Assembly (NCBI GenBank): GCA_947628665.1
Contig: CANRAU010000019.1
Span: 1-39,368, forward strand
Length of the DNA stretch: 39,368 nt
Origin: an uncultured Clostridia bacterium
GTDB taxonomy: Bacteria > Bacillota > Clostridia > Oscillospirales > Acutalibacteraceae
Reading direction: 5' to 3'
Positions 1 through 39,368 of the stretch are shown in pieces (the first letter of the stretch is position 1; every line of letters begins with the position of its first letter). The notes below the pieces were generated by a model. That model saw only the letters and a list, made by a program, of their open reading frames with translations, was not told where the DNA came from and searched no databases. Position numbers and translations under genes: made by a program.

Positions 1-102
1 CAAAGTTCCCCCACGCTCCAGAATCTCGGGTTCCTTGTCTTTTGTCGTTGTTTAATTTTCAAGGTCCAATTGCCTCGCACTCTCCCGTTCACGTTTGAGC
101 GC
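1..102 (-). other. 5' leader of an rRNA-type operon leaving the left edge
   Basis: Read on the minus strand, the transcript from the promoter at 109-137 begins near 102 and runs off the window. Positions 44-64 read CCTTGAAAATTAAACAACG, which resembles the TTTGAAAACTAAACAA element in Firmicutes 16S leaders and 16S-23S spacers that belongs to boxA antitermination and processing signals. No mature rRNA sequence is visible here, so the operon itself is inferred. A stable-RNA operon of another kind is possible. Confidence 0.6.
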
Positions 103-108
103 TCCGAT

Positions 109-180
109 ATAATATCAAAATGGACGACAAAAGTCAACACCTTTTTTTCAATTTTTTTTGATTTTTTTCGTTTTTTAAAA
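109..180 (-). promoter_or_regulatory. Strong sigma-A promoter with UP-like A/T tract
   Basis: On the minus strand, TTGACT (132-137) and TATTAT (109-114) are separated by exactly 17 bases. Upstream of the -35, positions 138-180 are almost pure A/T in phased runs, as in the UP elements of rRNA promoters. This fits the rRNA-type leader downstream. Confidence 0.75.
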
Positions 181-277
181 CGTCGCCGGGTGTTTTCTTA
201 GATGTTGGACTTTAGATATTGGATATTAGATCGGCATAGGAAAAATGGCTGTTCCATACGCATAAAAAGAATTTCAT

Positions 278-303
278 CGTGACGCCGCGAAAATTGCGTC
301 ACG
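278..303 (-). terminator. Hairpin at the end of the XRE gene
   Basis: CGTGACGC (278-285) pairs with GCGTCACG (296-303) and overlaps the stop codon of the XRE gene. On the minus strand a T-run follows only about 10 bases later (261-267), so termination here may be weak. Confidence 0.4.
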
Positions 304-499
304 GTGTATCCGTAAGGCCGAGGATGTAATCGGTAGAGGTACGGTAGAATTTGGCAAGTGCGATCAATACCTCGGTTGGAATATCGCGTTGCCCCAGCTC
401 ATAATTACTGTACACCTGCTGAGAACAGTACAATATCCCCGCTACAGCCTTTTGCGTCATATCATGATCCTCTCGTAAATCTCGGATTCTTGGATACAT
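299..499 (-). CDS. XRE-family helix-turn-helix regulator, 66 aa
   Basis: A single-domain Cro/C1-type DNA-binding protein. The five-helix HTH_3 pattern spans about residues 5-62: an IRDLRED first helix, TQKAVAGIL and QQVYSNYELG as the helix-turn-helix, then the IPTEVLIALAKFY and TDYILGLTD ending typical of small XRE repressors. It has no second domain, so any effector response must come from elsewhere. It starts at an ATG with only a weak GGTGAG upstream. The A/T-rich gap to the divergent gene at 703 holds a direct repeat, ATTCG-acaaa-ATTCG (about 524-538), that could be its operator. The target genes are unknown; autoregulation and control of the divergent asparagine-synthase-like gene are inferences. 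Confidence 0.85.
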   Translation of the reverse strand: MYPRIRDLREDHDMTQKAVAGILYCSQQVYSNYELGQRDIPTEVLIALAKFYRTSTDYILGLTDTP

Positions 500-515
500 A
501 CACTCACCGAAAAAA

Positions 516-600
516 TTATATAATTCGACAAAATTCGTATTTACTTTTTCTACAAATCGCAGTAAGATGAAATGGATAAAACAACTATCGTCTTATTCGC
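516..600. promoter_or_regulatory. Divergent intergenic region with candidate operators
   Basis: The 203-base gap between the XRE gene and the gene at 703 contains TATAAT on the minus strand (516-521), which fits a -10 for the XRE gene although no good -35 is visible. It also holds the direct repeat ATTCG-acaaa-ATTCG and an imperfect inverted repeat, AGTAAGATGA (561-570) with TCGTCTTATT (588-597), matching 8 of 10. These are plausible XRE operators, not proven ones. Confidence 0.3.
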
Positions 601-702
601 GCAAAAACGGCCAAAAACGTTATATTTTGTCGCATTTTCTCGATTATGCTCCATTTTACGGGTGTGGCCGAGCTCGTATAAGACACATCGGAGGAACAGA
701 GC

Positions 703-2283
703 ATGAATCATTCATCCTTTAGAGAAATGTTGGAGCAAAATCCGAAGCTCAAAGGCGACCTGTTTATCCGCGGCTTTTTGATTACCGACCGTGCGATCGA
801 AGATCAAAGCGGTTTCCCGTTTTACGGAAATTGGAAATCACAAAGCCACGGAAAATTTTTCTTTATGGCACATCCTCTGACGGGTATGCATCTTTATGTG
901 GACGAAAAGGGAAACTGCTTTTTCCTGATGGGACATGCCTACGACCCCGTTTCCATGGCGTATGACGAGCAGAGCATTTTAAAGCGCTTGTCCCAAAGCT
1001 ATAATACGGACGCCTATTGGCCGTATCTGAATGACTTAACGGGCATATTCGTTTACGGAACGGTGATCGACGGGCAAATCACCTTTCTGACGGACGCTTC
1101 GGGTGTGCAATCCGCCTGCTGCGGAAAAATCGGGGATACCTTTTATCTGTCCTCGCACCCGCAGTTGGTCGGCGACCTCTGCGGTCTGGAAATGGATGCC
1201 TTTGTCAAGGAACTGGTCTCTTATAAATGGTATAATCGTGTGAAAGGTCCGTATTTGCCTGCCGATCTGACGCCCTTTGCAGAATTAAAGCGCGTCGTGC
1301 CGAATATAGCGTACACGTATACGGACGTCATTTCGCACAAACGCTTTTGGCCGTCGGCAGACCTGCAGCCGGCGGACACGCCCGAAGCATACAACGCGGT
1401 CATTACCGAGGCCGCGGAGCTTTTGCACAATAACATGCAGCTTATTTCGCAGAAATGGGAAAAGCCGTGGATTTCCTTAACGGGCGGTATCGACAGCAAC
1501 ACGACCTTTGCCGCCGCAAACGGGTTGTATGATCGGTTTGACACGTTCAGCTACATTTCCGCCGAAAAGGAAGTCCCCGACGCTGCCGCCGCAAAGGAGA
1601 TCTCCGATCATTTCGGGGTCAAGTACCACGAATTTGAAATCCCCTCGGATGAATCGCAGCTTGAGAATTACGAGAACACTTTGGCGGTTCTGCGCCACAA
1701 TAACGGATATATCGCCGAACGCAGAGCCAATGAGTCGCGCAAACGCGTATACCTTCGCCAGCATACGCCATGTGACGTCGAAGTCAAATCGTGGGTTTCC
1801 GAAAGCATTCGCGCGTTATATTACAAGCATTTCAATCGCAAGAGCTTTCCGAAGCTGTCCGGCAAGCTGTACCGAAACTTATATAAGATATTTTTGGACA
1901 ACCGAAAGCTCGCGCACCAAGTGGATGCGCTGTTTGAAACTTATATTCGGGAATTTGAATACGATAAGATCCCGCGATCCTATTTGCCTACCGATATGTT
2001 CCAAGTGGAAGTCAGCAACGGCAGTTGGGTAAGCCTGAATATCAGCGAAATGAAATATTGCTTTGACATTACAGTCCCCTACAACAACCGCAAGCTGCTG
2101 GAGCTGCTGTTTCGAGTTCCCTTGGAAAAGCGCATTTCCGACGAACACCATATGGATATGAAAAAGTATCTCAACCCCGCGTTATACGATATGCATATTC
2201 GGGTCGTCAATACGGAAGAAACTAAATTCCGGGCGTTTATGCTCAACGCTATTTTTACGCTGAATATGATATTGCCGTTCTGA
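703..2283 (+). CDS. Asparagine-synthase-like protein lacking the glutaminase cysteine, 526 aa
   Basis: The protein has the two-part plan of asparagine synthetase B. The N-terminal half (about 1-190) resembles the class II glutamine amidotransferase fold, but the sequence begins MNHSS and lacks the Cys2 nucleophile. The C-terminal half carries the PP-loop ATP-binding motif LTGGIDS near residues 258-264, where AsnB has SGGLDS, and ends with the helical part of the synthetase domain. Such proteins usually adenylate a carboxylate and pass it to an amine; the substrate cannot be read here. Without Cys2 it probably uses ammonia or another amine rather than glutamine. GGAGG at 690-694 sits 8 bases before the ATG. 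It is monocistronic, with a strong terminator 30 bases after the stop. Lasso-peptide-cyclase-like or cell-surface-modification roles are alternatives, but no precursor peptide gene is seen nearby. Confidence 0.75.
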   Translation: MNHSSFREMLEQNPKLKGDLFIRGFLITDRAIEDQSGFPFYGNWKSQSHGKFFFMAHPLTGMHLYVDEKGNCFFLMGHAYDPVSMAYDEQSILKRLSQSYNTDAYWPYLNDLTGIFVYGTVIDGQITFLTDASGVQSACCGKIGDTFYLSSHPQLVGDLCGLEMDAFVKELVSYKWYNRVKGPYLPADLTPFAELKRVVPNIAYTYTDVISHKRFWPSADLQPADTPEAYNAVITEAAELLHNNMQLISQKWEKPWISLTGGIDSNTTFAAANGLYDRFDTFSYISAEKEVPDAAAAKEISDHFGVKYHEFEIPSDESQLENYENTLAVLRHNNGYIAERRANESRKRVYLRQHTPCDVEVKSWVSESIRALYYKHFNRKSFPKLSGKLYRNLYKIFLDNRKLAHQVDALFETYIREFEYDKIPRSYLPTDMFQVEVSNGSWVSLNISEMKYCFDITVPYNNRKLLELLFRVPLEKRISDEHHMDMKKYLNPALYDMHIRVVNTEETKFRAFMLNAIFTLNMILPF

Positions 2284-2313
2284 CCACCAATCTTACAGAG
2301 AAACGAAAAATGA

Positions 2314-2346
2314 GGCGCAAGCTGCACGCTTGCGCCCCGTTTTTAT
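2314..2346. terminator. Bidirectional terminator between converging genes
   Basis: GGCGCAAGC (2314-2322) pairs perfectly with GCTTGCGCC (2328-2336) around a 5-base loop. A T-rich tail follows on the plus strand (2340-2344), and an A-rich stretch before it (2302-2310) gives a T-run on the minus strand. It can therefore stop both the asparagine-synthase-like gene and the rubredoxin operon. Confidence 0.85.
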
Positions 2347-2352
2347 ATTTGC

Positions 2353-2505
2353 TTATTCCGCTTCAAAAGCGTCCTTGTCAAGGCCACAGATCGGGCACAC
2401 CCAATCCTCCGGCACTTCTTCCCACGGCGTTCCGGGGGCAATGCCATTGTCCGGATCACCGACGGCGGGATCATACGTATACCCGCAGGGGCAGACATAT
2501 TTCAT
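2353..2505 (-). CDS. Rubredoxin, 50 aa
   Basis: A small Fe(Cys)4 electron carrier that passes electrons to rubrerythrin-type peroxidases and related oxygen-scavenging enzymes in anaerobes. The protein reads [20 protein letters not shown] at its start and has the second iron-binding knuckle CPICG near residues 37-41, with the conserved [15 protein letters not shown] between. The first knuckle is C-P-C (residues 5 and 7) rather than the usual C-x-x-C, one residue shorter than the classical spacing. The start is well set by AAGGAGGTGT about 6 bases upstream. It lies 35 bases after the reverse rubrerythrin gene on the same strand, so it is the last gene of a perR-rubrerythrin-rubredoxin operon and the likely electron donor to its neighbour. 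Confidence 0.93.
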
Positions 2506-2540
2506 TTCCGACACCTCCTTAAAACAGGATCTATGCAGGC

Positions 2541-3083
2541 TTAGAAATACCGCTTGAGAAGTCCTTCAAACGCCTTGCCGTGGCGAGCCTCGTCGCGTGC
2601 CATTTCATGCACGGTATCATGGATGGCGTCAAGGCCTTCCTCTTTTGCGCGCTTGGCAAGCTCAAATTTGCCCAAGGTTGCACCGTTCTCGGCTTCCACG
2701 CGCATTTCGAGGTTCTTTTTGGTGCTGTCGGTCACGACCTCGCCGAGCAGTTCGGCGAATTTCGCAGCGTGTTCCGCCTCTTCATAAGCGGCCTTTTCCC
2801 AATAAAGGCCGATCTCGGGATAGCCCTCTCTGTGCGCGACTCTCGCCATGGCAAGATACATACCGACCTCGGTGCATTCACCCGTGAAGTTGGCGTGAAG
2901 CCCTTCGAGAATGTCGGCGGGAACGTCCTTGGCTACGCCGACAACATGCTCGGCAGCCCATGTTTTGGCATTTTCTTCCACGACCGTGAATTTCGAGCCG
3001 GGCACGCCGCATTGCGGGCATTTCTCAGGCGGGTTGTCCCCTTCGTAAACATAACCGCAGACGGGGCATACATACTTTTTCAT
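2541..3083 (-). CDS. Reverse rubrerythrin (N-terminal rubredoxin domain), 180 aa
   Basis: A non-haem di-iron protein that reduces hydrogen peroxide, and in clostridia oxygen, with electrons from reduced rubredoxins. The domain order is reversed relative to classical rubrerythrin. A rubredoxin-like FeCys4 domain with [10 protein letters not shown] and CPQCG lies in about residues 5-35. A four-helix ferritin-like domain follows, with di-iron ligand motifs [24 protein letters not shown] and DEARHGKAF. The start is the ATG at 3083, which has GGAGG 8 bases upstream; an in-frame ATG 15 bases earlier lacks a site. It lies 20 bases downstream of the PerR-type regulator, as expected of a peroxide-inducible gene. 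Confidence 0.92.
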
Positions 3084-3103
3084 ACACAATTCCTCCAAAA
3101 TAT

Positions 3104-3496
3104 CTATTTTTTATCGGCTCTGCCGCATTGTTCGCAGACGCCGAAAAAAATCAAATTGTAACCGCCAAAGTCCTCCGCCGCACAAATCGCATGAAGCTGC
3201 TCGGCGGTTTTTGACGGGAGCGCGGGCAAATCATAGAACCGACCGCATTTTTCACACTGCAAATGCGGGTGCGGCACGGTACACGCGTCATAATGCTCTT
3301 CTGTTTCCGACGAGAGCCGCAGAATGACGCCCTCGTCGCAAAGCGCCTTTAAATTGCGATAGAGCGTGGCAAGGCTGATGTTCGGGATCTCCTCGCGAAC
3401 CGACGCATACAGCTCGGCGGCGGTCGGATGGTCGCAGCGGCTCTGCAAATTGCGCAAAACCGCATCGCGGCGGCTGCTCTTTCTGACCTGCGGCAT
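3104..3496 (-). CDS. perR: Fur-family peroxide-type repressor (PerR-like), 130 aa
   Basis: A metal-dependent repressor with an N-terminal winged helix (about 1-75, including HPTAAELY and [14 protein letters not shown]) and a C-terminal dimerisation domain. Candidate regulatory-metal ligands are His23 in HPTA, the HYDAC aspartate, the HPH pair and the aspartate of FYD. CEKCG and CEQCG form the structural zinc site. The placement directly upstream of reverse rubrerythrin and rubredoxin supports a PerR rather than an iron-Fur role, by metal-catalysed oxidation of a ligand histidine; Zur is less likely. The start at 3496 has AAAGGGACGGG just upstream; a longer in-frame reading would run through the promoter. 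A Fur/PerR-like operator overlaps the start of transcription, suggesting autoregulation of the whole operon. Confidence 0.88.
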
Positions 3497-3542
3497 GATA
3501 CCCGTCCCTTTCCGTCGTGATTCCGTTTTTCCGTCGCACAAA

Positions 3543-3597
3543 TGAGAACGATTCCTATTAACAGTTTCTATTATAGCAAATATTCCCCGTCTGTCAA
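3543..3597 (-). promoter_or_regulatory. Promoter and Fur/PerR-like operator of the peroxide operon
   Basis: On the minus strand, TTGACA (3592-3597) and TATAAT (3570-3575) are 16 bases apart. Just downstream of the -10, positions 3543-3557 form an imperfect 7-1-7 inverted repeat, TGAGAAC-G-ATTCCTA on the plus strand. It matches the Fur/PerR consensus at about 9 of 14 positions. A repressor bound here would block transcription initiation. Confidence 0.7.
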
Positions 3598-3635
3598 GCA
3601 AATTTTTCCATATAAAATAGGATTGTACCCGGGTT

Positions 3636-3664
3636 GTCATAATGCGGACAGGATTTGAATATCT
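3636..3664 (+). promoter_or_regulatory. Candidate sigma-E-type promoter for sipL-spoIVA
   Basis: GTCATAAT (3636-3643), followed 13 bases later by GAATATCT, loosely resembles the sigma-E pattern (KGCATATT, then about 13-15 bases, then CATACAAT). Sigma-E control is expected because spoIVA is a mother-cell gene. No convincing sigma-A promoter is visible in this gap. The -10 match is poor. Confidence 0.3.
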
Positions 3665-3723
3665 ATTCATAAGGCGAATCAAGCGAAAGCGCCAAAAGCA
3701 ATTTACTGCAAGGAGAGGTCGAA

Positions 3724-5253
3724 ATGGAATTCACTACCGAAATAAACGCCGTGTCGCGCCGCCGCACTTTGTTTGAAGGCGCGTCCGAGCAGCCTGTGGA
3801 CTGCGACATTACCCTGCCCGAATACTTTCCCGACGTCGTGCGCGTACTCAAATGCACACTGACGCCGCGCATCACGGGCGTGCAGGCCGGCGCCGACCGC
3901 ATTACGGCGGAGGGTTCGGCACTTCTGCGCATTTTATACGTCAGCGACGGCGGCGTGCGCTGTTTTGAGCAAAGCATCCCCTTTTCCAAAGCCGCGGAAT
4001 GTGCGGATTTAGACGGCGCATGCGTCAGCGCGCAGGCAAAAACGGAATATGTGAATTGCCGCGTGCATTCGCCGCGCAAAATGGACATTCACGGCAGCAT
4101 TTCGATCACCTTCAGCGCCTATCGCAAAGAATCCGCGCAAATGATCTGCGGGTGCGCGGGCGGAAACGTGCAGGTGCGCAAAAAACGCGTCTGCGTAAGC
4201 AATTTGGCAGGCTGTACCGAGCGTCTGTTCCCCATGGGCGAAACGCTGGAGCTGGGTAGCGCAAAGCCCTCCATCGCGCAGTTGGTCAAGAGCGAAGCCG
4301 TCGCGCTGTTGGAGGACGTGAAGGTCGTCACGGGCAAGGTGCTGGTCAAAGGGGAACTGATCATCCGCACGCTGTACATTCCCGACAGCGAGGACGGTGA
4401 ACTGCAAAGCATGGAACACTCCATGCCCATCAGCCAAATTTTAGAGGCGGAGGGTGCCGAGGAGGATTGCGTCACCGACGCGGGGCTGACGGTTTCCTCT
4501 TTGGAGATTGCCGCCAAGACCGACGCTTCGGGCGCACTGCGGCTGTTGGACGCCAATGTCTATGTCTGCGCGCAGATCGCGCTGTACCGTGACTGCGAGA
4601 CCGATGCGGTCACAGACGCCTACTCGACGAAATATGAGATCGCGATGCAAAAGAAGCCCATGGAACTATTACGCATCTGCGACCGCTTTACGGATACTTA
4701 CCTTTGCCGCGGGACGCTGGACACGACCGGACTGAACATCACGCAGATCGCGGATATGACCTGCCAGTCGCTCAACAGCACGGCGTCGATGCGCGAGGGC
4801 GAACTGCGCGTGAACGGTACGGTGCAGGTAGGCTTTTTGTACACCGACCGCGACGGACAATGGGGATTTGCAGAACGCAGTTTTGATTTTGCCTACAAGC
4901 GGGCGGTCGCCGGCACGGGCGATACGCTGAACTGCGATCCGCATCTGACCGTGACGGGCGTGCATTTCCTGTTGAGTGCGGAGGATAAAATCGATGCGCG
5001 CGTGGAAATGGATATAAACGCCCTGATTTTCTCGGCGCAGACGGTACAGGTCGCCACAAATATTGCCATAGACGAATCCAAGCCGAAAAAGCAAAAAACC
5101 GCCGCTTTGACCATTTATTTTACACAGGAGGGCGAAAGCGTATGGGAGATCGCCCGCCGATACAATACGACGGCAGAGGCGATCATTGCGGAAAACGCGC
5201 TGACGGGTGACGTCATCCAGGAAAAGCGCAAGCTACTGATCCCGAGAGTCTGA
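3724..5253 (+). CDS. sipL: SipL-type spore morphogenetic protein (SPOCS/DUF3794 plus LysM), 509 aa
   Basis: In clostridia SipL binds SpoIVA through its C-terminal LysM domain and tethers the coat basement layer to the forespore outer membrane. Here the first ~450 residues are made of repeated beta-rich SPOCS/DUF3794-type units; the recurring pattern of vkGel.i..lY..d..g.l is seen near residues 205-235 and 365-390. A LysM domain occupies about residues 462-508, with GESVWEIARRYNTT and a final LLIPRV. There is no signal peptide, which fits a mother-cell cytoplasmic protein. AAGGAGAGG precedes the ATG. The gene is 14 bases upstream of spoIVA, its known binding partner, so the two are almost surely one transcript. 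Confidence 0.88.
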   Translation: MEFTTEINAVSRRRTLFEGASEQPVDCDITLPEYFPDVVRVLKCTLTPRITGVQAGADRITAEGSALLRILYVSDGGVRCFEQSIPFSKAAECADLDGACVSAQAKTEYVNCRVHSPRKMDIHGSISITFSAYRKESAQMICGCAGGNVQVRKKRVCVSNLAGCTERLFPMGETLELGSAKPSIAQLVKSEAVALLEDVKVVTGKVLVKGELIIRTLYIPDSEDGELQSMEHSMPISQILEAEGAEEDCVTDAGLTVSSLEIAAKTDASGALRLLDANVYVCAQIALYRDCETDAVTDAYSTKYEIAMQKKPMELLRICDRFTDTYLCRGTLDTTGLNITQIADMTCQSLNSTASMREGELRVNGTVQVGFLYTDRDGQWGFAERSFDFAYKRAVAGTGDTLNCDPHLTVTGVHFLLSAEDKIDARVEMDINALIFSAQTVQVATNIAIDESKPKKQKTAALTIYFTQEGESVWEIARRYNTTAEAIIAENALTGDVIQEKRKLLIPRV

Positions 5254-5267
5254 GGAGGAACCGAAAG

Positions 5268-6746
5268 ATGGAAAAACGAAGCATTTATAACGATATTGCC
5301 GAACGCACCCAGGGCGACATTTACGTCGGCGTCGTCGGCCCCGTGCGCACGGGCAAATCCACCTTTATCAAGCGGTTTATGGATACGCTGGTTTTGCCGA
5401 ACATCGAGAACGACGCCATGCATGACCGCGCGGTCGATGAAATGCCGCAATCCTCCGCAGGGCGCACCATTATGACCACCGAGCCGAAATTCATTCCCGA
5501 AAACGCGGTGGAGATCACCCTGCCCGACAACGCCACTTTTGCGGTGCGCATGATCGACTGCGTGGGGTACATCGTACCCAGTTCTTTAGGATATATCGAG
5601 GGTGACAAGCCGAGAATGGTACGTACGCCGTGGTTCGACCACGAGATCCCCTTTGATACGGCGGCGGAGATCGGCACGAAAAAGGTCATCACGGAGCATT
5701 CGACCATCGGCCTGGTCGTGACGACGGACGGAAGCATTTCCGACATCCCGCGCGAAGAATACGAGGAGGCCGAGGAGCGCGTCATCCGCGAATTGCGCGA
5801 GCTTGACAAACCGTTTATCGTGCTGCTCAACTGCACCTATCCGCAATCGGACAGCGCGCGGCAGCTTTCCGATCAATTGAGCGAAAAATACGCCGTTCCC
5901 GTTCTCCCCGTCAATTGTCTGGAGCTGACGGAATCGGATATCAAAGAGATTTTGACCCAAATCCTGTTTGAATTCCCCATTCGCGAGATCGCGGTGGACT
6001 TCCCCTCGTGGCTCGTATCGCTGCCGCCGGAGCATCCCTTGCGCAGCGCGGCTTATGCTGCGGTCAACGCCGCGTCCGAAAAAATGAACCTCGTGCGGGA
6101 CGTCGCCATTCTGACCGAGGAGCTGCGGCAATGCGAATACATCACCGACGCAAAGGTCAGCGCCATGGAACTCGGCAAAGGCACGGCGTGGATCGCGGTC
6201 ACGATGAACGGCGATCTGTTCTATCGGGTGCTATCGGAGAAAACAGGCTTAGAGATCGACGGCGAACAGGGTCTTATCACGCAAATGTGCGCGCTCGCCG
6301 ATATTCGCAAAAAATATGACAAGCTCAAAAGCGCGCTGGATGAAGTCGAGGCGACGGGCTACGGCATAGTCATGCCGACCATCGACGAGCTGACCCTCGA
6401 AGAACCCGAGATCGTCCGACAGGGCGGCCGTTACGGCGTAAAGCTCTCCGCGTCCGCGCCGTCCATTCACATGCTCAAAGCGAACATCCAAACCGAAGTC
6501 GCGCCCATCGTCGGCAGCGAGAGCCAGTCGGAGGAGCTGGTGCGGTATCTGCTCAAGGAATTCGAGGAAGACCCGAAAAAGATTTGGGATTCCAATATTT
6601 TCGGCAAATCCTTAAACGAATTGGTCAACGAAGGACTGCGCAACAAGTTGTTCCATATGCCGTCCGACGCGCGCATGAAGCTGCAGGAAACGCTCGAACG
6701 CGTCATCAACGAAGGCTGCAACGGGTTGATCTGCATCATTTTGTAA
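5268..6746 (+). CDS. spoIVA: Stage IV sporulation protein A, spore-coat ATPase, 492 aa
   Basis: SpoIVA hydrolyses ATP to polymerise irreversibly on the outer forespore membrane and forms the base on which the coat is built. The protein has the family's usual length (~492 aa). Its Walker A motif GPVRTGKST lies at residues 24-32, with the lysine at position 30 as in the Bacillus protein. A TRAFAC-type GTPase-like N-domain runs to about residue 240, followed by the middle domain and the conserved C-terminal end rich in Gly, Cys and Ile (ERVINEGCNGLICIIL). GAGGAGG lies about 8 bases before the ATG. It is co-directional with sipL at a 14-base gap, and a strong terminator follows about 100 bases later. 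Confidence 0.96.
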   Translation: MEKRSIYNDIAERTQGDIYVGVVGPVRTGKSTFIKRFMDTLVLPNIENDAMHDRAVDEMPQSSAGRTIMTTEPKFIPENAVEITLPDNATFAVRMIDCVGYIVPSSLGYIEGDKPRMVRTPWFDHEIPFDTAAEIGTKKVITEHSTIGLVVTTDGSISDIPREEYEEAEERVIRELRELDKPFIVLLNCTYPQSDSARQLSDQLSEKYAVPVLPVNCLELTESDIKEILTQILFEFPIREIAVDFPSWLVSLPPEHPLRSAAYAAVNAASEKMNLVRDVAILTEELRQCEYITDAKVSAMELGKGTAWIAVTMNGDLFYRVLSEKTGLEIDGEQGLITQMCALADIRKKYDKLKSALDEVEATGYGIVMPTIDELTLEEPEIVRQGGRYGVKLSASAPSIHMLKANIQTEVAPIVGSESQSEELVRYLLKEFEEDPKKIWDSNIFGKSLNELVNEGLRNKLFHMPSDARMKLQETLERVINEGCNGLICIIL

Positions 6747-6784
6747 GGTATGAAACAATAAACACCGTCTCTTTTGGAGGGCGA

Positions 6785-6817
6785 ATGCAGGAATTTACAG
6801 AAATAAGTAAATTTTAG
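6785..6817 (+). CDS. Ten-codon open frame with a strong ribosome binding site
   Basis: TTTTGGAGG (6772-6780) is followed 4 bases later by an ATG that opens a frame encoding MQEFTEISKF and then TAG. It lies between spoIVA and its terminator. It could be a micropeptide, the stub of a gene deleted between here and the terminator, or chance. Nothing in the peptide identifies a function. Confidence 0.2.
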   Translation: MQEFTEISKF

Positions 6818-6846
6818 CTGACAACCTTCAAGCAGGGCAAACAATA

Positions 6847-6887
6847 AGTCCACACAACAGGCAAAATGTCTGTGGTGTGGACTTTTT
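6847..6887 (+). terminator. Terminator of the sipL-spoIVA operon
   Basis: AGTCCACACAACAG (6847-6860) pairs at 13 of 14 positions with CTGTGGTGTGGACT (6870-6883), followed by a T-run (6883-6887). Confidence 0.9.
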
Positions 6888-6963
6888 CAATTTGCTTTTC
6901 GTGCAGAGTCGAGCAATCATGCCAACATCATGGATTTACGCCGGACATTTTTGCAAAAACGAC

Positions 6964-6992
6964 TTTCTTTTTTCGCTTTGCTGTGCTATAAT
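6964..6992 (+). promoter_or_regulatory. Promoter of the ABC exporter transcript
   Basis: TATAAT at 6987-6992, preceded by TG at 6982-6983, sits immediately before the structured leader. The -35 region (TTTCTT, 6964-6969, 17-base spacing) is poor, so activity may depend on the -10 or an activator. Confidence 0.5.
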
Positions 6993-6998
6993 TATTGC

Positions 6999-7134
6999 GC
7001 TACACATTTAAATACGCCTGATTAGAGGGAATACTGTAGGTAAAAATGTATTCTCTCCCCTTTAATTAGGCAAAATGTGTAGCAGCATGAGGGAAGCATT
7101 TTTCGGTGCGTTCCCTCGCGGGGCGCACTTTTTT
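6999..7134 (+). promoter_or_regulatory. Structured mRNA leader with attenuator-like terminator
   Basis: Three nested helices form one long hairpin. GCTACACATTT (6999-7009) pairs with 7073-7083, GCCTGATTA (7016-7024) with 7063-7071, and GAGGGAATAC (7025-7034) with 7048-7057; all pair fully if G-U is allowed. Downstream, GTGCG plus TTCC (7106-7114) pairs with GGGG plus CGCAC (7120-7128), followed by six T (7129-7134): an intrinsic terminator just before the GGAGG of the exporter. GAGGGAA (7089-7095) can instead pair with TTCCCTC (7111-7117), which would break that terminator. The layout is that of a transcription attenuator. The sensed signal is unknown and I do not recognise a named riboswitch class. 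Confidence 0.65.
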
Positions 7135-7150
7135 ATTGGAGGAACAACGT

Positions 7151-8041
7151 ATGCTGCTCGAACTCAAAAATGTGGAAAAATCGTTTGGAAACAAGCAAGT
7201 GCTGAAGGGTGTGTCGTTTGCCGCAGAAAGCGGCAAGGCGTTTGGCCTGCTTGGAAGAAACGGCGCGGGCAAAACAACTTCTATTCGCATTTTGATGGAT
7301 GTTTTTCCCGCCGATCACGGTGAGATTTTAATCGACGGAAAACCGATTGATTATAAGCGGGTGAACTTCGGCTATCTTCCGGAGGAGAGAGGATTATATC
7401 CAAAAAAGCTTATTATAGATCAATTGGTATACTTTGCAGAATTAAAAGGGTTAAATCATCGTGCGGCCATCAAAGCAGTAGATGATTGGCTCGATCGGCT
7501 CGGCATGCGCGAATACCGCAACAAACGGCTTGATACGCTTTCAAAAGGAAATCAGCAGAAGATCCAACTGATTACCGCTCTTGCCCACGATCCCAAAATC
7601 GTGATACTGGATGAACCGTTTTCGGGACTGGATCCGGTAAACGCCATGTTGCTCAAAGATGTGGTAAAGGAACAGATTGCCCGAGATAAAATCGTGCTGT
7701 TTTCCAGCCATCAAATGAGCTACATCGAGGAGTTTTGCGACAGCATCGCCATTATCAACACCGGCAAGGTCGTGCTGCGTGGCGATCTTCACGATATTAA
7801 GCGGAATTATGTACGGGATCGCCTGATTGTCAGCACTGTAAATCCCGACCGAATCCGGCACGACTTTGGGAATGCCTGTACTGTGACAGAGCAAGGCACA
7901 CTTATGATCCGCCTTGCAAGTCCCGACGATAAACAGACGACCATGCAACGCCTTGTTGCAAACTATGATATTGATGAAGTACGGGTATTTGAACCTTCCC
8001 TAAACGATATTTTTGTTGAATACGCAGGCGAGCAGGTGTAA
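7151..8041 (+). CDS. ABC transporter ATP-binding protein (NatA-like), 296 aa
   Basis: The nucleotide-binding subunit of an ABC-2 type exporter. It shows Walker A GRNGAGKTT near residue 36, the LSKGNQQK signature near 137, Walker B IVILDEPFSGLDP near 155 and the switch histidine in SSHQ. A C-terminal domain of about 90 residues follows, as in the NatA/YhaQ subfamily. The start is the ATG at 7151 with GGAGG 8 bases upstream. A GTG 45 bases earlier is in frame but would begin inside the terminator hairpin. The stop is 13 bases from the permease start, so the two form one operon. The substrate is not readable from sequence; members are linked to sodium, peptide or antibiotic efflux. Confidence 0.92.
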   Translation: MLLELKNVEKSFGNKQVLKGVSFAAESGKAFGLLGRNGAGKTTSIRILMDVFPADHGEILIDGKPIDYKRVNFGYLPEERGLYPKKLIIDQLVYFAELKGLNHRAAIKAVDDWLDRLGMREYRNKRLDTLSKGNQQKIQLITALAHDPKIVILDEPFSGLDPVNAMLLKDVVKEQIARDKIVLFSSHQMSYIEEFCDSIAIINTGKVVLRGDLHDIKRNYVRDRLIVSTVNPDRIRHDFGNACTVTEQGTLMIRLASPDDKQTTMQRLVANYDIDEVRVFEPSLNDIFVEYAGEQV

Positions 8042-8054
8042 GGAGGCAGACATA

Positions 8055-9296
8055 ATGAAACAGTTTGGAAAAATACTGAAATTTGAACTGGTCGGTTATT
8101 TAAAAAACAAGGTATTTATAGGTATAACCCTTTTTCTTGTCATCGCAATCGCTGTCGCCATGTTCATTCCGAATATTCTGGCCTTTTTCAAGTCGGATGA
8201 CGGGACAGCAGAACCGTCCGATTTGCCTGTTATGCTTATATATTCGGAAAATACCGACCTGGCGTCTCTTGTCAAGCAGTACTTTACAGAACCCTTTTCG
8301 GATTACAATATAACGGTTGGCGAAGGTACGGTTGACGATGTCAAAACGCAGATCACCTCCGGCGAAGCAGAATGTGCTTTTGTCATGAACAGCGCCTCCT
8401 CGTATACGTATTACGTAAACAACCTGTCGATGTATGATTCCAATACAGCTATTGCAGATACTGTGCTGCAGGAAGTTTACAGAGTAAACGCTATGATGCA
8501 AAGCGGAATATCCCCTGAGCAGGCAAGTGAAATTATGTCTGCACAAATCGAAAGCTCTGTAATATCTCTCGGGAAAGACCAGATGCAGAATTTCTTTTAT
8601 ACCTACATTATGATTTTTGCCCTGTATATGGTTATTTTGCTTTACGGGCAGATGGTTGCCACAAATGTTGCCACCGAAAAAAGCTCACGGGCGATGGAAG
8701 TATTGATCACAAGCGCAAAGCCAACCGGTATGATGTTCGGTAAGGTTCTGGCCTCCTGTATAACAGGGCTCATACAGCTGATTGCCATTTTCGGCTCGGC
8801 TTTGGTATTCTATCATATCAACAAGTCTGCCTGGGGAGATAATGAGATTATTGCATCTATTTTTAATATCCCCGTGGATTTGTTTGTCTATCTGCTTGTA
8901 TTCTTTGTCCTTGGATTTTTGATTTACGCCTTTTTGTACGGAGCGATCGGTTCAACGGCATCCAAGCTGGAAGACATCAATACGTCGGTGATGCCGATCA
9001 CGTTCCTGTTTATTATCGCCTTTTTCGTTGTCGTTTTTTCTATGACAAGCGGAAATGTTGATAATACATGGATCAAGGTATGCTCATTTATTCCGTTCAC
9101 CTCGCCGATGGCGATGTTTACAAGGATCTGTATGAGCGGCGTGGCATGGTATGAAATTGCAATTTCCATAGCCATTTTGATTGGTTCAACGGTAGGCGTT
9201 GGATTTATTTCCGCCAAGATCTATCGGGTGGGTGTGCTGTTGTATGGGACAACTCCAAAAATCAACGCCATTGTAAAAGCGGTTTGGAAAGCATAA
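8055..9296 (+). CDS. ABC-2 type permease (NatB/YhaP-like), 413 aa
   Basis: The membrane subunit paired with the ATPase just upstream. One transmembrane helix lies near residues 20-40 (VFIGITLFLVIAIAVAMFI). An extracytoplasmic domain of about 130 residues follows, then five or so helices in the C-terminal half. The cytoplasmic motif TEKSSRAMEVLITSAKP, typical of the NatB / ABC-2_membrane_3 family, is present near residue 215. AAGGAGG lies directly at the stop of the ATPase gene and sets the ATG at 8055; an earlier in-frame ATG inside the upstream gene has no site. Codon use is less GC-rich than in the flanking genes, so the exporter may have been acquired. Confidence 0.9.
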   Translation: MKQFGKILKFELVGYLKNKVFIGITLFLVIAIAVAMFIPNILAFFKSDDGTAEPSDLPVMLIYSENTDLASLVKQYFTEPFSDYNITVGEGTVDDVKTQITSGEAECAFVMNSASSYTYYVNNLSMYDSNTAIADTVLQEVYRVNAMMQSGISPEQASEIMSAQIESSVISLGKDQMQNFFYTYIMIFALYMVILLYGQMVATNVATEKSSRAMEVLITSAKPTGMMFGKVLASCITGLIQLIAIFGSALVFYHINKSAWGDNEIIASIFNIPVDLFVYLLVFFVLGFLIYAFLYGAIGSTASKLEDINTSVMPITFLFIIAFFVVVFSMTSGNVDNTWIKVCSFIPFTSPMAMFTRICMSGVAWYEIAISIAILIGSTVGVGFISAKIYRVGVLLYGTTPKINAIVKAVWKA

Positions 9297-9304
9297 TAAA
9301 AAAC

Positions 9305-9341
9305 ACACCCTGTAGGGATGCAAATCCTTACAGGGTGTTTT
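9305..9341 (+). terminator. Terminator of the ABC exporter operon
   Basis: ACACCCTGTAGGGAT (9305-9319) pairs with ATCCTTACAGGGTGT (9324-9338) around a short loop, with a T-run behind it and an A-run (9298-9303) before it, so it can work in both directions. Confidence 0.9.
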
Positions 9342-9390
9342 ATGCCCGAATGCAATCGTATTCCGCCTTTTCTCCCACGGCGCGGGTACT

Positions 9391-9407
9391 GGCGTCCGGC
9401 GGACGCC
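9391..9407. repeat. Small perfect hairpin between converging genes
   Basis: GGCGTCC (9391-9397) and GGACGCC (9401-9407) form a 7-bp stem with a 3-base loop just past the stop of the dehydrogenase gene. There is no T-run on either side, so it is at best an aid to termination or mRNA 3'-end stability. Confidence 0.4.
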
Positions 9408-9418
9408 TCTGCTTTCAC

Positions 9419-10261
9419 TCAATCGTCCTTGAACACGCCGTCAAACAGCGGGAGCTTCGACGCTTTCATTACCGCGCTGAACAGTCTGCCGCCGGTCACG
9501 GGCATCAGCCTGCCGAAGTAGTTCATGAACGCCGCATCCATGCCGAACACCATCAGGCTGTGCTTTTTCGTGATGCCGTTCATAATCAGCTTGACCATCC
9601 GTTCACAGGAAGTGCTGACCATGTTGAGCATTTTCTGTGCCTTTTCGTCGGACGAGCCCTGATTGCGGAAAATATCCGTCTTGGTAAAGCCGGGGCAGAC
9701 AATGCCGACATAGCATTTGCCGCGCAGTTCCTCCCGCATGGCTTCTGTCAGAGATTTGAGCGCCGCCTTGCTCGCGGAATACACCGACGTTCCCGCCAAA
9801 GACATCAACGCGGCTGAGGAATCAATGTTGATGATTGCAGGAGAGGAGGATTCGAGCAGCAAGGGCAGCAGCGTGTGCATGGAATATACCGCCGAATAGA
9901 AATTGATATTCATGGCGCGCTCGATATCTTCGATTGAATAATGCTGAAATTTGTCAAATTTCGGCAAAATACCCGCGTTATTGATCAATATATCGGGATG
10001 GATGTTGTTTTCCTGCAAAAAGGTCAAATACTTGTCCCAATTTTCGCGAACGGAAACGTCAAACAACTGATAAGAGAATTTGTCCGCAAAATCGCCCAGT
10101 TCCGAAACCAGCGCCTGCATTTTCTGCTCGCTTCTGGCAACGCCCAAAACGGTGCAACCATGTTCCTTGATCAGCTTTTCGGTAATGCCTTTTCCCATAC
10201 CGCTGGACGCGCCCGTCACGATCACGGTTTTGTTATTGAGCCAGTTTTTATCCACGATCAT
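9419..10261 (-). CDS. Short-chain dehydrogenase/reductase, 280 aa
   Basis: A classical SDR oxidoreductase. It has the Rossmann dinucleotide motif TGASSGMGKG near residues 16-25, NNAG near 95, a catalytic serine in IDSSAAL, and the Tyr-x-x-x-Lys pair in VYSASKAAL. The usual SDR substrate region follows (VCPGFTKTDIF), with about 50 extra C-terminal residues. It is cytoplasmic, with NAD(P)H as the expected cofactor; the ARSEQ stretch after the second strand suggests NADPH, as inference. The substrate is unknown; acylglycerone-type or ketoacyl reductases are the nearest relatives by eye. The ATG at 10261 has AAAGGAGAG directly upstream, while a longer in-frame start would read through the promoter. 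Confidence 0.88.
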   Translation of the reverse strand: MIVDKNWLNNKTVIVTGASSGMGKGITEKLIKEHGCTVLGVARSEQKMQALVSELGDFADKFSYQLFDVSVRENWDKYLTFLQENNIHPDILINNAGILPKFDKFQHYSIEDIERAMNINFYSAVYSMHTLLPLLLESSSPAIINIDSSAALMSLAGTSVYSASKAALKSLTEAMREELRGKCYVGIVCPGFTKTDIFRNQGSSDEKAQKMLNMVSTSCERMVKLIMNGITKKHSLMVFGMDAAFMNYFGRLMPVTGGRLFSAVMKASKLPLFDGVFKDD

Positions 10262-10292
10262 TCTCTCCTTTAAAGCAAAATCGGTTGGTTTT

Positions 10293-10321
10293 ATTTTAGC
10301 CGATTTCAACAAATTTTTCAA
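10293..10321 (-). promoter_or_regulatory. Promoter of the dehydrogenase gene
   Basis: On the minus strand, TTGAAA (10316-10321) and TAAAAT (10293-10298) are separated by 17 bases, about 30 bases upstream of the start codon. Confidence 0.65.
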
Positions 10322-10422
10322 GACCCGGCTGTCAAAAAGAGACGTGTTTTTTAAAAAATTGGCATGCGTAAAGCGCGCACGCATAGGAAACGATAATACA
10401 GAAATCTACACAAAAAAACAAA

Positions 10423-10451
10423 TTGCTAATCCCTGTATTTTGTGCTAAAAT
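10423..10451 (+). promoter_or_regulatory. Promoter of the CAP-domain lipoprotein gene
   Basis: TTGCTA (10423-10428) and TAAAAT (10446-10451) are 17 bases apart with a TG before the -10. The start codon is only about 20 bases further on, so the leader is very short. Confidence 0.65.
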
Positions 10452-10470
10452 GTGAAAAGAGGCGATGTAT

Positions 10471-11247
10471 ATGAAAAGCAAATGGATGATTTGTACGTTT
10501 TTGTGCGCGGCGGTTCTGCTCACCTCCTGCACAGCGCGGCAGGAAACCGCGCCGGATACGGAATCTGAACCTTTAATGAGCGAACAGGAAAGCACGACGC
10601 AAATCCCCACCGAGGGGACGACCGCCGCCGATACGGCAAAGGAGACGGGAACGTCTGCGGGCGCACCGACCACGCAGGCAGGGACGACGCGCGCGGATTC
10701 TGCGCAAAAGCCGAGCCAAACCACGACCAAACCGTCGACGCAAAAACCCGCCGCGACTGCCGCGCCGAAAACCACGCAAAAGCCAAAGCCGACGTCGCCC
10801 ACCACTACGAAAAAGCCGACCACTACAAAAAAGCCTTCCACGACATCCGCAAACCAAAACGCGGGCGGTTCTTTGGAGCTTGGTTTGGAAGCGCAAATGC
10901 TGCGGCGCGTCAATGAGGAACGCGCGGCGAACGGAAAGCGCGCCCTGCAATTAAGCGAAGAGCTGAACGGGTATGCGCGCATCCGCGCAGAGGAGATCGC
11001 ACGGCCTGGGCATTTTGCCCACACGCGCCCCGACGGCAGCTCGGCACTTGACATGATCCCGTCATTTTCGGCTGCGGGCGAAAACATTGCCTATGGGCAG
11101 AGGAATGTAGACGCCGTTATGCAATCGTGGATGAACTCTTCGGGTCACCGCGCCAACATTTTGAACGGCGACTTTACGCAGCTGGGCGTGGGATGCTACA
11201 AAGCGCCGAACGGCACATTGTATTGGGTGCAGCTATTTAAAGGATGA
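10471..11247 (+). CDS. Lipoprotein with CAP/SCP (YkwD-type) domain, 258 aa
   Basis: A predicted secreted, lipid-anchored protein. The signal peptide ends in the lipobox LLTSC, with the lipidated cysteine near residue 20. A low-complexity Thr/Pro/Lys linker with repeated TTK-P units covers about residues 25-130, typical of a cell-wall-spanning spacer. The last ~120 residues form a CAP domain (MLRRVNEERAANG, the FAHTRPDGSS region, AAGENIAYG and WMNSSGHRANILNGDFTQLG), as in the YkwD family linked to spore and wall proteins. The biochemical role of bacterial CAP domains is not settled. The start at 10471 is preferred because GAGG is 8 bases upstream; an ATG two codons earlier is too close. It overlaps the next gene by 4 bases. 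Confidence 0.9.
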   Translation: MKSKWMICTFLCAAVLLTSCTARQETAPDTESEPLMSEQESTTQIPTEGTTAADTAKETGTSAGAPTTQAGTTRADSAQKPSQTTTKPSTQKPAATAAPKTTQKPKPTSPTTTKKPTTTKKPSTTSANQNAGGSLELGLEAQMLRRVNEERAANGKRALQLSEELNGYARIRAEEIARPGHFAHTRPDGSSALDMIPSFSAAGENIAYGQRNVDAVMQSWMNSSGHRANILNGDFTQLGVGCYKAPNGTLYWVQLFKG

Positions 11248-11774
11248 TGAAAATGGATTATACGCTGATCTATGCGCCGCGCAAAACGATGGTGCTTCGC
11301 GTGCGGGAGGATCTATCGGTGGTCGTGCGCGCACCGACGGGATACCCGAAAACCGAAATCGACCGTTTTGTCGAGGCGCACGAATCATGGATCGAGGATA
11401 AGCTCGAAAAGCAGCGACTCTGCAACGCGCGGGAAAACGCGCTTACCCCCGAACAAATTCTCGGTCTGCGCACAAAAGCGGCGGCCGAGCTTCCGCCGCG
11501 CGTGGAATATTACGCAAAGTGCATGGACGTTGTGCCGACGGGGGTAAAAATCACCTCCGCCAAAACGCGCTTCGGTTCTTGCAGCAGTCAAAACAGCCTT
11601 TGCTTTTCCTGGCGGTTGATGCTCTATCCGCCGCAGGCCATCGACTACGTGGTGGTGCATGAGCTGGCGCACATTCGGGAAAAGAACCACTCCCCTGCTT
11701 TTTACGACGTGGTTTCGGCGGCTTTGCCCGATTACCGACAGCTGGAGGAGCTGTTAAAGACGCCGCCGATGTAA
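11244..11774 (+). CDS. YgjP/SprT-like zinc metallopeptidase, 176 aa
   Basis: A member of the M48-related YgjP (DUF45) family of cytoplasmic metal-dependent proteins. It carries the zinc motif HELAHIREKNHSPAFY near residues 138-153, in which HExxH and the downstream His are the expected ligands. The family-typical TRFGSCSSQNSLCFSWRLML lies just before it. Its start overlaps the stop of the lipoprotein gene (ATGA), so it is probably translationally coupled. AGGATG just upstream is a weak ribosome site, which fits coupling. The substrate is unknown. Confidence 0.88.
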   Translation: MMKMDYTLIYAPRKTMVLRVREDLSVVVRAPTGYPKTEIDRFVEAHESWIEDKLEKQRLCNARENALTPEQILGLRTKAAAELPPRVEYYAKCMDVVPTGVKITSAKTRFGSCSSQNSLCFSWRLMLYPPQAIDYVVVHELAHIREKNHSPAFYDVVSAALPDYRQLEELLKTPPM

Positions 11775-11805
11775 TTTCGATAAAAAGCACAGACACGACA
11801 CACAG

Positions 11806-11847
11806 AAAAACAGACGCCCCGATTTTTGGGACGTCTGTTTTGTTTTT
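11806..11847. terminator. Bidirectional terminator
   Basis: AAAAACAGACG (11806-11816) pairs with CGTCTGTTTT (11832-11841), extended by CCC-GGG inside, with A-runs before and T-runs after. It serves the metallopeptidase gene on one strand and the oxidoreductase gene on the other. Confidence 0.9.
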
Positions 11848-11861
11848 TAAAGCTGTCTTGC

Positions 11862-14800
11862 TTACTGCTCGTCGGGCGCATACAGCGCTTGGAGCTTGAC
11901 AAGATGGTTGTATCTCGCCTTTGCGGTATCCTCCGCTTTCTTAAAGAGAACCTCTGCTCTTTCGGGGAAGCTGCGGGTCAGCGAGGAATAGCGCGCCTCG
12001 TTCATAATAAAGTCGCGATAGCTCTCCGAGCCCTCTTTGCTGTCGATGGTGAAGGGGTTCTTGCCCTGCGCCTTGAGAGCAGGGTTGTAACGGAACAGAT
12101 TCCAGTAGCCGCAATCGACCGCTTTCTTCATCTCGGCCTGGCAGTTGGTCATACCGCCCTTGATGGAGTGCATCTCGCAGGGTGCATACGCGATCACGAT
12201 GGACGGGCCGTGATAGGCTTCCGCCTCGGTGATGGCCTTGATGGTCTGGTTCTGATCCGCGCCCATGGCGATCTGCGCCACATACACGTAACCATAGCTC
12301 ATGGCGATCTCCGCAAGGCTCTTCTTGGCAACCGCCTTGCCCGCCGCCGCAAACTGTGCGACCTGACCGATGTTGGAAGCCTTGGAAGCCTGACCGCCCG
12401 TGTTGGAGTAAACCTCGGTATCGAACACCATGATGTTGACGTCCTCGCCCGACGCAAGGACATGGTCTACGCCGCCGAAGCCGATGTCATACGCCCAGCC
12501 GTCGCCGCCGAAGATCCATACGGATTTCTTCGCAAGGTATTCGCTGTTCGCAAGAATATCGCGCTCTGCGCTGCAGCAATCGCATTCGCCTTCGCAGACA
12601 CAGCCTTTGAGCATATCCGTAAGGGCCTTCGCAGCGGCGGCATTCGCTTCGCCGTCATCGACCGTGGCAAGGTAAGCGTCCAAAACCGCCTGTTTTTCCG
12701 CGTCAGCGGAATAATCCAGCGATTTGATCTCATCGATCAAACGGTTGCGGATGGCGTTTTGACCAAGATACATACCGTAGCCGTGCTCGGCGTTGTCCTC
12801 AAACAGGGAGTTCGCCCATGCGGGACCGCGGCCGTTCTTATCCACGGTGTACGGGGAAGTCGCCGCAGGACCGCCCCAAATGGAGGAGCAGCCGGTCGCA
12901 TTGGAAATGTACATTCTGTCGCCGAAGAGCTGCGTGATCAGTCTTGCATAAGACGTTTCCGCACAGCCTGCGCACGAACCCGAGAACTCGAGAAGCGGCG
13001 TTTTGAACTGGCTGCCGATCACGGTGTTGTTCGCAAGGTCTTCCTTCACGGAAACATTGGCGACCATGTAATCAAACGCGGCCTGCTTTTCATCCTGCGA
13101 TTCACGCGGTACCATTTTCAGAGAATTGGTCGGGCAAACGCCGATACATACGCCGCAGCCCATACAATCCATAGGCGATACCGCCATGGTGTATTTGTAA
13201 ACGCCTTTGCCCTTGCCCTTTTTCTCCACGATGGTCGCGCACGCGGGTGCGGCGGCCGCTTCGTCTTCGGTCAGCGCATAGGGACGGATGGTCGCATGCG
13301 GGCAAACATATGCGCACTTGTTGCACTGTGCGCAGGTGCTGCCGTCCCACTCGGGAACCATGACTGCAACGCCGCGCTTCTCATACGCGGACGCGCCCTG
13401 CTCAAACGTACCGTCCGCATGATCCATAAAGGCGGAGACAGGCAGAGAGTCGCCGTCCATTTTTCCGACGGGCTTCATGATGCTGTCCACCATTTTCACG
13501 AGCTTTTCAGGGCCGTTTTCGGATTGTGCGGCAGTCATATCCTGCGCATTCGCCCATTCAGCGGGCACATCGATCTTCACATACGCCGTCGCGCCTGCGT
13601 CGATCGCTTTCTCGTTCATTTCGACGATCTCTTTGCCCTTCTTCATGAACTTCTGCGCTTTTTCTTTCATATAGCCGATGGCTTCCTCGACGGGAAGCAC
13701 CTTCGCAAGCGAGAAGAACGCGGATTGCAGCACCGTATTGGTACGCTTGCCAAGGCCGATCTGTGCGGCAAGGTCGATGGCGTTCACGGTGTAGAGCTGA
13801 ATGTCGTTCTGCGCGATATAACGCTTGGTCTCGGCATTGAGCTTTTCCGAGAGCTCCGCTTCATCCCACTGGCAGTTGATGAGGAATACGCCGCCGGGCT
13901 TAACATCCTGCACCATTTTGAAGCCTTTTTCAATGTAAGACGGATTGTGGCAGGCCACGAAGTCCGCTTTATTGATATAATAAGGACTCTTGATGGGCTT
14001 GTCGCCGAAGCGCAGGTGCGAAATGGTCACGCCGCCGGTTTTCTTGGAGTCATACTGGAAATACGCCTGTACGTATTTTTCGGTATGGTCGCCGATGATC
14101 TTGATGGAGTCCTTGTTTGCGCCGACCGTACCGTCGCCGCCCAAGCCCCAGAATTTGCATTCGATCGTGCCTTCGGCAGCGGTGTTCGGCGAGGGCTTTT
14201 CATCCAGAGAGAGATGCGTAACATCGTCTTTGATGCCGATGGTGAACTGACGCTCGGGATTCTCTTTGTCCAAATGCGCATACACGGCAAAGATGCTCGC
14301 GGGCGGTGTGTCCTTAGAGCCAAGGCCGTAACGGCCGCCGCAGACCTTCGCGGTTCTGCCCATTTCGTTGAGCGCCGCGACCACGTCGAGGAACAGCGGC
14401 TCGCCGAGAGAGCCGGGTTCTTTGGTTCTGTCGAGTACGGCGATCTTTTTCGCGGTTGCGGGGATCGCTTCGCAGAGCTTCGCCGCAGAGAAGGGTCTGT
14501 ACAGACGAACCTTGACAAGGCCGACCTTCTCGCCCTTCGCGGTCAGATAGTCGATGACTTCCTCCGCCACGTCGCAAATGGAACCCATGGCCACGATGAC
14601 CTTTTCGGCGTCGGGCGCGCCGTAATAGTTGAACAGCTTATAATCCGTGCCGAGCTTTTCGTTGACCTTATCCATATACTTTTCCACGATGGCGGGCATC
14701 GCGTCATAGTACCGGTTGCAGGCCTCTCTGTGCTGGAAGAAAATGTCGCCGTTTTCGTGCGAACCGCGCATGACGGGATGCTCGGGGTTGAGCGCGCGCT

Positions 14801-15437
14801 TGCGGAACGCTTCGACCGCGTCCATATTGCACATTTCCTTGAGATCGGCATAATCCCAAACTTTGATTTTTTGAATTTCATGCGAAGTACGGAAGCCGTC
14901 AAAGAAGTTGATAAAGGGTACGCGACCCTCGATCGCGGCAAGGTGTGCGACCGCGCCGAGATCCATAACCTCCTGCGGATTGGTTTCCGCCAGCATCGCA
15001 AAGCCGGTCTGACGGCAAGCGTACACGTCGGAATGATCGCCGAAAATGTTCAGCGCATGGGAAGCCACGCAGCGCGCGGACACATGGAACACCCCCGGGA
15101 GCAGCTCGCCCGCGATTTTATACATATTGGGGATCATCAAAAGAAGCCCCTGGGAAGCGGTGTAGGTCGTCGTCAGCGCACCGGCCGCCAAAGAGCCGTG
15201 CACCGTGCCTGCCGCGCCCGCTTCGGACTGCATTTCCGCTACGCGAACGGTGGTGCCGAAAATATTTTTCAGCCCCTGTGCCGACCACTGGTCGACATAA
15301 TCCGCCATCGGGGACGAAGGGGTGATCGGATAGATCCCCGCGACCTCGGTAAACGCGTAGGACACATACGCGGCGGCATTGTTGCCGTCCATCGTCTTGC
15401 TCTTGCGCGAGACGACGGGCTTTTTCGTTTCTGCCAT
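11862..15437 (-). CDS. nifJ: Pyruvate:ferredoxin (flavodoxin) oxidoreductase, 1191 aa
   Basis: A one-chain, oxygen-sensitive enzyme that converts pyruvate and CoA to acetyl-CoA and CO2 while reducing ferredoxin, the central step of clostridial fermentation. Domains in order are: the pyrimidine-binding domain (GIYPITPSSPMADYVDQW near residue 34); the transketolase-C-like domain; the gamma domain (GLGGDGTVGANKDSIKIIG); the EKR domain; and two 4Fe-4S clusters (CAQCNKCAYVCP and CMGCGVCIGVCP). The C-terminal TPP-binding domain contains CAGCAETSY, NATGCSSIWGG, a GDGWAYDIG motif and the C-terminal cysteines CVCEGECDCC. Length matches the homodimeric family. The start at 15437 has AAGGAGG upstream; a longer in-frame reading has no site. 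It is monocistronic with its own promoter. Confidence 0.97.
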   Translation of the reverse strand: MAETKKPVVSRKSKTMDGNNAAAYVSYAFTEVAGIYPITPSSPMADYVDQWSAQGLKNIFGTTVRVAEMQSEAGAAGTVHGSLAAGALTTTYTASQGLLLMIPNMYKIAGELLPGVFHVSARCVASHALNIFGDHSDVYACRQTGFAMLAETNPQEVMDLGAVAHLAAIEGRVPFINFFDGFRTSHEIQKIKVWDYADLKEMCNMDAVEAFRKRALNPEHPVMRGSHENGDIFFQHREACNRYYDAMPAIVEKYMDKVNEKLGTDYKLFNYYGAPDAEKVIVAMGSICDVAEEVIDYLTAKGEKVGLVKVRLYRPFSAAKLCEAIPATAKKIAVLDRTKEPGSLGEPLFLDVVAALNEMGRTAKVCGGRYGLGSKDTPPASIFAVYAHLDKENPERQFTIGIKDDVTHLSLDEKPSPNTAAEGTIECKFWGLGGDGTVGANKDSIKIIGDHTEKYVQAYFQYDSKKTGGVTISHLRFGDKPIKSPYYINKADFVACHNPSYIEKGFKMVQDVKPGGVFLINCQWDEAELSEKLNAETKRYIAQNDIQLYTVNAIDLAAQIGLGKRTNTVLQSAFFSLAKVLPVEEAIGYMKEKAQKFMKKGKEIVEMNEKAIDAGATAYVKIDVPAEWANAQDMTAAQSENGPEKLVKMVDSIMKPVGKMDGDSLPVSAFMDHADGTFEQGASAYEKRGVAVMVPEWDGSTCAQCNKCAYVCPHATIRPYALTEDEAAAAPACATIVEKKGKGKGVYKYTMAVSPMDCMGCGVCIGVCPTNSLKMVPRESQDEKQAAFDYMVANVSVKEDLANNTVIGSQFKTPLLEFSGSCAGCAETSYARLITQLFGDRMYISNATGCSSIWGGPAATSPYTVDKNGRGPAWANSLFEDNAEHGYGMYLGQNAIRNRLIDEIKSLDYSADAEKQAVLDAYLATVDDGEANAAAAKALTDMLKGCVCEGECDCCSAERDILANSEYLAKKSVWIFGGDGWAYDIGFGGVDHVLASGEDVNIMVFDTEVYSNTGGQASKASNIGQVAQFAAAGKAVAKKSLAEIAMSYGYVYVAQIAMGADQNQTIKAITEAEAYHGPSIVIAYAPCEMHSIKGGMTNCQAEMKKAVDCGYWNLFRYNPALKAQGKNPFTIDSKEGSESYRDFIMNEARYSSLTRSFPERAEVLFKKAEDTAKARYNHLVKLQALYAPDEQ

Positions 15438-15478
15438 TTCTATGTTCCTCCTTGAATAAGGTATGTTTACTGCGCCAT

Positions 15479-15538
15479 GAGCAATATTTGCTCCGTCACA
15501 TACATGGTTATTGTAGCACGTTCTCTTTTTCGTGTAAA
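15479..15538 (-). promoter_or_regulatory. Promoter of the oxidoreductase gene with downstream palindrome
   Basis: On the minus strand, TTTACA (15533-15538) and TACAAT (15510-15515) are 17 bases apart. A palindrome, GAGCAA-tat-TTGCTC (15479-15493), lies about 10-25 bases past the start of transcription. It could be an operator for a redox or carbon regulator, or a 5' stem that protects the mRNA. It does not match the Rex consensus. Confidence 0.65.
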
Positions 15539-15718
15539 TATCCAAACGCATGAAATTGTGTGTAAAATACGAATTTTTTTACATATTTTTTGGAAGGATA
15601 AACCGTATCCGCGCGGCGTTCGCCGCTCGGTTTCCCGTTTTTCGTCCCCTGTTTCGGATGCATAAACCGTATAAATAACCGTATCCTATAGAAATGCCTG
15701 TTTGCACGTGCGCACGAC

Positions 15719-15747
15719 TTGACGAATCGTATCTTTTCCTATATAAT
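15719..15747 (+). promoter_or_regulatory. Promoter of the CNNM-family gene
   Basis: TTGACG (15719-15724) and TATAAT (15742-15747) are 17 bases apart. Upstream, the 7-mer ACCGTAT occurs three times (15603, 15666 and 15678, approximate starts), which might mark an activator or repressor site; this is speculative. The rest of the 371-base gap before the gene holds only the divergent oxidoreductase promoter and a GCGGC-GTTC-GCCGC hairpin near 15617-15630. Confidence 0.75.
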
Positions 15748-15807
15748 GGTTTGCAAATCGTGTGATTGGCACGACCCATTTTTTACGTATAGGAGAGATC
15801 GACTTTT

Positions 15808-17214
15808 ATGGACGATGCGGACCCCGGGAATTTACTGTTCAAGGTTATTTTGCTGTTTATTCTGACGCTGCTCAACGCCTTCTTTGCCATGTCGGAGATC
15901 GCCGTGATCTCCTTAAACGACGCAAAAATCGAAAAATTGGCAAAAGAAGGGCATAAACGGGCGCGGCAAATTCAGAAGCTCACCGAAAATTCCGCAAACT
16001 TTCTTTCCACCATTCAAATCGGCGTGACCCTGGCAGGGTTCTTGACCTCCGCGACGGCGGCGCAGAGCTTTGCGGCGTTGCTTACAAACGCCATTGCCCG
16101 TACAGCGGTCGCCAATGTCGTACCGCTGGGGCTGATCAACGGCGTTTCCACGGTACTCATTACCCTGATCACCTCGTACTTTTCGCTCGTTTTGGGCGAG
16201 CTTGCCCCGAAAGAGATCGCCATGCAAAAGCCCGAAAAGGTTTCCTTTGCGGTCGTGCCGGTTTTGCTGTTCGTAAGCAAAATCGCCAAGCCTTTTGTCA
16301 AAATCCTTTCGCTTTCCACGAGCGCGGTCGTGCGCCTGTTCGGGCTTGACCCGAACGCCGATACGGAGCAGGTCACCGAAGAGGAAATTCGCATGATGGT
16401 GGACGTCGGGCAGGAAAAAGGCGTGATCGAAGACGTCCAAAAAGAGATGATCAACAACATTTTTGAATTTGACGACATCGACGTGGCCGATATTATGACG
16501 CACCGTACCGACATGGCCTGTGTGGACCTGGAGGATACGCTCGGCGACGCGATCAGGCTGTCCATTGAAGAGGGGTATTCGCGCATTCCGGTTTACGAAG
16601 ACGACCCCGACAATGTGGTGGGGATCGTCTATATCAAGGATCTGTTGAAATACATCGGCTCTCCCCTGCCGAAATCCAAGGGCATCAAAGATGTGATGCG
16701 TGAAGCCTATTTTGTCCCCGAAAGCAAGCGTTGCGGCGCACTGTTCTCCGAGATGACCGAAAAGCATATTCAAATGGCCATCGTCGTGGACGAATACGGC
16801 GGCACGGCGGGGCTTGTGACGCTGGAAGATATTGTAGAGGCCATTGTCGGCAACATTCAGGACGAATACGACAATGAGGACGAGGAAATCTCCAAAATCA
16901 ACGAAACGACCTTTACGATGGACGGCATCACCGATCTCGAAGAGGTCGAAGAACAGCTCGGCATCCGCTTCCCCAAGGACGATTACGACACGCTGGGCGG
17001 CTTTATCATCAGCCGTTTGGGATTTCTGCCGCAGGACGGCGAAATGAACGTCGTCGAATACGAAAACATCCGCTTTACGGTCTTGGGTGTGGAGGAGCGG
17101 CGTATCGACAAGGTCAAGGTGGAAATTTTGCCGAAGGTCGAAAAGACGTCCGCAAAAAAGAAAGCGGACGAGAAAAGGTCGTTCTTTGAGCGAAACAAAA
17201 GAGAGGACACGTAA
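15808..17214 (+). CDS. CNNM/CorC-type membrane protein (hemolysin C family), 468 aa
   Basis: A polytopic inner-membrane protein of the DUF21-CBS-CorC_HlyC family, in which the best-studied bacterial members export magnesium (MpfA-like). The N-terminal DUF21 domain (about 1-200) has three to four helices and the motifs AFFAMSEIAVISL and LGELAPKEIAMQKPE. A CBS pair follows (about 215-340: MTHRTDMACVD, EGYSRIPVYEDDPDNVVG, DEYGGTAGLVTLEDIVEAIVG). A CorC transporter-associated domain occupies about 350-440. The last ~30 residues are highly charged. Start: AGGAGAG 10 bases before the ATG. Metal specificity is inferred from the family only. Confidence 0.9.
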   Translation: MDDADPGNLLFKVILLFILTLLNAFFAMSEIAVISLNDAKIEKLAKEGHKRARQIQKLTENSANFLSTIQIGVTLAGFLTSATAAQSFAALLTNAIARTAVANVVPLGLINGVSTVLITLITSYFSLVLGELAPKEIAMQKPEKVSFAVVPVLLFVSKIAKPFVKILSLSTSAVVRLFGLDPNADTEQVTEEEIRMMVDVGQEKGVIEDVQKEMINNIFEFDDIDVADIMTHRTDMACVDLEDTLGDAIRLSIEEGYSRIPVYEDDPDNVVGIVYIKDLLKYIGSPLPKSKGIKDVMREAYFVPESKRCGALFSEMTEKHIQMAIVVDEYGGTAGLVTLEDIVEAIVGNIQDEYDNEDEEISKINETTFTMDGITDLEEVEEQLGIRFPKDDYDTLGGFIISRLGFLPQDGEMNVVEYENIRFTVLGVEERRIDKVKVEILPKVEKTSAKKKADEKRSFFERNKREDT

Positions 17215-17228
17215 AACGACAAGCCATA

Positions 17229-17259
17229 AAACCGGAAAGCGCGCGCTTTCCGGTTTCGT
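17229..17259 (+). terminator. Terminator after the CNNM-family gene
   Basis: AAACCGGAAAGC (17229-17240) pairs perfectly with GCTTTCCGGTTT (17245-17256) around GCGC, followed by CGTTTG. The MATE gene's ribosome site begins within 15 bases, so incomplete termination would feed that gene. Confidence 0.8.
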
Positions 17260-17283
17260 TTGCGCATAAAGGACTGTTTACCT

Positions 17284-18663
17284 GTGGAAGACATCAAAAA
17301 ACGTACATTATTTGAAGAAACACCCGTGCCGAAGGCCGTCATGACGCTGGCCGTCCCGACCGTGCTGAGTTCTCTGGTCATGGTGCTTTACAACCTTGCG
17401 GACACCTATTTTGTGGGTATGCTGGGCGATCCCGTGCAAAACGCCGCCGTCACGCTGGCCGCGCCTGTGCTGTTGGCTTTCAACGCGGTCAACAACCTGT
17501 TCGGCGTGGGCGCTTCCAGCATGATGAGCCGCGCGCTCGGTCGTAAGGATTACGACACGGTCTACCGCAGTTCGGCATTCGGATTTTATTGCGCGCTTAT
17601 ATGCGGGCTGTTGTTTTCGACGCTGTACACGCTTTTGCGCACACCCTTTTTGACGCTCCTCGGCGCAGACGCGGAAACGTCCGCCGCTACCGCGGCATAC
17701 TTGAAATGGACGGTTTCCTGCGGTGCGGCGCCCGCGATTCTCAATGTGGTCATGGCGTATCTGGTGCGCGCGGAGGGCGCGGCTTTGCACGCGAGCATCG
17801 GCACGATGAGCGGTTGTCTCTTGAACATCGTACTCGACCCCGTTTTCATTATGCCGTGGGGCTTCCATATGGGCGCGGCGGGCGCGGGGCTTGCGACCTT
17901 TCTTTCCAACTGCGTCGCCTGCGCTTACTTTTTCATTCTGCTGTTTGTCAAACGCAAAAGCACCTATGTGTGCATCCGCCCCAAAATGCTGTGCGTGAAA
18001 AAATCCATTGTATTCGGCATTTGCGGCGTAGGCATCCCCGCCTCGATCCAAAATCTGCTGAACGTTACGGGCATGACCATTCTCAACAATTTCACCGCCG
18101 CTTTCGGTTCGGACGCGGTCGCCGCCATGGGCATTTCGCAGAAAATCAGCATGATCCCCATGTATATCGCCATGGGCATTTCGCAGGGCATTATGCCGCT
18201 GGTCGGCTACAACTACGCCGACGGGAATATCCGCCGTATGCGCAAAACCGTGGTTTTTTCGGGCTGTCTCTCGGTTTCGCTGATGGCGGCGGCCGCCGTC
18301 GGCTATGCCCTCGGCGCGGACGGTCTCATTGCGTTATTTATGAAAAACGACACCATTATCGCCTACGGCGCGCGTTTTCTGCGGGGCTTGGGAATCAGTC
18401 TGCCGTTTCTTTGCATGGACTTTTTGGCGGTCGGCGTTTTCCAGTCCTGCGGCATGGGCAAAAAGGCGTTGGGCTTTGCGATCCTGCGCAAAATCGTGTT
18501 GGAGATCCCCGCGCTGTACATACTCAACCGCCTGTTCCCGCTGTACGGGCTTGCGTATGCGCAGTTCTCCGCAGAATGCATTTTGGCGGTCGCGGCGGTG
18601 TGCGTACTGGTCGTGCTGTTTAAGCGGCTGAAAACGCAGACGGCAGAACAGCATACGGAATAG
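17284..18663 (+). CDS. MATE-family multidrug efflux protein, 459 aa
   Basis: A 12-helix cation-coupled exporter of the MATE family (NorM/DinF/MepA group). The conserved start IPKAVMTLAVPTVLSSLVMVLYN-type helix appears here as PKAVMTLAVPTVLSSLV, followed by LADTYFVGMLGD. The second-half repeat has GIPASIQNLLNVTGMTILN and QGIMPLVGYNYADGN, which is the MepA-like QGxxPLxGYNYG signature. The likely start is the GTG at 17284, which has AAAGGA 10 bases upstream; a TTG 24 bases earlier lies in the terminator and has no site. I see no separate promoter, so the gene may depend on read-through from the CNNM-family gene. Confidence 0.92.
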   Translation: MEDIKKRTLFEETPVPKAVMTLAVPTVLSSLVMVLYNLADTYFVGMLGDPVQNAAVTLAAPVLLAFNAVNNLFGVGASSMMSRALGRKDYDTVYRSSAFGFYCALICGLLFSTLYTLLRTPFLTLLGADAETSAATAAYLKWTVSCGAAPAILNVVMAYLVRAEGAALHASIGTMSGCLLNIVLDPVFIMPWGFHMGAAGAGLATFLSNCVACAYFFILLFVKRKSTYVCIRPKMLCVKKSIVFGICGVGIPASIQNLLNVTGMTILNNFTAAFGSDAVAAMGISQKISMIPMYIAMGISQGIMPLVGYNYADGNIRRMRKTVVFSGCLSVSLMAAAAVGYALGADGLIALFMKNDTIIAYGARFLRGLGISLPFLCMDFLAVGVFQSCGMGKKALGFAILRKIVLEIPALYILNRLFPLYGLAYAQFSAECILAVAAVCVLVVLFKRLKTQTAEQHTE

Positions 18664-18707
18664 ACGGACTTCCCCGCTTACCCAATGTTTATAGGATCAT
18701 ATACAAA

Positions 18708-18745
18708 AACGACCCATTCCCGAAGCCCATCGGGAATGGGTCGTT
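18708..18745 (-). terminator. Perfect 16-bp hairpin, left partner of a matching pair
   Basis: AACGACCCATTCCCGA (18708-18723) pairs without mismatch with 18730-18745. On the minus strand it is followed by GTTTTTGTATATG, so it is a terminator for the toxin-antitoxin operon and may also end the MATE transcript. The same stem sequence occurs again at 19626-19659 on the other side of the toxin-antitoxin genes. Confidence 0.85.
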
Positions 18746-18817
18746 ATCTGTCAAAAGAAAAAATCGCAAAAGCCGCCGATTGAAAAGAACCTGCCTAAAT
18801 ATAGACAGGCTTCAAAA

Positions 18818-19129
18818 TCAAAGGATATTTTGCCATTCGCGGCGATTATACAGGATGCGGAAAATATGTACGGTTTTCCCCTCCTCATCGACAACATAGA
18901 AAGCGGTGTAATTCTCTACCGGAAATCGGCGAACCCCAATCGTCGCATACGGTTCTTCCTGTACCACGGCGTGTCGGTAAGGCATCTGTCCGAGCGTCAT
19001 GACTTCTTTTTTGATGGAAAAATAAATCCGTTTTGCAATTTCAGGCTCTTTCAAGGTTTCGCTGATATAAGTCAAAATGCCGAGTAAATCCGATTCCGCA
19101 GTTTGCTCGATCACAACTTTATACTGCAT
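18818..19129 (-). CDS. RelE/ParE-family toxin, 103 aa
   Basis: The small basic toxin of a type II toxin-antitoxin pair. The fold pattern is that of ParE/RelE: the first strand QYKVVIEQTAESDLLGIL, the helix ISETLKEPEIAKRIYFSIKKEV, and the closing strands IGVRRFPVENYTAFYVVDEE and VHIFRILYNRREWQNIL. The Arg-rich end is typical of family members. RelE types cut mRNA on ribosomes and ParE types poison gyrase; sequence alone does not decide which. The start is the ATG at 19129, eight bases inside the antitoxin stop region after AGAGGAAG. It overlaps the antitoxin gene and is co-transcribed with it. Confidence 0.9.
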   Translation of the reverse strand: MQYKVVIEQTAESDLLGILTYISETLKEPEIAKRIYFSIKKEVMTLGQMPYRHAVVQEEPYATIGVRRFPVENYTAFYVVDEEGKTVHIFRILYNRREWQNIL

Positions 19130-19391
19130 CAAAGCCGAACTTCCTCTCTATATCGGAGAATACCTCCTCGGCCGGACGGTGCGCGCCCTGTTTTACGGCA
19201 AACACGCCCTCATCGAGCAATTTGTGCAAATCATGCACGCCGCACAGACGTTCAAATTCCGCATTGGAGAGAACGACCAAATCCCCCGTCCCGTTTTTTG
19301 TAATAAAGACAGGTTCGTTGTATTTGTGGCAATAATCGGATATTTCATTGTACTTGTTCCGCAAATCGGAGCTTGGACGGATCGAAGCCAT
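19119..19391 (-). CDS. Phd/YefM-family antitoxin, 90 aa
   Basis: The first gene of the toxin-antitoxin operon. The N-terminal DNA-binding part matches Phd/YefM (SIRPSSDLRNKYNEISDYCHKYNEPVFITKNGTGDLVVLSNAEFE, given here across residues 3-48 in shortened form: SSDLRNKYNEIS, PVFITKNG, LVVLS). The C-terminal ~40 residues form the flexible helix that should wrap the toxin. The start is the ATG at 19391 with GGGAGGTG 7 bases upstream. Autorepression is likely because repeated ATATCA/TGATAT sites cover the promoter. Confidence 0.9.
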   Translation of the reverse strand: MASIRPSSDLRNKYNEISDYCHKYNEPVFITKNGTGDLVVLSNAEFERLCGVHDLHKLLDEGVFAVKQGAHRPAEEVFSDIERKFGFDAV

Positions 19392-19412
19392 AGCAAACAC
19401 CTCCCATTTATC

Positions 19413-19449
19413 ATATCAAAATTATATCAAAATATTGATATAAAGTCAA
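19413..19449 (-). promoter_or_regulatory. Promoter and operator of the toxin-antitoxin operon
   Basis: On the minus strand, TTGACT (19444-19449) and TATAAT (19421-19426) are 17 bases apart. ATATCA occurs at 19413-19418 and 19424-19429 and its inverse TGATAT at 19436-19441, so an inverted repeat lies inside the spacer and a direct copy just downstream of the -10. This is the usual design for repression by an antitoxin/toxin complex. Confidence 0.8.
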
Positions 19450-19625
19450 GAAGCAGAAACGCTGTGTCTGCGATTTCTGCCTTTCGCCGCCGCAGTTTCG
19501 GTTTTTACTATAGCATTTCGCCTTTTTGGAATCATAGTTCGGCGAGGCATTTGATTGTATGATAACCGTAAAGGCGATTTTCTGACAAGGCCGCCCTTTT
19601 GCCGCGCTTTTTCGACAGAATGCAT

Positions 19626-19665
19626 CGACCCATTCCCGAAAGATAACGGGAATGGGTCGCTTTTT
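19626..19665 (+). terminator. Hairpin matching 18708-18745, right partner
   Basis: CGACCCATTCCCG (19626-19638) pairs with CGGGAATGGGTCG (19647-19659), followed on the plus strand by CTTTTTATTTT. The stem is the same sequence as in the hairpin at 18708-18745; only the loop differs. The T-run points away from the toxin-antitoxin genes, and no plus-strand gene precedes it. The 19450-19620 gap otherwise contains only an imperfect GCAGAAA/TTTCTGC stem (about 19452-19479). Confidence 0.7.
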
Positions 19666-20359
19666 ATTTTTTCTGTCCGTAATAGGCGTTCGCGCCGTGC
19701 TTGCGCAAATAGTGCTTATCCAAAAGCGCCTGCTGCATATCCGGAAGATCGGGCCGCATCGCCATGGCGTGCCATGCCATAAACGCAACTTCCTCCAGCA
19801 CCACGGCGGCGTGTACCGCGCCCTTCGGGGAATCGCCCCAGCAAAACGGCCCGTGGGAATGCACGAGCACCGCGGGGACGTCCTTCGCATTCTTCCCTGC
19901 AAAGGTCTCCACGATCACATTGCCCGTTTCCCATTCATAGCGTCCGCCGATCTCCTGCGGAGACATTTTGCGCGTACAGGGAATTGCGCCGTAAAAATCG
20001 TCGGCATGGGTCGTACCCAGTGGCGGGATCGCCCGCCCCGCCTGCGCAAAAACGGTCGCCCAGCGCGAATGGGTATGGACGACGCCGCCGATCTCGGGGA
20101 ACGCACGGTAGAGCACGATGTGCGTGTCCGTGTCGGACGAGGGGTTCAAATCCCCCTCTACCTTTTTGCCCGTTTCCAAGTCCACGACGACCATGTCCTC
20201 GGGGCGCATGGCGTCATATTCCACGCCCGAGGGCTTAATGACCATCAGACCCTTTTCGCGATCCACGCCCGAAACATTGCCCCATGTGAAGGTCACGAGC
20301 GCGTGCTTGGGCAACAGCAAATTGGCTTCAAAGACTTCCTGTTTGAGTGCTTCCAGCAT
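19664..20359 (-). CDS. araD: L-ribulose-5-phosphate 4-epimerase, 231 aa
   Basis: The last step of L-arabinose entry: it interconverts L-ribulose 5-phosphate and D-xylulose 5-phosphate. Class II aldolase fold motifs are all present: TWGNVSG near residue 25, IKPSGVEYD near 42, [11 protein letters not shown] near 70, the zinc histidines in [13 protein letters not shown] near 94, and the third zinc ligand region [12 protein letters not shown] near 166. Length equals the Bacillus/E. coli enzyme (231 aa). GAGGTG lies 5 bases before the ATG. It begins 9 bases after the araA stop and is the third gene of an araB-araA-araD operon. Confidence 0.96.
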
Positions 20360-20368
20360 CGGCGCACC

Positions 20369-21844
20369 TCATTTCAGCTTCCACGCGAGGTCTTGCAGGA
20401 ACAGCTCCTGTTCGAGTGCCTCGGGCGTGGTATCTTTTGTGATATGCACGAATTCGATTTCCATGATGCGCGCAAAGTCGTGCAGCATTTCGGGCGTTGC
20501 ATCGTAGGTCAGCACCGTATGATGCGCGCCGCCCGCCAGTATCCAGCATTCCGCGCCCGTGCAAAGATCGGGCATCGCACGCCACATGACGCGCGCCACG
20601 GGCAGGTTGGGCATGGGCAGAATGGGCTTTACGGCCTCAATATCCTGACAGATCATGCGCAGTCTGCCGCCCATATCCACAAGGCTCACGACGCACGCCG
20701 TACCCGCGTGTCCCTCAAATACCAGTCTTGCGGGGTCGCCTCTGTCACCGATGCCCAAAGGATGCACTTCGATGCGCGGACGCTGTGCTGCAACGCTCGG
20801 ACAAACCTCCAGCATATGCGCGCCCAAGGAATACTCGCTGCCTTTCACCAAATGGTAAGTATAATCCTCCATGAACGCAGAGCCGCCCGTCATGCCCTCG
20901 GTCATCGCTTTGATCACGGCGGTCATGGCGGCGACCTTCCAGTCGCCCTCGCCGCCGTAGCCATAGCCCAAGGCCATCAAATGCTGCGAGGCAAGCCCCG
21001 GGAGCTGCTCCATACCGTACAAGTCCTCAAAGGTGTTGGTGAACGCCTTGCAGCCCTCGCGGTCGAGCATTTTGCGCATGGCGATCTCCTCTTTCGCCTG
21101 ATACCGAACCACGTCCAGCCTGTCGGTCGCCATATCGTATTTCTCGGTATATTCCGCCATCAGCGCGTCTATCTCGGCTTCGGTGACGGCGTTGATCTCC
21201 TCGACCAGCGCGCCGACCGGCCAGGTGTTGACCTGCCAGCCCAATTTGATCTGTGCTTCGACCTTGTCGCCCTCGGTCACCGCCACGTTGCGCATATTGT
21301 CGCCGAACCGCATGACCTTGAGGCTCTTGGAAAACGCCGCAGCCGCAGCCGCGCGCATCCACGCACCGAGCTTTTGGAGGACTTCTTCATCCTGCCAATA
21401 GCCCATAATGACTTTGCGGGGACACCGCAGCCGAGCGCCGAGGAAACCGTGTTCGCGGTCGCCGTGCGCCGCCTGATTGAGGTTCATGAAATCCATATCG
21501 ATCTCTTCGTTCGGAATTTCACGGTTGTACTGCGTGGCAAAATGGCAATAGGGCTTTTGGAGACCTCGCAGCCCGTCGATCCACATTTTGCTTGGCGAAA
21601 ACGTGTGCATCCATGTGACCACGCCCGCGCAGGTATCGCAGTAATTCGCCTCTTTGACGAGATCGGAGATCTCCTCGGGCGTTTTCGCGGTCACCTTGTA
21701 AACGATCCGACACGGCAAAATGCCGCTCGCGTTCATTTTGTCCGCCATTTCCGATGCGCGCGCCGCAACGGTCTCCAACACCTCGGAGCCATACAAAAAC
21801 TGGCTGCCGACAATAAACCAAAACTCATACTCTTGTAATTTCAT
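20369..21844 (-). CDS. araA: L-arabinose isomerase, 491 aa
   Basis: Converts L-arabinose to L-ribulose with a divalent metal, usually Mn2+. The sequence shows the family start LQEYEFWFIVGSQFLYGSE, the MHTFSPSKMWI segment, the PYCHFATQYNREIP region, and the active-site stretch with YGYGGEGDWKVAA plus FMEDYTYHL. Its length is the usual one for the family. No strong ribosome site is visible before the ATG (only AGCAAAG). A hairpin of GCGCAAAA and TTTTGCGC (21861-21889) sits just upstream, so translation may be controlled or the transcript processed there. Confidence 0.97.
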   Translation of the reverse strand: MKLQEYEFWFIVGSQFLYGSEVLETVAARASEMADKMNASGILPCRIVYKVTAKTPEEISDLVKEANYCDTCAGVVTWMHTFSPSKMWIDGLRGLQKPYCHFATQYNREIPNEEIDMDFMNLNQAAHGDREHGFLGARLRCPRKVIMGYWQDEEVLQKLGAWMRAAAAAAFSKSLKVMRFGDNMRNVAVTEGDKVEAQIKLGWQVNTWPVGALVEEINAVTEAEIDALMAEYTEKYDMATDRLDVVRYQAKEEIAMRKMLDREGCKAFTNTFEDLYGMEQLPGLASQHLMALGYGYGGEGDWKVAAMTAVIKAMTEGMTGGSAFMEDYTYHLVKGSEYSLGAHMLEVCPSVAAQRPRIEVHPLGIGDRGDPARLVFEGHAGTACVVSLVDMGGRLRMICQDIEAVKPILPMPNLPVARVMWRAMPDLCTGAECWILAGGAHHTVLTYDATPEMLHDFARIMEIEFVHITKDTTPEALEQELFLQDLAWKLK

Positions 21845-21860
21845 CTTTGCTGCGATCGCC

Positions 21861-21889
21861 GCGCAAAAGCTGTATTCGCCGTTTTGCGC
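21861..21889 (-). repeat. Hairpin in the araB-araA gap
   Basis: GCGCAAAA (21861-21868) pairs with TTTTGCGC (21882-21889) in the 106-base space between araB and araA. It has no T-run of terminator type. It may act as an mRNA processing or stabilising stem that separates expression of araB from araA. Confidence 0.4.
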
Positions 21890-21950
21890 GTTCGATCTCC
21901 ATCCTTTCCGTCAAATTTTAAGCCGCCGAACACGGCAGGGTTTGATTGGA

Positions 21951-23552
21951 TCAAAGCGTGCGTGCCGCTGCGGTGCGTTCGATGTCAAGTCCCGCTTTGT
22001 AGCGCGCAAGATAGGTGTTGAATGCGTCAACATCCTCCTGTTCGGGGGCAAGGCAATCGCCCTTCGCATTCGCAAACACCTTTTCGTTCAAATAGCTTTC
22101 CAAGGTTTCGCCCTGTGCCTTACGGCGCATAAACGCCGCCAAGATCGCAATGCCCCACGCGCCGCCTTCGCCCGCCGTTTCCATTACCGCCACGGGCGTA
22201 TGCATCGAGCCCGCCATCAGCTTTTGCCCGACGACTTTGGTTTTAAACAGGCCGCCGTGTCCGCAAAGGCGCGAGAGCGTCAGCCCCTCCTGTTCAAACA
22301 GGAGATCCATACCGATGCGCAGCGTCGCCATGGTGCTGTAAAGCAGACTGCGCATAAAGTTGGGCAAGGTCAGGTGTGCGTCCGCATTGCGCACAAACAA
22401 GGGCTTGCCGCTCTTAAGTCCCGTTACGGGTTCGCCCGCATAATAGTTATAAGACAGCAGGCCGCCGCAATCCGCGTCGGCTTCGAGCGCTTGTTCATAC
22501 AGCATATCGTAAAGCGCCGCCTTCGGCATCGACTGCCCCGCCGCCGCAAAGGTCTGTGCAAACAGGCGCACCCATGCGTCCAAATCGGACGTACAGGTAT
22601 TGCAATGCACCATCGCGACCGGTGCGCCCGTGGGGGTCGTGACCATATCGATCTCGGGATACACGCGGGAGAGCGGCTTTTCCAGTACCGCCATGGCGAA
22701 AATGGACGTACCCGCCGAAACATTGCCCGTCAAAGGCGCTACGCTGTTGGTCGCGACCATACCCGTACCCGCGTCGCCCTCGGGCGGACACAGCGGGATC
22801 CCCGCCGCAAGCTCGCCGCTCGGGTCGATCAGCAGCGCGCCGTCCTCGGTTAAAACACCCGCCTGCTCCCCCGCCTTTAACACCTTGGGCAAAATCGAAG
22901 CAAGGGGCTTTGTAAAGCCGAATTCCGCCGCGCGCGCATCAAATTTTTGAAGCATTTCGCGGTCATAATCGCAAATCGCGCTGTCGATGGGGAACATGCC
23001 TGACGCCTCGCCCACGCCGAGCGCCTGCACGCCCGTAAGCTTCCAATGCACATAGCCCGCAAGCGTCGTCAAAAAGGCAATTTGCCCGACATGCGCTTCG
23101 CCGCCCGCGATCGCGTGATACAAATGCGCCACGCTCCAGCGCTGCGGGATATTAAAGCCAAACAGTTCCGTGAGCGCGCACGCCGCGTCCTCGGTGATGG
23201 TATTGCGCCATGTGCGGAAAGGCGCGAGTAACTCGCCGTTCGCGTCGAAAGGCAGGTAGCCGTGCATCATGGCCGAAAAGCCCATAGAACCAACCGTTGT
23301 AAGCTGCACGCCGTAATCTTTTTGCACCTGTGCCTTGACCTGTGCGTAGCTTTCCCGAAGCCCCTGCCAGACCTCGTCAAGTCCATAGGTCCAAACGCCG
23401 TTTTCAAAGCGGTTTTCCCACGAAAAGCTGCCCGACGCCAGCACCGCATGATCCGCGCCGATGAGTACTGCTTTGATGCGCGTAGAACCGAATTCCACGC
23501 CCAGCGCGGTATCGCCGTTTTGGAGCATTTTGATATAGTCCTGTTTTTCCAA
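21951..23552 (-). CDS. araB: Ribulokinase-type FGGY carbohydrate kinase, 533 aa
   Basis: A sugar kinase of the FGGY family, assigned to L-ribulose phosphorylation because araA and araD follow. The N-terminal FGGY domain begins [15 protein letters not shown], with [16 protein letters not shown] near residue 90 and the WRNTITEDA segment. The C-terminal domain has [24 protein letters not shown], arranged like the ATP-binding core, and [19 protein letters not shown]. The start is taken as TTG at 23552, which has GGGAGGT 8 bases upstream; no in-frame ATG near it has a site, and the ATG 5 bases before is out of frame. The family is broad, so xylulose or another ketose remains possible. Confidence 0.88.
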
Positions 23553-23730
23553 ACCATGACCTCCCTCGATGATCCGCCGCCTAAAGCACGCTGTCATAGG
23601 CAAGCGGACGGTATCCATATCCGTATTTTACCATAGCCCGCCCGAAAATACCACACCTTTTCAGAAAAACTTTGTGTCGATTCCCATGGGCTGTTTGTGG
23701 GAAAGTACGGAAATTTCGCAAAAACAGGGA

Positions 23731-23759
23731 TTGACAACCGAGGGCAATCGTGATATGAT
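23731..23759 (+). promoter_or_regulatory. Promoter of tRNA-Leu(CAG) transcript
   Basis: TTGACA (23731-23736) and TATGAT (23754-23759) are 17 bases apart, placing the start near 23766, about 115 bases before the tRNA. Confidence 0.8.
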
Positions 23760-23765
23760 TATTGA

Positions 23766-23868
23766 GCGTCCGAAAGGGGCGCGGCGGCCGAATGCATTCG
23801 GCAAGTGTTTTGTGGGTTAGGCTTTTTGCCCCACCTCGGCAGCCCTCACCGTGTAAAATGTAGAGGGC
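23766..23868 (+). ncRNA. Four-hairpin leader RNA ahead of tRNA-Leu(CAG)
   Basis: Between the promoter and the tRNA the plus strand folds into four adjacent stems. They are GCGTCC-GAAA-GGGGCGC (23766-23782), GCCGAAT-GC-ATTCGGC (23787-23802), GTGGG..GGC-TTTTT-GCC.CCAC (23812-23834), and GCCCTC..GAGGGC (23842-23847 with 23863-23868). Simple pre-tRNA leaders are not usually this structured. I do not recognise 6S, SRP or RNase P signatures. It may be a separate small RNA processed from the tRNA transcript. Confidence 0.4.
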
Positions 23869-23880
23869 AAAACTTTATAT

Positions 23881-23967
23881 GCGGATATGGCGGAATCGGC
23901 AGACGCGCTAGATTCAGGTTCTAGTCGGGGCAACTCGGTGGAGGTTCAAGTCCTCTTATCCGCACCA
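23881..23967 (+). tRNA. tRNA-Leu (anticodon CAG)
   Basis: A class II tRNA with CCA encoded. The acceptor GCGGATA pairs with TATCCGC, the anticodon stem-loop is CTAGA-TTCAGGT-TCTAG, a long variable arm follows, and the T-arm contains GGTTCAAGTCC. Confidence 0.97.
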
Positions 23968-24023
23968 AAACTGCACACCTATTCGGATAGAATGGAATAT
24001 CCAAAGGGTGTGCAGTTTTCTTT
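23967..24023 (+). terminator. Terminator after tRNA-Leu(CAG)
   Basis: AAAACTGCACACC (23967-23979) pairs with GGTGTGCAGTTTT (24007-24019), with an inner GGATA/TATCC stem and a C-TTTT tail. Confidence 0.85.
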
Positions 24024-24073
24024 TGCAAAAATCCATGAATTTCGGGTTCTTTGGAGCATCTTTGAACAGAAGC

Positions 24074-24115
24074 AGGCTCTTCGGCGGTTCAGACATGATT
24101 GCCGAAGAGCCTTTT
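24074..24115 (+). terminator. Orphan terminator-like hairpin
   Basis: AGGCTCTTCGGC (24074-24085) pairs with GCCGAAGAGCC (24101-24111), followed by TTTT. No gene ends just before it, so it may be the surviving end of a lost gene or a second terminator for the tRNA transcript. The remaining sequence to 24237 (about 120 bases) shows no promoter or gene that I can support. Confidence 0.6.
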
Positions 24116-24237
24116 GGCTGTTATGTGAACGATACCTCCGCAAAAAAGCCGGTCCGGGAAAGCTCCTTCGCGTATTTGCTGAGGAAATGGACAAAAGAGA
24201 AGCGCTGAAGCATGAAAAAACAGGGGGAAAGAAAGCT

Positions 24238-26406
24238 ATGCTTTTATCCGATCAATTTATTTGCGCCGGTGAAAATTTCGCTACACTTGAAAACGCAGTA
24301 CCCGCACCTTGGTTTAAAACAAACATACAGCTTCGTGAAAACGTGGAAACGGTAAGCTTGACGATCTGCGGTCTTGGATTTTATGAGTTATATTTTAACG
24401 GCAAAAAAATAACGAAAACCCGACTTGCCCCATATATAAGCAATCCGGATGATGTGATCTTTTATGATGATTATGATCTTACGGATTCCATTCTGTATGG
24501 GGATAATGAAATTCGCGTTTTATTAGGCAATGGTATGCAGAATGCTTACGGCGGATATATTTGGGATTTTGATAAGGCATCTTTTCGTTCGTCGCCGAAG
24601 CTTGCATTTGCCGTTGAAATCCTCTACCAAAACGGGAAAAAAGAATGCATAGAAGCAGACGAAAAGGTTTTAACCGCTTCTTCCAATATCATTCGTGACG
24701 ATTTAAGATTGGGCGAATACTTTGATGCGGCCATAGAGCAAACGCAATGGAAACCGTCAATTAAAACTGCGTCGCCAAAAGGCGAAAAGAGATTATCCAC
24801 GGCAAGGCCTATCGTTGTCAGAGATGAACTGAAGCCGATAAAAATATGGCAGGAAAATGATGCGTTCATCTATGATTTTGGAGTGAATACATCCGGCGTA
24901 TGCCGCTTAACGGTTACTGCGGAAAGTCATCAAAAGATTGTTATGACCTTCGGCGAAATTCTAAAGGACAATCGGTTTTATTTAGACAATATCACCTTTA
25001 AAGATGTTGCAGACAAATATTTTCAGCAGGATGTTTATATCTGCAAGGCGGGAAAGAACATTTGGGAGCCGTCCTTTACATACCATGGTTTTCGATATGT
25101 GCGCGTGGAAGGAATTACGAAAGAGCAGGCAACAGAAGATCTCCTTACATTTGTCGTTTTGCATACGGATCTGCAATCGAAAGGTTCATTTACCTGCGAT
25201 CATGAAGACCTGAACACGCTGCACGCGATGAGTTTAAATGCAACCATGTCCAATTTCCATCATTTCCCTACGGATTGCCCCCATCGTGAAAAGAATGGAT
25301 GGACGGCGGACGCAGCGCTTTCAAGCGCACATACTTTACTGTATTTTGAGCCAACGGATAATTACAAACAATGGCTTGTGGAAATATGCAAAGCGCAGAA
25401 AAAAAGCGGTGAATTGCCGGGTATAGTCCCTACCGGCGGTTGGGGATTTCAATGGGGAAACGGTCCTGCGTGGGATAGCGTTATTACAGAAATCCCTTAT
25501 CAAATTTGGCAAAAAAGGAATGACATTTCGGCCTTTATTCTCTGTGCGCCATACATTTTAAAGTATATACAGTACCTGAAGCGCAGGCGCAATTTAAAAG
25601 GGCTGCTGGAAATAGGGCTCGGTGATTGGTGCGCCCCGCACGATCCAATAAAAGCGCCGTTGATTTTAACGGACAGTATAGAAGCCTACGATATTGCCAA
25701 AAAGGCATCCGAAATGTTTGCAGCCATCGGCGACGAGCAAAACCGTCTGTTTTGCAAAAAATTTGCAGATGCAATCAAAGACGAAATCCGGCTGCATCTG
25801 TTTGATGCCAAAACCTGTACCTTTGCAGGCAACTGTCAAACTTCACAGGCAATGGGGATTTATTACGGCATCGTCGAGGATACGGAATTTCAGTCCGCAT
25901 TTGATGTATTGTTAAACAAAATCAAGGAATCAGATGGCCATATAGATACAGGCGTCCTTGGCGGAAGGGTCATATTTCACCTGCTGACAGAACATGGGGA
26001 GATTGACACGGCTATCAAGATGCTCACCAATCAAACCACACCCTCCTATATGCAGTGGATAGAGGTTTGCGATACAGCATTAAGCGAAGCATTTATCGAT
26101 CATGACGGCACCAGTTCGCACAATCATCATTTTTGGGGCAATATAAGCGCATTTTTTATGGAACAGATTTGCGGAATTCAAGTTATGGCGGATACGATCA
26201 ACATAGAGCCGCACTTTCCAAAAGGTATATCGAATGCCGCCGCTGCATTTGAAAGCGTTTATGGCAAGGTTTCGGTAAAATGGAAAAGGGCGGACAACAA
26301 AATCCTTTTTGATCTGACTTATCCTGAGGCCGCAAACGGTAAGATGATATTGGATGGCCGTAAAGCCTTGGATGCAAAAAGCGGTAAATATACCATTGTT
26401 GTATAA
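24238..26406 (+). CDS. GH78 alpha-L-rhamnosidase, 722 aa
   Basis: A glycoside hydrolase that removes terminal L-rhamnose from plant or microbial glycans and glycosides. The N-terminal beta domains (about 1-290) include GLGFYELYFNGKKI and the rhamnosidase-typical FGVNTSGVCRLTV segment. The alpha/alpha-barrel core carries the conserved TDCPHREKNGWTADAALSS near residue 345, whose Glu is the expected general acid. A C-terminal beta domain follows. No signal peptide is seen, so it likely acts on imported oligosaccharides or glycosides. The start is the ATG at 24238 with AGGGGG 10 bases upstream; upstream in-frame sequence is the tRNA and cannot be coding. It is AT-richer than genes to its left and is followed by a truncated gene, so it may be imported. 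Confidence 0.9.
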   Translation: MLLSDQFICAGENFATLENAVPAPWFKTNIQLRENVETVSLTICGLGFYELYFNGKKITKTRLAPYISNPDDVIFYDDYDLTDSILYGDNEIRVLLGNGMQNAYGGYIWDFDKASFRSSPKLAFAVEILYQNGKKECIEADEKVLTASSNIIRDDLRLGEYFDAAIEQTQWKPSIKTASPKGEKRLSTARPIVVRDELKPIKIWQENDAFIYDFGVNTSGVCRLTVTAESHQKIVMTFGEILKDNRFYLDNITFKDVADKYFQQDVYICKAGKNIWEPSFTYHGFRYVRVEGITKEQATEDLLTFVVLHTDLQSKGSFTCDHEDLNTLHAMSLNATMSNFHHFPTDCPHREKNGWTADAALSSAHTLLYFEPTDNYKQWLVEICKAQKKSGELPGIVPTGGWGFQWGNGPAWDSVITEIPYQIWQKRNDISAFILCAPYILKYIQYLKRRRNLKGLLEIGLGDWCAPHDPIKAPLILTDSIEAYDIAKKASEMFAAIGDEQNRLFCKKFADAIKDEIRLHLFDAKTCTFAGNCQTSQAMGIYYGIVEDTEFQSAFDVLLNKIKESDGHIDTGVLGGRVIFHLLTEHGEIDTAIKMLTNQTTPSYMQWIEVCDTALSEAFIDHDGTSSHNHHFWGNISAFFMEQICGIQVMADTINIEPHFPKGISNAAAAFESVYGKVSVKWKRADNKILFDLTYPEAANGKMILDGRKALDAKSGKYTIVV

Positions 26407-26429
26407 TATCAAAAAAGGGGCGTTTATAG

Positions 26430-26495
26430 ATGATAAAAGAAAAGGTTTCGGCACTTATCACCGATTTTAAGCGCTATTGGAAAACGCCGACGTAA
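26430..26495 (+). pseudogene. 21-codon stub of a truncated gene, transporter-like
   Basis: AAAGGGG (26414-26420) precedes an ATG whose frame gives MIKEKVSALITDFKRYWKTP plus T and then stops at a TAA 24 bases after the rhamnosidase stop. The sequence resembles the start of sugar or glycoside MFS/GPH-type transporters (the FxxYWKTPP segment before the first helix), by memory only. Everything after residue 21 is missing and a tRNA promoter begins 12 bases later. It is best explained as the left remainder of a deleted transporter partner of the rhamnosidase. Confidence 0.45.
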
Positions 26496-26507
26496 AGAAG
26501 TTTTGCA

Positions 26508-26536
26508 TTGACAAGGATGGCTTTTTTGTCTATAAT
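26508..26536 (+). promoter_or_regulatory. Promoter of tRNA-Leu(TAA)
   Basis: TTGACA (26508-26513) and TATAAT (26531-26536) are exactly 17 bases apart, about 22 bases before the tRNA. Confidence 0.9.
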
Positions 26537-26558
26537 AAGTACACATTCCATTTCGCAC

Positions 26559-26645
26559 GCCGCTGTGGCGAAATCGGCAGACGCAAGGGACTTAAAATCC
26601 CTCGGTGGCAACACCGTACCGGTTCAAGTCCGGTCAGCGGCACCA
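26559..26645 (+). tRNA. tRNA-Leu (anticodon TAA)
   Basis: A class II tRNA with CCA encoded. The acceptor GCCGCTG pairs with CAGCGGC, the anticodon arm is GGGA-CTTAAAA-TCCC, the variable arm is long, and the T-arm carries GGTTCAAGTCC. It marks the left limit of the accessory region and could be an integration target. Confidence 0.97.
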
Positions 26646-26648
26646 TAA

Positions 26649-26697
26649 CAGATACCGTAATTGATGCAATCGTGTCAGTTACTGTATCTGCTTTTTT
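26649..26697 (+). terminator. Terminator after tRNA-Leu(TAA)
   Basis: CAGATACCGTAA (26649-26660) pairs at 11 of 12 positions with TTACTGTATCTG (26679-26690), followed by six T. Confidence 0.85.
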
Positions 26698-26962
26698 ATG
26701 CCTTTTTTACTGAAAACAGGGTATTTTCCTAAACTTTGCAACGCATTTTGGATTACCGTTTCCATGATGCTGTTGTTTGAAGCGGTGTACTGAATCCGTA
26801 ACTACTACATATTGTGCTTTCATTTCGTTAAATGACCGCTATTCGTTATACAACCGATAGCAATAAAAACAATCGCCCATGTTTGTGCAGCTTAGCCACT
26901 TGCAATACTTGGGCGGCAGAGGTAACATCACACACACTTTTTAAGTTAAGGACGGTGATGTT

Positions 26963-27240
26963 ATGAATGTTTTGGAAGAATTCGGTATGGCAATCTCGAT
27001 CCGGCAGAGTATGATGCTAATTCCAGCAAGGAATACAAAGAACTTATGCGACTGATCAGCCGGAATGAAGAAAAGTTGCTGGCAACCATGACAGAAGAAC
27101 AGAAGGACTTATTTTCCCGGTACACAGATTGCGTCCGCGAACACCAGGCGATGGCAGAATGCTTTCTGTTTCAAAACAGCTTCCGCTTGTGCAGCAGAAT
27201 GATGCTGGAAGTGATGAGAGGTGGTGTCGGGAATGAATAA
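26963..27240 (+). pseudogene. Frameshifted small mobile-element gene (DUF6809-like)
   Basis: The ATG at 26963, with AAGGAC upstream, starts MNVLEEF, but the rest of the protein continues in another frame from CGG at 26983. That part begins RYGNLDPAEYDANSSKEYKE (given to residue 20) and runs to the stop at 27240. Relatives as I recall them start MxNILEELWYGNI-PxEY, so one base seems lost near 26982. The product would be ~92 aa with LFSRYTDCV and ALAECxLFQNSF-type helices, matching small DUF6809-type proteins of integrative elements and prophages. Function is unknown. The last bases overlap the next gene's start. A sequencing error is an alternative to real decay, and translation could also begin at the ATG at 27046, giving 64 aa. 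Confidence 0.6.
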
Positions 27241-27529
27241 GTATATCGAGATCCTGCAACGCCACATGGTGGAGAACCCGCCCAACTACGGCAGCGATGC
27301 TCATTCCATCCTGGAGATGCTTTTCAGCTATTACCACGAATGCAACAACAACGACACCGATGCCGTGAAGGCAGCCTTTGAGAATCTGTACCAGCGGATG
27401 CACGGTATGCCCCTCTGGGAGATGGATCGGATCGTGGATGCCGTCTGCACCCTCTGCCGTGAACATGAGAAGGCTGGGTTTGTGAAAGGTGTGAAGGTAG
27501 GCATCCAACTGGAACAAGAAATAATATAG
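27233..27529 (+). CDS. Small conserved mobile-element protein of unknown function, 98 aa
   Basis: I recognise the type (acidic, all-helical proteins of about 100 residues next to DUF6809-like genes in clostridial elements) but no function. It contains RHMVENPPNYG, ILEMLFSYYHECNNNDTD and a C-terminal CREHEKAGFVKGVKVGIQL. There is no signal peptide or membrane segment. The ATG at 27233 is chosen because GAGGTG lies 9 bases upstream; it overlaps the stop of the preceding frame by 8 bases, suggesting coupling. A terminator follows 10 bases after the stop. Confidence 0.7.
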   Translation: MNKYIEILQRHMVENPPNYGSDAHSILEMLFSYYHECNNNDTDAVKAAFENLYQRMHGMPLWEMDRIVDAVCTLCREHEKAGFVKGVKVGIQLEQEII

Positions 27530-27538
27530 TGCAAGCGA

Positions 27539-27577
27539 ACTCCCTACTGTTGAACAAACGGTGGGGAGTAGTCTTTT
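27539..27577 (+). terminator. Terminator
   Basis: ACTCCCTACTGT (27539-27550) pairs with ACGGTGGGGAGT (27558-27569), allowing two G-U pairs, followed by AGTCTTTTT. Confidence 0.85.
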
Positions 27578-27628
27578 TCCTGAAATGTAAACTTTATATT
27601 AATACAACATTTTAATGCTATATTCGTA

Positions 27629-27657
27629 TTGACAATGCTACATTTTTGCGTTATCTT
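27629..27657 (+). promoter_or_regulatory. Promoter of the HTH/coiled-coil operon
   Basis: TTGACA (27629-27634) and TATCTT (27652-27657) are 17 bases apart, 24 bases before the start codon. Confidence 0.65.
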
Positions 27658-27680
27658 ATATGTAGAGAGGAGGTCGAGAC

Positions 27681-28151
27681 ATGAAGACATATAGTGTAAA
27701 AGAAATAGCGGAGATGCTGAACACAAATCCTGAAACAGTACGGCGCTGGATTCGGGATAAGAAGCTGGATGCATCCATCGAATCAAAGAAGGGCGGCCAC
27801 ATTGTCTATGAAGCCGCACTGCAGGAGTTTCTACGGTCCTCCCCTAAGTATGCTGCGATTGCTAAAACCTCGATTGCGGGAGCTGCTGTTCTATCTACCG
27901 TCGTGGTGGGCGGTCTGGTAGCAGCCCAGAAGCTGATAGATCTCGACCAGCTGAAAAAAGCCCGCATTTCGACGCAGGATGTTATCTTGTTTTTCCAGGG
28001 TGAAATTCAGAAGAGCCAAGATGCCATCAAAAGTAAAGAGGCAACCATTCATCAGTTGCAGAAGCAAATTGCTGCCGACCAATCGCAAATATCCGAATAC
28101 CAAAAGTTGATCGATAGTCTGTCAAGAGAGAAGGAGGATGTGTATGAGTGA
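27681..28151 (+). CDS. Membrane-anchored helix-turn-helix protein with coiled-coil tail, 156 aa
   Basis: The N-terminal ~55 residues form an excisionase/MerR-like helix-turn-helix (YSVKEIAEMLNTNPETVRRW then IRDKKLDA, with the wing SKKGGHIVYEAALQEFL). A hydrophobic segment follows, near residues 62-84 (AKTSIAGAAVLSTVVVGGLVAA), long enough to cross the membrane. The last ~55 residues are a polar coiled coil (QKSQDAIKSKEATIHQLQKQ). DNA binding joined to a membrane anchor is unusual. It might tether DNA at the membrane or sense envelope state. GAGAGGAGGT precedes the ATG. It overlaps the next gene, also a one-helix membrane protein, by 8 bases. Function is not known to me. Confidence 0.75.
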   Translation: MKTYSVKEIAEMLNTNPETVRRWIRDKKLDASIESKKGGHIVYEAALQEFLRSSPKYAAIAKTSIAGAAVLSTVVVGGLVAAQKLIDLDQLKKARISTQDVILFFQGEIQKSQDAIKSKEATIHQLQKQIAADQSQISEYQKLIDSLSREKEDVYE

Positions 28152-28395
28152 GAACAATCAAAAGGTAAACACCGAAGAAACTGTCCAGATGGATCAGAAT
28201 GTTGAGTCCGTACTGGAAACTAAAAAAGGGCTTCTCGCTTGGGTCAAGTCCCACAAAACACAGCTGATTCTTGCAGGTGTAAGCATCACCACCATCATCG
28301 GAGTTATCCTTGGACTCGAAAACAAGGATGCACTTGCTGAATTATGGCCACGCTTTCAAAAAGTATTACAAAGGCTCCCGGGGAGACAGCAGTAG
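28144..28395 (+). CDS. Small membrane protein of unknown function, 83 aa
   Basis: A polar, acidic N-terminus of about 40 residues is followed by one hydrophobic segment (QLILAGVSITTIIGVILGL, about residues 42-60) and a short basic tail (FQKVLQRLPGRQQ). The start at 28144 has AAGGAGG 6 bases upstream; an ATG 6 bases earlier is too close to it. It overlaps the stop of the HTH/coiled-coil gene and may be its membrane partner. The next gene starts inside its 3' end in another frame. Confidence 0.6.
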   Translation: MSENNQKVNTEETVQMDQNVESVLETKKGLLAWVKSHKTQLILAGVSITTIIGVILGLENKDALAELWPRFQKVLQRLPGRQQ

Positions 28396-28613
28396 TCGCA
28401 TCTGCAGCAACTGCTACACCGGTTCTGGAAACCATGGCATCCACAAGAGCATATACTCCCCCAACAGAGGCCTTTGATGTAAGCAGACATATCCGCACGA
28501 TGGCCGAAGGCTGGCATCATTCAGCAGAAAAGGCGACGGAAGCTGTTGCCTTGGAGATTGAACTGCTGCCCAACCAGACACTGGTTAGCTCTTATACAAA
28601 GGGTGCTGCCTGA
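28344..28613 (+). CDS. Conserved mobile-element protein of unknown function, 89 aa
   Basis: Starts with ATG inside the preceding gene, overlapping it by 52 bases in another frame. The protein begins MATLSKSITKAPGETAVVAS, continues with a Thr/Ala-rich part and ends with a helical half containing DVSRHIRTMAEGWHHSAEKA. I recall close relatives in clostridial integrative elements, but no function. The long overlap makes it less certain than its neighbours, yet the coding pattern is convincing. No ribosome site of GGAGG type is seen, so coupling to the upstream gene is likely. Confidence 0.55.
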   Translation: MATLSKSITKAPGETAVVASAATATPVLETMASTRAYTPPTEAFDVSRHIRTMAEGWHHSAEKATEAVALEIELLPNQTLVSSYTKGAA

Positions 28614-28627
28614 TGGAGGAACACAGG

Positions 28628-29045
28628 ATGTCAAAAGAGAAAAAAATAAAAAAGCATAGTTGACCTGCCCTTCAATTATTATGAAGAACTGCAGGAAAAA
28701 ATGATGGATATGATGCCGGATTTCCGAGTTCGGCTGAAGGTCAATCCCCGAACCAGGAAAATGGTATTTGCAACGGATGTGCATTCCGTGTTTGATATTT
28801 GCTGGTATACCTTGGCCCGGAAGATGTCTGAAGATGTCGCCCCGGAGAATAAGGGTACATCTGCCGACAAGAAAGAAAAGCCTGAAGGTGTTGTCATGTC
28901 CTGTCCTTTCTGCGGAGAAGCATTTGTCCGCAGGAGTAATCGTGCTGTTATTTGCGGGAAACCGGAGTGCGAAAAGGCATGGAAAGCAATGAATCAAAGA
29001 AACAGTCGAAAAAAACGAAAAATTCAGGCACAGCAAAGCACATAA
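28628..29045 (+). pseudogene. Frameshifted zinc-ribbon protein gene
   Basis: GGAGG (28616-28620) and the ATG at 28628 open MSKEKKIKKHS and then a TGA. The true protein continues in another frame from about 28656 with IVDLPFNYYEELQEKMMDMM (first 20 residues) through to 29045. One extra A in the run at 28641-28653 explains the shift. The C-terminal part has a zinc-ribbon, CPFCG and a later CGKPECEKAW, followed by a very basic tail, suggesting nucleic-acid binding. Alternatives are a sequencing error in the A-run, polymerase slippage that restores the frame in some transcripts, or a shorter product from the ATG at 28701 (114 aa). Confidence 0.6.
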
Positions 29046-29090
29046 AAAAACCAGGATTCTTCAGTAAATGGAGAATCTTGGTTTTTACCT
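29046..29090 (+). terminator. Terminator before the AbiE pair
   Basis: AAAAACCAGGATTCT (29046-29060) pairs with AGAATCTTGGTTTTT (29072-29086), with T-run and A-run on either side; it can act in both directions. Confidence 0.85.
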
Positions 29091-29130
29091 TTTTTTCCGC
29101 ACACAAGTTGCAGAAGCGGAAAAAACACAA

Positions 29131-29186
29131 TTGACATTTTTAAGATCAGGAGTATAATTATATTTAGCTAACTGCACCTTGCAGTT
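29131..29186 (+). promoter_or_regulatory. AbiE promoter with inverted repeat
   Basis: TTGACA (29131-29136) and TATAAT (29153-29158) are 16 bases apart. Just downstream, AACTGC-acctt-GCAGTT (29170-29186) forms an inverted repeat at about +5 to +20. AbiEi antitoxins are known to repress their own promoters through inverted repeats, so this is the likely operator. Confidence 0.75.
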
Positions 29187-29212
29187 GATCTGTGCGGAAA
29201 GTTGGTAAATGT

Positions 29213-29815
29213 ATGATCCACAGAGAGAAACTACGAAGCATGGCCGATGCAAGCGGTGGCGTATTCAGAACCTCGGATCTGAAAGCACTTGGCTATAACA
29301 CCTATGCCATTCGCAAACTGGTCAATGAACAAATCATCGAACGGGTAAAATCGGGTTATTACCGTCTCAGTGAATCGTCCCAAATACTGTCGGAAGCTGC
29401 ACAGGTAGCACAGCTGTTTCCTGACGGCGTTCTGTGTATGTATACAGCACTGTTCTATTACAGATATTCTGACCGGACACCACTGGAATGGAATGTTGCC
29501 GTAGACCGTGATACATCCAAGTCCCGGTTTAAACTGGATTATCCGTTTGTTCAGCCGTACTACATGAAGAAAGAATTCCTTTCCTTTGGTGTAACTACAG
29601 CGGATTATGGGGACTGCACTATGCAAATATTTGACCGGGATCGGCTGATTTGTGAATGTATTTTCTATGAAAATAAGATGGACCGGGAGACCTATAACAA
29701 GGCAATTCAGGGATATGTGGCAGATGCAAAAAAGAATGTTCCCAAACTGCTGGAATATGCAGAGAAGAGAAGAATTCTGAAAAAGGTAAAAGATCGGATT
29801 GGAGTGTGGCTCTGA
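29213..29815 (+). CDS. abiEi: AbiEi-type antitoxin/transcription regulator, 200 aa
   Basis: The antitoxin half of the type IV AbiE abortive-infection system. The N-terminal winged helix (about 1-55) shows the family pattern GGVFRTSDLKALGYNTYAIR then KLVNEQIIERVKSGYYRL. The C-terminal domain has AQLFPDGVLCMYTALFYYRY and IFDRDRLICECIFYENKMD, matching the AbiEi antitoxin C-domain. It acts by DNA binding and by opposing the toxin without a stable complex. The start is taken as the ATG at 29213 over a GTG 21 bases earlier; neither has a strong ribosome site. Its stop overlaps the toxin start (TGATG). Confidence 0.9.
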   Translation: MIHREKLRSMADASGGVFRTSDLKALGYNTYAIRKLVNEQIIERVKSGYYRLSESSQILSEAAQVAQLFPDGVLCMYTALFYYRYSDRTPLEWNVAVDRDTSKSRFKLDYPFVQPYYMKKEFLSFGVTTADYGDCTMQIFDRDRLICECIFYENKMDRETYNKAIQGYVADAKKNVPKLLEYAEKRRILKKVKDRIGVWL

Positions 29816-30723
29816 TGGATATGGGCGCATCGGTCATTGTGCGACTGAAAAACAAGGCAAAAGAAACTGGGAAGCCCTTCCAGTTGCACTTGCAGCTATT
29901 CTGCCAGGAGGAGTTCCTTCGGCGACTGTCAGCATCCCGGTATGCTGAAAATCTGGTGCTAAAGGGCGGCCTGTTCATCTATACTCTGACTAATTTTGAG
30001 AGCCGTGCCACTGTGGATATTGATTTTCTGTTGCGTCAGTTCCCTGGGACAGTTGAAGACATCAAACGAATGGTAGATGAAATAATCGCTGTAGACAGCG
30101 GCAATGATTTCATAACCTTTTCTTCCCGGGGATTTGAAACGATTTCGCCGCAGCGGAAATATACTGGTGTAAGTTTCCAGTTGGTGGGCCAAATCAAAAA
30201 CACCTGCACTCCCTTTGACGTGGATTTTGGTGTTGGCGATGTTATTGTTCCCAACTCACACAAGCGGACGATCCCTGTGCAGTTGGACGGATTTGAAGTT
30301 CCGAAGGTGTTGACCTACTCTCTGGAGAGCACGATTGCAGAGAAATTTGATGCACTGCTCCAGCGTCTGGAATTGACCAGCCGCATGAAGGATATTTACG
30401 ATATTTATTATCTGTCCTCTATGTTCGATTTTGATGGAAGAGCCCTCCAGCAGGCTGTCTTTGAAACGCTGCAGAATCGAGGCACCGCATACGAGCGGGA
30501 CAGCTTCGACCGGGTGATTGCCTTGGCAGATAATAAGGATATTCAGGTCCGCTGGCGTCAGTATCTGCGCAGGCTAAAGATGTCGGAACTGGCGTTGGAT
30601 GATGTAATGAACAGTATTGATGCTTTCTTGAGACCCGTCTGGAATGCAATCATTGACGAACAGGAGCTGTTCTTGGGATGGAAGCACGAGAGTGCAGCTT
30701 GGTCCGAACCTAAAGTTGACTGA
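29815..30723 (+). CDS. abiEii: AbiEii-type nucleotidyltransferase toxin, 302 aa
   Basis: A DNA-polymerase-beta-fold nucleotidyltransferase of the AbiEii/MenA group. Members halt growth upon phage infection, and some modify tRNA acceptor ends. The sequence has VLKGGLFIYTLTNFESRATV near residue 47, the metal-binding D-x-D in VDIDF near 66-70, and the C-terminal RMKDIYDIYYL segment near 190 that holds the conserved Lys-Asp motif. The start is the ATG overlapping the antitoxin stop; a GTG 9 bases earlier is less likely. It is a complete gene, with all key motifs intact. Confidence 0.9.
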   Translation: MDMGASVIVRLKNKAKETGKPFQLHLQLFCQEEFLRRLSASRYAENLVLKGGLFIYTLTNFESRATVDIDFLLRQFPGTVEDIKRMVDEIIAVDSGNDFITFSSRGFETISPQRKYTGVSFQLVGQIKNTCTPFDVDFGVGDVIVPNSHKRTIPVQLDGFEVPKVLTYSLESTIAEKFDALLQRLELTSRMKDIYDIYYLSSMFDFDGRALQQAVFETLQNRGTAYERDSFDRVIALADNKDIQVRWRQYLRRLKMSELALDDVMNSIDAFLRPVWNAIIDEQELFLGWKHESAAWSEPKVD

Positions 30724-30746
30724 TTTTTTAGAATATTTGCTATAAC
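30716..30746 (+). promoter_or_regulatory. Weak candidate promoter of the four-gene helicase operon
   Basis: TTGACT (30716-30721) and TATAAC (30741-30746) are 19 bases apart, longer than ideal, and overlap the end of abiEii. The only other gap is 73 bases, and no terminator separates abiEii from the next gene, so the four genes may instead be expressed from the AbiE promoter. Confidence 0.35.
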
Positions 30747-30796
30747 TGAGAGTTTTATTGGACAAATTCAATGATACTGTTTTATGGAGGCCGAAT

Positions 30797-32149
30797 ATGG
30801 AAAACAATTGTGTTGATACATTGGAGTATCTTTTGAAAATAAAAAGTGAGAAAAAGAAAAAGGAACCTTCTAAAATTGAACGAGATCAATTCTGTGCTGC
30901 TTGGGTGCGATTAGCTGCTGGCGAAGGGTATTCCGAACGTGCGGAACGGTATCTTTACAACGGCGTAAGTTATTGCGGAGCCAAGCCGTTCAAGGAATAT
31001 ATCGATCAGCTTGAAAATAAGGAGCAGGGATTGCAGTCTTTCTTTGCAGGAAAAATGTACGGAACAAATGCTGAGACGACATTCCGTCTGCTGGCGCATC
31101 TGTTTGCGTTGGTGTTGAATGATAAAAAGTCAAGGTATTTGGTGTCTGTAATCATCATGCGGTTCCCTCATGCTTGCTTTAATAAAGACAAGAAACGGCT
31201 GGGTAATATCGAATCCATTTTACTCAAGTACTTCTTTGCAGAATTGGATCCCAATGTGTGTTTTGTGCCGTTGGCAGATATTGGGGTAAAGAAACCGGTG
31301 TTTATCGTTGACTTTATTTCTGCTATGGAAGTTGCTTTTGAAAAAATCGATTCAAACGGGCTGTCAAAAAGCAAGATAGCCAATATGGAAAAGGTGAAGC
31401 AGTGGATCGAAGAATACCGCCAGCCGAAGGCTGCTGAAAAAAGTCCCCAAACAGTTCCTTCCTGTGAAAAAGTTTATGCCGATTCAACGAGTAACTTGGT
31501 GGATGGTGTCATTTCTGCGATGCCTGTACCTGCAGTTGTTCCTCCTGTAGATCCTGCACCCGAAGTACGTTCTCCGGCCACAGAAAAGCAACCCCAAGTG
31601 CCGGGAGAACCCGCAGGCATTGCACCTGTAACAGTTGAGGATACGTCTGCCGGTGCGGCAACTTATCTTATCGACTTGCTTACCAAGGCAAGTAGGGCTG
31701 CAACTATTGTTAAGACTGAAGGTGTGCAGCAAAAAATAAAGATTGATGCATTGACTCAGGCGCTAAGAGATGAGCAGGAGAAAACACATCAAGCCACCCA
31801 GCAGATCGCAGATCAGCAGGCCACCATTGCAGAACTGAGAAAGAAGTTAGCTTCAGCAGAGGGTGACATTTTTGTTTTAAGACAGGATGTGGCTCAGCGG
31901 GACGCTGTTATTGCTGAAAAAGATGCTGAAATAGCAGAAAGAGTTAAAATGGCAGAGGTTCTCAGCCGGGACAGAAGCAAACAGGCAGACGAGTCTCTGC
32001 AGAGGCTTGCGTCCAAAATCCGAGTCGAATATCGGGATTTTGTGGATGCATTGGATGTGCCTATGAGCTGCGATTTGGGTGAGAATTTGAGACTCCAACT
32101 TCAAAGTATCTTCGACATACTGGAAAAAGGCGGCATGAAATTTAAGTGA
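30797..32149 (+). CDS. Unknown helical/coiled-coil protein, possible GrpE-like partner of the Hsp70, 450 aa
   Basis: I do not recognise the whole protein. Residues 1 to about 200 are helical and globular (FCAAWVRLAAGEGYSERAER, then LLAHLFALVLNDKKSRYLVS). About 205-280 is a Pro/Ala/Val-rich linker (MPVPAVVPPVDPAPEV). About 295-400 is a long coiled coil (ALRDEQEKTHQATQQIADQQ). The last ~45 residues read like a short bundle, EYRDFVDALDVPMSCDLGEN then LRLQLQSIFDILEKGGM. A coiled coil followed by such an end recalls GrpE, the nucleotide exchange factor of Hsp70, and the Hsp70-like gene follows 11 bases later; this is inference. GGAGG lies 6 bases before the ATG at 30797. There is no signal peptide or membrane segment. 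Confidence 0.7.
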   Translation: MENNCVDTLEYLLKIKSEKKKKEPSKIERDQFCAAWVRLAAGEGYSERAERYLYNGVSYCGAKPFKEYIDQLENKEQGLQSFFAGKMYGTNAETTFRLLAHLFALVLNDKKSRYLVSVIIMRFPHACFNKDKKRLGNIESILLKYFFAELDPNVCFVPLADIGVKKPVFIVDFISAMEVAFEKIDSNGLSKSKIANMEKVKQWIEEYRQPKAAEKSPQTVPSCEKVYADSTSNLVDGVISAMPVPAVVPPVDPAPEVRSPATEKQPQVPGEPAGIAPVTVEDTSAGAATYLIDLLTKASRAATIVKTEGVQQKIKIDALTQALRDEQEKTHQATQQIADQQATIAELRKKLASAEGDIFVLRQDVAQRDAVIAEKDAEIAERVKMAEVLSRDRSKQADESLQRLASKIRVEYRDFVDALDVPMSCDLGENLRLQLQSIFDILEKGGMKFK

Positions 32150-32160
32150 GGTGAAAAGCC

Positions 32161-33627
32161 GTGGCAACTGGATTGAAATATTATTTTGGCATTGACTTCG
32201 GCACAACCAACAGTGCAACCGTTGGATATGTGGTGATGGATCAAAAGCCGGAAGCTGTTAAATACGGCGATGAAGAAGGACGTCCGATCCCGTCCGTTGT
32301 TGCGATTGATAAGGCCACTGGCGCTGTATTCAATGGCCGGGATGCATGGGATAAAAAGATGGAGCTGAGTGAATCCTGTGAGTATATCTCATCAGTCAAG
32401 ACCATCCTGGATTCTGAGCAGATAAAAACAATTGCAGGCCGCGAATGGACTGCTGTCGATGTGGCCAGCGAGGTTTTTAAGTATCTGAAAGCCAATGTGC
32501 ATAATCGTACCGGAATTGACATGGAAGAGGCAACTGTGGCAATTCCCGTTGGATTCAGCGCATCCAAGCGTTCAAAACTGCGTGAAGCAGCAAAGAAGGT
32601 CGGTATCTATATCCGTTCTTTTATCAGCGAACCCACTGCTGCCTTTTTTGCAAATTATGATGAACTGAAAAGTTCTTCTGTTGTTGCAATTTTTGACTGG
32701 GGCGGCGGTACGCTGGATGTATCCATTCTTCAGCATATTAACGGAAAGGTATCTGAATTGGCAACAGTCGGCAGAGATATTGCGGGTGACTATATCGATG
32801 ATAAAATTGCCAAGCGAATTCATGCAAAAATTGCCCGTAAAAAAGGTGTCGAGATGGCATTCGCAGATATGCCGTCCAGCGCTCAGGATATGATGCGGGT
32901 TCGCGCCGAGCGGGCAAAGCGTATGCTGGGCGATGATGATACCGCCACGATTTCCATCAATAACTATGGTGTGTATGGTGCCTGCCGTGAAACCTTGGAA
33001 TATGACTGGTTTGCGGATATTGTAGATCCTGAAGTCACTATGGCGATGGACTGCCTGGAGGAAGCTATCCGTCAGTCGGGAGTTGGGCTTGCCAATATCG
33101 ATCGGATTGTTATGGTGGGCGGTAGCAGCAATCTGCGTCCCCTCCTGGAGAAAATGGATGACAAGTATGGAGATAAACTGTTTTTCCCGGAAGAAACCAT
33201 GTGGAATGTCGGTCAGGGTGCTGCTATGCTGGCAATGGCTCCTGGTGGTTATTATGCCAACCAGTCTATCGGTATTGTGCTGAGTGACAATGCATACTAC
33301 GAAATCCTGAAGCCGGATACTCCAATTCGCGGATGGGAGCATACATGTCATTTTGGAATTGTGGATTCCAGCAAGGAAGCCCGTTTTGTTTTTGGTGGAA
33401 GTCCTGATATCGAGGCCTCTCCGGAAAGATATAAAACACTGTCGGTCCCCGCATACCGTTTCCTTCAGGAGCAGATTGTACTCAATGCTTCTGTTGATCA
33501 GAATATGGTGTTCACCGTTGTTGCCGGAAGTAATATGCAACCCGCAGAGTTCCGGCGGCTGTGGGAATACACACAGTTGAAGTGCTATTATAAGCTGCCT
33601 GGAAAGCAGGTGCAGCATGGAGAGTAA
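32161..33627 (+). CDS. Hsp70-like ATPase with reduced C-terminus, 488 aa
   Basis: An actin/Hsp70-fold ATPase. Phosphate-1 motif FGIDFGTTNSA lies at about residues 9-19, the EPTAAFF segment near 160, phosphate-2 IFDWGGGTLDVS near 178 and the adenosine motif VMVGGSSNLRPLL near 316. DnaK-like proteins usually have ~610 residues. Here only about 110 follow the ATPase domain (from ~375), so there is at most a small beta domain and no alpha-helical lid. It is therefore unlikely to be a general chaperone and more likely an ATP-driven switch or assembly factor for its operon partners. The start is a GTG with GAGGTG 7 bases upstream. It overlaps the helicase gene by 11 bases, pointing to coupled synthesis. 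Confidence 0.9.
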   Translation: MATGLKYYFGIDFGTTNSATVGYVVMDQKPEAVKYGDEEGRPIPSVVAIDKATGAVFNGRDAWDKKMELSESCEYISSVKTILDSEQIKTIAGREWTAVDVASEVFKYLKANVHNRTGIDMEEATVAIPVGFSASKRSKLREAAKKVGIYIRSFISEPTAAFFANYDELKSSSVVAIFDWGGGTLDVSILQHINGKVSELATVGRDIAGDYIDDKIAKRIHAKIARKKGVEMAFADMPSSAQDMMRVRAERAKRMLGDDDTATISINNYGVYGACRETLEYDWFADIVDPEVTMAMDCLEEAIRQSGVGLANIDRIVMVGGSSNLRPLLEKMDDKYGDKLFFPEETMWNVGQGAAMLAMAPGGYYANQSIGIVLSDNAYYEILKPDTPIRGWEHTCHFGIVDSSKEARFVFGGSPDIEASPERYKTLSVPAYRFLQEQIVLNASVDQNMVFTVVAGSNMQPAEFRRLWEYTQLKCYYKLPGKQVQHGE

Positions 33628-36091
33628 TATCAGTACTGTAGCGTTCCGGAGCAATTTGTATCCTGTAGAAAAGAGTTTTTATGAGGACTCAACTTTCCGC
33701 TCCAAAATACATGACCCATTTTCGCTGGAGCTTCTCAAAAAACAATGTGCATTGACGAGCCCTCAGAAGAAGGAATACGATTATGCATCGGTTCACTGCG
33801 CATACGCTGCAAAAAATGACTATCCTTGGGGAACGATTAGAGACCACCAAGGTCATGAGCAAGTTGTCTGCAGGTGCCTTAATACGAAATGCAGCCACTT
33901 TCATAGTTGCCGTCCCGATTTTGATCCTTCCGAGTTGGCGATACATGAGGAGAACAAAAGGGCTCAACCGGCAATTTTTGAATTTGAAGAAGCTGCACGA
34001 AAGAAGCGTGCATCAGAAGATGGAGATGCCGGAGCGGCAGCGAAACTGTTTGCAGGAGACAACCTGGAACAGAAGTATGCTGGAGAATCGGGGACTCCAA
34101 CTCCTGCAGAGAAAAAGCCTGATCCGGACGATCCGTTCATTGTCCGAAAACCTGTTCAGCCGATGTCCCAGCCTGCGGTGGCCAAGAAAATCGATTTTAG
34201 TTCCTTTAAAGAAACCACACAGGACAAAATCATTGAAGCGGAACCTGCAGAGCGCAGCATCGTAAATGCGGGCCCCGGCACGGGCAAGACGTGGACCTTG
34301 ATTGAAAAAATCATCCATATGATCAACGAGGAGCAGGCTAAAGCAGAGAATATCCTGGTTCTGTGTTTCTCACGCTCTGCCGTGGAGGTTGTACGGAACA
34401 GACTCTCTGATGCTGCTGAGACTGGACGCATCGGTTATGAGTGGCAGGATGTAGATGTGCGCACATTTGACTCCTTCTCTACATATATGCTGGCATGGGT
34501 GCAGGATAATCATAAGGATTTACTTCCCAAGCACTTCCTTCTGGAAGCGTATGACTATGATCAGCGCATAAAAGTTGCAACATCCATTTTCAAAAAGAAA
34601 AAGGATATGCTGGCTGATTATGAGCATATCATCGTCGACGAGGTTCAGGACCTTGTTGGCAGCCGGGCAGAGTTGGTCTTGGCGATGTTGAAAGGCCTCC
34701 CTGATACTTGTGGTTTTACGATTTTGGGCGATTCTTGTCAGGCTTTGTATGACTACATGGCAGAAGGTGATCCTGCGATTATGTCCTCTGAACAGTTCTA
34801 TCAGGACATTTTCAAAAGTTTCCCCAGTGCCAATTATTACACACTCACAGAGAATCACCGTCAGGGGGATACCTTTGGGCAGCTGACCGTCCCATACCGA
34901 AAGGCAATCCTTACTGGTTCCACCCAAGATCGGGTTTCAGCAGCAAGCGATTTATTGGCACACATCCCCCGGATGCCCGTAAAACTGACCAAGTTTTCAA
35001 GAAGCGATGCACTGCGATATGTTGGTCAAGGTGAGACATTGGGTATCCTTACCCGTACAAACGGACAGGCATTGCAGATCTCTGCATGGCTCCAAAATGC
35101 AGATGTTCCGCATGCCTTGCACCGTGGCTTGGGGTCTCCAACACTGGGCGACTGGATTGCTCGTATATTCTGTGACTACGAAAACGAATCTGTTGATGAA
35201 TCTGCCTTTGTGGCAAAGCATCTTGCCTTGTTTCCAGAGGCTGGATATGAAATGGCACGAATGCGGTGGATGGCCCTTGTTTCAACACAGCGTGGCGAAG
35301 CACGGAACAGATACGAGGTTGCAGATTTGTTGAAAGGCCTCTTGAGAAATGCCAAGGAGCCAATGCTGTACGAATCCGGTACGGGGTCCAGGCACGCTAT
35401 TACGGTCAGCAATATTCACCGGGCAAAGGGTAAAGAGTTTGATTCTGTAATTGTCATTGACGATGTGATTGAGGCAATGGCAGATCCCGATACAGAAGAC
35501 CTTTTGGAACACAAGGTATGTTACGTTGCGCTGACACGGCCTAAGAAAAAGGTAGAAAGAGCCGAGATTTCCAAAAAGGACAAACAGATCTACATTATGA
35601 GGAACGACGATCAAAGCAAACGGTGTGCAAAAGCCGGTGGCTTTAAACGTTATATTTCTCATTTCGAGGTTGGCAGTGATGCCGACCTGGATCTGCGCTC
35701 TTTCGCCGCTGAAAATAAACTTCAGCCGTATATCCGGAAAAGTGTTCATTCTGGGACGAGATTGAAACTGCTCAAATGTCCGGAAGGAACAAAACCCTAT
35801 GTTGTATATCGAATTGTACTGGAAGACAACGAAAAGTTTGTACTGGGCTATACCAGCAAATCTTTTGCGCGTGAACTGGAAAAGGCAATTCAGCATATAA
35901 AAAACATGAATTGCTCGGTGTATTTTGATGTATATCCGCATGCATTTTGTGATGTGTATGTACACAACATTACGACGTGTGTATCTGGAATAGCCCCTGT
36001 TCCAGCAGGTGCAAAGACTTTTGGAGATGTCAGTATTTGGTCTGGCATAACCATCACAGGGTTTGCGGCAGTTGACAAAGACACTTACTAA
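33617..36091 (+). CDS. UvrD/Rep-family SF1 helicase with N-terminal cysteine cluster, 824 aa
   Basis: A DNA helicase of superfamily 1A with extra parts. About residues 1-200 are not helicase: a Cys/His cluster (VCRCLNTKCSHFHSC near 84-98) suggests a zinc or Fe-S knuckle, followed by a charged linker. The core shows NAGPGTGKTWTL (216-227), IIVDEVQDL near 338, the TENHRQG segment near 413, NIHRAKGKEFDSVIVID near 598 and VCYVALTRPKKKV near 634. After the core, about 150 residues end the protein in no recognised domain. The start overlaps the Hsp70-like gene. In defence loci such helicases act with nucleases, but no nuclease domain is obvious here. Confidence 0.88.
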   Translation: MESNISTVAFRSNLYPVEKSFYEDSTFRSKIHDPFSLELLKKQCALTSPQKKEYDYASVHCAYAAKNDYPWGTIRDHQGHEQVVCRCLNTKCSHFHSCRPDFDPSELAIHEENKRAQPAIFEFEEAARKKRASEDGDAGAAAKLFAGDNLEQKYAGESGTPTPAEKKPDPDDPFIVRKPVQPMSQPAVAKKIDFSSFKETTQDKIIEAEPAERSIVNAGPGTGKTWTLIEKIIHMINEEQAKAENILVLCFSRSAVEVVRNRLSDAAETGRIGYEWQDVDVRTFDSFSTYMLAWVQDNHKDLLPKHFLLEAYDYDQRIKVATSIFKKKKDMLADYEHIIVDEVQDLVGSRAELVLAMLKGLPDTCGFTILGDSCQALYDYMAEGDPAIMSSEQFYQDIFKSFPSANYYTLTENHRQGDTFGQLTVPYRKAILTGSTQDRVSAASDLLAHIPRMPVKLTKFSRSDALRYVGQGETLGILTRTNGQALQISAWLQNADVPHALHRGLGSPTLGDWIARIFCDYENESVDESAFVAKHLALFPEAGYEMARMRWMALVSTQRGEARNRYEVADLLKGLLRNAKEPMLYESGTGSRHAITVSNIHRAKGKEFDSVIVIDDVIEAMADPDTEDLLEHKVCYVALTRPKKKVERAEISKKDKQIYIMRNDDQSKRCAKAGGFKRYISHFEVGSDADLDLRSFAAENKLQPYIRKSVHSGTRLKLLKCPEGTKPYVVYRIVLEDNEKFVLGYTSKSFARELEKAIQHIKNMNCSVYFDVYPHAFCDVYVHNITTCVSGIAPVPAGAKTFGDVSIWSGITITGFAAVDKDTY

Positions 36092-36115
36092 TTATATAGA
36101 ACCGGAGGTTTAGTT

Positions 36116-39100
36116 ATGGCTGACTATTCAAAATATTATGAAGCCAGGCAGGTTGTATCCCGCATTTTGGAGCAGGATTTTATTGGGCCTGTCACGAAAG
36201 ATGAATGCCTTGCTGAACTTCCGGTTCAGTATTACATCATGGGAAAACTGTATCCGCAAAAGGATACTGTGGAGGCATTGGATCTGGCGCGGAATCCCTT
36301 GTTGGAAAATGAGATTGAAACCTATGATGCGTCCATTTCCCTGAGTAACCAGAATAATCCATCTTCCATGGGTGTAACAGTTACATTGAAGGCAGGCATC
36401 AGTGCAATTTGTGTATCCGGCAGCTATGCCTTCTATGTGCCGATTTCCTTTGATGATGCAAAGGATTGTGGAATTGATACCTCCAAATGGGAGCATCTGG
36501 AAAAGAAGCCTAAGGAAATATGGCGGCGCAACGAGTATTCTTATGCCAAAAAAGTCATATTTACTGGTGAACGGGTGGAATACGCAGATTTACCCAACGG
36601 CCTCCAACTGCAGGTTTATACGCATTCCATTATGGATACCGGTGAGCGCGTGATTACGATTGCACTGGTTAATGAGAACCAGTCCGAAAATGATATGACC
36701 TCAACCTCCAGGTGTTGTGCTTTTCAGCCTGTCATCAGAGTAAGCAGCAGTGACGGAACAGCTGTTTTTATCAGCGTAAACCGGCAGACATATTTGACTA
36801 CCGATCCGGAGCTTCTGGAATTGGATATGCTGTATTCTGATGTTCATTGCTATGCACAGGGTCACGGATGCTCTGTTATGTGGGATATGCAGAATATCGA
36901 ACCCGAATGGGTGGAGTCTGCGTTTTTCCCAACATTCAACCTCCGTCAGATGAAAGCCGCAGAAGTGGTCAGTGGAAATGTATTGTCAATGCAATTTCTG
37001 GCTACCGCATCTGCTGATGAGGTCGTTCGTGAGTTAAGTGCATTTTCTGCTAAGTATCAGAAGTGGATTAAGGACCAAGGTGATCTCCTGTCTGGAATTA
37101 AGGACAGTTTGCAGGATGTTGCGAAAGGTAATATCCAAAAATGTCAGGATGCATGCAACAGAATAAACTATGCTATCAAGTTGCTGAAAGACAGTGCGGC
37201 TGGCGATGGAAAGGCTTTTCGTGCGTTCCAGCTTGCCAATGAGGCGATGCTGCTCCAACGGAGACAAACACTGCTGAAAAACGGAAAAACTTTTGATCCT
37301 GCCAAAGTAAGCTGGTATCCTTTCCAGCTGGCATTTGTGCTGCATGAGCTGACCTCTTTTATTGAACCGAAGGGGCATACCTGCCAGGATGTCCCGGATC
37401 GGCAGATGGTCGATCTGCTTTGGTTCCCCACCGGCGGTGGTAAAACAGAGGCGTATTTAGGTATTACTGCCTTTGTAATCTTTTTGCGCAGACTTCGTGA
37501 TGCAAACGCAGATGGTGTTACCGTAATTATGCGATATACACTTCGGCTTTTGACACTCCAGCAGTTTGAACGTGCCAGCATTCTGATCTTTGCATGTGAA
37601 CTGCTGCGAAAAAAGTATAATTTGGGTGGAAATGAGATTTCCATTGGATTGTGGGTCGGTGGCAACCTCACCCCCAATCATTTGAAAGATGCGAGAACCA
37701 GCATCAACAAGCAAAAACAGGGCGGTGTTGACGAAAAGTCAAATCCTGTTCAAATCAAAGTCTGTCCCTGGTGCGGTGAAAAACTGTATGCACAGCATTA
37801 TGATGTTGATCTCGTTCAGAACCGAATGACAATCAAATGCCCGAATCAGCATTGTCATTTCCATTCCGCGCCTGACGGTCTCCCAATTCATATTATTGAT
37901 GATGCTATTTACCAACATCTACCTACTTTTGTTGTGGCAACTGTAGATAAATTTGCTCAGATCCCGCTTAATGACAAACCAGCGGCGCTGTTTGGTATTG
38001 CGAATAACAAAAAACCTCCGGAACTTATTATCCAAGACGAGCTGCATTTGATTTCCGGTCCCCTCGGCACGATGACCGGAATCTATGAGGCTGCCATATC
38101 GAAACTCTGTGAGCGCGATGGTATTTGTGCAAAAGTGATTGCGTCCACCGCAACTATCCGAAATGCAGCAAATCAAGTCATGGCATTGTATGGGCGTGCC
38201 CACACGCAGTTCCCTCCACAGGGTCTTTCTGCGAAGGATTCGTTCTTTGCTATACAGTCTACACCGGAAGAAGGACCTGCCCGTCAGTACTTTGGCGTGA
38301 TGGGTATAGGAACGACTGCAACCACAACATTGATCAGAGTTAACGCAGCCATGTTGTTTGCTACGCGCTATTTGGCTACATTAGGATACCCTGATGCAGT
38401 TGTGGACAATTTCTGGACTATCACCGGCTATTTTAACAGCTTGCGTGAATTGGGCGGTGCAAGCACACAGATCCTTGATGACGTTCAGAGCCGTCTGGAT
38501 TACTTGGCGAAAACTAAATTTGCTTCGGTTTATCCCGGTGTTGATACTTCAAAAGGTTATACATATACGGAAGAACTGACGAGCCGCATGAGTAATTCTG
38601 AAATTACAGAAATTATCCAGGTTAAGCTGAAACGTGGCTATACCAAGGATAACCATGCGGATGTGTTTGATTATCTGCTGGCATCCAATATGATTTCTGT
38701 TGGTGTCGATGTTGGCCGTCTAGGAGCGATGGTAGTTGCCGGTCAGCCCAAGACTAATGCAGAATATATTCAGGCAACCAGCCGTGTTGGTCGTGATAAT
38801 CCCGGATTGGTTATTGCTGTGTACAACGCATCCCGTTCCCGTGACCGCTCACATTATGAGCAGTTCCTGAAGTATCATTCTGCGTTGTACCGCTATGTGG
38901 AAGCGACAAGCCTTACCCCCTTCTCTGATCGTGCAAGAGATCGTGGCCTGCATGCATTATATGTTTCTTTGTGCCGTTATCTGATTGAGAATCTCAGAGG
39001 AAACAGTCAGGCAATCAATTATCGCTCTGACAATCCCGAAATTCAAAAGGTTGAGAAAATCATTATCGACTATGTAAGAAGGGTTGATCCGGATGAGTTG

Positions 39101-39295
39101 TCGGCAGTTATGGATGAACTCAAAGATATTCAGGATGCGTGGGACATTGCAGCAATCGGTTCCCTCGTATATAAAAGCAGAAAAAATGAGAAAAAGTTGC
39201 TGAAAGGTGATACCGAAAATGACCGTTTCCGTACGATGAACAGCATGCGGAATGTGGATGGCCAGTCGGGTATTTATCTGCTGGGAGGATTGTAA
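36116..39295 (+). CDS. DISARM DrmA-like SF2 helicase, 1059 aa
   Basis: A large superfamily 2 helicase resembling DrmA, the helicase subunit of DISARM phage defence. The first ~420 residues are a non-helicase N-domain. Motif I is LWFPTGGGKTEAYLGI near 434-449 and motif II is a DELH form, IIQDELHLISGPLGT near 637. Motif III is STAT near 677. Motifs V and VI are SVGVDVGRLGAMV and IQATSRVGRD near 860-892, followed by the DrmA-type SRSRDRSHYEQFLKYHSALYRYVE (shortened here as RSRDRSHYEQF). A zinc ribbon sits between motifs I and II (CPWCG near 549, then CPNQHC near 574). GGAGG precedes the ATG, 24 bases after the UvrD-type gene. Partners known from DISARM, such as the DUF1998 protein DrmB, would be beyond the edge if present. 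Confidence 0.88.
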   Translation: MADYSKYYEARQVVSRILEQDFIGPVTKDECLAELPVQYYIMGKLYPQKDTVEALDLARNPLLENEIETYDASISLSNQNNPSSMGVTVTLKAGISAICVSGSYAFYVPISFDDAKDCGIDTSKWEHLEKKPKEIWRRNEYSYAKKVIFTGERVEYADLPNGLQLQVYTHSIMDTGERVITIALVNENQSENDMTSTSRCCAFQPVIRVSSSDGTAVFISVNRQTYLTTDPELLELDMLYSDVHCYAQGHGCSVMWDMQNIEPEWVESAFFPTFNLRQMKAAEVVSGNVLSMQFLATASADEVVRELSAFSAKYQKWIKDQGDLLSGIKDSLQDVAKGNIQKCQDACNRINYAIKLLKDSAAGDGKAFRAFQLANEAMLLQRRQTLLKNGKTFDPAKVSWYPFQLAFVLHELTSFIEPKGHTCQDVPDRQMVDLLWFPTGGGKTEAYLGITAFVIFLRRLRDANADGVTVIMRYTLRLLTLQQFERASILIFACELLRKKYNLGGNEISIGLWVGGNLTPNHLKDARTSINKQKQGGVDEKSNPVQIKVCPWCGEKLYAQHYDVDLVQNRMTIKCPNQHCHFHSAPDGLPIHIIDDAIYQHLPTFVVATVDKFAQIPLNDKPAALFGIANNKKPPELIIQDELHLISGPLGTMTGIYEAAISKLCERDGICAKVIASTATIRNAANQVMALYGRAHTQFPPQGLSAKDSFFAIQSTPEEGPARQYFGVMGIGTTATTTLIRVNAAMLFATRYLATLGYPDAVVDNFWTITGYFNSLRELGGASTQILDDVQSRLDYLAKTKFASVYPGVDTSKGYTYTEELTSRMSNSEITEIIQVKLKRGYTKDNHADVFDYLLASNMISVGVDVGRLGAMVVAGQPKTNAEYIQATSRVGRDNPGLVIAVYNASRSRDRSHYEQFLKYHSALYRYVEATSLTPFSDRARDRGLHALYVSLCRYLIENLRGNSQAINYRSDNPEIQKVEKIIIDYVRRVDPDELSAVMDELKDIQDAWDIAAIGSLVYKSRKNEKKLLKGDTENDRFRTMNSMRNVDGQSGIYLLGGL

Positions 39296-39346
39296 GTCTG
39301 AAAAATAAAGCACAAACGGTAGAGTAAAAAAGAGCGCAATAAAGCA

Positions 39347-39364
39347 GACCACCTTCAAGTGGTC
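39347..39364. terminator. Short hairpin at the right edge
   Basis: GACCAC (39347-39352) pairs with GTGGTC (39359-39364). The window ends four bases later in AAAA, so it is unclear whether this is a terminator (on the minus strand a T-run precedes rather than follows) or part of a larger structure. The 50 bases between the helicase stop and this stem show no gene start. Confidence 0.3.
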
Positions 39365-39368
39365 AAAA

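Follow-up and report, generated by a model that had tools for sequence, protein, structure and literature searches.

What would an Hsp70-type ATPase do in an operon of helicases that ends in a DISARM gene? The question is raised by a contig from an uncultured Clostridia bacterium, which we analyzed in its entirety (39,368 nucleotides, hereafter the window) and in which the first-pass annotation had seen a DISARM-related system.

Gene layout of the locus

The ORF listing agrees with the layout first proposed, that is, four ORFs, all on the + strand, separated by intergenic gaps of 11, -11, and 24 bases. They encode a 450-aa coiled-coil protein (30797..32149, +; ORF with an ATG start), a lid-less Hsp70 of 488 aa composed of an ATPase domain and an SBD-beta (32161..33627, +; ORF, PF00012, alignment, and model), an SF1 helicase of the UvrD/GajB-like type with an N-terminal Cys domain and a conserved C-terminal domain (33617..36091, +; PF00580 and alignment), and a short form of DrmA, the SF2 helicase of DISARM (36116..39295, +; NF038325, PDLC02575, and PDB 7s9v). 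A TTG codon is in frame with the coiled-coil ORF at 30758. The window ends at 39368, 73 bases past drmA, where the contig breaks on the left end of a multicopy IS110-family-like element (39293..39368, +). When the window was scanned with PADLOC, the Hsp70 remained unmatched and its two neighbors showed weak or general matches only.

As had been claimed, an intact AbiE pair lies upstream (29192-29815 and 29806-30723; PADLOC AbiEi 1e-68 and AbiEii 9.9e-86). The AT-rich region beyond a tRNA is equally apparent, with a G+C content in 2-kb windows of 0.43-0.48 from 24 kb on vs. 0.51-0.58 at 10-24 kb, and tRNA-Leu(TAA) at 26559-26645. A tRNA-integrated island was considered and rejected: this tRNA shares no stretch of at least 12 bases with the window to its right or, on both strands, with positions 1-20000 of C7, the contig of the same genome that carries drmB. 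An Rfam scan of the contig ends gave no match.

DrmA and its DISARM partners

The fourth protein passes the cut-off of the NCBIfam model NF038325 (DISARM_DrmAS) with 984.2 bits vs. 950, so that what had been called a DrmA-like helicase is indeed DrmA. It matches PADLOC PDLC02575 at 6.4e-236 and the DrmA of PDB 7s9v at 1.9e-149, and its closest relatives are not housekeeping helicases: it clusters, apart from these, with DrmA genes that mostly have drmB next downstream. Strong DrmA matches (E ≤ 1e-100) are distributed patchily, in 18 of the 398 genomes of the phylum. An idea centered on the DrmA trigger loop was discarded. The window protein aligns from residue 72, vs. 224 in Serratia DrmA, which seems to leave little room for the 55-residue trigger loop; by a crude motif-distance measure, which gave no result for 45 of 95 rows and was plainly wrong for one, the short form also occurs in DrmA proteins without Hsp70, so there is nothing Hsp70-specific about it.

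The partner genes are found on C7. The genome's sole DrmB-type (MZB, DUF1998/MZB) match is located at the start of this contig (75-1997; NF038324, 506 bits vs. a cut-off of 240), followed by genes for a NERD-nuclease helicase, a DrmMII cytosine methyltransferase (3782-5056; PADLOC DrmMII 4.3e-160, with PCQ and ENV motifs present), and Vsr. The NERD-SF1 helicase has an intact D...ExK nuclease motif, kept in 8/8 aligned proteins, five of which come from Hsp70-type loci. Among the 11 other Hsp70-labelled loci, drmA and drmB are adjacent in nine, and the remaining two (L044 and L075) are cut by a contig end. We infer that the window and C7 join, making drmA and drmB neighbors in this genome as well, with the IS110-family-like insertion sequence probably splitting the operon between the two; this copy may consequently be impaired.

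DISARM class 2 is composed of DrmE-DrmA-DrmB-DrmC-DrmMII. The genome under study shares DrmA, DrmB, and DrmMII with it, and the DrmE-type loci L047 and L048 also have a NERD-type helicase; unlike in class 2, coiled-coil, Hsp70, and UvrD genes are located upstream of drmA, and neither DrmE nor a PLD nuclease was detected. A DrmC-type PLD nuclease was sought in the genome with PLDc_2, giving no match at E ≤ 0.001 (the control matched in 12 of 14 genomes), and DrmE with DrmE_fam, again with no match in the genome (the control matched in 1 of 14 genomes, below the cut-off). No module protein proved to be a DrmE homologue by hhalign (E 0.22-0.94). DrmC has been reported to be dispensable in DISARM (PMC9142583).

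The first-pass annotation had proposed that chaperone-type ATP hydrolysis and a second helicase replace the accessory genes of DISARM, and had advised looking beyond the contig for DUF1998, PLD, or methyltransferase genes. The replacement fits for DrmE and the PLD nuclease and fails for the methyltransferase, while the search beyond the contig yielded DrmB and DrmMII and no PLD. The DISARM-related reading itself comes out stronger than it was put, with both DrmA and DrmB above NCBIfam cut-offs and a clear DrmMII. Since these three are found and DrmE and PLD are not, the operon is almost certainly a variant of DISARM in which drmA is preceded by genes for the coiled-coil protein, the lid-less Hsp70, and the Cys-cluster UvrD.

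The Hsp70 and its two neighbors

The Hsp70 (PF00012, 9.7e-35) displays all of D12, K80, E157, D179, T184, and D186, which we take to be the catalytic residues after DnaK/Hsc70, and the ATPase residues are invariant in 10/10 aligned proteins. The model (pLDDT 86.6, pTM 0.86) consists of the ATPase domain and an SBD-beta-like portion at residues 363-478 (33247..33594, +), a set of beta strands after which the protein ends without the alpha-helical lid. This portion is delineated by the secondary structure of the model, by alignment to the DnaK SBD, the Hsp70 profile aligning to DnaK (4rtf_D) through the SBD-beta region, and by Foldseek, with a TMq of up to 0.79 for DnaK and the lid-truncated DnaK structures 5obu and 5obv in the top four. 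Alignment and model thus bear out the lid-less Hsp70 first described. Besides the SBD-alpha lid, the hydrophobic interdomain linker is missing: in the alignment to DnaK, the linker is ~4 residues shorter and unconserved, and classical allostery may therefore be lost. These Hsp70s are separate from 14 DnaKs in a tree (support 100/100), and in a search of the 398 phylum genomes, eight genomes exceeded 300 bits, the next among the matches listed being 224.

As for the UvrD-like helicase (PF00580, 7.4e-24), the motifs GPGTGKT, VDEVQD, GDSCQA, NHRQ, and YVALTR are present. The Cys cluster noted earlier is real, Cys 61, 87, 92, and 98 being invariant in 10/10 aligned proteins, and defines a putative Zn site (33797..33910, +).

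The coiled-coil protein exhibits an N-terminal helical domain (~26-208), a disordered linker (211-285), a 133-residue helix (286-418), and a C-terminal helix (425-444) in an AlphaFold2 model with a mean pLDDT of 77.3 and a pTM of 0.47, which matches no PDB fold at E ≤ 0.001. In an alignment of 10 proteins, the homology is borne out by leave-one-out searches (10/10 at E ≤ 5.7e-12), and the homologue in L044 was found by the profile. A GrpE identity, suggested by eye from the C terminus, was rejected: hhalign gave a probability of 2.6%, and the E value of 0.018 concerned one pair over 14 columns. The comparison set comprised 11 GrpE sequences read from 15 loci, including a fragment of 76 residues. 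Nor is there a GrpE fold among the Foldseek matches listed, the best 50 of 444 at E ≤ 10.

Recurrence of the gene set

Homologues of the four genes do co-occur elsewhere. They are found, with their order preserved, in 10 further loci, from Bacillota, Synergistota, and Melainabacteria, where of the 38 junctions measured between genes, 36 are overlaps or gaps of <15 bases (the exceptions being 39 and 96). Named isolates with the module include Eubacterium coprostanoligenes ATCC 51222 (L057) and Anaerosalibacter bizertensis (L061). The loci had been selected for an Hsp70 match on the strand of drmA, no more than four genes before it or five after it, and the common strand is due in part to this choice; gene order and the coiled-coil neighbor played no part in it, and the recurrent four-gene order is more than chance. 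Excluded were L041 and L054 (duplicates), L053 (a fragment), and the neighborhoods of L082, L086, and L124, for which no DrmA ORF exceeded the threshold; L117, whose Hsp70 match is weak (99 bits) and lies on the opposite strand, was not counted. Distance matrices for the window and the 10 loci are correlated, with r = 0.91 for Hsp70-DrmA, 0.78 for Hsp70-UvrD, and 0.79 for coiled-coil-DrmA (Mantel p 0.0005 for each pair, the floor of 2000 permutations). Moreover, 11 of 12 Hsp70-labelled DrmA rows fall in one 14-member clade (SH-aLRT 100; quick tree, no bootstrap).

An eleventh locus, L049, omitted from the correlation, has the same four-gene order but is strongly diverged and corresponds by position only. 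Its Hsp70, 25% identical to that of the window, sits on a very long branch and is not among the Hsp70 matches listed; its UvrD has no Cys cluster, and its coiled-coil protein is missed by the profile. L049 may be a separate recruitment.

The Hsp70 also occurs without an adjacent DrmA. In L183, an Ssp operon, and L184, a short contig, the UvrD partner lacks the motor core and keeps both flanks beside the Hsp70, whereas in L185 and L186 the Cys domain alone remains, with Hsp70s that have lost some catalytic residues. Adjacency of UvrD, DrmA, and DrmB is in turn found more widely than the Hsp70, and the position upstream of UvrD-DrmAB is filled in relatives by ZorAB or Sacsin/TmtA-like modules; L060, within the Hsp70-type DrmA clade, has ZorA/ZorB-like genes and no Hsp70. 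A large extra gene lies upstream in L041/L059, L044, L061, and L182 (1016-1040 aa; 640 in L061 and 873 in L182). The three scanned (L041, L061, and L044) gave no Pfam match, and a search without positive control did not find the gene in the window's genome.

Discussion

Judged by gene content, the operon would encode modification-dependent restriction of the DISARM type, equipped with a chaperone module of its own. DrmMII would mark host DNA as self with 5-methylcytosine, and DrmA and DrmB would form the loading and unwinding core. Serratia DrmAB reportedly loads on unmodified DNA with 5' single strands; here, DrmAB would load on unmodified phage DNA carrying such strands, which the UvrD and NERD helicases would process, with NERD substituting as the nuclease for the absent PLD enzyme DrmC. 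The Hsp70 could control this effector by holding or releasing the Cys and C-terminal flanks of UvrD in an ATP-dependent cycle, with the coiled-coil protein as partner, and the effector would assemble or fire only upon infection. That the Hsp70 is an ATP-driven switch of a modification-dependent restriction effector is a tentative reading, somewhat under an even chance. We counted for it the family matches, fixed gene order, co-variation, single DrmA clade, separation from DnaK, invariant ATPase residues, UvrD flanks kept beside the Hsp70 after motor loss, and conserved NERD D...ExK; against it, the failed GrpE partner, altered linker, catalytic losses in L185/L186, L060 without Hsp70, divergent L049, and the insertion that probably parts drmA from drmB in this genome.

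The intact ATPase and SBD-beta and the strict co-inheritance with helicases would also suit a private chaperone for folding or assembly of the large helicases, setting expression level and not activation. We find this doubtful, since many DISARM loci with equally large DrmA and DrmB have no Hsp70 nearby, the lid and canonical linker are missing, and the module is still found in loci that have lost the helicase motor. A sensor function, in which a phage protein or RNA would bind to the SBD-beta and so trigger the effector, is unlikely. The sections of the CoCoNuT report drawn on here (PMC11090510) do present Hsp70-like NBD/SBD units in defense systems and propose phage protein or RNA binding for CnuD, and a slot that also takes ZorAB and Sacsin/TmtA-like modules is what a sensor would occupy; CnuD is, however, described there as ATPase-degenerate, whereas the module Hsp70s keep their catalytic residues.

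It is distinctly improbable that coiled-coil protein, Hsp70, and UvrD make up a separate defense system merely beside DISARM. The Hsp70s of L183-L186 and the PADLOC result for the window would fit, but the order is fixed, the genes mostly overlap or abut, divergence is correlated with that of DrmA, UvrD-DrmA-DrmB adjacency extends beyond the Hsp70, and the L183 module again abuts a modification system. Hardly credible is a DNA-repair or housekeeping cluster around a YprA/MrfA-like helicase: the YprA family does include repair enzymes, according to the portion of the ARMADA paper used here (PMC12458937), but here DrmA and DrmB are encoded separately, each scores above its DISARM cut-off, DrmMII and Vsr accompany them, and the distribution of DrmA is patchy.

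How does the switch reading compare with known systems? The same CoCoNuT sections (PMC11090510) describe McrBC GTPase systems with predicted RNA targeting that contain Hsp70-like NBD/SBD proteins, CnuD in type III, the latter with a degenerate Walker A-like motif and at best very low ATP hydrolysis; they also link a DISARM-like system to some McrBC branches and announce a separate publication. An Hsp70-like NBD and SBD, coiled-coil partners, and a restriction-type defense operon are common to type III and our locus, but here the ATPase site is intact, the core is DrmAB, and neither McrB nor McrC came up when the operon's proteins were scanned against family models. ARMADA type II likewise combines a YprA-family helicase with a UvrD/GajB-like one, but also has BrxHII-like and PglX-like genes, whereas here DrmA and DrmB come from two genes, as in DISARM; "Hsp70" is absent from the main text of the ARMADA paper (PMC12458937). 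In Ssp (SspABCD)/BREX-4-like L183, the coiled-coil-Hsp70-UvrD-derived module stands beside SspB, SspC, SspA, and a BrxP-type PAPS reductase. The DNA mark differs (phosphorothioate), the UvrD partner is without its motor core, and L183 also encodes a DrmC-like PLD nuclease along with a separate GajB-like helicase. Our literature searches returned Hsp70-like defense proteins in CoCoNuT only and none for DISARM or Ssp.

According to PMC9142583, how DrmAB works together with DrmD and DrmE has yet to be studied. The chaperone module bears on the question of DISARM self-avoidance and accessory-gene roles: a chaperone inherited together with drmA and encoded upstream of it, where the genome has no recognized DrmE, is a concrete candidate regulator, and the natural domain deletions in L183, L184, L185, and L186 single out candidate functional parts. 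It is possible, at just under an even chance, that a portable control module, composed of the coiled-coil protein, the lid-less Hsp70, and the Cys-cluster domain (borne on a UvrD helicase or a motor-less remnant), gates unrelated modification-dependent systems, DISARM and Ssp, through an ATP-driven Hsp70 cycle. If so, the ZorAB motor and Sacsin/TmtA-like proteins would share the module's slot before UvrD-DrmAB, and Hsp70 machines would be regulatory parts of DNA restriction.

The operon is a DISARM variant with a lid-less Hsp70

The first-pass annotation had placed, after an AbiE pair and a tRNA, a four-gene cassette related to DISARM defense systems, and this description held. ORF calling recovered the four plus-strand genes at the same positions and with the same intergenic gaps (11, -11 and 24 bases), that is, a coiled-coil protein (30797-32149), a lid-less Hsp70 (32161-33627), a UvrD-like helicase (33617-36091) and the DrmA-like protein (36116-39295), and both the AbiE pair and the tRNA, a tRNA-Leu, are present. 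The DrmA-like protein is indeed a DISARM DrmA, with 984.2 bits against the NCBIfam model DISARM_DrmAS (cut-off 950), and at E≤1e-5 the PDB yields no match other than DrmA (7s9v/7s9w). The identity of the operon as a genuine DISARM variant is well supported.

As for the Hsp70, a profile of 10 homologues aligns to DnaK (4rtf_D) over the ATPase domain and SBD-β (8.7e-58), and an AlphaFold2 model of the window's protein (pLDDT 86.6, pTM 0.86) matches DnaK structures, including the lid-truncated 5obu and 5obv. The protein ends with SBD-β, with no sequence beyond. The ATPase residues, whose catalytic roles we take to be those of DnaK/Hsc70, are retained. The interdomain linker, which matters for J-protein control, is four residues shorter than that of DnaK and dissimilar to it in the profile alignment. 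In a tree, 14 DnaKs form one clade (100/100), separated by a long branch from the window's Hsp70 family. In a Gastranaerophilales locus (L058:1830-4175), the Hsp70 carries an N-terminal TPR array.

An insertion element probably separates drmA from drmB

The window's genome (2.0 Mb) is assembled in 35 contigs, and the window, which comprises all of contig C19, stops 73 bases past drmA. The single MZB/DUF1998 match of this genome lies at the start of another contig (C7:1578-1883), where the gene order is DrmB (NF038324, 506 bits vs. a cut-off of 240), a NERD/SF1 helicase, DrmMII (PADLOC, 4.3e-160), Vsr and a small HTH protein. Gene content and the relatives suggest that C19 may join C7, although several contig ends share one repeat. 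The terminal 76-77 bases of C19 are repeated at two other contig ends, and bases 79-150 of C7 at three. Among 40 related genomes, own included, similar right ends were found, besides the own genome, in G398 and G069, while G403 has a 19-base match only. Since these contig ends are repeated, one copy in G069 (L158) extends inward to an IS110-family transposase, and drmA and drmB abut in the closest relative (L055, gap of 6 bases), the two genes are most likely split by an IS110-like element in the window's genome, and this DISARM copy may have been damaged by it.

This IS110-family-like element is multicopy (window 39293-39368; L003:79-150; L139-L141; L147, L150, L152, L154 and L156; L148, L151, L153, L155 and L157). 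Inspection of 14 right junctions, out of 17 strong matches across three genomes, showed in every one an ATG within a few bases after the shared end; this ATG could be the element's own, and in L148 it opens no long frame. A GGAGGA motif precedes the three left junctions in the window's genome (3/3). It looks as if the element targets the gap between Shine-Dalgarno and start codon.

The four-gene order recurs and its genes co-diverge

The DrmA model is matched by 60 of 398 phylum genomes at E≤0.001, mostly weakly, and by 18 at E≤1e-100. Hsp70 adjoins drmA in four of these 18 (the window's own, G033, G080 and G327), the upstream side being shortened by a contig end in four of the others (G153, G331, G343 and G362). 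In a wider contig scan with genes labeled by phmmer, Hsp70 lies on the strand of drmA in nine of the best 80 of 586 relatives (L055, L057, L058, L059, L061, L062, L071, L072 and L075), L059 being the same locus as L041 of G080. With L044 (G033) and L049 (G327), this makes 11 Hsp70-drmA loci besides the window. The upstream neighbor of Hsp70, first picked by position and then tested by a leave-one-out profile, proved homologous to the coiled-coil protein in 10/10 alignment members (E≤5.7e-12). The full profile found the protein of L044, had no match to that of L049 and, against 1347 background ORFs, matched nothing beyond the tested proteins and three further loci with the Hsp70 module (L182-L184). 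All four homologues are therefore present, in the same order, in 10 loci besides the window, with L049 an eleventh, much diverged or convergent. DrmB comes next in 9 of the 11 loci, the other two being cut by a contig end, and is followed by a NERD helicase in four (L055, L057, L058 and L059). Just upstream of the operon lie type II restriction genes in two loci, HpaII-type on the other strand (L057:955-4440) and LlaJI-type (L055:2426-3898).

In a DrmA tree of 95 rows, built by a quick method, 11 of the 12 Hsp70-carrying rows fall in one clade of 14 (SH-aLRT 100), and the twelfth, L049, falls outside. Of the other three members, L060 carries ZorA/ZorB-like genes in place of Hsp70, and the rows of L056 and L098 start at a contig edge. 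Across the window and 10 loci, pairwise distances of Hsp70 and DrmA are correlated (r=0.91, Mantel p 0.0005), the weakest gene pair being coiled-coil protein and DrmB (r=0.58, p 0.001).

Other modules are found upstream of UvrD-DrmA. Directly upstream of UvrD-DrmA-DrmB, L060 (3613-14869, an Acetatifactor MAG) carries the ZorA- and ZorB-like genes (ZorB, 8.2e-75), along with a gene weakly resembling ZorC, and is a Zorya-DISARM hybrid within the Hsp70-type DrmA clade. In the sister DrmA clade, proteins of ~1550-1850 aa are encoded upstream of UvrD-DrmA (L063:2057-7564 and L064:3392-8077); these two have TmtA-like N-terminal PADLOC matches and an SF2 helicase, and match Sacsin weakly (PF25794, below cut-off). 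Many Actinomycetota loci in the range L065-L126 have upstream genes of similar size; the domain scan covered L063 and L064. An Hsp90-type ATPase possibly occupies the slot of Hsp70 in the sister clade.

The Hsp70 module occurs outside DISARM

The Hsp70 profile exceeds 300 bits in 8 of 398 phylum genomes, 224 being the next score among the matches listed. Three of the eight correspond to DISARM-linked loci (the window's own, G080 and G033); the Hsp70 of L049 misses the 1e-60 threshold of this search. L182 (G077) encodes a large gene, the coiled-coil protein, Hsp70 and the start of UvrD before the contig ends. L183 (G164) has the coiled-coil protein, Hsp70 and a 563-aa UvrD derivative that matches only positions 3-152 and 422-802 of the 804-position profile, the motor core being absent, followed by a DrmC-like PLD nuclease, a 1019-aa protein, a GajB-like helicase, a BrxP-type PAPS reductase, SspB, SspC and SspA. 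L184 (G109) likewise holds the coiled-coil protein and Hsp70, with a UvrD derivative (541 aa) that also lacks the motor, and L185 and L186 (G354 and G311) combine a partly degenerate Hsp70 with a stand-alone Cys domain of 224-233 aa. From these domain losses, it is the Cys domain, with the C-terminal domain in two of the four loci L183-L186, and not the motor, that travels with Hsp70. No DrmA was found in the retrieved stretches of L183-L186, and none of the five genomes G077, G164, G109, G354 and G311 is among the phylum genomes matching the DrmA model. In the tree, L183 clusters with L182 and two DISARM-linked loci, L059 and L044 (support 100/97). The loci L185:8470-10698 and L186:8795-10948 come from two genomes of one genus, and no recognized defense gene was found among their compared ORFs; their Hsp70 and Cys domain have possibly been domesticated.

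A possible role for the chaperone

A description of Hsp70 in DISARM or Ssp systems was not found in the titles and abstract openings listed from mostly non-subscription literature, and the word is absent from the main texts of the YprA-family, Dnd, BREX and shared-domain papers. The sole close precedent is CnuD of CoCoNuT, described in a paper that also announces, for later publication, that some McrBC branches have a DISARM-like association (PMC11090510). A DISARM variant with a lid-less Hsp70 was thus not found described in the literature searched, and it may be mentioned elsewhere.

According to PMC9142583, DrmAB of Serratia binds 5'-overhang DNA, its ATPase is limited by methylated DNA, and DrmC is dispensable. 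By analogy, DrmMII of the window's system would mark self, and unmarked DNA would be attacked. The candidate nuclease is the NERD domain, which keeps its D...ExK motif in 8/8 aligned proteins. As a testable proposal, we suggest that the chaperone could gate the UvrD-DrmAB effector in an ATP-driven way. That the Hsp70 is a folding aid or a ligand sensor are live alternatives. The lid-less Hsp70 module, co-inherited in DISARM, occurs also in an Ssp locus.
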